From Acrocarpospora catenulata (lineage in GTDB: Bacteria > Actinomycetota > Actinomycetes > Streptosporangiales > Streptosporangiaceae), in the NCBI RefSeq assembly GCF_018476525.1, contig NZ_JAHCST010000003.1, forward strand, positions 124,001 through 188,000: DNA of 64,000 bases, in the 5' to 3' direction. Both the position numbers and the translations under genes were made by a program. Each line of letters begins with the position of its first letter. The first letter of the stretch is position 1. Below the pieces are notes generated by a model. The model searched no databases, was not told the origin of the DNA, and saw only the letters and a list, made by a program, of their open reading frames with translations. Below, piece after piece: positions 1-64,000 of this stretch.

Positions 1-1
1 C

Positions 2-220
2 AACAAGGAACTCGTCACCGCCATCAAGAACGGCGAGATCGAGTGGGCCGTCGACCAGCAGCCCTACCTGCAGGGTTACCTCGCGGTGGACAGCCTCTGG
101 CTCTACAAGGTCAACGGCAACACCATCGGCGGCGGCCAGGCGACCCTGACCGGTCCCGCGTTCATCGACAAGTCCAACGTCGCCGCGGTCGAGAAGTTCG
201 CCGGCAACGGCACGAGGTGA
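2..220 (+). CDS. Sugar ABC transporter substrate-binding protein, C-terminal end (partial)
   Basis: Only the last 72 residues lie in the window; the gene starts upstream. The fragment reads NKELVTAIKNGEIEWAVDQQ and continues through a QGYLAVDSLWLYK-like segment. This matches the C-terminal lobe of type 1 periplasmic-binding-fold sugar receptors of the ribose/inositol class, where the ligand-proximal DQQPYLQGY motif is typical. The permease gene starts 6 bases after its stop, so it should be the extracellular receptor of the importer that follows. The ligand cannot be read from this end. The inositol-type dehydrogenases and MmsA remnant downstream make a polyol or inositol plausible. Confidence 0.85.
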   Translation, partial: NKELVTAIKNGEIEWAVDQQPYLQGYLAVDSLWLYKVNGNTIGGGQATLTGPAFIDKSNVAAVEKFAGNGTR

Positions 221-226
221 GGTGAC

Positions 227-1282
227 ATGACTGCTGCGGCAACAGAGCCGGGCAGGACGGAGGCGGCCCGGGACGACCGGGTCGCCCGCCGTTCCCTGGC
301 GGCGCGGCTGCTGAGCCGGCCGGAGGTGGGGTCCCTCGTCGGCGCGGTCGTGATCTTCCTGCTCTTCATGGCGGTGGCGGTGCCCTTCCGCAACGTCGCC
401 AACGTCGGCACCATCCTGTACGGCGCCTCGGCGATCGGCATCATGGCCGTCCCGGTGGCGCTGCTCATGATCGGTGGCGAGTTCGACCTGTCCGCCGGTG
501 TCGCGGTGACCACCTCCGGCCTGGCGGCCTCCCTCATCGCCTGGAACTTCGGCCTGAACGTCTGGGTGGGCGTGGCCCTGGCGCTCGTGCTGTCCCTGGC
601 GATCGGCGCCTTCAACGGATGGCTGTTGCTGCGAACCGGCCTGCCCAGCTTCCTGGTCACCCTGGGCACCTTCTTCGTCCTGCAGGGCATCAACCTGGGC
701 GTCACCCGCCTGCTCACCGGCAACGTCGCCACCGCCGACATCAGCGACATGGACGGCTTCGCCGCCGCGCAGCGGATCTTCGGCTCCGAGGTCGTCCTCG
801 GGCCGGTCACCCTCAAGGTCACGGTGCTCTACTGGGTGGTGCTGACCGCTCTGGCCGCCCACGTGCTGCTGCGGACCAGGACCGGCAACTGGATCTTCGC
901 GGTCGGTGGCGACGCGGCCGCCGCGCGGGCGGTCGGCGTCCCGGTCCGGGGCACCAAGATCGGCCTGTTCATGGCCGTCGGCTTCTGCTGCTGGCTGTCC
1001 GGCATGCACCTGCTGTTCCAGTTCAACACCGTGCAGTCCGGCGAGGGCATCGGCAAGGAGTTCATCTTCATCATCGCCGCGGTGATCGGCGGCTGCCTGC
1101 TCACCGGCGGCTACGGCTCGGTGGTCGGCGCCTCGGTGGGCGCGCTGATCTTCGGGATGACCCAGCTCGGCATCAACTACGCCGGGTGGAACCCCGACTG
1201 GTTCAAGACGTTCCTCGGCGTCATGCTGCTGCTGGCGACGCTGGTGAACGTGTACGTCAAACGGAAGGCGGACCTGCGATGA
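227..1282 (+). CDS. Sugar ABC transporter permease (RbsC/FrcC-like)
   Basis: A 351-residue integral membrane protein of the ribose/fructose-type permease family (BPD_transp_2). A charged cytoplasmic N-terminus of about 45 residues is followed by roughly eight to ten hydrophobic segments. The family-typical stretch GGEFDLSAGVAV (about residues 83-94) and the late EFIFIIAAVIGG/GGYGSVVGA segment are present. It forms the membrane channel for the receptor encoded just upstream and the ATPase just downstream. Its stop overlaps the ATPase start (ATGA), indicating translational coupling. The ATG at 227 follows GAGGTGAC and is the only well-placed start. Confidence 0.93.
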   Translation: MTAAATEPGRTEAARDDRVARRSLAARLLSRPEVGSLVGAVVIFLLFMAVAVPFRNVANVGTILYGASAIGIMAVPVALLMIGGEFDLSAGVAVTTSGLAASLIAWNFGLNVWVGVALALVLSLAIGAFNGWLLLRTGLPSFLVTLGTFFVLQGINLGVTRLLTGNVATADISDMDGFAAAQRIFGSEVVLGPVTLKVTVLYWVVLTALAAHVLLRTRTGNWIFAVGGDAAAARAVGVPVRGTKIGLFMAVGFCCWLSGMHLLFQFNTVQSGEGIGKEFIFIIAAVIGGCLLTGGYGSVVGASVGALIFGMTQLGINYAGWNPDWFKTFLGVMLLLATLVNVYVKRKADLR

Positions 1283-2079
1283 GCGTCCCCGTGCTCGAAC
1301 TCGACGAGGTGGGCAAGAGCTACGGCAACGTGCACGCGCTGCGCGGGGTGAGCCTGCGCGTGCGGCAGGGCGAGGTCACCTGCGTGCTCGGCGACAACGG
1401 CGCGGGCAAGTCCACCCTGATCAAGATCATCGCCGGACTGCACGACTACACCGACGGCGCGATGCGGCTGGACGGCGCCGACTGCCGGTTCGGCTCCCCC
1501 CGGGCCGCCCAGTCCAGCGGGATCGCCACCGTCTACCAGGACCTCGCGCTGGCCCCCCTGATGTCGGTGTGGCGGAACTTCTTCCTCGCCAACGAGCTGC
1601 GCAAGGGACCGCTGCGCATGCTCGACATCGCCAGGATGAAGCGGATCTGCCACGAGGAGCTGGCCAAGATGGGGGTGGTCATCCCCGACCTGGACCGCCC
1701 GGTGGGCAGCCTGTCCGGCGGCCAGCGGCAGTGCATCGCCATCGCCCGCGCCATCTACTTCGGGGCCCGGGTGATCATCCTCGACGAGCCGACGGCCGCG
1801 CTCGGCGTCAAGCAGTCCGGCGTGGTCCTCAAGTACGTCGTCAAGGCCCGCGACGCCGGCCTCGGCGTCATCTTCATCACCCACAACCCGCACCACGCGT
1901 ACCTGGTCGGCAACCACTTCGTCATCCTCAAGCTGGGCCGGGTCGTCCTCGACGCCAACCGCGCCGAGCTGACGCTGGACCGGCTGACCGCCGAGATGGC
2001 CGGCGGCCAGGAGCTCGCCGAGCTCAGCCACGAGCTGCGCGGCACCGGCCCCGGCAACCAGGAGGTACCCACGTCATGA
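1279..2079 (+). CDS. Sugar ABC transporter ATP-binding protein, single-domain (FrcA-like)
   Basis: A 266-residue ABC ATPase. It carries Walker [10 protein letters not shown] (about residues 38-46), Q-loop YQD, signature LSGGQRQ (about 142-148), Walker [12 protein letters not shown] and switch histidine ITH. Ribose/xylose-type importers often use a duplicated ATPase of about 500 residues. This one has a single nucleotide-binding domain, as in FrcA-type systems, and would act as a homodimer. It energises uptake by the permease whose gene it overlaps by 4 bases, and its own stop overlaps the next gene by 4 bases. Confidence 0.92.
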
Positions 2080-3152
2080 ACGGATCCCCGCTCCGGGTCG
2101 GCGTCATCGGCGTCGGCCTGATGGGCGCCGACCACGCCGAACGGCTGGTCCACCGCATCACCGGGGCCGACCTGGTCGCGGTGTCCGACCCCGACACCGG
2201 CCGGGCCGCCGCGCTGGCCGCCCGCTACCCGGGCGTCCGGGCCGTCGCCGACCCGCTCGCCCTCATCGCCGACGAGGGCGTGGACGCCGTGCTGATCGCC
2301 TCGCCCGGCGGCGTGCACGAGGAGCAGGTGCTGGCCTGCGTCGAGCACGGCAGGCCGACCCTCTGCGAGAAGCCGCTGACCATGGACAGCGCCTCGTCGC
2401 TGCGCGTGGTCGAGGCCGAGCGCAAGGCCGGTCGGCCGCTCGTCCAGGTCGGCTTCATGCGGCGCTTCGACCCCGAGTACGCGGAGCTGAAGCGCCTGCT
2501 GGACACCGGAGACCTGGGCCGGATCCTGCTCGTGCACAACGTCCACCGCAACCGGGTCGTGCCGGACTCCTTCCGGTCCGAGATGATCGTCCGCGACTCG
2601 CTGGTGCACGAGGTGGACGTGTGCCGCTGGCTCTTCGACGACGAGATCGAGACCATCACCGTCCTGGCACCGAAGCCGACCGGGCTGGCGGCGGAGGGCG
2701 TGCTCGACCCCCAGGTGGCGATCTTCCAGATGACGGGCGGCGGCATGGCCACCACCGAGGTCTTCGTCAACAGCCAGATCGGCTACGAGGTGCGCTGCGA
2801 GGCCGTGGCCGAGCGCGGCAACGTCACGATCGGTCTGGGACAGGGCGTGTTCGTCCGCCAGGGCAACCGCTACGGCGGCGCCATCCCCGACGACTTCCGC
2901 GACCGCTTCGGCCGTGCCTACGACCTGGAGGTCCAGGCGTGGGTGGACGCGACCCGGCGCGGCGAGGTCACCGGGCCGACCGCCTGGGACGGCTACGCCG
3001 CCACGGCGGTGTGCACGGCCGGCATGGAGTCCCTGGCGACCGGACGGGCCGTCCGGGTCGACCTGGCCAACCGCGCCGACGTCCTGGGAGGTGGCCGGTG
3101 GGCCGCGCCTGCCGTCCTCGAAACCCCCGACCGCTACGAAGGATCATCGTGA
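2076..3152 (+). CDS. Gfo/Idh/MocA-family oxidoreductase, probable inositol 2-dehydrogenase
   Basis: A 358-residue NAD(P)-dependent sugar/polyol dehydrogenase. The N-terminal Rossmann motif [12 protein letters not shown] (about residues 9-20) is followed by the family lysine motif CEKPLTMD and, at about 175, the [13 protein letters not shown] helix that carries the catalytic histidine/aspartate region. Length and motifs match IolG-type myo-inositol 2-dehydrogenases, which oxidise myo-inositol to scyllo-inosose. The gene is coupled to the transporter ATPase (ATGA overlap), and its stop overlaps the GTG of an MmsA remnant. Substrate is inferred from family and context; other sugars remain possible. 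Confidence 0.85.
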
Positions 3153-3409
3153 GCATCGCACCCACCCACGGCGGCGCCGCGCGGCGCTTCCAGCACGAGG
3201 TGGAGGTCGGCATGGTCGGGATCAACGTGCCGATCCCGGTGCCCGTCGCCTACTACTCCTTCGGCGGCTGGAAGAACAGCCTCTTCGGCGACACCCACGC
3301 CCACGGCAGTGAGGGCGTGCACTTCTTCACCCGCGGCAAGGTCGTCACCTCCCGCTGGCTGGACCCCAGCCACGGCGGCCTGAACCTGGGTTTCCCCCAG
3401 AACGACTAG
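3149..3409 (+). pseudogene. C-terminal remnant of methylmalonate-semialdehyde dehydrogenase (mmsA/iolA)
   Basis: An open frame of 86 codons, beginning with a GTG that overlaps the previous stop. From about residue 11 ([20 protein letters not shown]) to the end it reads as the last 75 or so residues of methylmalonate-semialdehyde dehydrogenase, including the [13 protein letters not shown] and KVVTSRW blocks. The family is normally about 500 residues. The cofactor domain and catalytic cysteine are absent, so no dehydrogenase activity is expected. A deletion that fused the dehydrogenase gene's end to the tail of mmsA would explain it. The stop TAG shares the bases CTAG with the convergent gene. 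Confidence 0.82.
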
Positions 3410-4140
3410 CGCACCACCAGAGCCGCCGCCGCCAGGATCGACGCGCCGAGCACGGCCTGCTCGAAACGGGCCTGGCTCATCCGCCGCGCCACCCGGACCC
3501 CGGCCCATCCACCCACCACGACCAGCGGCGCGAGGACGGCCGAGCGCACGACCGTCGCGGTGTCGAGCAGCCCGAGACCCGCGCTGAACGGCAGCTTGCA
3601 CAGGTTCACGCCGCAGAAGAAGTAGGCGACCGTGCCGAGAAACCGCCGCTTGTCCACGCTCCGCGCCACCAGGTACAGGGTCATCACCCCACCCGCCGCG
3701 TTCGCCACCATGGTGGTGAACCCGGCGGCCAGCCCCGCCCCGGCGGCGGGCACCCGCCCCGCCATCAGTCTCGTCAGGTACGGCGGGCGGTTGCGCACCG
3801 CCAGCTGGACGAGCGCCAGGGCCACCAGCAACCCGCCGATCAGCCGCCGCAGCACGCCGTCGTCCACCGCCGCGAGGAACGCCGTGCCCAGTACGAGCCC
3901 GGGCAGCACCGCGGGAACCAGCCGCCACACGATCGACCAGTCGCAGTCGCGCCGGTAGTGCCACACCGCCATGAAGTCGCCGACGATCAGTAGGAGCAGG
4001 ATGGCGGCCGTGGACGCCTTGGCCGGCATCAGCGTGGCGAAGATCGCGATGGACACGCTCGACAGACCGCCGATCGCGGTCTTGGCGAAGCCGATCAGCA
4101 GCGCCGCCACCCCGAACAGAATCGCGACGGTCACGCTCAT
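3406..4140 (-). CDS. TauE/SafE-family membrane permease
   Basis: A 244-residue polytopic membrane protein with about seven or eight hydrophobic segments. The N-terminal [14 protein letters not shown] motif and the second-half [19 protein letters not shown] motif are the paired signatures of the TauE/SafE (DUF81) family, which exports sulfite or small organosulfur and carboxylate anions. It starts by ATGA overlap with the stop of the LacI regulator gene, so the two are cotranscribed. Its role in this sugar locus is unknown; the substrate cannot be inferred from sequence. Confidence 0.88.
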
Positions 4141-5153
4141 CCGGCGCTCCCGTCCGGAAGGCGTACGGGGCTGGTGGTGGAGCGCACGATCAGCGTGGGC
4201 GGCACGACCGCGGGGGCGGCGGGCGGGCTGCCTTCCTCCAGGCGTGCCAGGGCGCGCTGGATGGCCAGGCGGCCGAGCGCGTCGGCGTCCTGCCTGATCG
4301 TGGTGAGGGCGATGTGGGCGTAGGAGGCCGCGCGGATGTCGTCGAATCCGACGACCGACAGGTCTTCCGGGACCCGGCGGCCGGCCCGCCGTACCGTCTC
4401 GATGAGGCCGAGGGCGCAGCGGTCGTTGAAGGCCGTCACCGCCGTGGCGGGTGTGGACGAGGCCAGGAGCTCCGCGGCGGCGCGCGCGCCGTCCTCCTCG
4501 GCGATGCCCCCCGTCAGCAACGGCGCCTCCGCCAGCCCGAGCCGCCGGACGGCGGTGTGGTAGCCGCGGCGGCGCTGGGCGGCGCCCGGCGCACGGCCGC
4601 CGTCGGTGTGGACGATGGCGGTGTGGCCGAGCGCGTGCAGGTGGGTCACGGCCTGGCGGAGGCCCTCGGCGTCGTCGGTGCGGACCACGTCCAGGCCGGG
4701 GACGCGCACGTCGCGTGCCAGGCTCACCGTCGGCAGGCGGCCGGCGAGCTCGGCCAGCGCGCCTGACGACAGCCCGGAGCCGATCAGGATGACGGCCTCG
4801 CAGCGCTCGGCGAGCAGGGCGCGCACCGCCTCCTCCTCGCCGCGGCGCGGGGTCACCCCGCTCAGCACCACCTCGTACGCCGAGCCCTCGGCCGCCGCGT
4901 ACAGGCTGTCGACGAGGTCGCCGTGGAAGGCGTGGCCGACGCCGAACACCACGCCGAGCATGCGGGTGCGGGTCCTGCCGAGCCGGCTGGCCCTGCGGTC
5001 CGGCTGGTAGCCGAGTTCGGCCGCCGCCGCCAGCACCCGTTCGCGGGTGGTGGGGGAGGCGCCCGCCGTGCCGCGGAAGACGATGGAGACCAGCGCCCGG
5101 GAGACGCCGGCCAGGGCGGCGACGTCCTCCATGGTGGGGCGAGAGGTGCTCAT
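4137..5153 (-). CDS. LacI-family transcriptional regulator
   Basis: A 338-residue repressor. The N-terminal HTH has the family motif TMEDVAALAGVSRALVSIVF (about residues 7-26), then a hinge helix region, then a periplasmic-binding-like effector domain ending in the conserved FDDIRAASY and LTTIRQD segments. A perfect palindrome of LacI-operator type with a central CG lies 15 bases upstream of its ATG. The same palindrome occurs twice before the divergent inositol-dehydrogenase operon. The regulator therefore probably represses itself and the genes from 6681 on, with a sugar or inositol-pathway compound as inducer (inference). Confidence 0.93.
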   Translation of the reverse strand: MSTSRPTMEDVAALAGVSRALVSIVFRGTAGASPTTRERVLAAAAELGYQPDRRASRLGRTRTRMLGVVFGVGHAFHGDLVDSLYAAAEGSAYEVVLSGVTPRRGEEEAVRALLAERCEAVILIGSGLSSGALAELAGRLPTVSLARDVRVPGLDVVRTDDAEGLRQAVTHLHALGHTAIVHTDGGRAPGAAQRRRGYHTAVRRLGLAEAPLLTGGIAEEDGARAAAELLASSTPATAVTAFNDRCALGLIETVRRAGRRVPEDLSVVGFDDIRAASYAHIALTTIRQDADALGRLAIQRALARLEEGSPPAAPAVVPPTLIVRSTTSPVRLPDGSAG

Positions 5154-5167
5154 GGCCGCACACTCTA

Positions 5168-5181
5168 CTAGAGCGCTCTAG
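5168..5181. promoter_or_regulatory. LacI-type operator O1
   Basis: The 14-base perfect palindrome CTAGAGCGCTCTAG with a central CG, as in LacI-family operators. It lies 15 bases upstream of the LacI-family gene and overlaps the stop codon of the MFS gene. The same core recurs at 6585 and 6640, which argues for a real binding site and for autoregulation. Confidence 0.8.
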
Positions 5182-6323
5182 CGCGGCGTGGCGGACCCTC
5201 TCCGCAGTCGGCCCGCCCCGATGACCGTGAACGCGGTCAGGCTGGCGACCACGAGGAACGAGATCGGCAGGGACGTCACGTCAGCGATCAGGCCGATGGC
5301 CGCGGGGGTGGCAAGACCGGCGCCGTAGGCGATGGTGGCCACGCCGGCGATCTGCTGCGCGGGGCGCGGCCCGGCGTTCCCCGCCGCGGTGAAGGCAAGG
5401 GGGACGATCACCGCGACACCCAGCCCGATCAACGCGAACCCGGCGATCGCCGGCACCGGAGCCCGCGACACCGCCACGGTCAGCGCGCCGGCCACCGCCA
5501 GGACTCCCGCCACCCGTACCGTGACCACGGGTCCGAAACGATCGACGACCCGGTCTCCCGCCAGCCGCGCGAGCGCCATCGTCAAGCTGAACCCGGTGAC
5601 CGCGGCGGCGGCGACTCCCGCGTTCGCCCCGGTCACGTTCGTGAGGTAGATGGCCGCCCAGTCGAGCCCGGACAGCTCCCCGAACACCGCGCAGAAGGCG
5701 ATCATCGCGATCAGCAACACGGCCTTGGACGGCAACGCGAAGTGGGGGCCTTCGTCGACCTCCCGGTCCGGCATCTCGAGGAGCCTGGGACCGGCGGCCA
5801 CCGCGATCACCGCGAGCACCAGCGCGATGATGCCGAAGTGCACGCGCGCGTCCAGATCGGCGTGCGCCGCCAGGATGCCCACGGTGGAACCGAGCAGTAC
5901 CCCGATGCTCCACATGCCGTGCAGTCCCGACATGATCGACTTGCCCAGCCGCTGTTCGACCATCACCCCCTGCTCGTTCATCGCGACGTCGGCCAGACCG
6001 CCGGTGGCCCCGTAGACGACCATGGCCGCCCCGAGCAGTACGACACTCGGCGCGAGCGCCGGGAGGATCAGCGCCAGGCACCAGCACACCATCAGCAGCG
6101 GCGTGACGACCCGGCTCGGGAAGCGATGGCTGATCACCCCCGAGAACTGCATGGCCGACAGCGACCCGACCGCCGCGAACAACAAGGCCAGCCCCAGCCC
6201 GCCCGGATCGGTCCCGAGCCGCTCGGCGATCCACGGCAACCGGGTGGCGAAACTCCCCGTCACCGACCCATGAACCGCGAACATGACGGAAACCGAGACA
6301 CGCCCTGCCCGAACCCTGTCCAC
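5178..6323 (-). CDS. MFS transporter
   Basis: A 381-residue major facilitator with about twelve hydrophobic segments. A short positively charged N-terminus (MDRVRAGR) precedes TM1 and the chain ends in a basic tail. The arrangement, with a VVYGATGGLADVAMNEQGV segment near TM4, resembles the compact FucP/YbjJ-like sugar transporter group. It starts with GTG after AAAGGGG at good spacing. It lies upstream of the lacI-type gene on the same strand, with operator O1 between them. It may import or export a sugar related to this locus, but the substrate is not evident. Confidence 0.85.
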   Translation of the reverse strand: MDRVRAGRVSVSVMFAVHGSVTGSFATRLPWIAERLGTDPGGLGLALLFAAVGSLSAMQFSGVISHRFPSRVVTPLLMVCWCLALILPALAPSVVLLGAAMVVYGATGGLADVAMNEQGVMVEQRLGKSIMSGLHGMWSIGVLLGSTVGILAAHADLDARVHFGIIALVLAVIAVAAGPRLLEMPDREVDEGPHFALPSKAVLLIAMIAFCAVFGELSGLDWAAIYLTNVTGANAGVAAAAVTGFSLTMALARLAGDRVVDRFGPVVTVRVAGVLAVAGALTVAVSRAPVPAIAGFALIGLGVAVIVPLAFTAAGNAGPRPAQQIAGVATIAYGAGLATPAAIGLIADVTSLPISFLVVASLTAFTVIGAGRLRRGSATPR

Positions 6324-6380
6324 TCAGACCCCTTTCGCCCTCTCTGGGCGAGGGGTGGTGACACCTTACTGGGGATCTCC

Positions 6381-6493
6381 GATTGGTTGCCGTGGAACTC
6401 CCACCCACCCACCCGCCTGACCCTTCGGGTCCGGACTCGGCTCCGCCGGGAGGGTCGGCTGCCGCCGCGACGTGCGAATGATTGGTTGCCGTG
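6381..6493. repeat. 14-base direct repeat pair
   Basis: GATTGGTTGCCGTG occurs at 6381-6394 and again at 6480-6493, a 99-base period, in the divergent control region. The segments between the copies do not resemble each other. It could be a pair of activator sites or a remnant of a duplication; function is unknown. Confidence 0.6.
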
Positions 6494-6583
6494 ATTATCC
6501 GCGTGCCCTTCGGCCAGGAGGAGTTGCGCCGGGTGGGTGCGCGGCTCGGTGGTGGCGTGGAGAGTCGGCTCTGGAAGCAATCT

Positions 6584-6599
6584 TCTAGAGCGCTCTAGA
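6584..6599. promoter_or_regulatory. LacI-type operator O2
   Basis: TCTAGAGCGCTCTAGA is a 16-base perfect palindrome sharing the 14-base core of O1. It lies about 90 bases upstream of the GTG of the dehydrogenase operon. Its centre is 55 bases from that of O3, so two repressor dimers, or one tetramer through a loop, could bind. Confidence 0.8.
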
Positions 6600-6634
6600 T
6601 TCACGTCTTGACGGTGGCCTTCCGCCACGTCATT

Positions 6635-6658
6635 CTCGACTAGAGCGCTCTAGTCGAG
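6635..6658. promoter_or_regulatory. LacI-type operator O3 (extended palindrome)
   Basis: A 24-base perfect palindrome centred on the O1/O2 core (core 6640-6653), flanked by CTCGA and its complement. It ends 22 bases before the GTG at 6681, where a bound repressor would block transcription start or early elongation. It is the longest and most symmetric of the three sites and so the likely primary operator. Confidence 0.82.
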
Positions 6659-6680
6659 TTCTGGCAGAAGGAGTCTCGTC

Positions 6681-7736
6681 GTGTCATTTCCCGTTCCGCT
6701 TCCCGAACCGGTCCGCTTCGCGCTGATCGGCGCGGGGCGTATCGGCGCCTTCCACGCCGCCACGCTCGCCCGCCGCCTGCCGGAGGCCGAGCTGCTGTGG
6801 ATCGCCGACTCGGCTCCGGGCGCCGCCGAGCGGCTGGCCGCCCCACTCGGCGCGGCGGCCACGGCCGACGTCGAGGCCGTGCTCGCCGACGAGCGGGTGG
6901 AGGCGGTGGCCATCACGTGCTCCTCCACAGCCCACGCCGACCTGGTGGCGCGGGCCGCCGCGGCCGGCAAGGCCGTGTTCTGCGAGAAGCCGATGGCGAT
7001 GACCCTCGATGAGGCGGATGCCGCGATCGCCGCCTGCGCCCGGTCGGGCGTGCCCCTCCAGGTCGGGTTCAACCGCCGCTTCGCCGCGGACTTCGCGGAG
7101 GCCAAGCGGATCGTCGGCGAGGGCGGCGTCGGCACGCGGCAGCTTCTGCGCTCGCTCACCCGCGACCCCGGCCTGGCCGACCCCGGCGCCATCCCACCCT
7201 GGACGATCTTCACCCAGACCCTCATCCACGACTTCGACACCCTCAACTGGTTCAACGCGGGTGCGACCGCCGTCGAGGTCAACGCGATGGCCGACGCGCT
7301 CGTCGCCCCCGGCTTCAAGGACGCCGGGCTGCTGGACACCGCCACGGTCACCATCCGGTACGACAACGGCGCGCTCGCCACGGCCGAGGCGAGCTTCTCC
7401 GCCGCCTACGGCTACGACGTGCGCGGCGAGGTCTTCGGCTCGGCCGGCATGGTCACGGTCGGCACCCCCGCCCAGCCCGGCGTCCGGCACTGGACCCGTT
7501 CCGGCGTCGCGGGCCCGACCGTACGGGCCGACACCGACCTCTTCCCCGCCGCCTACACCGCCGAACTGGCCGCCTTCTGCCAGGCGGTCCGCACGGGAGC
7601 CCCGACCGCCGTGGACGGCCACGACGCCAGGGCCGCCCTGCGCGTCGCGCTCGCCTGCGTCGCCTCGGTCAAGCGCGGCGGACCGGTACGTCTCGACGAG
7701 ATCGACCGGGTGCCCGCGGAAGGGCGGGCCGCATGA
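6681..7736 (+). CDS. Gfo/Idh/MocA-family oxidoreductase, probable inositol 2-dehydrogenase
   Basis: A 351-residue NAD(P)-dependent dehydrogenase, the second of this family in the window. It has Rossmann motif ALIGAGRIGAFH (about residues 13-24), cofactor/catalytic motif CEKPMAM (about 95-101), VGFNRRF, and the LIHDFDTLNWF catalytic helix that carries the conserved D-x-x-N/H pair. This matches IolG-type myo-inositol 2-dehydrogenases more closely than the paralogue at 2076. The GTG start is preceded by AGAAGGAG at 8 bases. Two LacI-type operators lie just upstream, so expression is probably substrate-induced. It overlaps the next gene by 4 bases. Confidence 0.88.
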   Translation: MSFPVPLPEPVRFALIGAGRIGAFHAATLARRLPEAELLWIADSAPGAAERLAAPLGAAATADVEAVLADERVEAVAITCSSTAHADLVARAAAAGKAVFCEKPMAMTLDEADAAIAACARSGVPLQVGFNRRFAADFAEAKRIVGEGGVGTRQLLRSLTRDPGLADPGAIPPWTIFTQTLIHDFDTLNWFNAGATAVEVNAMADALVAPGFKDAGLLDTATVTIRYDNGALATAEASFSAAYGYDVRGEVFGSAGMVTVGTPAQPGVRHWTRSGVAGPTVRADTDLFPAAYTAELAAFCQAVRTGAPTAVDGHDARAALRVALACVASVKRGGPVRLDEIDRVPAEGRAA

Positions 7737-8542
7737 GCGTGCGCGGCGCGCAGCGCCCCTTCACCCTGGCGGTCTGCGCCGAGATGGTCTTCCGCGAACT
7801 CCCGATGGCCGACCGGATCCGCCGGATCACCGAGCTGGACTTCCAGGTCGAGATCTGGGACTGGTCCCGCCACGACATCGCCGAACTGGCCGCCCTCCGC
7901 GCCGAGGGCGCCGTCTACTCCTCGATGACCGGCTACGTGCGCGGCAGCCTCACCGACCCCGCCGGGGCCGAGGAACTGCTGGCCACCGCCGCCGAGTCCG
8001 TACCGGTGGCGCGGCGGCTCGGGATACCCCGGCTCAACCTGCACGGGACCGGCCTGGACCGCGACGGCCTGCCCGTGACGCCGGCCGCCGAGACCACCGG
8101 CGAGATGTGGCTGGCGGCGTCCCGCACGCTCGGCCGGATCGCCCGCCTCGGCGCGGAGCACGGGGTCACCTTCGTCCTGGAGAACCTGAACACGGCGGTG
8201 GACCACCCGGGCGTGCCGTTCGCCCGCGCCCGCGACTGCCTGGCGCTGGTCGAGTCGGTCGGCAGCGACCACCTGCGGCTGATGCTCGACCTCTACCACG
8301 CCCAGATCGGCGAGGGGAATCTCATCGACCTGTGCCGCCGCGCCCTGCCCTGGATCGGCGAGATCCAGGTGGCCGACGTGCCCGGCCGCTGCGAACCCGG
8401 CACCGGCGAGATCAACTACCCGGCCGTCGCCCGCGAACTGGCCGCCTTCGGTTACACCGGCACGATCGGCCTCGAAGCCTGGGCCTCCGGCGACGACACC
8501 ACGGCGCTGAAGTCCTTCCGCGACGCCTTCACCGTCGGTTAG
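7733..8542 (+). CDS. TIM-barrel sugar isomerase/epimerase (hydroxypyruvate isomerase-like)
   Basis: A 269-residue protein of the xylose-isomerase-like TIM-barrel (AP endonuclease 2) superfamily. Diagnostic segments are LAVCAEMVF at the N-terminus, FVLENLNTAVDHPG with the metal-ligand glutamate, LMLDLYHAQ with Asp/His, EIQVADVPGR, and IGLEAWAS near the end. This pattern fits the Hyi/IolE/OtnI-type group that interconverts keto and aldo forms of sugar acids or inososes. ATGA overlap with the upstream dehydrogenase suggests it acts on that enzyme's product. Its stop shares TTAG with the convergent queA-like gene. Confidence 0.85.
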   Translation: MSVRGAQRPFTLAVCAEMVFRELPMADRIRRITELDFQVEIWDWSRHDIAELAALRAEGAVYSSMTGYVRGSLTDPAGAEELLATAAESVPVARRLGIPRLNLHGTGLDRDGLPVTPAAETTGEMWLAASRTLGRIARLGAEHGVTFVLENLNTAVDHPGVPFARARDCLALVESVGSDHLRLMLDLYHAQIGEGNLIDLCRRALPWIGEIQVADVPGRCEPGTGEINYPAVARELAAFGYTGTIGLEAWASGDDTTALKSFRDAFTVG

Positions 8543-9537
8543 AGGATGAGGTGGCTGTCGCCGAACTCGTGCCAGAGGTAGCCCTCCGCCAGCGCCGCCT
8601 GGTAGGAGCGCGTCAGCAGTTCGGTTCCGGCGATGGCCGACAGCATCAGCAGGTGGGTGGAACGCGGTTCGTGCAGGCCGGTGATCAGTCCGTCCACCGC
8701 GCGTACGCCTTCGGCCGGGGTGACCAGGTGGGTGGTCCAGCCCGAGCGGGGACGGATCCGGCCGTCCTGGGCGGCGGTTTCCAGGGCGCGGACCACGGTG
8801 GTGCCCACGGCGATCACCCTGCCTCCTTCTGAGCGGGTGAGCTCGACCAGGTTCGCGGTGCGGGCGGGGACGGTGAAGCGTTCCGCGTACGGGGGTTCGT
8901 CGTGTTCGGGGGAGGCCACCCCCGTGTGCAGCGTGATGGGGGCCACGCTGACGCCACGGGCGACCAGGCGGGTGACCAGGTCGGGGGTGAACGGGCGGCC
9001 CGCGCTGGGCATCTCGGCGCTGCCGGGTTCGACGCCGAAGGCGGTCTGGTAGGCGTCCAGTGGCCAGTCCCTGGCCACGTAGGAGTAGCGGATGGCGGTG
9101 CCGTACCGGGACAGGTAGGCGGGGACCTCGCGGTCGAGGCGGGCCCGCCAGAGGCGGGGAGTGTGGGGGGCGATCAGGCGCAGGGTGGCCCGGCCGGGGA
9201 GGGGCAGCCATTCGCCGGGGGCGCCGCCGGAGTAGGGCTCGGTGGCGGTGGCTGTTCTGCGGCGGAGTTCGACCAGCCACTCGCCGGAGGGCAGCTCGGT
9301 GGAGAAGTGCACGGCCAGCCGGTCAAGGCGGACGGCCGCGGGCAGGGTGGCCGAGTTGTTGACCACCAGCAGGTCGCCGGGGGCGAGCAGTTCGGGCAGT
9401 TCGGCGAAGGTGTGGTGGGTGATCTCGCCGGTGGCCCGGCGGGAGACCAGCAGCCGGACCGCGTCCCTGGCCAGCCCCCTGGCCTCGGGCGGTTCGTGCG
9501 CCTCCAGCACGCGCGGGATCGCGAAGTCGACGCTCAC
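8539..9537 (-). CDS. S-adenosylmethionine:tRNA ribosyltransferase-isomerase (QueA-like)
   Basis: A 332-residue protein matching QueA over its whole length: the DFAIPRVLEAHEPPEARGLARDAVRLLV N-terminal domain (cited in part), then PGDLLVVNNSATLPA, FTPDLVTRLVARGV, and the C-terminal HEPRSTHLLMLSAIAG. QueA transfers and isomerises the ribosyl group of SAM onto preQ1-modified tRNA to give epoxyqueuosine. No other queuosine gene is visible here, so its role in this organism is uncertain. The GTG start overlaps the stop of the SDR gene (GTGA), making a two-gene operon. Confidence 0.85.
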   Translation of the reverse strand: MSVDFAIPRVLEAHEPPEARGLARDAVRLLVSRRATGEITHHTFAELPELLAPGDLLVVNNSATLPAAVRLDRLAVHFSTELPSGEWLVELRRRTATATEPYSGGAPGEWLPLPGRATLRLIAPHTPRLWRARLDREVPAYLSRYGTAIRYSYVARDWPLDAYQTAFGVEPGSAEMPSAGRPFTPDLVTRLVARGVSVAPITLHTGVASPEHDEPPYAERFTVPARTANLVELTRSEGGRVIAVGTTVVRALETAAQDGRIRPRSGWTTHLVTPAEGVRAVDGLITGLHEPRSTHLLMLSAIAGTELLTRSYQAALAEGYLWHEFGDSHLIL

Positions 9538-10190
9538 GCCAGGCCGTCCCTGGTGAAGCGGCCACTGGCCGGGCGGCGGGCGGTCAGCCGGACCAGCGCG
9601 GCGGCGACCACCTCCGGAGGGTCGGCCTGGGCCGCCTCCGCCGCGCCGATCGCCTCGGCGAGCATCTGGGTCCGCATCTCGCCCGGGTCCACCCACCAGA
9701 CCGCGACCTCGGGCTCCTCGGCGGCCAGCACGTGGGAGAGCTGTTCCAGCGCGGCCTTGGTGGCGCCGTACCCGCCCCAGCCCTCGTACGCCTCCACGGC
9801 CGCGTCCGAGGAGATGTTGAGCAGGGCGCCTTTGCGGCGGCGCAGCACGGGCAGGGTGGCCTGGATCAACCCGAGCGGCGCGAGCACGTTCGTCTCGACC
9901 AGCTCGCGCAGCGCGGGGAGGGGGTAGTCGGCCAGCGCCGGCATCGGCCCAAGACCGCTGGCGTTGTTCACCAGCAGATCCAGGTCGGGTACGGCCGCCG
10001 CCAGCCGGTCCCGGTGCGCCGGATCGCCGACGTCCCCGGGGATGGCGGTGGCCCCGAGCGCGTCGGCGACCGCCTGAAGCTCACCGGCCCCGCGTGCGGT
10101 GAGCGTCAGGCGCCACCCGTCGGCGGCCAGCGCTTCGGCGAGCGCCCGGCCGAGCCCACGGGACGCGCCGGTGATCAGTGCGTGGTTCAT
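9534..10190 (-). CDS. Short-chain dehydrogenase/reductase
   Basis: A 218-residue classical SDR. Cofactor motif ITGASRGLGRAL (residues 6-17), NNASG after beta-4, catalytic serine in ISSDAAVEAYEGWGGYGATKAAL with the Tyr-x-x-x-Lys pair YGATK (sequence cited in two parts), and a short C-terminal tail. It probably reduces or oxidises a small carbonyl or alcohol with NAD(P)H; the substrate is unknown. A GGAGG site lies 7 bases before the ATG. It heads the operon with the QueA-like gene, to which it is translationally coupled. Confidence 0.88.
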   Translation of the reverse strand: MNHALITGASRGLGRALAEALAADGWRLTLTARGAGELQAVADALGATAIPGDVGDPAHRDRLAAAVPDLDLLVNNASGLGPMPALADYPLPALRELVETNVLAPLGLIQATLPVLRRRKGALLNISSDAAVEAYEGWGGYGATKAALEQLSHVLAAEEPEVAVWWVDPGEMRTQMLAEAIGAAEAAQADPPEVVAAALVRLTARRPASGRFTRDGLA

Positions 10191-10310
10191 TTCGGACCTC
10201 CGGTGCGAGTAACGGGTGGACTCTCACGCTAGGAAGGCGGCCCTACCCCCGGCATCGGACGGAAGGCCGGGTCAGGGCGGGTTCATCGGCCTAGGACGGT
10301 GGACCGAATC

Positions 10311-10323
10311 GCACTGTCAGTGC
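10311..10323. promoter_or_regulatory. Palindrome upstream of the two-component operon
   Basis: GCACTG-T-CAGTGC is a 13-base perfect palindrome 38 bases before the kinase ATG. A TAGAGT hexamer (10331-10336) that could be a -10 box follows 7 bases later. It is a candidate binding site for the response regulator or another protein; function not shown. Confidence 0.45.
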
Positions 10324-10360
10324 CGGGACCTAGAGTGATGAGCGACCGGGGGTGAGGAGC

Positions 10361-11494
10361 ATGGTGGACGAGGACGCGCGGGACGCGGTGCTGCACGCGG
10401 TCAGCTCCGCCGTGCTCGCGGTCACCCGCCACCTGTCCGCCCGTGAGGTGCTCCAGGTCATCGTGCGCTCCGCCGCCCGCCTGCTCGACGCCCGCTACGC
10501 GGCGCTCGGCGTGCCCGACGACCAGGGCGCGTTCGCGGAGTTCGTGGCCGAGGGCATCTCCGACGAGCAGTGGGAGGCGATCGGCCCGACCCCGAGGCAA
10601 CACGGCATGCTGGGCGCGATGCTCCGCGAGGGCGCCCCCGTGCGCCTGCCCGACCTGCGGCGCGACCCCCGGTTCGAGTGGTGGCCCAAGGCCCACCCGG
10701 TGCTCAAGGACTTCCTGGGCGTGCCGATCGTGGACGGCGAGCAGGTGCTCGGCATCATCTTCCTGGCCAACAAGCGCACGCCCGGCGGGTTCACGGCTGC
10801 CGACGAGGAACTGCTCACCCTGTTCGCCGCGCACGCCGCGATCGCGCTCACCAACGCCCGGCTCTACGAGCGCAGCCGCGAGCTGACCGTGATCGAGGAG
10901 CGCACCCGGATGGCCAGGGAGCTGCACGACGCGGTCACCCAGAAGCTGTTCTCGCTCCGCCTCACCGCCCAGGCCGCCGCCGCCCTGCTGGCCACCCATC
11001 CGGAGCGGGCGGCCCGCGAGCTCGACCAGGTGCAGCGCCTGGCGGGGGAGGCGCTGGCCGAGCTGCGCGCGGTGATCGTCGAGCTCCGCCCCGCCGAGCT
11101 GGACCGGCACGGCCTGGTGGAGACCCTGCGCAAGCACGTCGCCCTGCTCGACCGGCTGCACCCGGTGGAGCTGACCTTCACCCTGGACGGCGCCCTCCCG
11201 CGCGAGCTGCCCGAGGCCGCCGAGCTGGCCGTGCTCCGGGTGGCCCAGGAGGCCCTGCACAACGCCGTCCGCCACGCCGAGTCCTGCACCATCCAGGTGC
11301 GGCTCACGCCCACCGGCCGCCACCTGGTGCTGGAGATCATCGACGACGGGAAGGGGTTCGACCTGGTGGACGCCGAATCACGCGGGCTCGGCCTGGCCTC
11401 GATGCGCGAGCGCGCGCTGTCGGCCGGGGGCTCCTTCGAGGTGGCCGGGAACCCTCCGGGCGGCACGGTGGTCCGGCTGGTGGTGCCGGCATGA
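10361..11494 (+). CDS. GAF-domain sensor histidine kinase (HisKA_3/NarL class)
   Basis: A 377-residue kinase without membrane segments. An N-terminal GAF domain (about 20-165) ends in a helix that leads into the HisKA_3 dimerisation domain with the phosphoacceptor motif RMARELHDAVTQKLFSLR (His189). The HATPase domain has ALHNAVRHAES (N box), IDDGKGFD (G1) and GLGLASMRER (G2). It resembles the cytoplasmic DevS/LiaS-like kinases of actinobacteria and would phosphorylate the coupled regulator. An upstream in-frame GTG (10352) and a following GTG (10364) are alternative starts because the GAGGAG motif is very close. Confidence 0.92.
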   Translation: MVDEDARDAVLHAVSSAVLAVTRHLSAREVLQVIVRSAARLLDARYAALGVPDDQGAFAEFVAEGISDEQWEAIGPTPRQHGMLGAMLREGAPVRLPDLRRDPRFEWWPKAHPVLKDFLGVPIVDGEQVLGIIFLANKRTPGGFTAADEELLTLFAAHAAIALTNARLYERSRELTVIEERTRMARELHDAVTQKLFSLRLTAQAAAALLATHPERAARELDQVQRLAGEALAELRAVIVELRPAELDRHGLVETLRKHVALLDRLHPVELTFTLDGALPRELPEAAELAVLRVAQEALHNAVRHAESCTIQVRLTPTGRHLVLEIIDDGKGFDLVDAESRGLGLASMRERALSAGGSFEVAGNPPGGTVVRLVVPA

Positions 11495-12132
11495 TCCGGG
11501 TGCTGATCGCCGACGATCACCCGATCGTGCGCCAGGGGCTGCGCACGTTCCTGGCGGTCCAGGGCGACATCGAGGTGGTCGGCGAGGCCGCCGACGGCGC
11601 CGAGGCGGTGGCGCTGGCCGGTGAGCTCGCCCCCGACGTGCTCCTGCTCGACCTGAAGATGCCCGGTCTGGACGGTCTGGGCGCGCTCACCGAGCTGTCG
11701 GCCCGGCGGATCCAGGTGCGCGCGATCGTGCTCACCTCGGTGACCGACCGGGCGGACGTGGCGCCCGCGATGCGCGCGGGTGCGGCCGGTTTCCTTTACA
11801 AGGACGTGGATCCGCCCGCGCTGGCGCAGGCGATCAGGGCCGTGCACGGCGGCCAGGTGCTGCTGGCGCCGGAGGCTGCCGACGCCATGCTGGCCGGTCC
11901 CGCGGCCGACCGCCGCCCGGACCCGCCGCCCACGCCGGTGCTGCTCACCGAGCGCGAGCGGGAGGTGCTGGGGCTGATCGCGGGCGGCCGGTCCAACCGG
12001 GAGATCGCCCGCGAGCTGCACGTGGCGGAGAAGACGGTCAAGACCCACGTCTCCAACGTGCTGATGAAGCTGGGCGTACAGGACCGCACCCAGGCGGCCC
12101 TGTACGCGGTGCGTCACGGGCTGGCGCAGTAA
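11491..12132 (+). CDS. NarL/LuxR-family response regulator
   Basis: A 213-residue two-component regulator. The receiver domain (1-120) shows acidic pocket DD at residues 8-9, phosphoacceptor Asp54 in LLLDLKMPG, and the conserved Lys in FLYKD. A Pro-rich linker leads to the LuxR-type HTH, with LTEREREVLGLIAGGRSNRE (about 150-169) and KTVKTHVSNVLMKLGV. The start overlaps the kinase stop (ATGA), giving one coupled module. The regulated genes are not evident here, although a palindrome before the operon is a candidate autoregulatory site. Confidence 0.94.
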   Translation: MIRVLIADDHPIVRQGLRTFLAVQGDIEVVGEAADGAEAVALAGELAPDVLLLDLKMPGLDGLGALTELSARRIQVRAIVLTSVTDRADVAPAMRAGAAGFLYKDVDPPALAQAIRAVHGGQVLLAPEAADAMLAGPAADRRPDPPPTPVLLTEREREVLGLIAGGRSNREIARELHVAEKTVKTHVSNVLMKLGVQDRTQAALYAVRHGLAQ

Positions 12133-12135
12133 GGG

Positions 12136-12804
12136 TCAGGTGCCCTTCTTGCGGTTCCGGTCGGGGGTGCGGTCGGCCTTGGGGCGCGGGGGCGGCGGCA
12201 CGTACACCCGGGAGCCGGGGGCGATGATCTTGGTCTTCACCGTGCGGGTGGTGATCCAGCCGTCGATGCCGAGCTCCTTGAGCTGCCGCTTGTCCAGGTT
12301 CTCCGCGCCGGTCGGCACGTCGTAGGTGATCGCGCCCAGCTTGGCGGTGGCGGTCCCCCGGGTGCCCTTGAGCAGGGTGATCTGGATGGTCAGCCAGGTG
12401 CTGCTGACCTGCCCCTGGTCGGGGTCGACGTCCTTGTCCGGGTAGAGGATGGGCGGCGGCCAGCACCAGAACTCCCGGCCCTCCCAGAAGCAGTCGGTGC
12501 CCTTCGGCCCGCCCCATTTCAGCTTGGTCACGATGCCCTTGGGCAGGATGCCGCCGATGTAGTAGTAGTCGGCGCTGTGCGGCCCCAGATTGGTGATCTG
12601 GAAGCTGTAGGTGATCTTCCCCCCGGCCTTCACCTTCTTCGGGTAGCTCACGTTGTGGATCTTGAAGTTCGCGTAAGGCGCCCGCTTGGTGGCCGCCGGG
12701 GCCGCCGCCGGAGCGGCTGCCGGAGCCGCCGCGGCGGCCGGAACGGTGACCGCGAACGGTGCTAAGAGCGTGAGCCCCGCGAGCATGCCGGACATACGGC
12801 GCAT
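12136..12804 (-). CDS. Secreted DUF11-like protein
   Basis: A 222-residue exported protein. It has a signal peptide with hydrophobic core MLAGLTLLAPFAVTV and an Ala/Pro-rich stretch after the likely AAA cleavage area. A beta-rich domain follows, starting near FKIHNVSYPKKVKAGGKITY and ITNLGPHSADYYYIGGILPK. The phrase 'TNLGPHSAD' is typical of DUF11-type beta-sandwich repeats of actinobacterial surface proteins. The tail (about 200-222) is strongly basic. It could bind cell-wall polymers, but no catalytic motif is visible. Its stop lies 3 bases from the convergent response-regulator stop. Confidence 0.72.
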   Translation of the reverse strand: MRRMSGMLAGLTLLAPFAVTVPAAAAAPAAAPAAAPAATKRAPYANFKIHNVSYPKKVKAGGKITYSFQITNLGPHSADYYYIGGILPKGIVTKLKWGGPKGTDCFWEGREFWCWPPPILYPDKDVDPDQGQVSSTWLTIQITLLKGTRGTATAKLGAITYDVPTGAENLDKRQLKELGIDGWITTRTVKTKIIAPGSRVYVPPPPRPKADRTPDRNRKKGT

Positions 12805-12951
12805 GGAGTCTCCGTAGAACGAGTCATGGTAATCCCCGATTTCTCAGATGATTATGACTTCGCAACCGCCTGACTCAAGAACCGGGATCTTCCCTTACTA
12901 GAATCTTCCCCCGTAAATTGGATCTTTCGGGGTGATGGGGGGGAGCTCGAC

Positions 12952-15279
12952 GTGCCGCTGACCCAACCGCTCCGCCCGGGAGATCCGGCCACGCTCGGGG
13001 CGTACCGGGTGACCGGCCGCCTCGGGGAGGGCGCCCAGGGCGTGGTGTACGCGGGCACCGGCCCGGACGGCACCGCCGTGGCGATCAAGCTGCTCCGGGC
13101 CAGGATCGGCGAGGGCGCGGTCACCGACGCCGACGGGTTCCTCCGTGAGATCGCCGCCGCCCGCCGGGTGGCCCAGTTCTGCACCGCCCAGGTGCTGGAC
13201 GCCTCGATGGACGGGGAACATCCGTACATCGTCAGCGAGCTGGTCGACGGGGTCTCGCTGCAACGGGTGGTGCGGGAGGAGGGGCCGCGCCGGGACGGCG
13301 CGCTCTACCGGCTGGCGGTGGGCACCATCACCGCGCTGGCCGCGATCCACCGGGCCGGGATCGTGCACCGCGACTTCAAGCCGAGCAACGTGCTGCTCGG
13401 GGCGGACGGGCCCCGCGTGATCGACTTCGGCATCTCGCGGGCGCTGGACTCCTCGGTGACGCTCTCCAGCGGGGTGGTGGGCACGCCCGCGTACATGTCG
13501 CCTGAGCAGATCGCCGCGCAGCGGGTGGGGCCGCCGTCGGACATGTTCAGCTGGGCGGTCACCATGATCTACGCGGCCACCGGGGTGCCCGCGTTCGGCG
13601 TGGACAGCCTGCCCGCCGTGATCTACCGGGTGATCAACGACGAGCCGGACGTCTCGAAGATCCCCGAACGGCTCCGGCCGCTGGTGCAGTCCTGCCTGGC
13701 CAAGAACCAGGACGAGCGGCCAACCGCGGCGGAGGCCCTGTTCTCGCTGCTCGACCAGCAGGCCACGGACTCCCCGAGGCCCGCACCGGCGGCGAGCGGC
13801 GCCCCGGCCATGGAGATCGATCTGGACCGCTCGATGAGCGCCGGTCTCCGGGTCGCCGCGACCGACTCCCTACCGCCGACCCCCTCACCGGCTCCGGTCA
13901 ATCCCTTCGCCTCGCCCTCCTACGACCCGGAGGCCGAGGACTCGGTCACGATCCAGGCCAGGCGTCCCGAGCCGTTATCGCCGCCCCCGCCTCCGCCGCC
14001 TCCACCCCCGCTGCCGCCGGTCTTCCTCCCGGACAACGGGGAACAGCCGCCCAGGAAACGGGCGGGGCTGGTCACCGGGGCGCTGGTCGGCGCGGTCGCG
14101 CTGGCGGTGACCGCGCTGCTGGTGGTGCCCGCCCTGGTCGACGGGGACAAGAAGGCCCAGCAGGCACAGTCCACGCCGATGGTCTCCTCCTCGGGCATCG
14201 TCGTGCCCGCCCCCGGCGTGTCGAACACGACCGATCCGGTCGCCTCCCCGTCGCCGACCATCGAGAAACCCGGGCCGATCAGCGCCGCCACCGCGCCCCC
14301 GACCCTCGGCAAGGAGATCGGCAAGCCCCTCTCCGGCCACCGAGGGGCCGTGTACTCCGTCACCGGGGCGACGGTCGGCGACACCCCCGTGCTGGTCTCC
14401 ACCGGCACCGACCGCCAGGTACGCCTCTGGAACGCCGACACCCGCAAGCCTATGGGCAAGGCCATGACCGGCCACGGCGACGAGGTGTACGCGGTGGCCG
14501 CCGCCACCGTCAGCGGCCGCCCCCTGGCCGTGACCGGCAGCCGTGACGGCACCATCCGCGTCTGGGACCTGAAGAAACGCAAACCCGTCGGCGGCGCGCT
14601 GTACGGCCACAGCAACGCCGTCTACACGGTGGCCATCGGCAAGGTCGGCAGCCGCTGGGTGGCCGCCTCCGGCGGCGTGGACGGCCGCATCCGCCTCTGG
14701 GACCTGAAGAAGCGCAAGCCCATCGGCCGGGCCATCAACGCCCACCGGGATGTGATCAACTGGCTGGCCTTCGGTGACCTGAACGGCACGCCGATCATCG
14801 TCTCGGCCAGCGAGGACCGCACCCTCCGGGTCTGGAACGCCAAGACCCGCAAGGCCGTCGGCAAGGCGTTCCGCGACCACAAGAAGCCGGTCTACTCGGT
14901 CACCACCGGCGACTTCTCCGGGTTCGACATCGTGGCCTCCGGCGGCCGGGACAACAAGATCCGCATCTGGGACCCGAAGACCGGCAAGGCCATCCAGAAG
15001 ACCCTCACCGGGCACAAGGGCACCGTGTACTCGCTGGCCTTCGCCAAGGTGAACAACGAGTACCCGATCCTGGTCTCCGGCAGCACCGACGGCACCATCC
15101 GCCTGTGGGACCTGCGCGCCTTCAAGGCCATCGGCAAGCCGGTCAAGGCCCACAAGGGCGGCGTCTTCTCGGTGGCCGTGGTCGAGGTGGACGGCCGGCC
15201 GGTGATCGTGTCAGCGGGGAAGGACCGGCGGCTGAAGGAATGGCGCCTGGAGGGCGTGGACCTTGTCCAAGCGTCGTGA
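12952..15279 (+). CDS. Membrane Ser/Thr protein kinase with extracellular WD40 propeller
   Basis: A 775-residue receptor-like kinase. The PknB-type kinase domain (about 14-270) has GEGAQGVVY, Lys46 in VAIK, HRDFKPSN with Asp141, and DFG 158-160. A Pro-rich linker with a run of prolines (about 344-356) precedes one membrane helix (about 371-396). The outside part (about 450-775) contains seven repeats of the WD40 type, each with a GH ... W[DN] pattern such as SGSTDGTIRLWD. It should be a seven-bladed propeller sensing or scaffolding outside the cell. The GTG start follows GGGGGGGAG. Confidence 0.92.
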   Translation: MPLTQPLRPGDPATLGAYRVTGRLGEGAQGVVYAGTGPDGTAVAIKLLRARIGEGAVTDADGFLREIAAARRVAQFCTAQVLDASMDGEHPYIVSELVDGVSLQRVVREEGPRRDGALYRLAVGTITALAAIHRAGIVHRDFKPSNVLLGADGPRVIDFGISRALDSSVTLSSGVVGTPAYMSPEQIAAQRVGPPSDMFSWAVTMIYAATGVPAFGVDSLPAVIYRVINDEPDVSKIPERLRPLVQSCLAKNQDERPTAAEALFSLLDQQATDSPRPAPAASGAPAMEIDLDRSMSAGLRVAATDSLPPTPSPAPVNPFASPSYDPEAEDSVTIQARRPEPLSPPPPPPPPPPLPPVFLPDNGEQPPRKRAGLVTGALVGAVALAVTALLVVPALVDGDKKAQQAQSTPMVSSSGIVVPAPGVSNTTDPVASPSPTIEKPGPISAATAPPTLGKEIGKPLSGHRGAVYSVTGATVGDTPVLVSTGTDRQVRLWNADTRKPMGKAMTGHGDEVYAVAAATVSGRPLAVTGSRDGTIRVWDLKKRKPVGGALYGHSNAVYTVAIGKVGSRWVAASGGVDGRIRLWDLKKRKPIGRAINAHRDVINWLAFGDLNGTPIIVSASEDRTLRVWNAKTRKAVGKAFRDHKKPVYSVTTGDFSGFDIVASGGRDNKIRIWDPKTGKAIQKTLTGHKGTVYSLAFAKVNNEYPILVSGSTDGTIRLWDLRAFKAIGKPVKAHKGGVFSVAVVEVDGRPVIVSAGKDRRLKEWRLEGVDLVQAS

Positions 15280-15304
15280 TCAGTGCGTTCTGATCAGTGC
15301 GTTC
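15277..15304. repeat. Perfect 14-base tandem duplication spanning two convergent stop codons
   Basis: TGATCAGTGCGTTC is repeated twice head to tail (15277-15290, 15291-15304). The first copy begins with the kinase TGA. The second copy contains the minus-strand TGA of the convergent gene (15294-15296). A slipped-strand duplication is the simplest origin. Confidence 0.85.
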
Positions 15305-16076
15305 TGAGCTCGTCGATGGCGTGATGGGCGGCCACCCTGGCCCGCCGCACCGCCCGGTCGAGTTCCCGCAGAGCCTCCGCGCGTGCGGCGAGCTGGCCGG
15401 AGGTGAGGCCGCGCTCCTCGGCCAGCCGGAGGGCCAGGGCCAGCCGGGCGGTCAGCGCGCCCAGCCGGTGCGCCCGCCCGGGATAGCCGGGGGCCAGCGC
15501 CTCGGCCGCGCCGTCCAGCGACGGGAAACCCTGCTCGGGGCCGTGCACGCCGGTCAGCACCTCGGTGGCCGAGCGCATGGTCAAGGTCAGCGCCCGCTCG
15601 GCCTCGGCCAGCTGCGGCACGTCGGCGTCGGCGGAGGCGGCGGCCATGCTCACCCAGCGCACCCCCGAGTACGACGACCCCCGCTGGTCGGCCGTCGGCA
15701 CCAGACCCACCCGCCGACCGGCCAGCACGGCGATGGCCGCCTGCCCGGCCGCCACGGCCTCGCGGGTGAACGCGGGCGGGCCGGTCAGCCCGAGCGGGTC
15801 GCCGGGCGCGGGCAGCGCCAGCCGGAACCCGGCCAGCCCCTCGCCGCGCAGCTCGGCCAGGAATCCCCGTAGCGGCACGTCGGTGAGCTGGGCGATCGGC
15901 TCGGGATCGAGCAGAGTGGAGGCCGCCACGGCCGCCGGCACGGCCACCAGTTGCGGGCCCGCGGCGCGTTCCAGCCGGTCCACGGCCTCGTCCAGCCCGG
16001 TGTGCCCGGCCAACCAGGCGTTGCCCCAGGCGACGAGGGTGGCGGAGATCGGTGAATCGGTGCGCACCCGATCCAC
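15294..16076 (-). CDS. Conserved hypothetical actinobacterial protein
   Basis: I do not recognise a named family for this 260-residue, Ala/Leu-rich soluble protein. It has no signal peptide or clear membrane helix. The middle has AAGQAAIAVLAGRRVGLVPT and GSSYSGVRW, and the C-terminal half is helical with many Arg/Glu and could form a coiled coil. The GTG start is preceded by AGGGAG at 9 bases. It is divergently placed with the ABC ATPase gene at 16138, 61 bases away. Codon usage and the ribosome-binding site support a real gene. Confidence 0.7.
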   Translation of the reverse strand: MDRVRTDSPISATLVAWGNAWLAGHTGLDEAVDRLERAAGPQLVAVPAAVAASTLLDPEPIAQLTDVPLRGFLAELRGEGLAGFRLALPAPGDPLGLTGPPAFTREAVAAGQAAIAVLAGRRVGLVPTADQRGSSYSGVRWVSMAAASADADVPQLAEAERALTLTMRSATEVLTGVHGPEQGFPSLDGAAEALAPGYPGRAHRLGALTARLALALRLAEERGLTSGQLAARAEALRELDRAVRRARVAAHHAIDELRTH

Positions 16077-16137
16077 GATATGCGCTCTCCCTGCAATAGG
16101 TTTGGTCCCGAGCTACTCGTCATGAAGGGGGACTGTC

Positions 16138-16926
16138 GTGGGCGGTCAGGTGCTTCGGATGCGTGAGGTGGCCGTCCGGCGCGACGGCGCGGCGCTGCTG
16201 CGTGGCATCGACTGGACGGTCCGGGAGGACGAACGCTGGGTCGTGATCGGCCCCAACGGCGCGGGCAAGACGACGTTGCTCCAGGTGGCGGCGTCGTTGT
16301 TGTTTCCGACCGAGGGTTCGGTGGAGATCCTCGGCGAGCGTCTCGGGCAGACCGACGTCTTCGAGCTGCGGCCCAGGATCGGCCTGGCCAGCGCGGCCCT
16401 GGCCGAGCGGGTGCCGCCGGAGGAGAAGGTCATCGACCTGGTGCTGACCGCGTCGTACGCGATTCTCGGCCGCTGGACCGAGGAGTACGACTCGGGCGAC
16501 GTGACCCGCGCGGTGGAGCTGATCGACCAGCTCGGCTGCGCGCACCTGATCCGGCGCCGGTTCGGCACCCTCTCCGAGGGAGAGCGCAAACGGGTGCAGA
16601 TCGCCCGCGCGCTGATGCCCGACCCGGAACTGCTGCTGCTCGACGAGCCCGCCGCCGGGCTGGACGTGGCCGCCAGGGAGGACCTGGTCAGGCGCCTGTC
16701 CGCGCTGGCCCTGGACGACAGGTCGCCCACCATGGTGCTGGTCACCCACCACGTGGAGGAGGTCCCGGCCGGGTTCACCCACATCATGCTGCTCCGCCAC
16801 GGCGCGGTGGTGGCCCAGGGCCCACTGGAGCAGGTGATGACCGCCGACAACCTCACGGCCACCTTCGGCGTGCCACTCAGCCTGGACCGCGGTGCCACGG
16901 GCCGCTGGTACGCCCGGCCCAGCTAA
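16138..16926 (+). CDS. ABC transporter ATP-binding protein, orphan
   Basis: A 262-residue ABC ATPase with Walker A GPNGAGKTT (about 38-46), an unusual signature LSEGERKRVQ (about 142-151), Walker B LLLLDEPAAGLD and switch histidine VTHHVEEV. The LSEGERKR signature and late TFGVPLSLDR segment resemble ModF/iron-siderophore-type ATPases. No permease or binding-protein gene lies next to it, so its partner is elsewhere or it has a non-transport role. It starts with GTG after GGGGGA. Fifteen bases after its stop a 92-base palindromic element begins. Confidence 0.85.
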   Translation: MGGQVLRMREVAVRRDGAALLRGIDWTVREDERWVVIGPNGAGKTTLLQVAASLLFPTEGSVEILGERLGQTDVFELRPRIGLASAALAERVPPEEKVIDLVLTASYAILGRWTEEYDSGDVTRAVELIDQLGCAHLIRRRFGTLSEGERKRVQIARALMPDPELLLLDEPAAGLDVAAREDLVRRLSALALDDRSPTMVLVTHHVEEVPAGFTHIMLLRHGAVVAQGPLEQVMTADNLTATFGVPLSLDRGATGRWYARPS

Positions 16927-16941
16927 CAGTGGCCTTTCTTG

Positions 16942-17033
16942 ATTAACGAGAAACCCATCCCATAGACAGCCGCCCCGCCTCCGACCAGAGAGCTCGCCGC
17001 TGCGGCTGTCCAGATCACGACTTTCTCGTTAAT
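16942..17033. repeat. 92-base palindromic element, copy 1
   Basis: The element has outer arms ATTAACGAGAAA (16942-16953) and its exact complement (17022-17033), 11-base spacers, inner arms GACAGCCGC (16965-16973) and its exact complement (17002-17010), and a 28-base core. It is symmetric: 12-11-9-28-9-11-12. The reverse complement matches 49788-49879 at 76 of 92 positions without gaps. It starts 15 bases after the ABC ATPase stop and ends 73 bases before the SPFH gene. It looks like a non-autonomous palindromic repeat or a conserved 3'-end RNA structure; no transposase is visible. Confidence 0.88.
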
Positions 17034-17106
17034 ATGTCACCTTTCTGTCCGTAAAAGCACTGAACCAAATAGCATTCCAGTCGGGGTCAAAGACTGGAGT
17101 GTGTCC

Positions 17107-18054
17107 ATGGTTCAGCTCATCGCCGCCCTGATCGTGGTCGCCGTCGCGGGGTTCGTCCTGGCCAGAGCGATCAGAATCGTGCCGCAGGCAACGTCCAGAA
17201 TCGTGGAGCGTTTCGGTCGTTACCACCGCACCCTCAACGCCGGCCTCAACATCGTGGTGCCGTTCATCGACCGCGTCCGCGTCGAGGTGGACCTGCGCGA
17301 GCAGGTCGTCACGTTCCCCCCGCAGCCGGTCATCACCTCCGACAACCTGGTCGTCTCCATCGACACCGTCATCTACTTCCAGGTCACCGACCCCAAGGCG
17401 GCCACGTACGAGATCGCCAGCTTCATCGTCGCGGTGGAGCAGCTGACCGTCACCACCCTGCGGAACGTGGTCGGCGGCATGGACCTGGAGCGCACCCTCA
17501 CCTCGCGCGAGGAGATCAACACCGAGCTGCGCGGGGTGCTGGACGACGCCACCGGCAAGTGGGGCATCCGGGTCAACCGGGTGGAGCTCAAGGCGATCGA
17601 CCCGCCCGCCTCCATCCAGGACTCGATGGAGAAGCAGATGCGGGCCGACCGGGACAAGCGCGCCGCCATCCTCACCGCCGAGGGCAACAAGCAGTCCGCC
17701 ATCCTGACCGCCCAGGGCGAGCGGGAGGCCGCGGTGCTCCGGGCGCGCGGCGAGGCCGAGTCGGTGGTGCTCCGCGCGCAGGCCGACGCGGAGGCGCGGG
17801 CGATGCGGGCCAAGGGCGAGGCGGACGCCATCGCCATGGTCTTCAAGGCCATCCACGAGGGCGCCCCGGACGACCGGCTGCTCGCCTACCAGTACCTGAC
17901 GACGCTGCCCGAGATCGCCAAGGGCGACGCCAACAAGCTCTGGATCGTGCCCTCCGAGATGGGCCGGGCCCTGGAGAACCTGGGCGGCCTGTTCAGCCCG
18001 CCCAAGAATGAGCGCACGGCCATCCAGCAGGACGGTGGCACCCCCGCCTCATGA
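17107..18054 (+). CDS. SPFH/Band-7 membrane protein (stomatin/prohibitin-like)
   Basis: A 315-residue membrane scaffold protein. An N-terminal anchor (about 3-24) is followed by the SPFH domain with RIVERFGRYHRTLNAGLN, RVEVDLREQVVTFPPQPVIT and DNLVVSIDTVIYFQVTDP. A helical coiled-coil part rich in EAExVLRAQAEAEARA-type repeats runs from about 175 to 250. Such proteins oligomerise in membrane microdomains and often partner NfeD proteins or proteases; none is encoded next to it here. The ATG at 17107 sits 7 bases after GGAG and is preferred to the GTG at 17101, which is too close. Confidence 0.92.
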   Translation: MVQLIAALIVVAVAGFVLARAIRIVPQATSRIVERFGRYHRTLNAGLNIVVPFIDRVRVEVDLREQVVTFPPQPVITSDNLVVSIDTVIYFQVTDPKAATYEIASFIVAVEQLTVTTLRNVVGGMDLERTLTSREEINTELRGVLDDATGKWGIRVNRVELKAIDPPASIQDSMEKQMRADRDKRAAILTAEGNKQSAILTAQGEREAAVLRARGEAESVVLRAQADAEARAMRAKGEADAIAMVFKAIHEGAPDDRLLAYQYLTTLPEIAKGDANKLWIVPSEMGRALENLGGLFSPPKNERTAIQQDGGTPAS

Positions 18055-18111
18055 TCCGGTACGGCGGTCGCCGTAGCATCGGGCGACAGCCGTACCGGAA
18101 TTGGGGGATAT

Positions 18112-18858
18112 GTGACGCCGCTGGAAGCGGCCGCCGTGCTGGCGGCCGGGGTCGGGGCCGGTGGCATCAATGCCGTGGTCGGGTCGGGCTCGCTCATCAC
18201 GTTTCCGACCCTGGTGGCGATCGGGTACCCGCCGGTCGTGGCCAACGTGTCCAACAACATCGGGCTGGTGCCCGGCGGGGTCACCGGTGTGCTCGGGTAT
18301 CGGGCGGAGCTGACCGGGCAGCGGGCGCGGCTGGTCCGGCTGGGCACCGGTTCTGTGCTCGGATCGCTGGTCGGCGGATTTCTGCTGCTCTGGTTGCCGG
18401 AGTCGGCGTTCAAGGTGATCGTGCCGGCGCTGATCGCGGTGGCCCTGGTGCTGGTGGTGATCCAGCCCTGGCTGAACCAGCGGCTGGTCCGGCGGCGCGC
18501 TCACGCGGTCGCCGGGCCCTGGCTCTGGCTGTGCGTGTTCGCGGCCGGGATGTACGGCGGCTACTTCGGGGCCGCGCAGGGCGTGGTGCTGATCGGCATG
18601 ATGGGCCTGTTCCTCGATGAGTCGCTGCAACGGCTGAACGCCGCCAAGAACCTGCTCTCGCTGCTGGTGAACACGGCGGCCGCGGTGCTGTTCGTGCTGA
18701 TCGCCGAGGTGGACTGGACGGTGGTGGCGCTGATCGCGATCGGGTCGGCGGTGGGCGGGTTCCTGGGCGCGCGGATCGGCCGGCGGCTGCCCGCCCCCCT
18801 GCTCCGCGGGGTGATCGTGGTGGTCGGCGTCCTCGCCATCATCAAGCTCTTGTCCTGA
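18112..18858 (+). CDS. TauE/SafE-family membrane permease
   Basis: A 248-residue membrane protein, the second TauE/SafE family member here. It has the paired signatures AAGVGAGGINAVVGSGSLITFP near the start (cited in family form) and AGMYGGYFGAAQGVVLIGMM in the second half, with about eight hydrophobic segments. Family members move sulfite, sulfoacetate or related anions, usually outward. The GTG start follows GGGGGATAT. It lies 57 bases after the SPFH gene on the same strand, so cotranscription is possible. The substrate is unknown. Confidence 0.9.
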   Translation: MTPLEAAAVLAAGVGAGGINAVVGSGSLITFPTLVAIGYPPVVANVSNNIGLVPGGVTGVLGYRAELTGQRARLVRLGTGSVLGSLVGGFLLLWLPESAFKVIVPALIAVALVLVVIQPWLNQRLVRRRAHAVAGPWLWLCVFAAGMYGGYFGAAQGVVLIGMMGLFLDESLQRLNAAKNLLSLLVNTAAAVLFVLIAEVDWTVVALIAIGSAVGGFLGARIGRRLPAPLLRGVIVVVGVLAIIKLLS

Positions 18859-18871
18859 AAAATGCGTACAT

Positions 18872-19123
18872 ATGCTCGAAAATGGGTATGCCGAGGGTGT
18901 GAAAGGCGATCGGGTAGAAATCGTCATCGACGCGGGGGGCACCCCGCGGAACTATGAGGTCGTCGCCACCAAGGCCGGGCGCCGGGTGGAGGTGACCACC
19001 GGGCGGGGCATCGTCGAGGTGAGCGAAGTCACCAGGAACGGCACCCCGGTGCGTACCGCCCGCTTCATGTCCAGTCGCATTCTGGCGCTCGTCGAGCACC
19101 CGAAGGATCAGGTCAAGGAGTGA
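18872..19123 (+). CDS. Small conserved hypothetical protein
   Basis: An 83-residue soluble, beta-rich protein (RVEIVIDAGGTPRNYEVVAT, then RRVEVTTGRGIVEVSEVTRN). I do not recognise a named family. It starts 14 bases after the TauE gene and its 3' end overlaps the convergent HD-hydrolase gene by 11 bases. An in-frame GTG at 18899 is an alternative start that would remove nine residues. Codon usage fits the neighbours. The alternating hydrophobic pattern suggests a small barrel or sheet, but no catalytic residues stand out. Confidence 0.68.
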   Translation: MLENGYAEGVKGDRVEIVIDAGGTPRNYEVVATKAGRRVEVTTGRGIVEVSEVTRNGTPVRTARFMSSRILALVEHPKDQVKE

Positions 19124-19733
19124 GGTGGCCGCGCGCCACCGACGTCTCCACCAGGTCGACCGCGAACGCCCCCAGGGTGGGTGAGCCCTCCTCGATGATG
19201 GCCACCTTCTCCCGCACCTGCCGGGCGGTCACCTTGTAGAGCGACCAGGTGCCGCCCTCGTTGTGATGGTTGGCCATGATCGGCGCCAGCCGGTCCAGCG
19301 CCTTGGCGAACCGGGCCTCCGGCGTCCTGCGCTCCTCGAACTCGTCCCAGAGCGCCCGGAACTCCGCCGCCTGCTCGGGCGGGAGCAGACCGAAGATCCG
19401 GTCCGCGGCGGCCTGTTCGAGACCGGGCTGGGCCTCGACCGCCGCCTGGTCGTAGATGAAGGTGTCCCCGGCGTCGATCTCCACGATGTCGTGCACGAGT
19501 AACATCCGGACCACCCGGTCCAGGTCCGCCCCGGGAGGCGCGTGCTCCGCCATGACCAGCGCGAACATCCCCAGATGCCAGGAGTGCTCCGCGTCGTTCT
19601 CGCGCCGCGAGCCGTCGATGAGGGTGTTGCGGCGGATCACCCGCTTGAGCTTGTCGATCTCCAGCAGGAAGGCGATCTGGTCGTGCAGGCGGCTCTGGGC
19701 GTGCGGGCGGTTCTGGTGGTGCGCGGTGGTCAC
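19113..19733 (-). CDS. HD-domain hydrolase (YfbR/HDDC2-like nucleotidase)
   Basis: A 206-residue HD-superfamily phosphohydrolase. The metal-binding motifs are visible: ENDAEHSWHLG (first His), LLVHDIVEIDAGD (HD pair) and a later LDRLAPIMANHHNEGG. This matches the HD_3/YfbR-like group, which hydrolyses 5'-deoxynucleoside monophosphates. A TAGGCT hexamer lies exactly 12 to 7 bases upstream of its GTG, so the mRNA is probably leaderless. It is convergent with the small protein at 18872. The exact substrate is inferred from the family. Confidence 0.87.
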   Translation of the reverse strand: MTTAHHQNRPHAQSRLHDQIAFLLEIDKLKRVIRRNTLIDGSRRENDAEHSWHLGMFALVMAEHAPPGADLDRVVRMLLVHDIVEIDAGDTFIYDQAAVEAQPGLEQAAADRIFGLLPPEQAAEFRALWDEFEERRTPEARFAKALDRLAPIMANHHNEGGTWSLYKVTARQVREKVAIIEEGSPTLGAFAVDLVETSVARGHLTP

Positions 19734-19756
19734 CCGGAAAGCCTAATCCGGGATGA

Positions 19757-21895
19757 TCACTCCGCGCCCGCCGTTGACAGGATCACCGGCACCCCGTTGA
19801 AGACCGCGTTGCCGGAGAGCGGGTCGATTACGTCCTCGTCGGTGAGCGTGTTGACGTTCACGCCGGGGTGCTTGGCGGCCACCGCCTGGGTGCTGTCCTG
19901 GTGGCCCCAGCCGTGCGGCAGGCTGACCACGCCGGGCATGATCGTGTCGGTCGGCTCCACCGGCACGACCAGCTCGCCCTTGGCCGAGCGCACCCGCGCC
20001 TGGCCCGCCAGGCCTAGCCGGGCCACGTCGGCGGGGTGGATCTGGAGCGTGCACCGGTTGCTGCCGCCGACCAGCGGGTCCACGTTGTGCAGCCAGCTGT
20101 TGTTGGAGCGCAGGTGCCGCCGGCCGATCAGCACGAACTCGGGCGCCGGTTCGGCCAGCCGGGCGCGGAGCCGTACCAGGTCGGACAGGATCGGGGCCGG
20201 GGCCAGTTCGATCCGGCCCGAGGCGGTGGTCAGGTTGCCCGGCAGGCGGGGCTCCAGCGGGCCCAGGTCGATGCCGTGCGGGTGGTCCAGCAGGGTGCGC
20301 AGGGAGAGCGTGCCGCCGTTCCACTCGCCGTACGGGCCGAGCCGGAGCATCGCGTCCAGCCGGCGTTCCGCGCCGGTGGCCCCGGTCAGCGCGGCCCGGT
20401 CGCCCGGGGTGTCGCGGAGCAGCTGGTCCAGGATCAGCTCGTCCAGCGCGGCCGGGTCGGCGTCCGCGCCCTGCCCGGCGGCGATCATCGCCAGCCGGGC
20501 CAGGATCTCGGTCTCCGCGGGCCCTCCGTCCAGCGGTAGCACCGGCGGCGAGTAGCGGGCGTAGTTGCGCACCGCGAAGCCGAGCAGCGCGAAGTCGAAG
20601 TGCCCCGCCTGGAGCATGCGCGGCGGCGGCAGGATCACGTGCGCGTGCCTGGTCGTCTCGTTCAGGTACGGATCGACGCTGACCATGAACTCCAGCCGCC
20701 GCAGGGCCCGCTCCAGCCGCCCGCCGCCCGGCGCCGACAGCACCGGGTTCCCGGCGATCGTGACCAGCGCCCGGATCCGCCCCTCGCCCGGCGTCTCGAT
20801 CTCCTCCGCCAGCGCCGCCACCGGCAGTTCGCCGTTGGCCTCCGGCAGCCCCCGCACCCGGCTGTGCCACCGCCCGGTCCGGTACGGCTTGCGCCGCGGC
20901 GGCCCCTCGGTGGCCGGACGCGGGAACATCACCCCGCCGGGCCGGTCGAGGTTGCCGGTGAGCACGTTGAGCACGTCCACCAGCCACTGGGTGAGCGTGC
21001 CGAACTCGGCCGTGCAGGTGCCGAGCCGGGCGTACACGGCGGCGGCCGGGGCGGCGGCCAGCTCCCGGGCCAGCCGGGTGATCACCTCGGCCGGGACCCC
21101 GCAGGCCCGCGCGGCGGCCTCGGCCGGGAAGTCGCTGGTCGCCTCGCGTACCTCGTCCAGGCCGTTGACCGGCGCCGACACCCGGACCAGGTCCTCGGCG
21201 AAGAGCGTGTGCGCGATCCCGGCCAGTAGGAAGGCGTCGGCGCCGGGCCGGACGAACACGTGCTCGTCGGCCAGGTCGGCGGTGCGGGTGCGGCGTGGGT
21301 CGACCACCACCAGCCGGCCGCCGCGCGCCCGCAGCGCCTTCAGCCGCCCGGGGAAGTCCGGCGCGGTGCAGAGCGAGCCGTTGGACTCCAGCGGGTTGGC
21401 GCCCAGCATCAGCAGGTAGCTCGTGCGGTCCAGGTCGGGGACCGGGATGGTCAGCGGGTGGCCGAACATCAGCCCCGCCGAGACGTGCTTGGGCATCTGG
21501 TCGGCGGTGCTGGCGGAGAAGACGTTCCTGGTGCCGAGCGCGCGGGCCACGGCGGGGCCGTACAGGGCGCCGGCCATGGTGTGGGCGTTCGGGTTGCCCA
21601 GGTAGATCGCCCGCGCCGGCCCCGGCACCGCGCCCAGGCCACGCTCCACCACCGCGTACGCCTCCGGCCAGGAGACCTCGCGCCACCCGTCGCCGTCCCG
21701 GACCATGGGGGCGCGGAGCCGGTCGGGGTCCTCGTCCAGGCGGCCGAGGGAGGCGCCCTTGGGGCAGATGAAGCCCCTGCTGAACGGGTCCTCGCGGTCG
21801 CCACGCACGTCGGTGACCTGGCCGTCGTCGTCGAGGGTGAGTTTCAGGCCGCAGACGGCCTCGCAGAGCGGGCAGGTCCGGTAGACGGTGCGCAC
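19757..21895 (-). CDS. Molybdopterin-dependent oxidoreductase
   Basis: A 712-residue member of the DMSO-reductase family. The 4Fe-4S site is CPLCEAVC plus ICPKG (Cys8, 11, 15, 44). The cofactor-binding parts include GANPLESNGS and VVDPRRTRTADLADEHV, and the C-terminal molydop-binding domain has NSWLHNVDPLVGGSNRCTLQ. There is no Tat signal, so it is probably cytoplasmic, closer to assimilatory or formate-dehydrogenase-like enzymes. The substrate is unknown and no electron-transfer subunit is adjacent. The GTG start follows AGGAG by 6 bases. A leader with two competing hairpins precedes it. Confidence 0.88.
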   Translation of the reverse strand: MRTVYRTCPLCEAVCGLKLTLDDDGQVTDVRGDREDPFSRGFICPKGASLGRLDEDPDRLRAPMVRDGDGWREVSWPEAYAVVERGLGAVPGPARAIYLGNPNAHTMAGALYGPAVARALGTRNVFSASTADQMPKHVSAGLMFGHPLTIPVPDLDRTSYLLMLGANPLESNGSLCTAPDFPGRLKALRARGGRLVVVDPRRTRTADLADEHVFVRPGADAFLLAGIAHTLFAEDLVRVSAPVNGLDEVREATSDFPAEAAARACGVPAEVITRLARELAAAPAAAVYARLGTCTAEFGTLTQWLVDVLNVLTGNLDRPGGVMFPRPATEGPPRRKPYRTGRWHSRVRGLPEANGELPVAALAEEIETPGEGRIRALVTIAGNPVLSAPGGGRLERALRRLEFMVSVDPYLNETTRHAHVILPPPRMLQAGHFDFALLGFAVRNYARYSPPVLPLDGGPAETEILARLAMIAAGQGADADPAALDELILDQLLRDTPGDRAALTGATGAERRLDAMLRLGPYGEWNGGTLSLRTLLDHPHGIDLGPLEPRLPGNLTTASGRIELAPAPILSDLVRLRARLAEPAPEFVLIGRRHLRSNNSWLHNVDPLVGGSNRCTLQIHPADVARLGLAGQARVRSAKGELVVPVEPTDTIMPGVVSLPHGWGHQDSTQAVAAKHPGVNVNTLTDEDVIDPLSGNAVFNGVPVILSTAGAE

Positions 21896-21921
21896 GGCGG
21901 CTCCTAAAGCTCGGCCAGGCC

Positions 21922-21980
21922 CCGGGGGAAGCCCCCGCGGGAAGCCCCAGAACAGAATATGGCTCTGGGGCTTCCCCCGG
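21922..21980 (-). promoter_or_regulatory. Two mutually exclusive hairpins in the oxidoreductase leader
   Basis: In minus-strand RNA the 5' segment (21980-21964) can pair with either of two downstream copies of its complement. One stem is 13 perfect pairs, 21964-21976 with 21939-21951 (12-base loop). The other is 14 perfect pairs, 21967-21980 with 21922-21935. The two cannot form together, as in attenuators. The distal arm ends 17 bases before the ribosome-binding site of the molybdopterin oxidoreductase. Confidence 0.6.
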
Positions 21981-22017
21981 CGCCCTGACGCCCCCGCGGA
22001 TCGCCAAGGCACCCCTC

Positions 22018-22056
22018 CCGGGCCGGTCTCTGTCCACCCCACGGAGACCGGCCCGG
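22018..22056 (-). terminator. Hairpin terminator after the small gene at 22063
   Basis: A perfect 13-base stem (22018-22030 with 22044-22056, 13-base loop) starts 6 bases after the stop of the minus-strand gene 22063-22284. No U-tract follows, which is common for actinobacterial terminators. Confidence 0.7.
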
Positions 22057-22062
22057 CCCAGA

Positions 22063-22284
22063 TCAGCTCAGCGCGGCCATCCGGCCGACCTCTTCCAGCT
22101 CCCGGACGATGTCGAATCGGGGGTCGCGGTAGTGCCGGGCGCCGAACCCCGACCGGGTGATCGTCCACTCCAGCTCGAAGGCCCACCGGTCCTGCGCGGC
22201 GCAGAGCCGCCGGTCCATGCCGTCCAGAAGCAGAATGAGCTGGGCCTTGCATAGCAAGAGTGCGTGTGTACCGTGGAGAGACAT
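22063..22284 (-). CDS. Small hypothetical protein
   Basis: A 73-residue protein that I do not recognise. It has a helical, Leu-rich N-terminus (HALLLCKAQLILLLDGMDRR) and a charged second half (ITRSGFGARHYRDPRFDIVR). The ATG is preceded by AAAGGAG at a 6-base spacing, and a strong hairpin terminator follows the stop, which together support a real, separately transcribed gene. The N-terminal helix is amphipathic rather than a clear membrane anchor. It lies between the molybdopterin oxidoreductase and the divergent XRE regulator. Confidence 0.65.
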   Translation of the reverse strand: MSLHGTHALLLCKAQLILLLDGMDRRLCAAQDRWAFELEWTITRSGFGARHYRDPRFDIVRELEEVGRMAALS

Positions 22285-22632
22285 AGGAGACTCCTTTTCG
22301 GTGGCTTCGAGCGGAGCTCTCAGGCCGGGTCGTCGGTGGCAGCCTTCGACCCGGCCTATTTCTTTGCGCCGTCGCAAAGAGGGGTGATAGCTGATGGGGT
22401 CGGCGCCATTGCCGGGTTCGCAGCCCCCGCTGCAAGATCATCGGTGGGGGGTAATGATCTAGAGTGAACCTTCCTGTCTCGATCGTCGCTCAGAAGAGAA
22501 TTGTCGGCAAGACATGACGTAAGAAAAAATGCGGAATACACTGCAACAGCCGGTGCAATTTGCATACGATGCGGGTGGCCCCTCCGTAGGGGCCGGCCAG
22601 CTCGCTCGAGGTGCGAAGGGACGGTGGTTGGA
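22285..22632. other. Divergent control region of the small gene and XRE regulator
   Basis: This 348-base region holds a hairpin CTTTGCG-CCGT-CGCAAAG (22362-22379) and an inverted repeat AGATCAT (22435-22441) / ATGATCT (22454-22460). Near 22540-22571 is a TGCAA-rich stretch ending in TACGAT that could be the regulator's promoter. The inverted repeat is a candidate operator. I see no gene here. Confidence 0.5.
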
Positions 22633-23496
22633 ATGGCGTATGTCGAGACTCCGGCCCCCCGTCGGCGGCGCCTCGCTCAGGAACTGCGCCGTATCCGCGA
22701 AGCCACCGAGATGACCGGTGAGGAAGCGGCTAGGCGTGTGGGCTGGTCCGCCGCGAAGGTCAGTCGTATCGAGACGGCGAAGACGTTCCCCAGCGAGGAC
22801 GACATCGTCACCCTGGCCAACCTGTACGGGGTTGGCGGTGTCGTATTAGGGGATGTGCTGAAACTCCGTAAAGATGCCACCCAAAAAGGCTGGTGGGAGA
22901 AATACAACGCCGCCCTTGATCAGGGCTATATGGCGTATCTGGGACTGGAAGCCGAAGCCATCGTGATGCGGAACTGGGAGTCGACCATCGTTCCCGGTCT
23001 TCTCCAGACGGAGGGGTACATCAAGGCGCTCCTTGGGAAGGTCCTGCACCCGGTGAACCAGATCCCGCCAATCTGGTCGCATCACCGTGTCGAGGCGCGA
23101 CTGGAGCGCCAACGGCGGCACCTGTACGGGCCGGAGCCGGTGACCCTGCACGCGATCATCGACGAGGCGACCCTGCGTCGCACCGTCGGGGGCCCGAGGA
23201 TCATGCTGGAGCAGCTCCAGCACCTCGAAGCCGTTTCCGAGCGCCCCAACGTGAAGCTCAGGATCATCACCGAGCGAACGCAGTCACCAGTGCCGACAGG
23301 ACCATTCGTGCATTTCACTTTTCGTGACTTCCCTGACACCGTCTACCTGGAAGACCTCATAGGCGGGCGTTTCGTCGAGGACGCGGAAGACGTCTTCTAC
23401 TACGAGCGAGCCTTCGAGCACCTGACGGAGGTGGCTCTCGACGAGCCCAGATCGCGGCTTCTCATTCGGGACACGATGGCGTACTGGCAGACATAG
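22633..23496 (+). CDS. XRE-family regulator with DUF5753 domain
   Basis: A 287-residue protein. The N-terminal HTH-XRE domain (about 10-70) includes LRRIREATEMTGEEAARRVG and WSAAKVSRIETAKT. The DUF5753 domain (about 100-285) has the typical WESTIVPGLLQTEGYIKALL, LHAIIDEATLRRTVGG and VYLEDL blocks. This architecture is the WhiJ/AbaA-like regulator class of mycelial actinomycetes. These act with small DUF397 proteins, two of which follow here. An in-frame GTG at 22624 is an alternative start. It may control sporulation or secondary metabolism, by family only. Confidence 0.9.
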   Translation: MAYVETPAPRRRRLAQELRRIREATEMTGEEAARRVGWSAAKVSRIETAKTFPSEDDIVTLANLYGVGGVVLGDVLKLRKDATQKGWWEKYNAALDQGYMAYLGLEAEAIVMRNWESTIVPGLLQTEGYIKALLGKVLHPVNQIPPIWSHHRVEARLERQRRHLYGPEPVTLHAIIDEATLRRTVGGPRIMLEQLQHLEAVSERPNVKLRIITERTQSPVPTGPFVHFTFRDFPDTVYLEDLIGGRFVEDAEDVFYYERAFEHLTEVALDEPRSRLLIRDTMAYWQT

Positions 23497-23528
23497 GCGT
23501 CTCCAGCACGCGGGATGGATAGCTCGAT

Positions 23529-23723
23529 ATGAACACCGACGGCGTCGCCTGGAAGAAGAGCTCCTTCAGCGCGAACGGCAACTGCGTCGAGGTCGCTCGC
23601 CTGCAGAACGGAAATGTGGGGGTCCGGGACAGCAAGGACCGGGACGGCCACGCCCTGGTCTTCACGCCCCGCGAGTGGGTGGCCTTCGTCAAGGGTGTGA
23701 AGGACGCCGAGTTCGATCTTTAG
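23529..23723 (+). CDS. DUF397 protein
   Basis: A 64-residue DUF397 protein with the diagnostic pattern WKKSSFSANGNCVEVARL, then VRDSKDRDGHALVFTPREW and a C-terminal helix AFVKGVKDAEF. In Streptomyces, DUF397 proteins are encoded beside XRE/DUF5753 regulators and modulate them; BldB-like proteins are related partners. It lies 32 bases downstream of the regulator at 22633 on the same strand and should be cotranscribed with it. Confidence 0.92.
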   Translation: MNTDGVAWKKSSFSANGNCVEVARLQNGNVGVRDSKDRDGHALVFTPREWVAFVKGVKDAEFDL

Positions 23724-24074
23724 CAGTAAAGACGGCCCCAGTGCTGGAACACCGGAGCCGTCCAGGAACCACCCATCGGGGCCGGCCCGCCTCTCTCACA
23801 AACCGAGCCGGTCCTCCGGCCGGCGGCACGCAAGATCATGAGCCGTCGGACTGGCCCATCATTCCACGGCTCGCAGGGTGCCCCCGCACGACCGCTACCT
23901 GGGGATATTCATGGCAATCGCCCGCGACGTCACGTTTCCGCCGGATCGGCAGCGCACGGTTGTAGTGGTGTGTCGGCAATCGGGCAATATGGCTGGATTG
24001 CACTAATTTATGTTCTTGAGTAATTGCTCACGCGCCTTCATCCTGATATCGCCTTCGAGGTAAAGGGGTGGGGA
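23724..24074 (+). other. Gap between the two DUF397 genes
   Basis: A 351-base stretch. Some frames are open for 60 to 96 codons but lack recognisable motifs or ribosome-binding sites. Its right half (about 23940-24060) is more AT-rich than the surroundings and may contain a promoter for the second DUF397 gene. Nothing else is supported. Confidence 0.5.
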
Positions 24075-24278
24075 GTGCTGAAGATCGACCTGTCCGAGGC
24101 CGACTGGCGCAAGAGTCGCTACAGCATCAACGGGAACTGCGTGGAATTCGCGCGACTGGACGCGGCTCACGTAGGGATCAGGGACAGCAAGGATCGCGAC
24201 GGGGCGGTTCTGATCTTTGCTGTGTCCGAATGGGCGGCTTTCATCAACGGAGTGAAAGCCGGGGAATTCGAGGTCTGA
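24075..24278 (+). CDS. DUF397 protein, second copy
   Basis: A 67-residue DUF397 protein with WRKSRYSINGNCVEFARLDA and VGIRDSKDRDGAVLIFAVSE, ending in a helix AFINGVKAGEF like its neighbour. About half of its residues match the copy at 23529, so the two are paralogues. The GTG at 24075 is chosen because AAAGGGG precedes it by 6 bases; the frame is open further upstream but lacks a good start. A hairpin terminator follows. It probably also partners the XRE/DUF5753 regulator. Confidence 0.88.
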   Translation: MLKIDLSEADWRKSRYSINGNCVEFARLDAAHVGIRDSKDRDGAVLIFAVSEWAAFINGVKAGEFEV

Positions 24279-24308
24279 GGGCCGCTGGCCGGCCGCGGTG
24301 AGGCAAGG

Positions 24309-24338
24309 CCCGCGCCCGGGCTGGGGCGCGGGTCTTTC
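24309..24338 (+). terminator. Intrinsic terminator after the XRE/DUF397 cluster
   Basis: CCCGCGCCC (24309-24317) pairs perfectly with 24324-24332 across a 6-base loop, followed by the T-rich tail TCTTTCT. It lies 30 bases after the second DUF397 stop and closes the cluster. Confidence 0.78.
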
Positions 24339-24406
24339 TGGTCGTAAACCTGAAGTCTCAGGGGTTCTCCGCAGTCCAGTCTGCCCAGAGGCGGGCCGGG
24401 GATGGC

Positions 24407-25507
24407 ATGCTCAAGCCCGTGAATACCCCGTTGTTGCAGCGCAGTGTTGTGCCGATCGCCCTCCTCTCCCTGCTGGCCCTTGGTTGCTCGGCCGCGAAAG
24501 GAGAGGACGTCAAGGAGCCCGTGGCGGACGACTCCCCGGTCGTGTCCGAGACGCCGAGTCCCAAGCCGGAGCGCCGGCCGTACACGATCGCCTTCGGTGG
24601 GGACGTGCACTTCGAAGGGGTGCTGCGGAGCAGGCTGGACGCCAATCCGCGGACCGCGCTCGGGCCTATCGCCAAGGTGCTGAGCAAGGCCGATCTGGCC
24701 ATGGTGAACCTGGAGACGGCGATCACCACGGGGGGCACCCCGGCGCCGGGCAAGCAGTACACCTTCCGGGCCCCGGCGAGTGCGTTCACCGCGCTCAAGG
24801 CGGCCGGGGTGGACGTGGCCTCGATGGCCAACAACCACGGCATGGACTACATGGAGAGCGGGCTGAGCGACTCGCTGGCCGCGATCAGGAAGAGCAAGTT
24901 CCCGATCGTCGGCATCGGGCGGAACGCGACGGAGGCGTACCGGCCGTTCCGGGCCACCGTGAACGGCAACCGGGTGGCCATCATCGGCGCCACCCAGGTG
25001 CTGGACGCCGAGTTCATCAGCGCCTGGACCGCCACCGGCAGCAAGGGCGGCCTGGCCTCCGCCAAGGAGGAGGACCGCCTGCTCCGGGCGGTACGGCAGG
25101 CCCGCAAGAACTCCGACACCGTCATCGTGCACCTGCACTGGGGCACCGAGCTCCAGAAGTGCCCCAACGAGGCGCAGCGCTCGCTGGCCCCCAAGCTGAT
25201 CGAGGCCGGCGCCGACGTGGTGGTCGGCGGCCACGCGCACATCCTGCTCGGCAGCGGCTACCTGGGCCGCGGCTACGTCAACTACGGCATGGGCAACTTC
25301 GTCTTCTACAACTGGGGCCCGGAGACCGGGCAGACGGGGGTGCTCACCCTCACGATCAACGGGCGCCGGGTGCTGAAGGACCAGTGGACCCCGGCCCGGA
25401 TCAACGGCGGGGTGCCCATCCCGGTCACCGGGGCGGCGGGCCAGCAGGCCGTAGCCAACTGGCGGGCGCTGCGCGGCTGCACCGGCCTGACCGCCAAACC
25501 GTCATAA
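24407..25507 (+). CDS. CapA-family metallophosphoesterase-like lipoprotein
   Basis: A 366-residue lipoprotein. The signal peptide has lipobox LLALGC (Cys about 27). The PGA_cap/CapA domain shows the calcineurin-like metal motifs FGGDVHFEG, NLETAIT, MANNHGMDY, VHLHWGTE and GGHAHILL. The family is linked to polyglutamate capsule synthesis but many members in actinobacteria stand alone. No capB/capC is adjacent, so a role in cell-surface polymer metabolism is only an inference. The ATG at 24407 is preceded by GGGG at about 5 bases; an ATG at 24402 is in another frame. Confidence 0.88.
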   Translation: MLKPVNTPLLQRSVVPIALLSLLALGCSAAKGEDVKEPVADDSPVVSETPSPKPERRPYTIAFGGDVHFEGVLRSRLDANPRTALGPIAKVLSKADLAMVNLETAITTGGTPAPGKQYTFRAPASAFTALKAAGVDVASMANNHGMDYMESGLSDSLAAIRKSKFPIVGIGRNATEAYRPFRATVNGNRVAIIGATQVLDAEFISAWTATGSKGGLASAKEEDRLLRAVRQARKNSDTVIVHLHWGTELQKCPNEAQRSLAPKLIEAGADVVVGGHAHILLGSGYLGRGYVNYGMGNFVFYNWGPETGQTGVLTLTINGRRVLKDQWTPARINGGVPIPVTGAAGQQAVANWRALRGCTGLTAKPS

Positions 25508-25599
25508 GTCCATTAAGTCCCAGGGGTCACTCAGGTCGTCTCCTCTTTTTAACTGTTCCGACATGGTGTCCGAGCGCGGCGCCGGACTACGGTCCCCTC

Positions 25600-26895
25600 A
25601 TGACGCAGCGGTCCGGGTACATCCTTGACGTTCTGATGGCCGAGTTCGGTGATTCCATCGCCCGGGAACCGGCCGCCTTCCGGCGGAAGTTCCGGAAGAT
25701 GGCGGCCACCCCGTTCGCCTTCTACCGGGGGAGCGCCTGCCTGTTCTACGCCGACCTGTCCGGTGACCTGGCCGACGACGCCTACCTGGACGATCTCACC
25801 CGGCGGGTCTGGATCCACGGCGACCTGCACGCGGAGAACTTCGGCACGTACATGAACGCCTCCGGCGTGCTGGTCTTCAACGTCAACGACTTCGACGAGG
25901 CGTACGTCGGGCCCTACACCTGGGACCTGAAGCGCTTCGCGGCCAGCGTGGCGCTGATCGGTTACGCCAAGGCCCTCTCCGACGAGGTGATCACCCGGCT
26001 GGTGGCCGACTTCGCGCACTCCTACCTGGCCGAGCTGACCGGCATCGCGCACGGCGGGGACGACGCGATCGGCTCGCTCACCCTGGACACCACCACCGGC
26101 GTGCTGCACACCGTGTTGCAGACCGCCCGGCTCAACACCCGGGTGGCGATGCTGGACCAGGAGACCACGATCGACAACTTCGAGCGGCGGTTCACCCTCA
26201 CCGAAAGCCGCCTGCCGGTGGACGCGATCACCCGGGCCACCGTGGTGGAGGCGTTCCAGGAGTACCTGGGCACCCTGCCGGGGCCGCTCAACCCGGTGGA
26301 ACACGTGATCAAGGACGTCGCGCTGCGCAAGGGCATCGGCATCGGTTCCGCCGGGCTGCCCTCCTACAACCTGCTGCTGGAGGGGCACACCCAGGCGCTG
26401 GAGAACGACGTCATCCTGTACATGAAGCAGGCGCAGGTGCCGGCGGTGGCCCGGTACATCACCGACGAGAAGGTGCACCGGTACTTCCGGCACCAGGGCC
26501 ACCGGACCGCCGAGTCGCAGCGGGCGCTGCAGGCGTACGCCGATCCCTGGCTCGGGTACACCGTGCTCAACGGAGTCGGGCAGCTGGTGGCCGAGGTGTC
26601 CCCGTACTCGGCGGACCTGGACTGGAGCGACGTCAGCGAGCCGGAGGACCTGTCCTCGGTGGTGCTCGACCTGGGCCGGGCGGTGGCCCGGATGCACTCG
26701 GTGGCCGACGACGAGTCCAGCCACGACCTGGTCGACTTCTCCACCGAGGAGGCCATCGCGGCGGTGATCGGGGAGGACCGGGAGGGCTTCGTGACCATGC
26801 TGGTGGACTTCGCCCACCGGTACGGCGCCCGCGCCCGCCAGGACCACCAGCTCTTCGTCGACCTGTTCCGCAACGGCCGATTTCCCGGACTGTGA
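25600..26895 (+). CDS. DUF2252-domain protein (kinase-like fold)
   Basis: A 431-residue DUF2252 protein. The family motifs are clear: FYRGSACLFYADLSGDL, WIHGDLHAENFGTYMN (a kinase-like HGDxHxxN site) and VNDFDEAYVGPYTWDLKR (an Asp-containing DFDE metal-binding site). It resembles aminoglycoside-phosphotransferase-type kinases, but the substrate is unknown. TACGGT lies exactly 12 to 7 bases upstream of the ATG and no Shine-Dalgarno is visible, so translation is probably leaderless. A TetR regulator gene starts 57 bases downstream and may control it. Confidence 0.9.
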   Translation: MTQRSGYILDVLMAEFGDSIAREPAAFRRKFRKMAATPFAFYRGSACLFYADLSGDLADDAYLDDLTRRVWIHGDLHAENFGTYMNASGVLVFNVNDFDEAYVGPYTWDLKRFAASVALIGYAKALSDEVITRLVADFAHSYLAELTGIAHGGDDAIGSLTLDTTTGVLHTVLQTARLNTRVAMLDQETTIDNFERRFTLTESRLPVDAITRATVVEAFQEYLGTLPGPLNPVEHVIKDVALRKGIGIGSAGLPSYNLLLEGHTQALENDVILYMKQAQVPAVARYITDEKVHRYFRHQGHRTAESQRALQAYADPWLGYTVLNGVGQLVAEVSPYSADLDWSDVSEPEDLSSVVLDLGRAVARMHSVADDESSHDLVDFSTEEAIAAVIGEDREGFVTMLVDFAHRYGARARQDHQLFVDLFRNGRFPGL

Positions 26896-26952
26896 GCGGA
26901 CTGTAGGGGAATAGATCTCTCCGATACCTAGCCGAGTGGGCAAAATAGAAGA

Positions 26953-27603
26953 ATGTCCAGCCAGCCTCTTGACTGCGATGATCTGGAAGCCACCTCGTTA
27001 CGCCGCCGCCCCACCCAGCGCCGCAGCGCCCGCCGGGTGGAGCGCATGCTCGACGCCTGCGCCGCGCTGCTGGACGAATCCGGCTACGAGGCGCTGTCGA
27101 CCACCCGCATCGCCGAGCGGGCGGGCGTGGCGATCGGCTCGGTCTACCAGTTCTTCCCCGACAAGCGCGCCATCAGCCAGGCCCTGACCAGACGGAACGT
27201 CGAACTCTTCGTGTCCCGCGTCGGACGCAGGTTCATGCTGGAGGACTTCGACGGCTGGTGGGGCGCGGTGGACGCGATCATCGACGAGTACGTCGAGATG
27301 CACCGGACCGTGCCCGGCTTCCGCTCGCTGCACTTCGGCGACGCGGTCGACCTCAACCTGCTGGACTCGGTCTCCGACAACAACACGGTGATCGCCGGCC
27401 GCCTGCGGGCCATGCTCCTGGAGGAGTACGGCCTGGCCGACAGCGAGCGCCTGGATCTGGCCGTGCTGGTGGCCGTGGAGGCCGGGGACGCGGTGCTGAA
27501 GCTGGCCTTCCGCCGGGATCCGAACGGGGCTCCGGAGATCATCGAGCAGGCCAAGCAGATGGTGCAGAGCTACCTGTCACGGCAGTTGGGGTCGGGGTTG
27601 TAG
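26953..27603 (+). CDS. TetR-family transcriptional regulator
   Basis: A 216-residue regulator. The N-terminal HTH (about 20-75) includes ALSTTRIAERAGVAIGSVYQ and FFPDKRAI, typical of TetR proteins. The C-terminal ligand/dimer domain (about 80-216) is of the TetR_C_41-like alpha-helical kind. CAAAAT occupies exactly -12 to -7 before the ATG, so the transcript is probably leaderless. Its target is unknown; the DUF2252 gene upstream on the same strand is the closest candidate. The 3' end overlaps the convergent small gene by 34 bases. Confidence 0.92.
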   Translation: MSSQPLDCDDLEATSLRRRPTQRRSARRVERMLDACAALLDESGYEALSTTRIAERAGVAIGSVYQFFPDKRAISQALTRRNVELFVSRVGRRFMLEDFDGWWGAVDAIIDEYVEMHRTVPGFRSLHFGDAVDLNLLDSVSDNNTVIAGRLRAMLLEEYGLADSERLDLAVLVAVEAGDAVLKLAFRRDPNGAPEIIEQAKQMVQSYLSRQLGSGL

Positions 27604-27890
27604 CGGGATCCGAGGCAACCGGGCCGGGGCCGGGGGACGATCGGTTCGGTGCGTACGCGCACCTCGGTCACCCTGCGTGGGTCGCCACGGCTGCACGGGG
27701 CGCCGGCCGGCCGGGTCGCCTGTTCCAGTTCGGTCAGGCCGCCGATGTGCGCCCGCAGCCGGGCCAGTTCCAGCTTGCTCTGGTCGTACGCTTCGAATTT
27801 GGCGGAGGCGTACCCCGCGAAACCGGGGAGCACTGTGGCGAGCGCCGCCGCGCAAACGATCGTGAAGGCCGTCTTTCCGGACCCACCCAC
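27570..27890 (-). CDS. Small membrane-anchored or secreted hypothetical protein
   Basis: A 106-residue protein starting at a GTG preceded by GAGGGGG at 6 bases. A short basic N-terminus and a hydrophobic segment (about 8-26, FTIVCAAALATVLPGFAGY) form a signal peptide or anchor. A short helical part (YDQSKLELARLRAHIGGLTE) and a Pro/Arg-rich tail with two cysteines follow. I do not recognise the family. It overlaps the 3' end of the TetR gene on the other strand by 34 bases, a reason for caution, but the start site and N-terminal topology look genuine. Confidence 0.55.
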   Translation of the reverse strand: MGGSGKTAFTIVCAAALATVLPGFAGYASAKFEAYDQSKLELARLRAHIGGLTELEQATRPAGAPCSRGDPRRVTEVRVRTEPIVPRPRPGCLGSRYNPDPNCRDR

Positions 27891-28046
27891 TACAGCCCCC
27901 TCACCGTCGACGCATCTCAGGCAAGGGCCATCATGCCCGACACCTGGAACGACACACGCTAAGTAGCCGTTTCGGGGCAAATCGTGACTAGAGGAATGCC
28001 TGCGGTTGTCCAGCCAAAGACGGTCCGCTCTCGATAGCCTCATCCT

Positions 28047-28580
28047 GTGGCACATGTGACTCGGGAGCAGCTTGATCGACTGCTCGAACAAGCCCTCCTC
28101 CTCGACGACCACGGTGCCCTCGCCCGCCAGCTGGACAATTTGGCCCAGTCGTACGAAAGCGGCGAGGTGTCGAGGGCGGCGATCCTGATCCTTGCGGCGG
28201 AGGAGTGGCGGCAGTCGGGGCAGCCCGCGGCGGCGCTCGACCGTTTCAAGCAGGCGGCCGAGGACGGTGGCGAGGTGCCGGTGGACCCGCGCGCGGGCAT
28301 CGCCGACACGCTGTTCGAACTGGATAGGCCGGACGAGGCCCGCGACATGGTCTCGACCATCCTGGCCAGTGGCTGGAGCCCGGCGACCGCGCTCACGGTG
28401 GCCGAGACGCTGGCCGCCTACGGGGACCTGAACGGCGCGCACGAGTGGGCGACGCGGGGGGTGGACTCCTGCCCGCCCGGTCTGCTCCGTGAGGCGTTGC
28501 TGCGCACCAGGTACCGGATCCGGGTGGACCTCGGCCTCCCGGAGGACGACCTGGACGCGCTGCTCGACCTCTCCCGCTAA
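28047..28580 (+). CDS. TPR-like helical-repeat protein
   Basis: A 177-residue, wholly helical soluble protein. Segments such as RAAILILAAEEWRQSGQPAA, DPRAGIADTLFELDRPDEA and TVAETLAAYGDLNGAHEWA have the spacing of tetratricopeptide repeats, so it is probably a protein-binding scaffold. No enzymatic motif is seen. TAGCCT lies exactly 12 to 7 bases before the GTG, indicating a leaderless transcript. A strong terminator follows the stop. The partner is unknown. Confidence 0.78.
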   Translation: MAHVTREQLDRLLEQALLLDDHGALARQLDNLAQSYESGEVSRAAILILAAEEWRQSGQPAAALDRFKQAAEDGGEVPVDPRAGIADTLFELDRPDEARDMVSTILASGWSPATALTVAETLAAYGDLNGAHEWATRGVDSCPPGLLREALLRTRYRIRVDLGLPEDDLDALLDLSR

Positions 28581-28582
28581 AA

Positions 28583-28620
28583 ACGATCAAGGGGCCGCCC
28601 ATCGGCGGCCCCTTGATCGT
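28583..28620. terminator. Bidirectional hairpin terminator
   Basis: A perfect 17-base stem (28583-28599 with 28604-28620) and a 4-base loop CATC lie between two convergent genes (28580 plus, 28635 minus). A-rich bases on the left serve as a U-tract for the minus strand, so it should stop both transcripts. Confidence 0.88.
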
Positions 28621-28634
28621 GTGCTGCGGACCCG

Positions 28635-29357
28635 TCAGGGAATCAGCCGGGTGCCGAGCAGGTGCTGCGCCAGGTCGGTGAGACCCGCGGTCGCCCTGCT
28701 GTCCGGCAGTCCGGCCTTCCTGGGCAGCGCGGGCGTCCTGGGCGGCAGCGCGACCGTCCGGCCCAGCCGCACCCCGGCCGGCTGCTGCGCGACCTTCGAC
28801 ACGGACTTCGACACCGCCTTCGGCAGGCCGAGCACGGGGGGCAGCCCCGCGGCCGGTCCGCCCGACCCCCAGGCCGCGAGCCCGCGCGCCAGCGGCACCC
28901 TCGGCAGGCCCGGCAGGGTGCGCACGCCCGGCAGTTCGGGCAGCGCGGCCACCCTGTTCACATCGGTCAGGCCGGGCACCCGGTGCACGGCAGGGATCAC
29001 CTGCGGCAGGCCCGGCAGGCCGGAGGTGGCGGCGGCGCCCGCCGCGTCCGCGACGCTCAGCAGCGCGCTGGCGCGGCCAGGGCCCGGCATGGTCAGGGTG
29101 TCCAGCGTCGCGCACGGGATGCCGGACAGCACCCCGGTCCGCCCCGCCGTGGTCATCGCCGAGGCCATCGCGGTCCGCCCGGTGGCCCCCGCCGCCACGT
29201 CCGCGGTGGCGGTCAGCTCCCGGGCGGTCCGGTTGGCCGTGTCGATCGCCGACGACTTCACGGTCGAGCAGGTGTGGTCCGCCCACGCCGGCTGGCCCCA
29301 GCTGAGCACGGTGAGCGCCGCCAGCGCGGCGCAGCCCCGGCGAATATTGCGTGACAT
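28635..29357 (-). CDS. Secreted Pro/Leu/Gly-rich low-complexity protein
   Basis: A 240-residue exported protein. The signal peptide (MSRNIRRGCAALAALTVLSW, then GQPAWA-DH at the likely cleavage site) is clear. The mature part has an Ala/Thr-rich helix, two cysteines, then repeated short motifs of the type LPGLP, LPGVRTLPGLPRVP and GLPPVLGLPKA. It resembles secreted structural proteins of actinomycetes, but I recognise no named family. The ATG is preceded by GGGGGAC. It faces clpB across 109 bases. Function unknown. Confidence 0.75.
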   Translation of the reverse strand: MSRNIRRGCAALAALTVLSWGQPAWADHTCSTVKSSAIDTANRTARELTATADVAAGATGRTAMASAMTTAGRTGVLSGIPCATLDTLTMPGPGRASALLSVADAAGAAATSGLPGLPQVIPAVHRVPGLTDVNRVAALPELPGVRTLPGLPRVPLARGLAAWGSGGPAAGLPPVLGLPKAVSKSVSKVAQQPAGVRLGRTVALPPRTPALPRKAGLPDSRATAGLTDLAQHLLGTRLIP

Positions 29358-29466
29358 ACACGTCCCCCTGGTCGCTTACAGTAGTCCGACGATGGCCGAA
29401 CGTAGCAGCGAGACCAGGGGGAGGTGTGCGCTTGCCGGAACAGTGGGGAACTCCTTACCCAGCTCC

Positions 29467-32064
<2,598 letters not shown>

Positions 32065-32088
32065 AACATTGCCTCACTTCGTTCGGCG

Positions 32089-32173
32089 GCCCGGCCGCTC
32101 CGCAGCCGGTGTCTTCCCTCTCTCCGGTCGCTGCGCTCCCTGCGTTCAGTCCAGACACCGGCAGCGGCCGGGC
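32089..32173 (-). promoter_or_regulatory. Long two-part hairpin between hspR and clpB
   Basis: An 11-base arm (32089-32099) pairs perfectly with 32163-32173, and an inner 9-base arm CCGGTGTCT (32106-32114) pairs with 32153-32161. The structure fills most of the gap between hspR and clpB. It could terminate or attenuate dnaK-operon transcription, or be an RNA processing site. Confidence 0.62.
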
Positions 32174-32197
32174 AATTCCTACATATGACTGGGGGAA

Positions 32198-32545
32198 TTA
32201 GCCGGGGGGAAGTTGGTATTGGATGAGGGCCCTGATCATGGTGAGTTCGCCGCGGAGGCGGGCCAGTTCGTCGCGCTGGCGGAGGTTCTCTGTCTCGAGT
32301 TCGAGGATGCGCTTGATGCCGGCCAGGTTGATGCCCTCCTCCTGGGAGAGGCGTTGCACCTCGCGCAGCAGGATGATGTCCCTGGTCGAGTAGAGCCGGC
32401 CGCGGCCGGCGGTGCGCCCCGGGCTGACCAGGCCGAGGCGGTCGTACTGGCGGAGGGTCTGCGGGTGCAGTCCGGAAAGCTGGGCCGCCACCGAGATGAC
32501 GTAGACGGGTGTTTCGTCGGACAGGTCGAAGAAATTGGCGTCCAT
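32198..32545 (-). CDS. hspR: Heat-shock repressor HspR (MerR family)
   Basis: A 115-residue MerR-type repressor. The HTH and wing (YVISVAAQLSGLHPQTLRQY, then DRLGLVSPGRTAGRGRLYS) are followed by a coiled coil (about 75-112). HspR binds HAIR inverted repeats with DnaK as corepressor and shuts down the dnaK operon in actinobacteria. Two HAIR sites lie upstream of dnaK at 36360 and 36428. The gene is 3 bases from the dnaJ stop and thus in the operon it controls. Confidence 0.96.
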   Translation of the reverse strand: MDANFFDLSDETPVYVISVAAQLSGLHPQTLRQYDRLGLVSPGRTAGRGRLYSTRDIILLREVQRLSQEEGINLAGIKRILELETENLRQRDELARLRGELTMIRALIQYQLPPG

Positions 32546-32548
32546 CGG

Positions 32549-33721
32549 CTACTCGCTTCTGGCCTGCTTGATCAGTTCCTCTCGCAGGTCCACTCCCTCG
32601 GTCGCGTCGCGGAACTGCTCCAGCGCCGCGCGCGCCTTGTCGTCCAACCGCTCCGGCACCGTCACCTGGATGGAGACCAGCAGGTCGCCCTTGGTGCCGT
32701 CCTTGCGGGCCGCCCCCCGGCCGCGGACCCGGAAGGTACGGCCGTTCGGAGTGCCCTCCGGAATGCGGAGCGTGACCGGCATGCCGCGCAGCGTGGGCAC
32801 CTTGATCTCGGCGCCCAGCGCGGCCTCCGGGAAGGTGACGGGCACGGCCACCGTCAGGTTCTCCCCGCTGCGGCCGAACACCGGGTGCGGCTGCACGTGC
32901 ACCACCACGTAGAGGTCGCCGGCGGGCCCCCCGTTCTCGCCGGGCGCCCCCTTGCCCTTGAGTTTGACACGCTGTCCGTCGCTCACCCCGGCCGGGACCC
33001 TGGCCTGGATGTTCCGGGTGCTCTTGCCCCGGCCGCTGCCGTCGCAGACCGGGCACGGGTCGTCGACCAGCAGGCCGCGCCCCCGGCAGTCCCGGCAGGG
33101 CTCGGAGAAGGCGAAGTTGCCCAGGTTCCGGCTGGCCGCCCCGGTGCCCTCACAGGTCGGGCAGACGCGCGGGGTGGTGCCGGCCTTGGCCCCGGTGCCG
33201 GCGCAGGCCGCGCAGGCCGCCGAGCTGGTGAGGCGGAGGGAGACGGTCGCGCCGTCCACCGCCTCGGCGAAGGAGAGCGTCACCTCGGACTCGATGTCCT
33301 GACCGCGCCGGGCCCGCCCGGCCGAACTCGGCCGCTGGCTGCCGCCCCGGTTGAACAGGCCGCCGAACAGGTCGTTGATCCGGTCCCCCGCGCCGGTGTG
33401 GCCGGCGGTGCCCCCGAACAGGTCGCCGAAGTCGAAACCGCCGCGCGAGCCGCCGGGCGCGCGGCCGAAGTTGCCCAGCCCGGAGCCGAAGAGCGTGCGG
33501 GCCTCGTCGTACTCCTTCCGCCGTTTGGTGTCGGAGAGCACGTCGTACGCCTCCGAGACCTCTTTGAACTTCTCCTCGGTCTCGGTGTTGCCCTTGTTCG
33601 CGTCCGGGTGGTACTTCCGGGCGAGCTTCCGGTACGCCTTCTTGATCTCGTCAGCGCTCGCGGTCTTGGGCACACCAAGGACGGCGTAGTAGTCCTTCTC
33701 CAGGTAGTCCTTGGTGCTCAT
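32549..33721 (-). CDS. dnaJ: Chaperone DnaJ
   Basis: A 390-residue co-chaperone. The J domain (about 8-75) carries the HPD motif (YHPDANKG), then a Gly/Phe-rich linker, then the zinc-binding domain with all four CxxCxGxG repeats ([32 protein letters not shown]), then the two C-terminal beta domains. It stimulates DnaK ATPase and delivers substrates. GGAGGAAG precedes the ATG. A hairpin between grpE and dnaJ may set relative expression. HspR follows at a 3-base gap. Confidence 0.97.
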
Positions 33722-33762
33722 CTACCGCTTCCTCCGCGTCTGCTGCGCATATATGGTCGGGT

Positions 33763-33786
33763 CCCCTCCCGTATAACCGGGAGGGG
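33763..33786 (-). promoter_or_regulatory. Hairpin between grpE and dnaJ
   Basis: CCCCTCCCG (33763-33771) pairs perfectly with 33778-33786 around the loop TATAAC. It lies 16 bases after the grpE stop and 42 bases before dnaJ, inside the operon. It may be a partial terminator or a stabiliser of the dnaK-grpE message. Confidence 0.65.
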
Positions 33787-33801
33787 GGTTCCCGGGGAAG
33801 A

Positions 33802-34460
33802 TCAGTCTTCGTCGGAATCCTCGGCGAGGATGTCCCCGCCGCTCTCCGTGGCGGGCGTGCCGGTGCTCTCGCCCTCCTCCGGCTCGGCCACCGCCACCCG
33901 CGCGGGACGCAGGATGCGCTCGCCGATCCGGTACCCGGGTTGGAGGATCTCGACGCAGGTCGGCTCGGTCACCTCGGTGGAGTAGCTGTGCATCAGCGCC
34001 TCGTGCACCGTCGGGTCGAACGGGTCGCCCTTGACGCCGAAGGTGGCCAGGCCGAGCTTGCCGACCGCCGCCTCCAGCGACTCGCTCACCTTGGCGAAAC
34101 CGCCGGTGAGCTCGCCGTGGTCGCGGGCCCGGCCGATGTCGTCCAGCACCGGGAGCAGCTCGGTCAGGACCCCGGCCACGGCGTGTTCCCGGACGAGGGT
34201 CCTGTCCCGCTCCACCCGCTTGCGGTAGTTGCTGTATTCGGCCTGCAGCCGTTGCAGGTCGGCCGTGCGTTCCGCGAGCATCTCCGCAGCCACTCCGTCT
34301 AGGGCGCCACCGAGGCCACCCGTGGGAGCGGGGGTCTCGGCGGCTTCTGGCGACTCTGCCGACTCGGCAGGCGCGGGCTCCCGCGCCTCCAGGGTCTCCG
34401 GGTCGATCTTGCGGTTGTCGCGGATCACCGGCTCCTGCTCGGAACCGTTCTCGCGCGCGG

Positions 34461-34464
<4 letters not shown>
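33802..34464 (-). CDS. grpE: Nucleotide exchange factor GrpE
   Basis: A 220-residue GrpE. A long acidic, Pro/Ala-rich N-terminus (to about 65) is followed by the coiled coil with [20 protein letters not shown]. The beta-wing domain has [20 protein letters not shown] and [20 protein letters not shown]. It releases ADP from DnaK. The GTG start overlaps the dnaK stop (GTGA), giving tight coupling. The C-terminus is extended with an acidic tail rich in Glu/Asp after about residue 200. Confidence 0.96.
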
Positions 34465-36338
<1,874 letters not shown>

Positions 36339-36359
36339 GAGTACGTCCTTGTAGTCAAA

Positions 36360-36380
36360 GTTGAGTCGGTCCGACTCAAT
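36360..36380. promoter_or_regulatory. HAIR element 1 (HspR-binding site)
   Basis: TTGAGT-N7-ACTCAA within a 19-base palindrome, matching the HAIR consensus CTTGAGT-N7-ACTCAAG except the outermost bases. It lies 22 bases before the dnaK ATG and abuts the -10 hexamer, so bound HspR would block transcription start. Confidence 0.92.
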
Positions 36381-36408
36381 ACTGGAGGTGGGTCATCCCG
36401 CTTGTCAA
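36379..36408 (-). promoter_or_regulatory. dnaK promoter (sigma-70 type)
   Basis: On the minus strand TTGACA (36408-36403) and CAGTAT (36384-36379) are separated by 18 bases. The -10 box overlaps HAIR 1. A second TTGACA at 36423-36418 is not followed by a clear -10. Confidence 0.75.
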
Positions 36409-36427
36409 ACGCGACCCTGTCAACCGT

Positions 36428-36448
36428 CTTGAGTCTAGTTGGCTCAAC
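36428..36448. promoter_or_regulatory. HAIR element 2 (HspR-binding site)
   Basis: CTTGAGT-N7-GCTCAAC, one perfect half-site and one with two changes from the HAIR consensus. It is 68 bases upstream of HAIR 1 and just upstream of the promoter, so cooperative HspR binding could bracket the promoter. Confidence 0.8.
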
Positions 36449-36500
36449 CCTCAACCCGCGCGAAAAGTTCCCGGGCTGACATACACGGCGGTACCGGTGG

Positions 36501-36866
36501 TTAACGGGCGCCGTCGACTACTTTCCGCTTGCCCAGGGGGGCCTTGAGCTTGATGATCGTGCTCTTCTTGACCGCGATCATGATGCACATCCCGTTGTCC
36601 TTGATGGAGCCCTCGTACAAGGTGACGGTGACCTTCTTCTTGGTCTCCGTCACCTTGACCCGCGCCAGCGGGCGGCACTCCTGTGGCCCGCCCCACCAGG
36701 TCACTTTCAGCGACTTCTGCTTGTACGGCTTCGCGGAGATCCACTGCACCTTGTGCTGGTTGACGGTTCCCGGGGTGGGTTTGACCGGGCCGGCGGCGGC
36801 CTGGGCGGGAGCCGTGCCGAGCAGCAGGACCAGAGCCGCACTCAGGGCGGCGGCGAGTTTTCTCAC
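36501..36866 (-). CDS. Small secreted protein, paralogue of the upstream lipoprotein
   Basis: A 121-residue exported protein with a clear signal peptide (MRKLAAALSAALVLLLGTAP, cleavage near AQA-AA). The mature domain (about 35-121) has two cysteines, a KVKVTETKKKVTVTLYEG-like core and ends KRKVVDGAR. It is plainly homologous to the mature part of the lipoprotein at 36863, with the same KVTVTLYEG/VTVTLWEG and VVDGA blocks. The GTG start overlaps that gene's stop by 4 bases (GTGA). The family is unnamed to me; a disulfide-stabilised beta domain is likely. Confidence 0.82.
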   Translation of the reverse strand: MRKLAAALSAALVLLLGTAPAQAAAGPVKPTPGTVNQHKVQWISAKPYKQKSLKVTWWGGPQECRPLARVKVTETKKKVTVTLYEGSIKDNGMCIMIAVKKSTIIKLKAPLGKRKVVDGAR

Positions 36867-37288
36867 TTGGCACCGTCCACGACTTCGCGCCCGTTCAGGG
36901 GCTTGGCGAGCTTGACGATGGTCGCCTTCTCGATGGCGATTTCGATGCAGACGGCCTCCTCGTCGGTGGTGCCCTCCCAGAGGGTCACCGTCACGGTGGA
37001 GGCGGTCTCGGTCACCTCGACCCGGTCGAGGGAGTAGCAGGGCTCGACCCCGGAGGTCCAGGTGATCTTCAGACCCTCGGCCACGGGGGTGGCGCTGGTC
37101 CAGGGCACCTTACGCGGATTGATCGTGTTCCCGACGGGGACGGCCATCGAGGGCCCGGCGCTGGGCACGCCCGAACTCGCCGGAACGCTGACCGGCTGGT
37201 CGGGGTTGGCGGCGCTGTCCACGGCTCGCCCCTCTCCGCAGGCCACCACCGTCGACAGCAGTAGCGCGATTAGCCAGATCCTTCTCAT
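36863..37288 (-). CDS. Small lipoprotein, tandem paralogue
   Basis: A 141-residue lipoprotein. The signal MRRIWLIALLLSTVVACGEG carries a lipobox (VVAC). A Pro/Ser-rich linker precedes the mature domain with two cysteines (EPCYSLDRVEVTET and EAVCIEIAIEKATIV) and a C-terminal REVVDGAK. It shares this domain with the next gene, so the pair arose by duplication, with one copy lipid-anchored and the other freely secreted. Starts further upstream in frame lack support; ATG at 37288 begins a proper signal peptide. Function unknown. Confidence 0.82.
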   Translation of the reverse strand: MRRIWLIALLLSTVVACGEGRAVDSAANPDQPVSVPASSGVPSAGPSMAVPVGNTINPRKVPWTSATPVAEGLKITWTSGVEPCYSLDRVEVTETASTVTVTLWEGTTDEEAVCIEIAIEKATIVKLAKPLNGREVVDGAK

Positions 37289-37330
37289 GACCTTATGACG
37301 GCCGGCCCCCGAGCGAGGTTCATATACCCA

Positions 37331-37359
37331 TTGACTCCGGTATGACCCGGGCTTAAATT
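37331..37359 (+). promoter_or_regulatory. Near-consensus promoter for a leaderless ABC transporter transcript
   Basis: TTGACT (37331-37336), a 17-base spacer and TAAATT (37354-37359). The ATG at 37366 is exactly 7 bases after the -10 box, at the expected +1, so the message should begin with the start codon. No Shine-Dalgarno precedes the ATG. Confidence 0.85.
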
Positions 37360-37365
37360 CAACGC

Positions 37366-38094
37366 ATGATGAATTCAACCGGCCCGGCGGTCTCGGTACG
37401 GGACCTCCGGGTGACCCGAGGCCGCCGCGAGGTGCTCCACGGGTTGACGTTCGAGGTGCCCAGAGGCCAGATCACCGGCCTGCTCGGCCCCAGCGGCTGC
37501 GGCAAGACCACCCTGATCCGATCGATCGTGGGCGTCCAGGTCGTGGCGGGCGGCGAGGTCACCGTGCTCGGCCAGCCCGCGGGCAGCCCGGCGCTCCGCC
37601 GCACTATCGGCTACTCCACCCAGAACCCCGCCATCTACCGCGACCTGTCGGTGCGCGAGAACCTGCGCTACTTCGCCGCCGTACTCGGCGCGCCCAAGGA
37701 CGACGTGGACCGGGTGCTGGAAGAGGTCGGCCTCACCCCCTACCAGCGGCAGCTGGGCGGCACGCTCTCCGGCGGCCAGCTCAGCCGGGCCAGCCTGGCG
37801 GTCTCTCTGCTCGGCAGCCCTGAGCTGCTGCTGCTCGACGAGCCCACGGTCGGCCTGGACCCGGTGCTCCGCAAGGAGCTCTGGGAGCTGTTCCAAGGCC
37901 TGGCCGAGCGCGGCACCACCGTGCTGGTCACCAGCCACGTGATGGACGAGGCGGCCCGCTGCCAGCGGCTGCTCATCCTGCGGGAGGGCGAGATCCTGGC
38001 CGACGACACCCCCCGTGCGCTGCGCGAGCGGACCAGGACCCTGGACATGGAGGAGGCGTTCCTGCGCCTCATCGAGGAGAGGCAGGCCGCGTGA
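37366..38094 (+). CDS. ABC-2 exporter ATP-binding protein
   Basis: A 242-residue ABC ATPase with Walker A GPSGCGKTT (about 40-48), signature LSGGQLSRA (about 135-143), Walker B LLLLDEPTVGLD and switch histidine VTSHVMDEA. It is of the DrrA/CcmA type that pairs with ABC-2 permeases, like the next gene. The start is leaderless, from the promoter at 37331; an ATG at 37369 is an alternative. It overlaps the permease gene by 4 bases. The exported compound is unknown; lipids, drugs or polysaccharides are typical. Confidence 0.94.
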   Translation: MMNSTGPAVSVRDLRVTRGRREVLHGLTFEVPRGQITGLLGPSGCGKTTLIRSIVGVQVVAGGEVTVLGQPAGSPALRRTIGYSTQNPAIYRDLSVRENLRYFAAVLGAPKDDVDRVLEEVGLTPYQRQLGGTLSGGQLSRASLAVSLLGSPELLLLDEPTVGLDPVLRKELWELFQGLAERGTTVLVTSHVMDEAARCQRLLILREGEILADDTPRALRERTRTLDMEEAFLRLIEERQAA

Positions 38095-38825
38095 ACGCCA
38101 CGATCACCCTGGCCACCGCGCGCCGGATCATGACCCAGCTCCGCAACGACCGCCGCACGGTCGCGCTCATGAGCCTGGTCCCCACCCTGGTCATCACGCT
38201 GCTCTACTTCGTGATCGACGACGAGCGCTCGTTCACCGCCTGGGCGCCCATCCTGTTGTGTGTCTTCCCGTTCCTGGTGATGTTCCTGGTCACCTCGATC
38301 AGCACGCTCCGGGAGCGCACCTCCGGCACTCTGGAGCGGCTGATGGCCTCCCCGCTCCGCCAGCTCGACCTCCTGATCGGGTACGGTCTGGCGTTCGGCT
38401 TCATGGCCGTCCTCCAGGTCTCGCTGGCGCTGGCCGTCTCGCTCACCTGGCTGGGCCTGGAGCTGACCGGACCGCTCTGGCCGCTGGTGCTGGTGGCGCT
38501 GCTCAACGCCCTGCTTGGCACCGCGCTCGGGCTGCTGTGCAGCGCGTTCGCCCGGACCGAGTTCCAGGCCGTGCAGTTCATGCCGGTGGTGATGATCCCG
38601 CAGCTGTTGCTCGGCGGCATCCTGGTCCCCCGCGACCAGATGGCCACCGTGCTGGAGTGGATCTCCAACGTGCTGCCCATGTCGTACGCGATCGAGGGCA
38701 TGAAGCTGGCCGTGGTCAGCGACGACCTGAGCGGCGACTTCTGGCGGGACGTACTGGTCGTCGGGGGCTCCATCCTCCTCGCCCTGGGCCTCGGCGCGGC
38801 CACCTTGCGCCGCCGCACCCCCTAG
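38091..38825 (+). CDS. ABC-2 type transporter permease
   Basis: A 244-residue membrane protein with six hydrophobic segments. The ABC-2 signature region SISTLRERTSGTLERLMASP (about 69-88) and QLLLGGILVPRDQMATVLEW (about 178-197) is intact. With the ATPase encoded just upstream (4-base overlap, GTG start) it forms a DrrAB-like exporter. The substrate cannot be predicted. A 47-base gap separates it from proC, with no terminator visible. Confidence 0.93.
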   Translation: MNATITLATARRIMTQLRNDRRTVALMSLVPTLVITLLYFVIDDERSFTAWAPILLCVFPFLVMFLVTSISTLRERTSGTLERLMASPLRQLDLLIGYGLAFGFMAVLQVSLALAVSLTWLGLELTGPLWPLVLVALLNALLGTALGLLCSAFARTEFQAVQFMPVVMIPQLLLGGILVPRDQMATVLEWISNVLPMSYAIEGMKLAVVSDDLSGDFWRDVLVVGGSILLALGLGAATLRRRTP

Positions 38826-38872
38826 ATCGGTAGGCTGCGGGCGATCCCCAGAACAACGAGGTGTGACACGTC

Positions 38873-39667
38873 ATGATCGCGATTCTCGGTACCGGCAAGA
38901 TGGGCGAGGCCCTGCTCTCCGGCCTGGTCAGGGCGGGGCGCAGGCCCAGCGAGATCATGGTCACCGCGCGCCGTGAGGACCGCGCCAAGGACCTGACCGA
39001 CCGGTACGGCGTGCACGTGTGCGGCAACGCCGAGGCGGCGGCCACCGCCGACACGCTCATCCTGGCGGTCAAGCCCCAGGACATGGGCGCGCTGCTGACC
39101 GAGATCGCCCCCCACCTGCCCCCCGGCCGCCTGGTCATCTCGGTGGCCGCGGGCATCACCACCGCGTTCGTGGAGGCCCGGCTGGGCGAGGCGACGCCGG
39201 TGGTCCGGGTGATGTCCAACACGCCGGTGCTGGTGGACGAGGCGATGAGCGTGATCTCGGCGGGGGCGCACGCCGCCGAGGAGCACATGCGCCGGGCCGA
39301 GGCGCTGCTCGCGCCGGTGGGCAAGGTGCTGCGCATCCCGGAGTCCCAGCAGGACGCGGCGACCGCGCTCTCCGGCAGCGGCCCGGCCTACTTCTTCTAC
39401 CTGGTGGAGGCGATGGTGGACGCGGGCATCCTGCTGGGCATGCCGCGGGCCGCCGCGCTGGACATGGTCACCCAGTCCATCGTTGGGGCGGCGATCATGC
39501 TCCGCGACTCAGGCGAGCATCCGGTGATCCTGCGGGAGGCGGTCACCTCGCCCGGGGGCACCACCATCTCCGCCATCGCCGAGCTGGAGCGGCACCGGGT
39601 GCGGGCGGCGTTCCTGGACGCGATCGAGGCGGCCAGGGACCGGAGCCGGCAGCTGGCCGCCGGGTGA
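38873..39667 (+). CDS. proC: Pyrroline-5-carboxylate reductase
   Basis: A 264-residue enzyme making L-proline from pyrroline-5-carboxylate with NAD(P)H. The Rossmann motif ILGTGKMGEALLSGL (residues 3-17) and the C-terminal signature HPVILREAVTSPGGTTISAI (about 223-242), with GSGPAYFF before it, are diagnostic. The length is typical. The ATG at 38873 is preceded by CGAGGTGTG at about 9 bases. It may be cotranscribed with the ABC exporter upstream, though no functional link is evident. Confidence 0.97.
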   Translation: MIAILGTGKMGEALLSGLVRAGRRPSEIMVTARREDRAKDLTDRYGVHVCGNAEAAATADTLILAVKPQDMGALLTEIAPHLPPGRLVISVAAGITTAFVEARLGEATPVVRVMSNTPVLVDEAMSVISAGAHAAEEHMRRAEALLAPVGKVLRIPESQQDAATALSGSGPAYFFYLVEAMVDAGILLGMPRAAALDMVTQSIVGAAIMLRDSGEHPVILREAVTSPGGTTISAIAELERHRVRAAFLDAIEAARDRSRQLAAG

Positions 39668-39702
39668 AAATCGCCTGATGGACCCCTGGTCACCTGGCGA
39701 AA

Positions 39703-39717
39703 AACCATTTAATGGTT
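39703..39717. promoter_or_regulatory. Palindrome upstream of the MFS exporter gene
   Basis: AACCATT-T-AATGGTT, a 15-base perfect palindrome in an AT-rich patch, 51 bases before the MFS start. The base composition contrasts with the surroundings. It is a candidate operator for a local repressor acting elsewhere; no regulator gene is adjacent. Confidence 0.55.
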
Positions 39718-39767
39718 AACAAACTTTCCAGATAAGCTTTGCCCTCCTGGACGTATTGGGGGGCAAA

Positions 39768-40979
39768 GTGGCGCAAGCCGTACAAGTCACGCCGGGGCTG
39801 TGGACGCGGGACTTCTCGCTCTACTTCGTCGGGCGGGCGGTGGCGCTGATGGGCGACGCCATGCTGCCGGTCGCGGTCACCCTCGGGGTGCTCAGGCTCT
39901 ACGGCTCGGTGGGGGTCGGCCTGGTGCTGGCCTGCTGGATGGGCGCCTTCGGGGGTCTGGTGCTCTTCGGCGGGGTGTTCGCCGACTGGTTCACCGCCAG
40001 GAAGATGATGATCGGGGCGGACCTGCTCCGGGTGGTCACCCATCTGGTGGTGGCCGTGGCCTTCCTCACCGGCACCCCCGCGCTCTGGCTGATCGCGGTC
40101 ATGTCCCTGCTCAGCGGGGTCGGGGCGGCGCTCTTTCAGCCCGGCGTGAACAGCATGATCCCGCAGCTGGCGGCGGACCCGCAGCGGGCCAACGCGGTGC
40201 TCCGGGTGGCCGACGCCGTCGCCCGCCTGCTCGGCCCGGCTCTCGCCGGGGCCGTGGTGCTGGCCGGGGGCCCCGGCCTGGTGTACGCGGTGAACGCCGG
40301 CACCTTCGCGGTCAGCGCGGCCTGCCTGCTCGCCCTGCGGGTGCGCCTGGCCGCGGTCGTCGGCTCCCAGCTGATCAGGGACCTGCGCGAGGGCTGGCGG
40401 GAGTTCCGGGCCAGGACCTGGATGTGGGCGGTGATCCTGGTCTGGGTCGTTTACGGCGTGTTGCTCTTCGGCCCGATCTGGCCGCTCGGCGCCGAGCTGG
40501 TCACCGGCAGCCTGGGCGAGGCCGCGTACGTCGCGGGGGTGAGCGCGGAGGGCGTCGGCAGCGTGCTGGGCGGCCTGGTGGCCATGCGCTACCGGCCCGC
40601 CCGCCCGCTCCTCGCCGGGGCGGTGGCCATGATCGGATTCATGGGCATGCCGCTGGTGATCGCGCTCCGGCTGCCGCTGCCCTGGCTGCTGACCGGGATG
40701 ACGCTGGCGGGCGCGGCCTGGGCGTTCTGGTCGGTGATGTGGGCGACCAGCGTGCAGACCCAGGTGCCGGGGGAGGTGCTCAACCGGGTCACCGCGTACG
40801 AGGTGGCGGGGTCGGTGCTGAGCATCCCGATCGGGCAGGCGCTGGCCCCGGTGGTGGCCGCGCGGGTGGGGGCGGAGACGGTGGTGCTGTTCGGGTTCGG
40901 GGCGGGGTTGCTCGGCATCGCCGTCCTGGTCGGGACGCCCGCCGTGCGGAACCTTCAAGCCATTCAAAAGGGCGAGTAA
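39768..40979 (+). CDS. MFS exporter
   Basis: A 403-residue major facilitator with about twelve hydrophobic segments, the EntS/DHA3 type. It has FSLYFVGRAVALMGDAMLPV at TM1, VFADWFTARKMMIGADLLRV at the TM2-TM3 loop and FQPGVNSMIPQLAADPQRAN at TM4-5, all typical for MFS_3 exporters. The GTG at 39768 is chosen, with GGGGGG 4 bases before. The frame continues to a TTG at 39756, a weaker start. It probably exports a small molecule or siderophore; the substrate is unknown. Confidence 0.9.
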   Translation: MAQAVQVTPGLWTRDFSLYFVGRAVALMGDAMLPVAVTLGVLRLYGSVGVGLVLACWMGAFGGLVLFGGVFADWFTARKMMIGADLLRVVTHLVVAVAFLTGTPALWLIAVMSLLSGVGAALFQPGVNSMIPQLAADPQRANAVLRVADAVARLLGPALAGAVVLAGGPGLVYAVNAGTFAVSAACLLALRVRLAAVVGSQLIRDLREGWREFRARTWMWAVILVWVVYGVLLFGPIWPLGAELVTGSLGEAAYVAGVSAEGVGSVLGGLVAMRYRPARPLLAGAVAMIGFMGMPLVIALRLPLPWLLTGMTLAGAAWAFWSVMWATSVQTQVPGEVLNRVTAYEVAGSVLSIPIGQALAPVVAARVGAETVVLFGFGAGLLGIAVLVGTPAVRNLQAIQKGE

Positions 40980-40992
40980 TAGCCACATTACG

Positions 40993-42357
40993 ATGGGTCA
41001 GGTGGCGATCCGTCGCGGAATTCCCCCGCTTCTCGTCCTCACCTTCCTGCTCACCGGCTGCACCGGGGACGAGCCGCCGAAGGTGCAGCTGGCCCAGGTC
41101 GGCCGGGCCTCGGTGAGCGAGGTGGTGGAGGCGCCGGGCACGGTCGGCGCCCGGGCCACCGCGGCGCTCACCTCGCCCGCCGCCGGCACGGTCGACAAGC
41201 TCTACGTGAGCGACGGCGACACCGTGGAGAAGGGCCAGCTGCTGGCCAGGATCGACTCACCGGCCGCCAAGGACCAGCTCGACCAGGCCCGCGAGGCCGA
41301 CCGCCAGGCCAGCGCCAGACCGGCCACCGCCCCCGCCTCGGTACGGCTGCCGCGCCTGCGGCTCCCCGCCGCACTCGACGCCGAGGTGCGCCACTGCTTC
41401 GCCAAGGCCAGGAAGGCGGCCCGCAAGATCGAGGACAGGACGGTACGGGAACACCTGCTGACCGCCCTGGACGCGGCGCAAGCCCAGCACAAGGCCCAGC
41501 AACGCGCGCTCAGCGAGATCGTGAACGGCCTCAACACCTCCGTACAGCAGGTCTCCGGCCAGCTCGGCGCGGGACTCGGCGGCCTCACCGCCTCGATGAG
41601 CTCCCTCCAGGCCGCCTCCCGCACACAGACCAAGGCGGCGGTCAAAGCCGCCAGGTCCACGGTGAAGGCGCTCACCATCAAGGCCCCCTTCGACGGCGTG
41701 GTCACCCTCGGCGGCGGCAGCTCCGGCGGCCAGCCGAACCTGGGCGCGCTGCTGCCGGCGGGGCTGAGCGCGGGATTGAGCGCCCCCGCGAGCACCGGCC
41801 GGTCCAGCGGCGCGATCGCGGTGGGCGTGCCGGTGGCCGCCGGGGACACCCTCCTCACCGTCACCGACATCTCCGAGCTCACCCTGGCCGCCGACGTGGA
41901 CGAGACCGACGTGCTCCTGGTCAAGGACGGCACCTCGGCGGTGGTCGAGTTCGACGCGGTCCCCGGCGGCAGCTACGCGGCCGAGGTGACCGGGATCGGC
42001 GTCACCCCCAAGGAGGGCGCCACCGGCGGCGTCAGCTACCCGGTCCGGCTCACCCTCGGCCCGGGCAGATACGACGACGGCACCGAGGCGCCCGCCCCCA
42101 AACCGGGCATGAGCGCCGTCATCCGCCTCACCGTACGGGAGGCCGTGGATGTGGTCGCGGTGCCCACATCGGCCATCGTCACCAGCGGCCGGGAGAACGT
42201 GGTCTGGGTGGACAACGAGGGCCGCGCGCAACGCCGTACCGTGAAGCTCGGGGCCCAGGGCGACACCATGGTCGAGGTCCTCTCCGGCCTGAGCGTGGGC
42301 GACCGGATCGTGGTGCGCGGCGCCGACACCGTACGCGACGGCCAGGAACTGGCGTGA
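40993..42357 (+). CDS. MacA-like periplasmic adaptor lipoprotein of an ABC exporter
   Basis: A 454-residue lipoprotein with lipobox LLTGC (Cys about 22). The HlyD/MacA fold is present: a lipoyl-like segment with VEAPGTVGARATAALTSPAA and VDKLYVSDGDTVEKGQLLAR (about 58-80), a helical hairpin (about 85-215), a second lipoyl half with IKAPFDGVVTLGG, and a beta-barrel with DISELTLAADVDETDV. It couples the MacB-like ATPase and permease downstream to export. In a monoderm it would work outside the membrane. The stop overlaps the next start (GTGA). Confidence 0.92.
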   Translation: MGQVAIRRGIPPLLVLTFLLTGCTGDEPPKVQLAQVGRASVSEVVEAPGTVGARATAALTSPAAGTVDKLYVSDGDTVEKGQLLARIDSPAAKDQLDQAREADRQASARPATAPASVRLPRLRLPAALDAEVRHCFAKARKAARKIEDRTVREHLLTALDAAQAQHKAQQRALSEIVNGLNTSVQQVSGQLGAGLGGLTASMSSLQAASRTQTKAAVKAARSTVKALTIKAPFDGVVTLGGGSSGGQPNLGALLPAGLSAGLSAPASTGRSSGAIAVGVPVAAGDTLLTVTDISELTLAADVDETDVLLVKDGTSAVVEFDAVPGGSYAAEVTGIGVTPKEGATGGVSYPVRLTLGPGRYDDGTEAPAPKPGMSAVIRLTVREAVDVVAVPTSAIVTSGRENVVWVDNEGRAQRRTVKLGAQGDTMVEVLSGLSVGDRIVVRGADTVRDGQELA

Positions 42358-43052
42358 CCGCCTTCGAGGCGATCGGGCTGACCCGCTCCTACCAGTTGGA
42401 GGGGGTCTCGGTGGACGCGCTCCGCGGCGTGGACCTGACGATCGGCGCCGGGGAGTTCGCCGCCATCATCGGCCCCTCAGGGAGCGGCAAGTCCACCCTG
42501 ATGCACCTGCTCGGCTGCCTGGACCGGCCCACCTCCGGCATCCTGCGGGTGGGCGGCGTGGACGTGGCCACCCTGGACGACGGCCAGTTGGCCGACCTGC
42601 GCAACCGCACCATCGGCTTCGTCTTCCAGTCCTTCCACCTGCTGGCCAGGACCACCGCGCTGGACAACGTGGCGCTGCCGCTGGTCTACCGGGGCGTGCC
42701 GCGCGGCGAGCGGCGGAACAGGGCCAGGGCCGCGCTGGAGGCGGTCGGTCTGGAACACCGGCTGGACCACCGCCCCTCCCAGATGTCCGGCGGCGAGCAG
42801 CAGCGGGTGGCCATCGCCCGCGCCCTGGTCGGCGACCCCCAGGTGGTGCTGGCCGACGAGCCCACCGGCAACCTGGACTCGCGCAACGGCGCCGAGGTGA
42901 TGAACCTGCTGCGGCGGCTGAACGGGGAGAACGGGGTGGCCGTGCTGCTGGTCACCCACGAGCGGGAGGTGGCCGAACAGGCGCACCGCCAGATCCACGT
43001 CAGGGACGGCCGGATCGAGCACGACACCGGGGGCTCGGTGACGCTCGCGTGA
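42354..43052 (+). CDS. MacB/LolD-type ABC ATP-binding protein
   Basis: A 232-residue ATPase with Walker A GPSGSGKST (about 42-50), Q-loop FQSFHLL, signature MSGGEQQRVAIARAL (about 143-157), Walker B VVLADEPTGNLD and switch histidine VTHEREVAE. This is the LolD/MacB/FtsE class that drives mechanotransmission rather than classical import. It overlaps the adaptor gene upstream and the permease gene downstream by 4 bases each, so the three form one tripartite-like exporter. Confidence 0.95.
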   Translation: MTAFEAIGLTRSYQLEGVSVDALRGVDLTIGAGEFAAIIGPSGSGKSTLMHLLGCLDRPTSGILRVGGVDVATLDDGQLADLRNRTIGFVFQSFHLLARTTALDNVALPLVYRGVPRGERRNRARAALEAVGLEHRLDHRPSQMSGGEQQRVAIARALVGDPQVVLADEPTGNLDSRNGAEVMNLLRRLNGENGVAVLLVTHEREVAEQAHRQIHVRDGRIEHDTGGSVTLA

Positions 43053-44233
43053 GAACCGCAGAAGCCATGCGCATGGCGCTGGAGGCGCTCCGGGTCAACC
43101 GGCTGCGCAGCGCCCTCACCATGCTGGGCGTGATCATCGGCGTCTCCGCCGTGGTGATCCTGGTGGCCATCGGCACCGGCGCCAAGGACGCCATCGAACG
43201 GGAGATCGCCGGCCTGGGCAGCAACATCATCCTGGTGGTGCCCGGCCAGCTGAACTTCGCCGCCGCGCCCACCCAGAGCCGCCTGGACCTGGGCGACGTG
43301 GCCTACATCCGGCGGGTGGTCGGCGACCCGACCAGGGTCACCGTCTCGGTGCAGTCCGGCGAGACCATCCGGGTCGGCCGCCAGGAGGCGTTCGTCACCG
43401 TGGTCGGCACCGACCAGTACGTGCCCAACGTCTTCGACCGCCCGCTGCGCCGGGGCAGGTACCTGAGCGAGACCGACGTGGACACCCGCCGCCGGGTGGT
43501 CATCCTCGGCTCGGAGGTGGCCGCCCGCCTGTACGGCGACGTGGACCCGATCGGCCGTCAGGCCACCATCTCCGGCGTGCGGTTCCGGGTGATCGGCGTG
43601 TACGAGACGGTCGGCGCCACCTTCGGGGTGGCCAGGGACCAGGAGGTGCACGTCCCGGTGACCACCGCGCAGCGGCTGATCGGGGTGGCCCGGATCAACG
43701 GCATCGGGATCGGCGCCTCCGGGCCCGACGAGATCGAGCCGCTGCGGGAGCGGGTGGTGGACGCGCTGGTGCAGCGGTACCCGGGGGAGAAGTTCTCGGC
43801 GGTCACCCAGACCCAGCTGCTCGGCACCATCGGCAGCGTGCTCGGCATGCTGACCGGCGTGCTGGCCGCCATCGCCGGGATCTCGCTGCTGGTCGGCGGG
43901 GTCGGGGTGTCCAACATCATGCTGGTCAGCGTGCGGGAGCGGACCAAGGAGATCGGCCTGCGCAAGGCGCTGGGCGCGCGGCAGCGGGACATCCTCGGCC
44001 AGTTCCTGATCGAGGCGGTGCTGCTCACCACCATCGGCGGGGTGCTGGGCATCCTGCTCGGGGTGGGCGGCTCGCTGCTGATCCAGGCGCTCTCCCCGGT
44101 CCCGGCCTCGATCACGCTCTGGTCGGTGGCGCTCGCCTTCGGGGTGTCGGCGGGGGTCGGGGTGTTCTTCGGGGTGGCTCCGGCCCGCCGCGCGGGGCGG
44201 CTGGACCCGGTGGTTGCGTTACGTGCGGAATAG
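43049..44233 (+). CDS. MacB-like ABC permease (FtsX fold)
   Basis: A 394-residue permease with four membrane helices (about 22-45 and three in the last 130 residues). A large MacB_PCD extracytoplasmic domain (about 50-245) carries SGETIRVGRQEAFVTVVGTD, and the C-terminal FtsX region has SVRERTKEIGLRKALGARQR. It forms the membrane part of the MacAB-like exporter with the two preceding genes. Typical substrates are peptides, lipoproteins or macrolides, but none can be assigned here. GTG start, overlapping by 4 bases. Confidence 0.95.
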   Translation: MRTAEAMRMALEALRVNRLRSALTMLGVIIGVSAVVILVAIGTGAKDAIEREIAGLGSNIILVVPGQLNFAAAPTQSRLDLGDVAYIRRVVGDPTRVTVSVQSGETIRVGRQEAFVTVVGTDQYVPNVFDRPLRRGRYLSETDVDTRRRVVILGSEVAARLYGDVDPIGRQATISGVRFRVIGVYETVGATFGVARDQEVHVPVTTAQRLIGVARINGIGIGASGPDEIEPLRERVVDALVQRYPGEKFSAVTQTQLLGTIGSVLGMLTGVLAAIAGISLLVGGVGVSNIMLVSVRERTKEIGLRKALGARQRDILGQFLIEAVLLTTIGGVLGILLGVGGSLLIQALSPVPASITLWSVALAFGVSAGVGVFFGVAPARRAGRLDPVVALRAE

Positions 44234-44250
44234 GGCCGTACGGTAATTTC

Positions 44251-45420
44251 GTGGGCATGAGCGACGCGGTGCGGGTGGTCTGGGACGACGCGCTGACGTC
44301 GTACAACTTTGGGCCCAGCCATCCGCTGGCGCCGGTCCGGGTGGAGCTGACCATGCGCCTGGCCCGCGAGCTGGGCGTGCTGGACGCGGTGGAGCTGACC
44401 GGCTGCTCGCCCGCCACCGACGACGAGCTGGCCCTGGTTCACCAACGGGACTATCTGGAGGCCGTGAAGCAGGTCTCCAAGACCGGCCGTCCCGACCTCG
44501 CCTACGGCCTGGGCACCGCCGACAACCCGGCCTTTCCCGGCGTGCACGAGGCCGCCGCGCTGATCGCCGGGGCCAGTCTGACCGCCGCCAGGGCGGTCTG
44601 GTCGGGCGAGGCCCAGCACGCGCTGAACGTGGCCGGCGGTCTGCACCACGCGATGCCCGCCACCGCCTGGGGCTTCTGCGTCTACAACGACCCCGCGGTG
44701 GCCATCGCCTGGCTGCTCGCCCAGGGCGCCACCCGGATCGCGTACGTGGACGTGGACGTGCACCACGGCGACGGGGTGCAGACGGCGTTCTACGACGACA
44801 CCCGGGTGCTCACCATCAGCCTGCACGAGTCCCCCCGCACGCTCTTCCCCGGCACCGGCCGCCCCGAGGAGACCGGTGCCGACGGGACCGCCGTGAACGT
44901 GGCGCTGCCCGCCGGGTGCGGCGACCGGGGCTGGCTGCGCGCCTTCCACGCCGTGGTGCCGCCGCTGCTGCGCGAGTTCCAGCCCGAGATCCTGGTCAGC
45001 CAGCACGGCTGCGACAGCCACGCGCTGGACCCGCTGGCCAACCTGACGCTCAGCCTGGACGGCCAGCGTGCCGCCTACCAGGCCGTGCACCGGTTGGCGC
45101 ACGAGACCGCAGGAGGCAGGTGGGTGGCCACCGGGGGCGGCGGCTACGAGCTGGTCCAGGTGGTGCCGCGGGCCTGGACCCACCTGATCGCCGAGGCCGC
45201 CGGGGTGCCGGTGGACCCGGCCACCCCGACCCCCGAGGCGTGGCGGGAGTACGCGCGGCGACGGACCGGGGAGCTCCCCCCGTTGGTGATGACCGACGGC
45301 CGCGTCCCGGACTACCGCGACTTCTCCGAGGGGTACGACCCCGCCGACCCCGTTGACCGCGCGATCATGGCCACCCGGAACGCGGTCTTCCCCTGCCACG
45401 GACTGGACCCGATGCCATGA
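44251..45420 (+). CDS. acuC: Acetoin utilisation-type deacetylase (AcuC, class II HDAC-like)
   Basis: A 389-residue zinc-dependent deacetylase. Conserved features include HHAMPATAWGFCVYNDPAVA, the zinc ligands in YVDVDVHHGDGVQ (Asp and His), SQHGCDSHALDPLANL and GGGGYEL. It could deacetylate acetyl-CoA synthetase or other lysines. TACGGT lies exactly 12 to 7 bases upstream of the GTG at 44251, so the transcript is probably leaderless despite the nearby operon. An ATG at 44257 is an alternative. It overlaps the next gene by 4 bases. Confidence 0.93.
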   Translation: MGMSDAVRVVWDDALTSYNFGPSHPLAPVRVELTMRLARELGVLDAVELTGCSPATDDELALVHQRDYLEAVKQVSKTGRPDLAYGLGTADNPAFPGVHEAAALIAGASLTAARAVWSGEAQHALNVAGGLHHAMPATAWGFCVYNDPAVAIAWLLAQGATRIAYVDVDVHHGDGVQTAFYDDTRVLTISLHESPRTLFPGTGRPEETGADGTAVNVALPAGCGDRGWLRAFHAVVPPLLREFQPEILVSQHGCDSHALDPLANLTLSLDGQRAAYQAVHRLAHETAGGRWVATGGGGYELVQVVPRAWTHLIAEAAGVPVDPATPTPEAWREYARRRTGELPPLVMTDGRVPDYRDFSEGYDPADPVDRAIMATRNAVFPCHGLDPMP

Positions 45421-46193
45421 CGCCCACGCGCGAGGATTTGATCGAACAGCTCGTTCAGACCAAGGTCGCCGGGGAGGTGGCCACCCCGCGGGAGAACAAC
45501 CTCGACCACTATCGTTCGTTCGCGCTGCGCGACCCGCACTACCAGTTCGGGCTGACCTTCGAAGGGGCCTGGACCTACCGGGACGTGCTGGCCCTGATGG
45601 CCAAGTCGGCCGGGGTAGTGGCCGATCCTGAGCACCGCAGCGGCCAGGACACCATCGACCCGGAGCGCACGGTGGCCGCCCTGGAGGCCATGGGGGACCG
45701 GATCGCCGACGCGTTGCGGCGGCCGGGGAGCAGGTTCCTGCTCGCCACCGGGCACCCGACCGGGATCATGGTGATCCATCTGGCGCTGGGCCGGTTCCTC
45801 CGGGAGCGCGGGGCCACCGTGATCACCCCCGCCGAGGGCTGGGCGTACCTGCCGAACTCCTACGGGCGGCGGCGCCGGATCCGGTACGTCGAGGACGTGG
45901 CCCTGCTGGAGGACGGCGGCGCGCTGGTGCACACCCACGACCCGGCGCCGATGCGGGCCATCCTGGAGGAGGAGCGGCCGGACTTCGTGATCGCCGACCA
46001 CGGCTGGGCGGGGGCGGCGGGCGAGGCCGGAATTGTCACGGTGGGCTTCGCGGACAGTAACGATCCGGCCCTCTTCGTGGGGGAGGCCGAGGGAAAAATC
46101 GCGGCGGCTGTGCCGCTTGATGACAATGTGCGGCCCAGATATTACGCACCGCTGACCCGGTACCTGGTCTCGTGGATCGCCGCTGGGCTTTAG
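45417..46193 (+). CDS. Conserved actinobacterial protein, putative phosphatase
   Basis: A 258-residue soluble protein widely found next to acuC and the small HTH gene in actinobacteria and usually labelled phosphatase; I cannot confirm the activity from sequence. Notable segments are LLATGHPTGIMVIHLALGRF, which looks like a phosphate- or nucleotide-binding loop after a strand, and VIADHGWAGAAGEAGIVTVG near the end. It overlaps acuC by 4 bases, so the two are coexpressed. Confidence 0.75.
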   Translation: MTPTREDLIEQLVQTKVAGEVATPRENNLDHYRSFALRDPHYQFGLTFEGAWTYRDVLALMAKSAGVVADPEHRSGQDTIDPERTVAALEAMGDRIADALRRPGSRFLLATGHPTGIMVIHLALGRFLRERGATVITPAEGWAYLPNSYGRRRRIRYVEDVALLEDGGALVHTHDPAPMRAILEEERPDFVIADHGWAGAAGEAGIVTVGFADSNDPALFVGEAEGKIAAAVPLDDNVRPRYYAPLTRYLVSWIAAGL

Positions 46194-46495
46194 GACCTGC
46201 TGTTAATGGGGTTTCACGCCCGCTTTTGCACCAGTGTGTCGACCGGTTGCCAACTTTTTTGTGATCCTGGGCGACTCTAATGTGAGAGAAGTTGGTCCGT
46301 TCCAAGATCAAGGCGAGGGGCACGGTCCGGCTGCTGGCCAGCGATTTTGCCGGTTTCAGCGGTGCGAGGCTCCGAGGACTGATGAAACGGGGGGTTTGCC
46401 TACTCGGAGTCCCGACTTACGCTGACGGCAGTACACGTGCGTGAGCAATGGCACCAGTGGGGATAACCCGTAAACACGTGCGGAAGAGGCGTCCG
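46194..46495 (+). other. Leader region of the small HTH gene
   Basis: A 302-base gap. TTTTTTGTG near 46254 and TCTAAT (about 46275-46280) could be part of a promoter. Open frames here lack ribosome-binding sites and recognisable motifs. No strong hairpin was seen. Confidence 0.45.
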
Positions 46496-46699
46496 ATGGG
46501 TGCAGGCGAAAGACCTCTCAGCGAGGTGAAGTTCCTGACGGTGGCCGAGGTGGCCACGGTCATGCGGGTGTCCAAGATGACGGTGTACCGGCTCGTGCAC
46601 TCGGGTGAGTTGCCGGCCATCAGGGTAGGCCGCTCCTTCAGGGTGCCCGAACAGGCGGTCCACGACTATCTGCGGGATGCCTTCATCGAAGCTGGGTGA
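46496..46699 (+). CDS. Small excisionase/MerR-like HTH protein
   Basis: A 67-residue DNA-binding protein consisting of one winged HTH: FLTVAEVATVMRVSKMTVYR, then LVHSGELPAIRVGRSFRVPE and a C-terminal helix. It belongs to the BldC/excisionase-like group. The same small protein is found upstream of the bS22 gene and near bldN in Streptomyces. The ATG at 46496 has AGAGG 8 bases before it; the frame is open upstream, but known homologues start at this point. Its target is unknown. Confidence 0.9.
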   Translation: MGAGERPLSEVKFLTVAEVATVMRVSKMTVYRLVHSGELPAIRVGRSFRVPEQAVHDYLRDAFIEAG

Positions 46700-46803
46700 A
46701 GGCCCGCGACACGACCAGTGATCAGGCACTAGGAAGCGGGATCCGGTCGGCGCCAGCCAGGCGCGCGGCTCGGTGAAGGCTACGCGGGAACCCCCCAGGG
46801 GAG

Positions 46804-46830
46804 CGATCGACCGTCGATCGCCGGTAGTCT
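46804..46830. promoter_or_regulatory. Palindrome and -10 box before the bS22 gene
   Basis: CGATCGA-CCG-TCGATCG (46804-46820) is a perfect 7-base inverted repeat, followed 4 bases later by TAGTCT (46825-46830), a plausible -10. The palindrome would cover the -35 region, so a bound protein could block the promoter. Confidence 0.5.
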
Positions 46831-46832
46831 GT

Positions 46833-46870
46833 TGTGCCGGTGTGCAGGGGCCGGAAGCGGCCCCGGCACA
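46833..46870 (+). promoter_or_regulatory. Stem-loop in the bS22 leader
   Basis: An inner stem GGGGCCG-GAAG-CGGCCCC (46847-46864) with a GNRA-like tetraloop is closed by an outer stem TGTGCC/GGCACA (46833-46838 with 46865-46870). It ends 38 bases before the GTG. It may control or stabilise this ribosomal-protein message. Confidence 0.6.
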
Positions 46871-46907
46871 GTGGTCCGGCATCCGTCTACCGTCACCTGG
46901 GGGTCCC

Positions 46908-47006
46908 GTGGGCTCTGTAATCAAGAAGCGCCGCAAGCGCATGGCCAAGAAGAAGCACCGCAAGCTGCTCAAGAAGACGCGGATCCAGCGGCGTAACAAG
47001 AAGTAG
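46908..47006 (+). CDS. Small ribosomal subunit protein bS22 (AURKAIP1/COX24 domain)
   Basis: A 32-residue, extremely basic protein, [20 protein letters not shown] followed by [12 protein letters not shown]. This is the actinobacterial 30S protein bS22, seen in mycobacterial ribosomes, with the AURKAIP1/COX24 motif (KKRRKRMxKKKxRK). GTG start after GGGGG at 5 bases. A structured leader precedes it. It is too short for most gene finders but unmistakable. Confidence 0.95.
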
Positions 47007-47068
47007 CCGCGGGAACGCTCGCCCCGGTGCTGGGCGAGCGAGCGTCGCATCACCTCTGCGAGGCGACG

Positions 47069-48022
47069 ATGGGCAACACCGTGCTCGTCACCGGCGTCGC
47101 TCGATACGTCGGCGCCAGGCTGGCGACCGCCCTCGCGGCCGACCCGGGCATCGACCGGGTCATCGGAGTCGACACGGTGCCGCCGACCGCGTTCGCGCGT
47201 AGTGGCGGCGCCCAACTCGAGTTCCGCGGGATCGATCTCCGCAGCTCCGACCTCGCGAAGGTCATCGGCACGGCCGACATCGACACGGTCGTGCACATGA
47301 CCCTGCTCAGCGGGCCCGCCCGCAGCCGGTCGGCGCTGAAGGAGCACAACGTCATCGGCACCATGCAGCTGCTGGCGGCCTGCCAGCGCTCCGCCACGGT
47401 GAGCAGGGTGGTGGTCCGCTCGACCACCGCCGTGTACGGTTCCTCGCCCGCCGACCCCGCGGTCTTCACCGAGGAGACCGAAGCGGCGGAACCCCCCGCC
47501 ACCGGCTACGCCAAGGATGCGGTGGAGGTGGAGGGCCACGTCCGCGGCTTCGCGCGGCGCCGTCCCGACGTGGCGGTCTGTACGCTGCGGTTCGCCAACT
47601 TCATGGGCCCGGGGGTGGACTCCCCGCTCACCCGGTTCTTCGCCCAGCCGGTGCTGCCCACCGTGCTCGGCTTCGACCCCCGGCTCCAGTTCGTGCACGA
47701 GGACGACGGCGTGGAGGTGCTCCGCCGTGCCGCCGGGGAGGACCATCCCGGCACCTTCAACGTGGCGGGGGAGGGCGTGCTGATGCTCTCCCAGTGCCTG
47801 CGGCGGGCCGGGCGGGTCGCCGTACCGCTGCCGTCCCCGACCTTCCGGGTGCTCGGCGAGCTGGCCCGGGCCAGCGGGCTGCTGGACTTCTCACCCGAGC
47901 ACCAGGCGCTGCTCACCTACGGCCGCGCGGTGGATCCGTCCCGGCTGTGGGCCGAACTCGGCTGGACCCCCACGTTCAGCACCGCCGACGCCTTCGCCGA
48001 CTTCCTGGCGCGGCACCGATGA
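47069..48022 (+). CDS. NAD-dependent epimerase/dehydratase (extended SDR)
   Basis: A 317-residue extended SDR. The Rossmann motif is VTGVARYVGARLA (about 6-18), with a non-canonical second glycine region. The middle part has VVRSTTAVYGSSPADP, and the catalytic YxxxK is represented by TGYAKDAVE. Later ADEDGVEVLRRA-like and FNVAGEGVLML stretches match epimerase-type proteins. The substrate is unknown. The gene is coupled (ATGA) to an acyltransferase, as in many actinobacteria, so a lipid-linked or envelope-related reaction is possible. The ATG follows GAGG at 5 bases. Confidence 0.87.
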   Translation: MGNTVLVTGVARYVGARLATALAADPGIDRVIGVDTVPPTAFARSGGAQLEFRGIDLRSSDLAKVIGTADIDTVVHMTLLSGPARSRSALKEHNVIGTMQLLAACQRSATVSRVVVRSTTAVYGSSPADPAVFTEETEAAEPPATGYAKDAVEVEGHVRGFARRRPDVAVCTLRFANFMGPGVDSPLTRFFAQPVLPTVLGFDPRLQFVHEDDGVEVLRRAAGEDHPGTFNVAGEGVLMLSQCLRRAGRVAVPLPSPTFRVLGELARASGLLDFSPEHQALLTYGRAVDPSRLWAELGWTPTFSTADAFADFLARHR

Positions 48023-48849
48023 AGGACCCGCTCGGCTTCGCGTTCCGCCGGTTGGGCGGCCAGTACGAGGTGGACGAGTTCGGCTTCGACGCCGAGCTGA
48101 CCGAGGCCCTGCTCGAGGTGCTCCGGCCGCTCTACCGGTGCTGGTTCCGGGTGGAGACGGCAGGCCTGGGCAACGTGCCCAGGGGCGGTGGCGCCCTGGT
48201 GGTGGCCAACCACTCCGGCGCCCTCCCGCTGGACGCGCTGATGCTGCAGGTCGCGTTGCACGACGAGGCCGGGCGGACGGTCCGGCTGCTCGGCGCCGAC
48301 CTGGTCTACCGGCTGCCGGTGCTCAGCCACCTGGCCCGCAAGTCCGGCCACACGCTGGCCTGCCCGCCGGACGCCGGACGGCTGCTCGGCAGGGGCGAGC
48401 TGGTCGGGGTCTTCCCGGAGGGCTTCCGTGGCATCGGGAAGGCGTTCTGGCACCGGTACCGGCTGCAGCGGTTCGGGCGGGACGGGGTGGTGGCCACCGC
48501 CCTGCGGGCGGGGGTGCCGATCGTGCCGTGCGCCATCGTGGGGGCCGAGGAGATCTATCCGAAGCTCGGGGACCTCGGGGTGGCCGCGCGCGTGCTGGGG
48601 CTGCCGTACCTGCCGGTGACGCCGTTCTTCCCGTGGCTGGGGGTGCTGGGGCTGGTGCCGCTGCCGTCCAAGTGGCTGATCGGGTTCGGGGAGCCGATCC
48701 GGACCGACGGGTACGATCCCGGCGATCCGCGGGCGGCCTTCGAACTGACGGACCATGTCCGGGAGACGTTGCAGCGGCAGCTGCGCGCGTTGCGGGCCCG
48801 GCGCGGGCCCGCCTTTCCCCTTCCCGCCCTGCCGCGGCTCGCCTGGTGA
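48019..48849 (+). CDS. Lysophospholipid (1-acylglycerol-3-phosphate) acyltransferase family protein
   Basis: A 276-residue PlsC-type acyltransferase. The active-site block VVANHSGALPLDALML has His and Asp with the six-residue spacing of the actinobacterial branch. The phosphate-binding block is GVFPEGFRGIGKAF, followed by PCAIVGAEEIYP. It should transfer an acyl chain from acyl-CoA or acyl-ACP to a lipid or glycolipid acceptor at the membrane. It overlaps the epimerase gene by 4 bases and converges with the HAD phosphatase gene at 1 base distance. Confidence 0.9.
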   Translation: MKDPLGFAFRRLGGQYEVDEFGFDAELTEALLEVLRPLYRCWFRVETAGLGNVPRGGGALVVANHSGALPLDALMLQVALHDEAGRTVRLLGADLVYRLPVLSHLARKSGHTLACPPDAGRLLGRGELVGVFPEGFRGIGKAFWHRYRLQRFGRDGVVATALRAGVPIVPCAIVGAEEIYPKLGDLGVAARVLGLPYLPVTPFFPWLGVLGLVPLPSKWLIGFGEPIRTDGYDPGDPRAAFELTDHVRETLQRQLRALRARRGPAFPLPALPRLAW

Positions 48850-48850
48850 C

Positions 48851-49717
48851 TCAGTGGGAGCGGTAGTGCCTGCGGAGGGCGATTCCGGCGGCGATGCCGC
48901 CCGCCACCGCTCCGGCCGCCGCCGCGACCGGCAGGCCGATCATGGTCGCCTTCCGCCCGGTGCGGAAGTCCCGCACCTGCCAGCCCTGCTCCCTGGCGTG
49001 CTCCCGCAGCTCGCTGTCGGGGTTGATGGCGTACGGATGCCCGACGATGGACAGCATGGGCAGGTCGTTGGCCGAGTCGCTGTAGGCCGAGCAGCGGGAC
49101 AGGTCGAGACCCTCCACCCGGGCCAGGGCGCGGATCGCCTCGGCCTTGGCCGGGCCGTGCAGCAGGTCGCCCACCAGGCGCCCGGTGTAGGCGCCGTCGG
49201 CGGTCTCCGCGACGGTGCCGAGCGCGCCGGTCAGGCCCAGCCGCCGGGCGATCACCTGGGCCAGCTCCACCGGGGTGGCGGTGACCAGCCAGACCCGCTG
49301 GCCGGCGTCCAGGTGGGCCTGGGCCAGCGCCCGCGCGCCGGACCAGATGCGGTCGGCCATCACCTCGTCGTAGATCTCCTCGCCGAGGGTGACCACCTCC
49401 TCCACCTTCAGGCCCGCCACGAACGCCAGCGCCATCTCCTTGGCCTTGGCCACGTGCTCGGGGTTCTCGTTGCCGCGCACCCGGAACATGGCCTGGCCGA
49501 AGGCGAACTTGACCAGGTCGCCGGTGGTGAACAGGCCACGCGAGGCTAGGCCCCTGGCGAAGTGGTAGATGGACGCGCCGCGGATCATCGTGTTGTCCAC
49601 GTCGAAGAACGCCGCCGCGGTGAGGTCGGGGTCCGCGCTCGGGGGCGGCGCGGCCCCCGCGGCCGCCACCTCACCCGCGATCTCTGCCGGATCCTGCCGT
49701 CTCAGTAGCCGCCTCAT
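48851..49717 (-). CDS. HAD-IB family phosphatase with C-terminal membrane helix
   Basis: A 288-residue SerB-like HAD hydrolase. Motif I is FFDVDNTMI (about 38-46), motif II has the threonine in VTATPVEL, motif III is the lysine around GPAKAEAI, and motif IV is [12 protein letters not shown] hydrophobic, Gly/Ala-rich segment (about 262-282) near the C-terminus should anchor it in the membrane. It may dephosphorylate a lipid or amino-acid phosphate, and its neighbour is an acyltransferase. A TAAGCT box lies 14 to 9 bases before the ATG, so its leader is very short. Confidence 0.9.
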
Positions 49718-49787
49718 AGCCCATCAGCTTAACCGCCGACCTGGGCGATTTCGGGTACGCGCTGTTAGCGGCGTATGACGGTTCAGT

Positions 49788-49879
49788 ACTAACGAGAAAC
49801 GCGTGATCTGGACAGCCGCAGCGGCGAGTCCTCTGGTTGGTGGTCATGCGGCTGGCTATGGGACGGGTTTCTTGTCAGT
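49788..49879. repeat. 92-base palindromic element, copy 2
   Basis: Same length and architecture as the copy at 16942, in inverted orientation. The outer arms ACTAACGAGAAA (49788-49799) and 49868-49879 have two mismatches, and the inner arms GACAGCCGC (49811-49819) and GCGGCTGGC (49848-49856) have one. The 28-base cores align without gaps. Its right end contains the stop codon of the minus-strand rsbN-like gene (49875-49877). Relative to the preceding gene it has the same orientation as copy 1. Confidence 0.88.
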
Positions 49880-50543
49880 AGCTGCCTGCTGTGTATCCCT
49901 CGATGTAGGTCAGGTACTTGTTGGCGCGCTCGCGGTTCTCCTCGTCCATCTTCGGGAGCATGGGCTCGATCTTGTTCCGCTGTTCGCGGGCGAAGATCCG
50001 GACCTTCGGGTCGGCCTTGGCGCGGGGTTTGACCCGGTTGAGGGCGGCGCGGGTGGTCTTGTCCATGTCCTGGAGGGTCTGCTGGAGCAGTTCCTTGCGG
50101 TCCGGGGTGGCGGCCTGGAGTAACGCGGCAGCCTCGCTGGCCCGGGCCCTGGCCGCCGTCATCTGGCGGTCCAGCCGGTCGGCGTCGTCGGTGGAGAGGG
50201 TGAGCAGGGTGGACTCGGCGGCCCGCTTGAGCGGGTAGAGCAGGTCACCGGGCACGGTGGAGTAGGTGATTATCGCGGTGACCACGGTGGTCACGATCAT
50301 CGCGCCCAGGGCGGCCCAGGGGCGGAGGCGGATCCATAACGGCACGGGCTTGATCTCGGGACGGTCGTGCGGCGGCGGGGTGGCCCTGACCCGTTCGGCC
50401 TCGTGGGTGCGGAGCAGCTCGTCACGGAGGCGGGCCCGGAACTCGGCCCGGGGGCCGCTGCCCAGCCGGTGGCCCAGGCCGCCGAGGCGCGCGAGGACGT
50501 CGCCGGAGAAGCGACCGGCGCGTCGCCGTCGCCACCACCCCAT
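49875..50543 (-). CDS. rsbN: RsbN-like anti-sigma factor (DUF5667)
   Basis: A 222-residue single-pass membrane protein. A basic N-terminal cytoplasmic part (about 1-72) would bind the sigma factor. One membrane helix (about 80-97) is followed by the DUF5667 region with STVPGDLLYPLKRAAESTLL and a helical extracellular domain. It lies 82 bases downstream of the BldN-like sigma gene on the same strand, as rsbN does after bldN in Streptomyces, where RsbN restrains BldN. The stop codon is inside a 92-base palindromic element. Confidence 0.88.
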   Translation of the reverse strand: MGWWRRRRAGRFSGDVLARLGGLGHRLGSGPRAEFRARLRDELLRTHEAERVRATPPPHDRPEIKPVPLWIRLRPWAALGAMIVTTVVTAIITYSTVPGDLLYPLKRAAESTLLTLSTDDADRLDRQMTAARARASEAAALLQAATPDRKELLQQTLQDMDKTTRAALNRVKPRAKADPKVRIFAREQRNKIEPMLPKMDEENRERANKYLTYIEGYTAGSY

Positions 50544-50624
50544 GGGACGCTCCCGCGTTTTCTGTGATCCACGCCCTGCGCAGTGCCCAACGACGCGCGG
50601 GCGGCAGAGGTTACGGCACGTGTC

Positions 50625-51257
50625 TTAACCGAGATCCTTGGGCAGCGCCCGGGCCAGCGCCTTGATCGCGCGGAACTGGAGGGCCTTGATCGCGCCGCTC
50701 TTCTTGCCCATGGCGACGGCGGTCTCCGCAAGCGACATTCCGTACAGGAAGCGAAGAATCACGCATTCCTGCTGTTCAGGGCCGAGTTGTTGCACGGCAC
50801 GCATCACATGCTCGTTCACCATGTTGGTGACGACCGCGTTCTCCGGGATGTGCGGGCCGTCCAGCGGGGTGTCCAGCACCTCGGCGGTGGAGACCTCCAG
50901 GCGGTTTCGGCCTGATTTGAAATGGTCGGTCACCAGGTTGCGGGCGATGGTCACCAGCCAGGCGCCGAAGTCCTTGCCCTGCCAGGTGTAGTCGGTGATC
51001 CCGCGCAGCGCGCGCAGGAAGGTGTCGCTGGTCAGATCCTCGGCGAGCGGGTGCGACCCGACCCGGAAGAAGACGTAGCGGTACACCAGGTCCACGTACC
51101 TGTCGTAGAGCATGCCGAAGGCCTCGGTGTCTCCGGTCTTCGCCCGTAACACCAGCGTGCGCATCTCATCGTGTTCGGGGGAGACGGTGCTTGCGGTGTT
51201 CGGTTCGGGCACATCGGCCAGTGGAGCGATCCCGGCCAGGGGCCACGTGTTCTGCAT
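50625..51257 (-). CDS. bldN: Developmental ECF sigma factor, BldN-like
   Basis: A 210-residue sigma factor. Sigma2 (about 38-110) has AFGMLYDRYVDLVYRYVFFR and DFGAWLVTIARNLVTDHFKS. Sigma4 (about 145-205) has LGPEQQECVILRFLYGMSLA and the KKSGAIKALQFRAIKALAR recognition helix. These blocks match BldN, which drives chaplin/rodlin genes and aerial growth in Streptomyces. The gene context (rsbN below, rex-hem operon nearby) agrees. The N-terminal extension is about 33 residues, shorter than the long pro-sequence of Streptomyces coelicolor BldN. An in-frame stop lies just upstream, so a longer form is excluded. Confidence 0.9.
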   Translation of the reverse strand: MQNTWPLAGIAPLADVPEPNTASTVSPEHDEMRTLVLRAKTGDTEAFGMLYDRYVDLVYRYVFFRVGSHPLAEDLTSDTFLRALRGITDYTWQGKDFGAWLVTIARNLVTDHFKSGRNRLEVSTAEVLDTPLDGPHIPENAVVTNMVNEHVMRAVQQLGPEQQECVILRFLYGMSLAETAVAMGKKSGAIKALQFRAIKALARALPKDLG

Positions 51258-51298
51258 CCGGGTATCCCAGGGGGAAGGGGAAGTCGGCGTGCTTGCAC

Positions 51299-51327
51299 AC
51301 TCTAGAAATCAACGGCAGATAACACAA
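51299..51327 (-). promoter_or_regulatory. Predicted bldN promoter
   Basis: On the minus strand TTGTGT (51327-51322), a 17-base spacer and TAGAGT (51304-51299) form a good sigma-70-type promoter, with a leader of about 35 bases before the ATG. Confidence 0.6.
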
Positions 51328-51424
51328 TCCACCCGGCCCAGGAATATCAGGCAGACGTCGCACCTGGGCATCAGGGGGCATCGGCTACCCGTCCGACGGT
51401 AATGTCCGGCAGCATGGGGGCACC

Positions 51425-52909
51425 ATGGAAGTCCTAGTCGCAGTCATCGCCTTCGCGGGTGCCCTGTTGGCCGCCATCACCACTGGCGCCCTGATCGGGC
51501 GCCTGCGCGACGAGGCGTCCGGGTGGCTGACCGCCTGGAGCATCACCACCGCCGCGCTCTGCCTCTCGCTGGGGGCGGTCGCCGTCGGCCACCTGCTCGG
51601 CTTCGGGCCGCTCACGTTCCGGGTTTACCAGATCGGCGGCGCCCTGCTGGCCCCGGTCTGGCTGTCCGTCGGGCTGATCCAGCTGCTCGGTGAGAAGCGC
51701 TCGGCCCGGTTCGCCGGCTGGCTGCTGGGCGGCGGGCTCACCCTGGTCGGCGGCGTCATCCTGGTGCTCGACCCGGTCGACGGCGGGTTCACCAAGGAAC
51801 TCCCGATCGGCAACAAGCACTGGGACCTGTGGCCGGAGTGGCTGCTGCGCGGCGTGCACGGCCTGGTCGGGCTGATCCTGCTGATCTCCCTGATGGTGGC
51901 GCTGGCCCGCTGGCGGGGCGGGGACGACTACGACGCGGACAACATGAACGCGACCGTGGTGCTGGCGCCCACCGGGATGGCCGCGGTCGGCTCGCTGGTG
52001 CTGGGGGTGCCCGGCCTGTTCGTGGCCGTCCTGATGGGCGGTCTGGCCGCGGGGATCTGGTACGCGGTGGCCCGGCCGCTCGCCCCGTACGAGGACGAGG
52101 AGGAACCGGCGCCCGCTCCTGCTTCTGCCCCGGCCCAGCAGCAGCCGTACCAGGCGCCGCTGCCGCAGCAGGACTGGCAGGACTACGGCCGCCGCGCCGA
52201 GCCGGAGCTGCCGCCCCAGATGCCAGGGCAGATGCCCCGGCAGATGTCACCGCGCCGGTCCGGCCTGGGCGACCTGGTGGCCGAGTACCGGGCGGGCGAG
52301 CAGGGCGAGGTGGACTACGCGGCCCGGATGCAGCCCGGCACCGACGGCTTCGGCGGCCCGCCCCCGGGCGCGCCCCCCGGCCCGGACGTCTTCGGCGGCC
52401 CGATGACCGGCACCATGATGCCCGCCGACCGCTTCGGCGGCGGCACCCCCGAGTACGGCATGCCGGCCCCCGCCCCGGCCCCCGAGTACAACATGCCGGC
52501 CACCGGCGTGCTCTACCCCGGCGCGGCCCCCATGGGCGGCCCGACCGGCGCCCCCAAGGCCGCCTCCGCCAAGCCGTCCCCCAACATCTACGGCCTGCTG
52601 ACCGTCTTCACCCTGATGGACGGCGCCGGGGACGCCTTCGACAAGCTGGCCGAGGAGACCGTGGAGGCGGTCCAGCTGAACGAGCCGGACACCCTCGTCT
52701 TCGTCTGCCACGGCGTGAAGTCGGCGCCGCTCCAGCGCATCGTCTACGAGCTCTACCGGGACGAGGTGGCCTTCTCCGAGCACCAGCGGCAGCCGCACAT
52801 GGAACGCTTCGCCACCGAACGCCAGACCCTGGTGCTGGCCACCAACGTGATCGAACTGAGCGTGAACGCGGCGAAGGTGGTGCCCCTGCCGTCGGCGTTC
52901 CGGCTCTAG
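51425..52909 (+). CDS. Multipass membrane protein fused to a C-terminal ABM domain
   Basis: A 494-residue protein. About seven hydrophobic helices occupy residues 1-225, then a Pro/Gly/Met/Gln-rich linker (about 226-390) with repeated FGGP and EYxMPA motifs. A soluble domain (about 393-485) follows, with NIYGLLTVFTLMDGAGDAFD, VFVCHGVKSAPLQRIVYELY, FSEHQRQPHMERFA. That domain has the antibiotic-biosynthesis-monooxygenase (ABM) ferredoxin-like fold. ABM proteins oxidise quinols or anthrones without cofactor, so a membrane quinone role is possible. ATG follows GGGGG. It is divergent from bldN. Confidence 0.82.
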   Translation: MEVLVAVIAFAGALLAAITTGALIGRLRDEASGWLTAWSITTAALCLSLGAVAVGHLLGFGPLTFRVYQIGGALLAPVWLSVGLIQLLGEKRSARFAGWLLGGGLTLVGGVILVLDPVDGGFTKELPIGNKHWDLWPEWLLRGVHGLVGLILLISLMVALARWRGGDDYDADNMNATVVLAPTGMAAVGSLVLGVPGLFVAVLMGGLAAGIWYAVARPLAPYEDEEEPAPAPASAPAQQQPYQAPLPQQDWQDYGRRAEPELPPQMPGQMPRQMSPRRSGLGDLVAEYRAGEQGEVDYAARMQPGTDGFGGPPPGAPPGPDVFGGPMTGTMMPADRFGGGTPEYGMPAPAPAPEYNMPATGVLYPGAAPMGGPTGAPKAASAKPSPNIYGLLTVFTLMDGAGDAFDKLAEETVEAVQLNEPDTLVFVCHGVKSAPLQRIVYELYRDEVAFSEHQRQPHMERFATERQTLVLATNVIELSVNAAKVVPLPSAFRL

Positions 52910-53145
52910 TTCGCCAGCGCGGCCCGCAGCCGGGCCTCGTCCACCCGCCAGTAGTCGTGCTGCACGCCGTCCACAAGTGTGACGGGAATCATGTCGCCGT
53001 ACTTCTCCAGGTCGGCGGGGTCGGCGGTGATGTCCCTTTCCTCCCAGGGCACCCCGAGTTCTGTGGCAACCCGGGCGATGATTGCGCGGGCGTCGTCGCA
53101 GAGGTGGCAGCCGGGCTTGCCGTACAGGGTGATCTGATGCGCCAT
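52906..53145 (-). CDS. Glutaredoxin-like thioredoxin-fold protein
   Basis: A 79-residue thioredoxin-fold protein with the redox motif GKPGCHLCDDAR (C-x-x-C, residues about 11-14), cis-proline in DMIPVTLVDG and a C-terminal helix. It resembles the DUF836/glutaredoxin-like family found next to bldN and rex in actinobacteria. It may reduce disulfides or mixed mycothiol disulfides. A TACTCT hexamer lies 13 to 8 bases before the ATG, so the leader is nearly absent. Its stop shares CTAG with the convergent membrane-protein gene. Confidence 0.88.
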   Translation of the reverse strand: MAHQITLYGKPGCHLCDDARAIIARVATELGVPWEERDITADPADLEKYGDMIPVTLVDGVQHDYWRVDEARLRAALAN

Positions 53146-53227
53146 GGCACCCAGAGTATGGGGGCGGATGTGGGACCGGCGTCCCCCAGTGGCACAGTGA
53201 GTGAGCACGGACGAATATGCCTCGACT

Positions 53228-53245
53228 TTGTGCAGCGCTTCACAA
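53228..53245. promoter_or_regulatory. Rex operator (ROP)
   Basis: TTGTGCAGCGCTTCACAA, an inverted repeat with one mismatch, extended by CT and AG on the flanks. It fits the Rex consensus TTGTGAA-N4-TTCACAA and lies 92 bases before rex. Rex should therefore repress its own rex-hem operon according to the NADH/NAD+ ratio. Confidence 0.88.
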
Positions 53246-53336
53246 AGGCACTAACCTGAAGGTTGTTCTGTAACCGTCGCATCCGTCCTCGTGCGGCCGG
53301 GGATCTCCGGCCGCCGGCCCCCTGGAGCACCGGCAA

Positions 53337-54032
53337 GTGATCCGCCGTATCCCGCAAGCTCGCGAGCGTGGCATCCCCGACGCCACCGTCGCCAGGCTGC
53401 CGCTCTACCTGCGTGCCCTGAACGGCCTCGCCGAGCGCGGCACGGCGACCGTGAGCTCGGAGGACTTGGCGCTGGCGGCGGGCGTGAACTCGGCCAAGCT
53501 CCGTAAGGACCTGTCCCACCTGGGGTCGTACGGCACCCGGGGGGTCGGCTACGACGTGCAGTACCTGATCTACCAGATCTCCCGGGAGCTGGGCCTGACC
53601 CAGGACTGGGCGGTGGCCATCGTCGGGGTCGGCAACCTCGGCCGGGCGCTGGCCAACTACGGCGGCTTCGTCTCCCGGGGTTTCCGGGTGGCCGGGCTGC
53701 TGGACGCCGATCCCGCCGTGGTGGGCGACCACATCGCCGGCCTGACGGTGGAGCACTCCGACGGCCTGGAGGCCGTCATCCGCAAGCGTGGGGTGTCGAT
53801 CGTGGTGATCGCCACCCCGGCCGCGGCGGCGCAGCAGGTCTGCGACCGGGTCATCGGCGCCGGTGTCACGAGTATCTTGAACTTCGCCCCCGTGGTGCTG
53901 ACCGTGCCTGACGGAGTCGACGTCCGCAAGGTGGATCTGTCCATCGAGCTGCAGATCCTGGCGTTCCACGAGCAGCGAAAGATAAATGGGGGGCCGTTGA
54001 TGGCCGAGGACTGGGCCGGGGAGGCCGGATGA
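53337..54032 (+). CDS. rex: Redox-sensing transcriptional repressor Rex
   Basis: A 231-residue repressor. The N-terminal winged HTH has IPDATVARLPLYLRALNGLA and GVNSAKLRKDLSHLGSYGTR. The Rossmann domain has IVGVGNLGRALANYGGF with GxGxxG, and the C-terminal swap helix follows. It binds its operator when NAD+ is high and releases it on NADH binding. Its own operator lies at 53228. It heads the rex-hemACD operon, an arrangement known from Streptomyces, coupling heme synthesis to redox state. GTG start; it overlaps hemA by 4 bases. Confidence 0.97.
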   Translation: MIRRIPQARERGIPDATVARLPLYLRALNGLAERGTATVSSEDLALAAGVNSAKLRKDLSHLGSYGTRGVGYDVQYLIYQISRELGLTQDWAVAIVGVGNLGRALANYGGFVSRGFRVAGLLDADPAVVGDHIAGLTVEHSDGLEAVIRKRGVSIVVIATPAAAAQQVCDRVIGAGVTSILNFAPVVLTVPDGVDVRKVDLSIELQILAFHEQRKINGGPLMAEDWAGEAG

Positions 54033-55339
54033 GCATGCTCGTGGTCGGGCTCAGCCACCGGACCGCGCCGGTGGCTCTGCTGGAGCGTGTCACCGTCTCG
54101 GGTGAGGCGCTGGTCAAGCTGCTGCACGACGTGCGCCAGGACGCGCACGTGGCAGAGGCGATGATCGTCTCCACCTGCAACCGGGTCGAGCTCTACGCCG
54201 CCGTGGACAAGTTCCACGGCGGGGTCGCCGCGCTGACCGGCCTGCTGGCCACCCACTCCGGCATCCCCGAGGAGCGGCTGACCAGGCACCTCTACGTGCA
54301 CTACGAGGAGCGCGCCGTCGAGCACCTGTTCTCGGTCGCCTGCGGCCTGGACTCGATGGTGGTCGGCGAGGGCCAGATCCTCGGCCAGCTCCGCGCCGCG
54401 CTCCGGCTGGCCCAGGGCGAGGGCGCCGTCGGCCCGGCGCTGAACGAGCTGACCCAGCACGCGCTGCGGGCCGGGAAGCGGGCGCACAGCGAGACCGGCA
54501 TCGACCGGGCCGGGGCCTCCCTGGTCGGGGTGGGCCTCCAGCTGGCCGGGCGGGTGCTCGGCGAGATCGCCGGACGCCGCGCCCTGGTGGTGGGCGCCGG
54601 CTCGATGAGCGCGCTGTCGGCCGCCACCCTGGCCAGGGCCGGGGTGACCGACATCGTGATCGCCAACCGCACCTACGAGCGCGCGGTACGGCTGGCCGAG
54701 ACCGTGGGCGGCCGGGCCGCCGAGCTGGCCGAGCTGGACGCCGAGCTGGCCGAGGCCGACCTGGTGATCTCCTGCATCGGCGCCGGAGTGCGCTCGATCA
54801 CCACGGACATGGTGCTGACCGCCATGCGCACCCGGACCCGGCCGCTGTTCCTGCTGGACCTGGCGCTCCCGCACGACGTGGACCCGGGCGTACGGACCTT
54901 CCCCGGCGTCACCCTGGTGGACCTGGAGTCCATGCAGCAGGCCGGGGTGGGCGGCGACGGCGGCCGGGGCGAGGAGATCGAGGCCGTCCGGCGGATCGTG
55001 GCCGAGGAGGTCACCGCCTACCTGGACGGGGCGCGCGCGGCCCGGGTCACGCCCACCGTGGTCGCCCTGCGGAGCCGGGCCGCCGCGGTGGTGGAGGCCG
55101 AGCTGGGCCGCCTCACGGCCCGCCTGCCCGACCTGGACCCGCGGCAGCGTGAGGAGGTCGCGCAGACCGTGCGCCGCGTGGTGGACAAGCTGCTCCACGA
55201 GCCGACTGTGCGTGTCAAACAGCTGGCGGCGTCCCCGGCGGGGGATCATTATGCGGAGGCGCTGCGCGAACTCTTCAATCTTGACCCGAAGGTGCCAGAC
55301 GCGCTTTCGCGGATGAACCGGACGGAGATCGAGCAGTGA
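54029..55339 (+). CDS. hemA: Glutamyl-tRNA reductase
   Basis: A 436-residue enzyme, the first committed step of C5-pathway tetrapyrrole synthesis, reducing glutamyl-tRNA to glutamate-1-semialdehyde with NADPH. The catalytic domain contains SHRTAPVALLERV and the nucleophile Cys50 in STCNRVELY. GluTR motif EGQILGQLR, Rossmann VVGAGSMSALSA and the helical dimerisation domain (about 330-436) follow. It overlaps rex and hemC by 4 bases each, so it is translated within one coupled operon under Rex control. Confidence 0.98.
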   Translation: MSMLVVGLSHRTAPVALLERVTVSGEALVKLLHDVRQDAHVAEAMIVSTCNRVELYAAVDKFHGGVAALTGLLATHSGIPEERLTRHLYVHYEERAVEHLFSVACGLDSMVVGEGQILGQLRAALRLAQGEGAVGPALNELTQHALRAGKRAHSETGIDRAGASLVGVGLQLAGRVLGEIAGRRALVVGAGSMSALSAATLARAGVTDIVIANRTYERAVRLAETVGGRAAELAELDAELAEADLVISCIGAGVRSITTDMVLTAMRTRTRPLFLLDLALPHDVDPGVRTFPGVTLVDLESMQQAGVGGDGGRGEEIEAVRRIVAEEVTAYLDGARAARVTPTVVALRSRAAAVVEAELGRLTARLPDLDPRQREEVAQTVRRVVDKLLHEPTVRVKQLAASPAGDHYAEALRELFNLDPKVPDALSRMNRTEIEQ

Positions 55340-56235
55340 AGCTGAGGCTGGGCACGCGCAGGAGCCTGATGGCGACCACGCAGTCGCGCCAGGTGGCCGA
55401 CCGGCTGACCGCGCTCACCGGTCGCGAGGTGGAGCTGGTCGGGGTCACCACGCTGGGGGACGTCAGCAAGGAGCGGCTGAGCCAGCTCGGCGGCACCGGC
55501 GTGTTCGTCAGCGAACTGCGCACCGCGCTGCTGGACGGCGAGGTCGACTTCGCCGTGCACTCACTCAAGGACCTGCCCACCGCCGCCGCGCCGGACATCG
55601 TGATCGCCGCCATCCCGCCGCGCGACGACCCGCGCGACGCCCTGGTGGGCCCCGCCAAGCTGGTCGACCTGGCCCCCGGTGCCCGGGTGGGCACCGGCTC
55701 GCTGCGCCGCATCGCCCAGCTGCGCGCCCTCCGGCCCGACCTGGAGTACGTGCCGATCCGCGGCAACGCCGACACCAGGATCGGCAAGGTCACCGCCGGC
55801 GAGCTGGACGGCGTGGTGCTGGCCGCCGCCGGGCTGACCCGGCTGGGCAGGGACGGGGAGATCGCCCAGATTTTCGACGCCGACGAGATGCTCCCCGCCC
55901 CCGGGCAGGGCGCGCTCGCGGTGGAGTGCCTGGCCGAGCGTGCCGACCTGACCGAGCTGCTGGCCGTGCTCGACGATGACCGTACCCGCGCCGCCGTGAC
56001 CGCCGAACGGGCGGTGCTGGCCACCCTGGAGGCCGGTTGTTCGGCCCCGGTGGGAGCCTTCGCGGTGAGCGACGGGCACACTGTGAATCTGACCGCCGTC
56101 GTGTCCGCCCTGGACGGCACGCGCGCGGTCCGCAAGTCCGCCTCCGGACCCCGTACGGCGGCCATGGCACTAGGCAGTCAGCTCGCGGCCGCCATGCTCG
56201 CCGACGGGGCCGGCACGTTGATGGGGGCCCTTTGA
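55336..56235 (+). CDS. hemC: Hydroxymethylbilane synthase (porphobilinogen deaminase)
   Basis: A 299-residue enzyme that polymerises four porphobilinogen molecules. The N-terminal LRLGTRRSLMATTQSRQVAD, FAVHSLKDLP with the catalytic aspartate in the next helix, RRIAQLRALRPDLEY and the cofactor-attachment Cys235 in LEAGCSAPVG are all present. GTG start by 4-base overlap with hemA. The product passes to the HemD domain of the next gene. Confidence 0.98.
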   Translation: MKLRLGTRRSLMATTQSRQVADRLTALTGREVELVGVTTLGDVSKERLSQLGGTGVFVSELRTALLDGEVDFAVHSLKDLPTAAAPDIVIAAIPPRDDPRDALVGPAKLVDLAPGARVGTGSLRRIAQLRALRPDLEYVPIRGNADTRIGKVTAGELDGVVLAAAGLTRLGRDGEIAQIFDADEMLPAPGQGALAVECLAERADLTELLAVLDDDRTRAAVTAERAVLATLEAGCSAPVGAFAVSDGHTVNLTAVVSALDGTRAVRKSASGPRTAAMALGSQLAAAMLADGAGTLMGAL

Positions 56236-57818
56236 GTAGCTCTGATACTGGATCCGTCACGGGATTCGTGGCATTTGTCGGAGCCGGCCCCGGCGACGAG
56301 AACCTGCTCACGCTCCGCGGCGCCGACCTGCTCGGCAAGGCCGACCTGGTGATTCTGGACCGGGAGGCGCACGGCGCGCTGCTGCGCCACTGCCGGGCCG
56401 GGGTGACGGTCGCCGATCTGGCCGAACTGGCCGAAGGCCCGGAACCGGTCATCGCGACAGCGGTGCGCGACGCGCAGGCCGGGCACACGGTCGTGCGGAT
56501 CGTTCCCGGCGACCCCTCCTTCTTCTCCTCGGTCGCCGAGGAGGTCGCGGCCTGCGCCAAGGCCGACGTCGACTTCGAGATCGTGCCCGGCGTGCCGCCC
56601 GCCACCGCCGTGCTGACCTACGCCGGGATCCCGGCGGCGGCCGGGGTGCCGGAGTTCCGCATCGTGGACGCCGCGCAGGTCTCCGACTGGGCGCCGCACG
56701 CCGCCTGCCAGGGCACCCTGGTCATCTACAACGGCGTGGCCGAGGCGGTGCCGATCGGCAAGGCGCTCATCGCGGCCGGCAAGCCCGACAGCACGCCGGT
56801 CGCGGTGACCAGCGACGGCACCACCACCGAGCAGTACACCGTGGTCTCCACGCTGGGCCGCCTGGGCCCCGACCTGAAGCACGCCGGCATGACCGAGCCC
56901 GCGCTGATCGTGGTGGGCGACGCGGTGGCCCAGCGGGAGAAGCTCTCCTGGTTCGAGATCCGGCCGCTGTTCGGCTGGCGGGTGCTGGTGCCGCGCACCA
57001 AGGAGCAGGCGGCCGGGCTCTCCGAGCAGCTGCGCTCCTACGGCGCGGTGCCCGAGGAGGTGCCCACCATCTCGGTGGAGCCGCCCAGGACCCCGCAGCA
57101 GATGGACCGCGCCATCAAGGGCCTGGTCACCGGCCGTTACGAGTGGGTCGCCTTCACCAGCGCCAACGCGGTCAAGGCGGTCCGCGAGAAGTTCGACGAG
57201 TACGGTCTGGACGCCCGGGCCTTCGCCGGCCTGAAGGTGGCCGCCGTGGGCGAGGCCACCGCCCAGTCCCTGGTGGAGTTCGGGGTCAAGCCGGACCTGA
57301 TGCCCACCGGCGAGCAGTCCTCGGAGGGCCTGGTGGCCGAGTGGCCGCCGTACGACTCGATGCTGGACCCGATCAACCGGGTGCTGCTGCCCAGGGCCGA
57401 CATCGCCACCGAGACGCTGGTGGCCGGGCTGACCGAGCTCGGCTGGGAGTGCGACGACGTGACCGCCTACCGTACGGTCCGGGCCGCGCCGCCGCCCGCG
57501 CCGATCCGGGAGGCGATCAAGAGCGGCGGCTTCGACGCCGTGCTCTTCACCTCGTCCTCGACCGTGCGCAACCTGGTCGGGATCGCCGGCAAGCCGCACA
57601 ACGTCACGGTCATCGCGGTCATCGGCCCGCAAACCGCCAAAACCGCCGAGGAGTTCGGCCTCCGGGTGGATGTGATGGCCGACAAAGCCTCGGCTTCGGC
57701 CTTGGCGGCGGCGCTGGCGGAGTACGGTGCCAAGCAGCGCCAGGCGGCCGTGGCCGCGGGCGAGATCCCGCGGCGGCCTTCGCAGAACCGGCGCGGAGCC
57801 CGACGCCGAGCAAAGTAG
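56232..57818 (+). CDS. hemD: Uroporphyrinogen-III synthase fused to an N-terminal SUMT-like domain
   Basis: A 528-residue fusion. The N-terminal half (about 12-250) is a uroporphyrinogen-III methyltransferase (CobA/SUMT)-like domain, with FVGAGPGDENLLTLRGADLL and FEIVPGVPPATAVLTYAGIP. The usual VVYDRLV and GGDPFVFGRG blocks are changed to VILDREA and PGDPSFFSSV, so methylation is doubtful. The C-terminal half (about 255-510) is HemD, with VAFTSANAVKAVREKF and VLFTSSSTVRNLVG. A Rossmann-like basic tail ends it. TTG at 56232, overlapping hemC (TTGA), is chosen; GTG at 56268 is an alternative. Confidence 0.87.
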   Translation: MSSSDTGSVTGFVAFVGAGPGDENLLTLRGADLLGKADLVILDREAHGALLRHCRAGVTVADLAELAEGPEPVIATAVRDAQAGHTVVRIVPGDPSFFSSVAEEVAACAKADVDFEIVPGVPPATAVLTYAGIPAAAGVPEFRIVDAAQVSDWAPHAACQGTLVIYNGVAEAVPIGKALIAAGKPDSTPVAVTSDGTTTEQYTVVSTLGRLGPDLKHAGMTEPALIVVGDAVAQREKLSWFEIRPLFGWRVLVPRTKEQAAGLSEQLRSYGAVPEEVPTISVEPPRTPQQMDRAIKGLVTGRYEWVAFTSANAVKAVREKFDEYGLDARAFAGLKVAAVGEATAQSLVEFGVKPDLMPTGEQSSEGLVAEWPPYDSMLDPINRVLLPRADIATETLVAGLTELGWECDDVTAYRTVRAAPPPAPIREAIKSGGFDAVLFTSSSTVRNLVGIAGKPHNVTVIAVIGPQTAKTAEEFGLRVDVMADKASASALAAALAEYGAKQRQAAVAAGEIPRRPSQNRRGARRRAK

Positions 57819-57838
57819 ATCTGTTTGGGGGAATCCCT

Positions 57839-58825
57839 GTGAGCGCTGAGTTCCCGGTCGCGCGGCCCAGGCGGCTGCGCCGGACCGCCCCGCTGCGCCG
57901 GATGGTGGCCGGGACCCGGCTGCATCCGGCCGAGCTGATCCTGCCGCTGTTCGTCAAGGAGGGCATCACCGAGCCGCATCCGGTCGGCTCGATGCCCGGC
58001 GTGCTCCAGCACACCCGCGACTCGCTCCGCAAGGCCGCCCACGAGGCGGCCGAGGCGGGAGTCGGCGGGCTGATCCTGTTCGGGGTGCCGCTGCACAAGG
58101 ACGGCCGGGGCTCGGCCGCCGACGACCCCGAGGGCATCGTGCAGCTGGCCCTGGCCGACCTGGCCGCCGAGGTCGGGGACGCGCTGGTGCTGATTACCGA
58201 CACCTGCCTGGACGAGTACACCGACCACGGCCACTGCGGGCTGCTCACCCCCGCCGGCGAGGTGGACAACGACGCCACCCTGGAGCGGTACGCGTCGGCC
58301 GCGCTGGCCCAGGCCAGGGCGGGCGCCCAGGTGATCGCGCCGAGCGGGATGATGGACGGCCAGGTCGCCGCCATCCGGGCCGCGCTGGACGGCGGGGGCT
58401 TCCCGGAGATCCCCATCCTGGCCTACTCGGCCAAGTTCGCCTCCGGCTTCTACGGGCCGTTCCGGGAGGCCGCCGAGTGCGCGCCCCAGTTCGGGGACCG
58501 CAACGCCTACCAGCAGGATCCGGCGGGTCCGGTCGGCGAGTCGCTCCGCGAGGTGCGGCTGGACCTGGCCGAGGGCGCCGACGCGGTGATGATCAAGCCG
58601 GCCCTGGCCTACCTGGACATCCTCCGCCAGGTGCGGGACGTGGTGGAGGTGCCGGTGGCCGCCTACCAGGTGAGCGGGGAGTACGCGATGGTCGAGGCCG
58701 CCGCCGCCAACGGCTGGATCGACCGGGAGCGGGTGATCATGGAGTCGCTGGTGGCCATCAAGCGCGCCGGGGCCGACCTGATCCTGACCTACTGGGCCAC
58801 CGAGGTCGCCCGCCGCCTGGCCTAA
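57839..58825 (+). CDS. hemB: Delta-aminolevulinic acid dehydratase (porphobilinogen synthase)
   Basis: A 328-residue enzyme condensing two 5-aminolevulinates to porphobilinogen. Schiff-base lysines lie in AYSAKFASGFYGPFR and VMIKPALAYLD. The metal-binding segment is DTCLDEYTDHGHCG; it keeps two of the three cysteines of the zinc type but has Asp in place of the middle one, as in mycobacterial HemB. The GTG start has GGGGGA 7 bases before. It follows hemD by 20 bases and closes the rex-hemACDB run. Confidence 0.97.
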   Translation: MSAEFPVARPRRLRRTAPLRRMVAGTRLHPAELILPLFVKEGITEPHPVGSMPGVLQHTRDSLRKAAHEAAEAGVGGLILFGVPLHKDGRGSAADDPEGIVQLALADLAAEVGDALVLITDTCLDEYTDHGHCGLLTPAGEVDNDATLERYASAALAQARAGAQVIAPSGMMDGQVAAIRAALDGGGFPEIPILAYSAKFASGFYGPFREAAECAPQFGDRNAYQQDPAGPVGESLREVRLDLAEGADAVMIKPALAYLDILRQVRDVVEVPVAAYQVSGEYAMVEAAAANGWIDRERVIMESLVAIKRAGADLILTYWATEVARRLA

Positions 58826-58963
58826 CCGAGCCATATCTGAGGTAGTCGGGGTCTTATCGGGGGGTCGCCCTGCGGTCGCGCACCCGCACCGGGCATTATC
58901 TGGTGCAACACCAGTCACCCCCGGGGTGGCTGCGCCATTCCATGAATCGCGGGGAGGGGCCCG

Positions 58964-59593
58964 ATGGTGGGGGTACCGCTGGCACGCAAACGCCGCACGC
59001 ACCGGGCACCGCGACGGATCACCTCGGTGCTCGGGTACGCCGAGCTCGGCTGGGCCGCCTGCCCGGGCGCGCACCCGGCCACGGAGGGCCACCGGGCCTG
59101 CTCCTGTGACCGGGTCGGCTGTCCTGACCCGGCCGCCCACCCGCTCTCGCCGGCCTGGCAGCTCCAGGCCACCACCGACCCGGCCCTGCTGACCCGGTGG
59201 TGGGAGCAGGACCCCGAGGCCAACATCATCCTGCCCACCGGACGGGTCTTCGACGTCTTCGACGTACCCGCCGAGGCGGGCATGACGGCCCTGGCCGCCA
59301 TGGACGCCACGGGTTTCCCCACCGGCCCGGTCGCCGCGAACGGCGACCGGGTCCTTTTTTATGTGGCCACCCGCGGGGCGCCGGACGACGAGGACGAGTG
59401 GTGGTCCTGCCAGCTGGACTGCGGTCCCGAGACCATCGACTCCTCGCCGGGGCTGCGCTGGCACTGCCGGGAGAGCTACGTGCTGGCGCCGCCGTCCACG
59501 CTGGTGAACGGGTCGGTGGTCAGCTGGCTGCGGCCGCCGGACGGGCGCCCGTTGCCGGATCCCCTGCGCGTGCTCGACCTGATCGCGGACTAG
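58964..59593 (+). CDS. Primase/polymerase-like (prim-pol N-terminal) domain protein
   Basis: A 209-residue protein with similarity to the N-terminal domain of bifunctional DNA primase/polymerases. It has a [15 protein letters not shown] Cys/His cluster, [20 protein letters not shown], then [11 protein letters not shown] with two acidic residues where the catalytic acids sit, and a late [15 protein letters not shown]. The protein is short, has no helicase part, and is located between hemB and hemL. An equivalent gene occurs near hemL in other actinobacteria. Catalysis is doubtful. ATG follows GGGGAGGGG. Confidence 0.7.
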
Positions 59594-59603
59594 TCTCTTG
59601 ACC

Positions 59604-60881
<1,278 letters not shown>

Positions 60882-60893
<12 letters not shown>

Positions 60894-61001
60894 GCCGGGC
60901 TTCTTGGCGCGGGACTGGCGGGCGTTGCGGGCGAGGGTCTCCAAGTAGGAGGGCCGGGTCTGGGCAGGGTTCTTCGTGAAGAGGTTGTTCAGGATTCTCA
61001 T
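60882..61001 (-). CDS. Very small basic protein
   Basis: A 39-residue open frame, [20 protein letters not shown] followed by [19 protein letters not shown]. It is basic and probably unstructured or helical, with no membrane segment. It overlaps the last 12 bases of hemL on the other strand and is divergent from the LysR gene (73 bases). The ribosome-binding site is weak (AATGAAG), so I rate it as probable only. Codon positions look selected: third positions are mostly G or C. Confidence 0.5.
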
Positions 61002-61074
61002 GGCTTCATTTTCTCGTGCCTTAACTGTGAAGCACAATCGAGATTTTCTTAGGTGGATGGTTTAGACTGGCTAC

Positions 61075-61992
61075 ATGTTGGACTTGCACCGGTTGAAGGC
61101 GCTGCACGCGGTCGCGACCTACGGCTCGGTGGGTGCGGCGGCCGAGGCGCTGATGGTGACGCCCTCGGCCATCTCGCAGCAGCTGGCCAAGCTGGAGCGG
61201 GAGACCGGCGCGGTGCTGGTGGAACGGAACGGGCGCGGGGTCAAGCTGACCGACGCGGCCGGGCTGCTCGCCGACCACGCCGAACGCATCCTCGCCCTGG
61301 TGGAGACGGCCGAGGCCGACTTCGAGGCGCTGCGCGGCGCGGTGGTGGGCAAGCTCACCATGGCGGCCTTCCCGACCGCCATGCGCGGGATCCTGCCCGC
61401 GACGATCTCCCTGCTCAAGGAGCGCCACCCGGAGCTGAACCTGCTCGTACAGGAACGGGAGCCGGACCGGCAGGTACGCGACGTAACCCGGGGAGAGATC
61501 GACCTGGCCGTGGTGCAGGACTGGGTCAACCGGCCGATCGCCATCCCGGAGGGCCTCTCCCGGGCCTCGCTGGTGGCGGACGTGGCCGACGTGGCCGTGC
61601 CCGCCGACCACGAACTGGCCGACCGGCGCGAGGTGGCGCTGGCCGACCTGCCCGGCGACCAGTGGATCGTCTCCTCACCCAGTACGGTCTGCCACGACTT
61701 CCTGATGTTCCTGATCAGGTCCTCGGAGAAGGAGCCGTCCATCGTCTGCACGGCCGACGAGTACCCGAGCCAGCTGGCCATGGTCGCCGCAGGCCACGGC
61801 TACGCCCTGATCCCCCGCCTGGGGCGCGGGATCGTTCCCGAGGGCGTCCGGCTGGTCCCGATCGCGCCCCGGCCCATCCGCCGCGTCTACGCCCTCTGGC
61901 GCACCGACGCCGCCCGCCGCCCGGCCATCCGCGCCGCCGTGGAGGCCCTGCGCACCGCCTGCCTTCCGCTGGAGAGCGAACCGGCGTCCTGA
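61075..61992 (+). CDS. LysR-family transcriptional regulator
   Basis: A 305-residue LTTR. The N-terminal HTH (about 1-60) has LHRLKALHAVATYGSVGAAA and TPSAISQQLAKLERETGAVL; the substrate-binding domain follows (about 88-295). TAGACT lies exactly 12 to 7 bases before the ATG, so it is probably translated from a leaderless message. The divergently placed short gene at 60882 is the only candidate local target; its inducer is unknown. Confidence 0.94.
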   Translation: MLDLHRLKALHAVATYGSVGAAAEALMVTPSAISQQLAKLERETGAVLVERNGRGVKLTDAAGLLADHAERILALVETAEADFEALRGAVVGKLTMAAFPTAMRGILPATISLLKERHPELNLLVQEREPDRQVRDVTRGEIDLAVVQDWVNRPIAIPEGLSRASLVADVADVAVPADHELADRREVALADLPGDQWIVSSPSTVCHDFLMFLIRSSEKEPSIVCTADEYPSQLAMVAAGHGYALIPRLGRGIVPEGVRLVPIAPRPIRRVYALWRTDAARRPAIRAAVEALRTACLPLESEPAS

Positions 61993-62047
61993 ACCAGGAG
62001 TGCCGGATCTCTGGGGAAAGGGCCTGACACAGTAGGCTGGCTTGACC

Positions 62048-62680
62048 ATGACTGATACCACCGTTGTTCATCTGCTGCGCCACGGTGAGGTGTACAACCC
62101 CACTGGGGTGCTGTACGGAAGGTTGCCGGGCTACCACCTGTCGGACACCGGGCGGGCCATGGCGGACATGGTGGCCAAGTCCATCGCCGGGCGGGACATC
62201 GTCGCCGTCTGGAGCTCCCCGATGGAACGGGCGCAGGAGACGGCGGCCCCGACCGCCGAGGCGCTCGATCTGCAGGTCGTGCTCGACGATCGCCTGATCG
62301 AGGCGACCAACGTCTTCGAGGGCAAGCGATTCTCGGGGGGCGTGTTCCGCGACCCCCGCAACTACTGGCACTTCCGGGATCCGAGCCGGCCGTCGTGGGG
62401 TGAGGCGTACCGGGATGTGGTCGCCCGGATGAAGTCGGTGATCGACGACGTGCGGGAGGCCGCGCGGGGCCACGAGGCGGTGCTGGTCAGCCACCAGCTG
62501 CCGATCTGGATCATCCGGCTGGCCGCGGAGAGCCGCCGCCTGATGCACGATCCCCGGCGGCGGCAGTGCGCACTGGCCAGCCTGACCAGTTTCACCTTCG
62601 AAAGGGACCGGCTGGTGAGCATCGGCTACACCGAGCCCGCCGCCACCCTGCTCAGAGGGGACCCGCTGCCGGGCGCGTAG
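62048..62680 (+). CDS. Histidine phosphatase (phosphoglycerate mutase-like)
   Basis: A 210-residue member of the histidine phosphatase superfamily. The catalytic motif is LLRHGEVYNPTG (RHG near residues 13-15), followed by the SSPMERAQETA block and a late VLVSHQLPIWI with the second His. It probably removes phosphate from a small metabolite. The ATG at 62048 is preferred to a TTG two codons upstream. TAGGCT at 62033-62038 suggests a leader of only about 3 bases. In other actinobacteria this gene follows hemL closely. Confidence 0.92.
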   Translation: MTDTTVVHLLRHGEVYNPTGVLYGRLPGYHLSDTGRAMADMVAKSIAGRDIVAVWSSPMERAQETAAPTAEALDLQVVLDDRLIEATNVFEGKRFSGGVFRDPRNYWHFRDPSRPSWGEAYRDVVARMKSVIDDVREAARGHEAVLVSHQLPIWIIRLAAESRRLMHDPRRRQCALASLTSFTFERDRLVSIGYTEPAATLLRGDPLPGA

Positions 62681-62697
62681 CCACCGGTGTGACCAGG

Positions 62698-63819
62698 TCA
62701 GGCGCCGAGGAGGCAGACGACGCAGGCGTTGCCGTCCACGCCGCCGGCGCCGCCGCCCATGGTCTCCACCAGCCCGATACGGGCGCCCGCCACCTGGCGC
62801 GGGCCCGCCTGGCCGCGGAGCTGCCGGACGATCTCGAAGATCTGGGCGACCCCGGTCGCGCCCAGCGGGTGCCCACGGGAGAGCAGGCCACCGGAGGGGT
62901 TCACCGGCTGGGGCCCGCCGAGGACGGTGTGGCCGTCCAGAGCGAGCCGGCCGCCGGCCCCCTCGGGTGCCATGCCGAGCGCCTCCAGAGTGACGATCTC
63001 GCCGATGGTGAAGGCGTCGTGCACCTCCAGCACGTCCACGTCGCCGATGCCGACACCCGCGGCCTGGTAGGCCCGCGCGGCGGTCTGCGCGACGAGGTCG
63101 AAGCCCCACACGCGCGGGCTGTCGTGCCCCCAGGCGGCGCCGGTGCCGAACGCGGTGGCGAGCACCGGCACGTCCCGCGCGCCGCGCCGCCGGTCGCCCA
63201 CCACCACCGCGGCCGCGCCGTCGGAGATCGCGCAGCACTGGAGCAGGGTGAGCGGGTCGGCGATCATCCGGGAGGCGAGGACCTCTTCGGCGGTGACCGC
63301 CCGGCGGTGCTGGGCGCGGTCGTTGTGCACCCCGTGCGCGTGGTTCTTCACCGACACGGCGGCCAGTTCGGCGTCGGTGAGCCCGAACAGGTCCTGGTAG
63401 TGCGCGGCGGACATGGCGTAGAGGGCGGGCAGGCCGAGGCCCGCCCGGCCCTCGTGGTCGCGCCGCTCCACGGGCAGCGCCCCGGTGAACCGGGACGTCA
63501 GGTGCTCGACGCCGACCACGAGCACCTGCCGGTGCCGGCCTGCCTCCAGCGCCGCGCACGCCTCGTGGAAGGCGTGGGTGGAGCTGGCGCAGGCGTTTTC
63601 CAGCACGGTGATCGGGAGGCCGGCGATGCCCAGCCGGTGCAGCGTGCGCTGCGCGACGCCCGGCTCGCCGAAGCAGGTGCCGACGTAGACGGCGTCGACC
63701 TGGTCCACCTCCGCGTCGCGCAGCGCCTCCAGCACGGCCAGGCGCACCAGCGACGCCGTACTCTCCGCGGGCTGCTTGCCGAACGCGGAGCTGCCCGCAC
63801 CCCAGACCCAGACGTTCAC
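62698..63819 (-). CDS. Thiolase-family protein (SCP2-type)
   Basis: A 373-residue thiolase of the lipid-transfer-protein (SCP2) group. The nucleophilic cysteine is in LENACASSTHAF (Cys77), with the catalytic His in LLSRGHPLGATGVAQ and a VGDRRRGARD-like variable region. A C-terminal GGGAGGVDGNACVVC ends it. Such thiolases act with DUF35 OB-fold proteins, encoded directly upstream here, in steroid or fatty-acid side-chain cleavage (retro-aldol or thiolysis). The GTG start follows GAGGAGG and overlaps the DUF35 gene stop. Confidence 0.9.
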   Translation of the reverse strand: MNVWVWGAGSSAFGKQPAESTASLVRLAVLEALRDAEVDQVDAVYVGTCFGEPGVAQRTLHRLGIAGLPITVLENACASSTHAFHEACAALEAGRHRQVLVVGVEHLTSRFTGALPVERRDHEGRAGLGLPALYAMSAAHYQDLFGLTDAELAAVSVKNHAHGVHNDRAQHRRAVTAEEVLASRMIADPLTLLQCCAISDGAAAVVVGDRRRGARDVPVLATAFGTGAAWGHDSPRVWGFDLVAQTAARAYQAAGVGIGDVDVLEVHDAFTIGEIVTLEALGMAPEGAGGRLALDGHTVLGGPQPVNPSGGLLSRGHPLGATGVAQIFEIVRQLRGQAGPRQVAGARIGLVETMGGGAGGVDGNACVVCLLGA

Positions 63820-64000
63820 CGCGCCTCCTCAGGAATGGCTTCGAAGAGCGGGTCGCCGTGCTCGGAGAGCCCGGCGCCGCGCACCCGCGTCCCGGCGCGC
63901 AGCCGTTCGGCGGGCGGGCCCGCGAGGTGGCCCAGCAGCCGGGGGCCGCCGTCGAGGTCGACGTAGGCCAGCGCGGTGGGCGCGGGCCTGCCCGGCAGCG
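63816..64000 (-). CDS. DUF35 OB-fold protein, C-terminal end (partial)
   Basis: The last 61 residues of a gene whose start lies beyond the window. The segment TALAYVDLDGGPRLLGHLAG and RLRAGTRVRGAG is typical of the C-terminal OB fold of DUF35 proteins, which carry an N-terminal zinc ribbon. Such proteins form complexes with SCP2-type thiolases. It overlaps the thiolase gene by 4 bases. Confidence 0.8.
   Translation of the reverse strand, partial: LPGRPAPTALAYVDLDGGPRLLGHLAGPPAERLRAGTRVRGAGLSEHGDPLFEAIPEEAR

Follow-up and report, generated by a model that had tools for sequence, protein, structure and literature searches.

The palindrome found twice in the window, the stretch of 64,000 nucleotides of the Acrocarpospora catenulata genome analyzed here, belongs to a real and mobile family of structured palindromes. 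In general terms the family is of a known kind, but its strand-specific pairing is unusual. Its members are probably non-autonomous mobile hairpins of soil actinobacteria (Streptosporangiaceae), about 90 bases long, that resemble MITEs or REPINs and are moved in trans. An enzyme acting in trans would recognize the paired boxes of the arms (GAGAAA and GACNGCCGC, 11 bases apart) and insert the element, preferably at TA. One strand would be recognized, or would act, as a single-stranded hairpin of DNA or RNA; this role is suggested because substitutions in the inner stem keep the pairing of one strand, with G.U tolerated and A.C rare. The unbiased, concerted changes of the tips, together with one inversion in place, would most simply arise if replication switched templates from one arm to the other.

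The window copies and their family in Acrocarpospora

Both copies of the palindrome, at 16942-17033 and at 49788-49879, have the sequence, layout and coordinates described in an earlier note made from the letters alone; the reverse complement of the second aligns with the first without a gap, with 76 of 92 bases identical. The element proper, its parts and the adjoining genes are listed in Table 1. TA flanks copy 2 on both sides and copy 1 on the right side only. The remark in the same note that both copies start at or just after a stop codon is also right: copy 1 lies 16 bases beyond a TAA that ends at 16926, and the TGA of the DUF5667 gene is found within the tip of copy 2. In line with its statement that no transposase accompanies the element, none is present among the four genes flanking the copies (ABC ATPase, SPFH, HAD hydrolase and DUF5667).

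Table 1. Positions in the window of the two element copies, their parts and the adjoining genes.
Feature	Position	Strand	Basis or remark
Element copy 1	16943..17032	- (strand whose hairpin retains G.U pairs)	Model R1, 105.6 bits on -, 38.1 on +
Copy 1 outer arm, TTAAC tip and GAGAAA box	16943..16953		Sequence
Copy 1 inner arm GACAGCCGC, 11 bases past GAGAAA	16965..16973		Sequence; GAGAAA-N11-GACNGCCGC recurs in second genus
Copy 1 inner arm GCGGCTGTC	17002..17010		Sequence
Copy 1 outer arm, TTTCTC box and GTTAA tip	17022..17032		Sequence
Copy 1 right TA flank (left is GA)	17033..17034		Sequence
Element copy 2	49789..49878	+ (strand retaining G.U pairs)	Model R1, 103.4 bits on +, 32.7 on -
Copy 2 left TA flank	49787..49788		Sequence
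Copy 2 right TA flank	49879..49880		Sequence
ABC transporter ATPase gene	16159..16926	+	16 bases from stop to copy 1
SPFH/Band 7 gene, after copy 1	17101..18054	+	
HAD hydrolase gene adjoining copy 2	48851..49669	-	Start from codon-usage gene-calling script
DUF5667 gene	49875..50543	-	TGA stop inside copy 2 tip

Compared with 200 shuffles, copy 1 folds with z-scores of -5.5 on one strand and -4.7 on the other, and copy 2 with z-scores of -3.4 and -3.5; three of the four folds were unmatched by any shuffle, and the fourth was matched by 2 of 200. A 27-base pattern of the right arm, allowing up to three mismatches, occurs twice in the window versus a mean of 0.00 over 100 shuffles. A search of the window with the structure model recovered these two copies alone; the match ranked after them has an E of 3. 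At what is apparently the place of copy 2 (matched by eye), the related genomes G001 and G003 have a decayed half-element, and copy 2 seems to be old.

A search of the genome and of relatives, as had been proposed with the original observation, gave further copies; the family is real, dispersed and intergenic, with conserved pairing. In the same genome, BLAST detected 24 places at E below 1e-10, plus weaker partial ones, and the covariance model R1, built from 23 copies, gave 31 distinct places with an E of at most 0.02. Copies are present in all five Acrocarpospora genomes searched. From the best-scoring matches listed in these genomes, 126 copies were examined (31 in the own genome, 46 in G001, 37 in G003, 7 in G002 and 5 in G004), none of which lies within a gene as called by our own codon-usage script rather than by annotation. 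When 297 genomes of the order were scanned under a stricter filter, seven had matches, four of them of this genus and three of a second genus, g4.

Read along the strand that retains G.U pairs, the order of parts is tip (TTAAY), GAGAAA, 11 bases, GACAGCCGC, a variable apex, GCGGCTGTC, 11 bases, TTTCTC and tip. The 11-base parts provide a short stem, CGT/ACG, as well as an internal loop whose mismatches are retained: of 23 copies, 19 have G.G and 22 have A.G. Versions with a short apex retain the basal stem and the internal loop. The family has terminal inverted repeats, which is a feature of MITEs. Some copies are decayed; in four of them (L251, L253, L254 and L255) the left arm is retained and the right arm is mostly gone. 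Judged by paper titles, no literature naming this element was found.

Mobility, TA targets and stop codons

Judged from the genomes alone, the family is mobile. G001 and G003 are near sisters, and only 12 places are common to both among the 46 and 37 examined. When 24 unshared sites (12 found in G001 only and 12 in G003 only) were looked up in the sister, 20 were empty, three held a decayed copy and one was not found. A duplication of TA, with a single TA in the empty site and TA on both sides of the filled one, was seen at six of the 20 empty sites (E2, E3, E9, E23, E26 and E46), two of which have a nearby substitution. Of the other 14, E27 is one base off such a duplication, and the rest show TA on one side, an altered junction or, in E33, no TA. 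Among 102 copies, TA flanks the left end in 56, the right end in 43, both ends in 28 and neither end in 31. Because the comparison was between the two sister species, some of the empty sites may represent losses. At the place of E16, G001 (L243) has a decayed element and about 100 extra bases.

The two readings first offered for the palindrome fared differently. A site-specific palindromic repeat is nearer to the truth, except that the site is a preference for TA and not a fixed one. A functional 3'-end element with a fixed orientation to its gene does not agree with the counts: over the 126 Acrocarpospora copies, which include places shared between species, the upstream gene is co-directional at 61 and opposite at 64. 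The downstream gene is co-directional at 51 and antisense at 72 (p 0.07).

The proximity to stop codons is largely explained by the targeting of TA. Of the 126 copies, 50 enclose the stop codon of a neighbor and none a gene start; the junction falls within the stop codon of a called gene at five of the 20 empty sites (E1, E3, E9, E10 and E27). Stop codons are natural TA sites, because they contain 24 of the window's 196 TA dinucleotides that lie outside coding sequence (455 more TA dinucleotides are in coding sequence). The five junctions thus set beside this background are at most a modest excess, and selective loss of insertions within genes may account for what remains of it. At E1 and E9, TAG has become TA-T TAA, with the stop one codon later. 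In general, insertion in a TAA or TAG stop should be nearly harmless, as the tip would supply a new stop no more than one or two codons further on (TA-T TAA, TA-C TGA). The family shows how stop codons can serve a mobile element as safe sites when TA is scarce in the genome.

Pairing on one strand and the sister family in Nonomuraea

In an alignment of 102 Acrocarpospora copies fitted to the structure model, standard pairs fill 96.3% of the paired cells, versus 36-46% with the partner slid. Both-sided changes occur in 17 of 26 pairs, which none of 500 shuffles attained; an inverted doublet hairpin with compensatory changes is a feature of REPINs. Scored on the opposite strand, the structure reaches 88.0% versus 95.0% (23 copies; the opposite-strand alignment differs in the placement of one gap). 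In strong copies the score is about 100 bits for one strand and 27-45 bits for the opposite one, indicating that the choice of strand is set by the sequence.

Changes were counted by parsimony on a FastTree tree. In the inner stem, Watson-Crick pairs changed to G.U 58 times versus 12 times to A.C (p 2e-8), which argues for selection of one strand as a hairpin; by these counts, the inner stem is retained as a hairpin on one strand. In the four outermost pairs the same tree gives 5 changes to G.U versus 6 to A.C, yet 20 double changes; on this evidence the tips change together, with no strand preference. Over all pairs, 32 further one-sided changes led to other mismatches. In both genera, one inner-stem pair (columns 33/79 of alignments A5 and A6) is sometimes A-U and sometimes A.G, as though either were allowed there.

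Thirteen places are common to species, and the eight for which all copies are in alignment A5 were compared. The 10 comparisons, which are not independent and include three for a single place, gave 7 double changes, 13 changes on one side only that switched between G.U and Watson-Crick, 2 changes to A.C and 7 with other mismatches. The pairing retained at unmoved places could reflect a function in place. Flips were also seen among same-place copies (A-T to T-A, A-T to G-C and C-G to G-C), and at one place, that of E12/E31, the element is inverted between species within flanks that are 96-97% identical (L168 2002-2105, L139 2001-2104); independent insertion is a possible source of these opposite orientations.

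Such flips and the inversion in place are what template switching would leave, and this process (quasipalindrome correction) might maintain the pairing by itself, with no selection on a hairpin. The tips, where changes are mostly double and G.U and A.C are balanced, are in agreement with it, and PMC8604942 describes how template switching homogenizes arms and inverts spacers. However, template switching predicts neither the 58:12 bias of the inner stem nor the retained mismatches of the internal loop, and as the sole cause of the pairing it is quite unlikely.

The two-box pattern GAGAAA-N11-GACNGCCGC matches 25 of 297 genomes of the taxonomic family, and the matches in genus g4 form a sister family. 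Loci of g4 show 83-93% identity to Nonomuraea gerenzanensis over the matched parts; thus, g4 is Nonomuraea or a very close genus. Model R2 has matches in 13 of 39 g4 genomes; G221 has 25 distinct places, and other genomes have down to a single one. The Nonomuraea element has the same layout in different letters (a CCTGC stem, a TAAATG/TGATGA loop and GACTGCCGC), and plain counts over 42 non-independent copies give G.U 100 versus A.C 26. Six Nonomuraea places were looked up in N. gerenzanensis; five were covered, and the element is absent at all five, with no clean duplication at the junctions. One copy in G221 (L320 1480-1588) is located just ahead of the ribosomal protein L11 gene and is absent there in N. 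gerenzanensis.

Among 53 independent Nonomuraea places (loci L305-L372), 42 have a co-directional downstream gene (p 2e-5) and 28 a co-directional upstream one. The downstream genes, recognized by eye, look unrelated and include those for ribosomal protein L11, a ThiS-like protein and regulators. This orientation bias is not predicted for a pure parasite; it may result from insertion near translation starts or from retention of a leader hairpin. A structured regulatory RNA, either a 5' leader or a 3'-end hairpin, that was spread by mobility and retained for its function on the adjoining gene would be expected to show this bias, pairing of the G.U-specific kind found here, and pairing retained at unmoved places. 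However, in Acrocarpospora the orientation is random upstream and slightly antisense downstream, the downstream genes of Nonomuraea share no apparent relation, and turnover between sister species is high. No terminator-like site was found at copy 1, the one copy scanned, and Rfam gave no match in the window and none in eight loci at E up to 1. A regulatory RNA is rather improbable as the nature of the family.

The preferred reading, a mobile hairpin moved in trans, can be drawn in more specific terms: a gene-less element that travels or acts as one defined strand (a DNA or RNA hairpin), an enzyme that reads the paired GAGAAA and GACNGCCGC boxes and the fixed, mismatched internal loop, insertion with a preference for TA, stop-restoring tips for life in stop codons, and a role as an oriented leader element in the second genus. 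Taken as a whole, this specific form is unlikely.

The search for a mover and comparison with known systems

A parent or mover was searched for in the genus, and none was found. A classical MITE of IS630 (the Tc1/mariner type), with a parent that was lost or lies outside the sample and a hairpin that is a by-product of terminal inverted repeats, would resemble Correia, ERIC and RUP, for which PMC2229807 lists a small size, TA at the ends, arms that are inverted and stem loops that are stable. Six DDE_3 matches were found, in three of the five genomes, and the ends of the element are absent from all six fetched loci; G003 and G004 have no DDE_3 match, though both hold copies. It is possible that an IS630 parent exists outside the sampled genomes. 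Independent terminal repeats, however, predict neither paired changes of the tips nor a G.U bias on one strand, and we consider an IS630 origin somewhat unlikely.

A REPIN, moved as single-stranded DNA by a RAYT (TnpA-REP, a Y1 transposase), would likewise have two inverted conserved boxes, a long hairpin and common compensatory changes, as described in PMC3116915. Eleven Y1_Tnp matches were found in the genus, and the ends of the element are absent from the fetched stretches. G004 has copies, yet no Y1 match at a threshold of E 0.001. The two Y1 loci of G003 contain a long ORF that, by eye, we take to be similar to TnpB of IS200/IS605. The TA duplication at some sites is not a known feature of REPINs, and a REPIN of this kind is very unlikely.

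Matches of a pattern scan for orphan arms, followed at 11 listed places, were decayed halves and short-loop versions, with no long element. In viral contigs the patterns gave 0, 0 and 1 contig; the single match was taken as chance, having no model match better than E 0.81. The Acrocarpospora element has no match in plasmids and phages, and the Nonomuraea element gave one weak match involving N. gerenzanensis, which is not a model match. Pattern hits in Lachnospiraceae, Opitutaceae and G059, as well as single hits in genera besides Acrocarpospora and g4, were taken as chance. Because neither ends shared with IS630 elements nor a neighboring RAYT were found, membership in the IS630 MITEs or in the REPINs cannot be claimed.

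It is not known what moves most small palindromic mobile elements or what their hairpins do. The present family provides more than 100 copies, filled and empty sites in close species, and a measurable strand bias in pairing; thus, the question whether selection acts on the hairpin as a single strand, and what exerts it, becomes directly testable.

Integron attC sites are imperfect palindromes used as strand-specific single-stranded hairpins, with core boxes RYYYAAC/GTTRRRY and an integrase. Unlike attC, the window copies have no integrase among their four flanking genes; by analogy, the element resembles attC as an imperfect palindrome with a strand-specific hairpin. The TA-terminated bacterial MITEs Correia/NEMIS, ERIC and RUP are shorter than 200 bp, encode no protein, have inverted TA ends and a stable hairpin, and are dispersed, according to the passage on them in PMC2229807, where similarity to IS ends is given as not looked for or not found, RUP excepted. 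The family described here is similar in being short, non-coding, dispersed and mobile, with inverted ends, a hairpin and TA; as far as the descriptions go, it is set apart by its GC-rich actinobacterial host, the strand-specific pairing of its inner stem and its co-changing tips. It differs from an IS630-derived MITE in that its ends are not common to the six IS630-type loci found. From the REPIN/RAYT system it differs in the TA duplication at some sites and in having no copy near the 11 Y1 matches. REPINs are described in PMC3116915 as extragenic, with two inverted conserved boxes and a spacer that form one long hairpin with compensatory changes; the family shares with them the inverted boxes with spacer, the long hairpin, the compensatory changes and the extragenic location.
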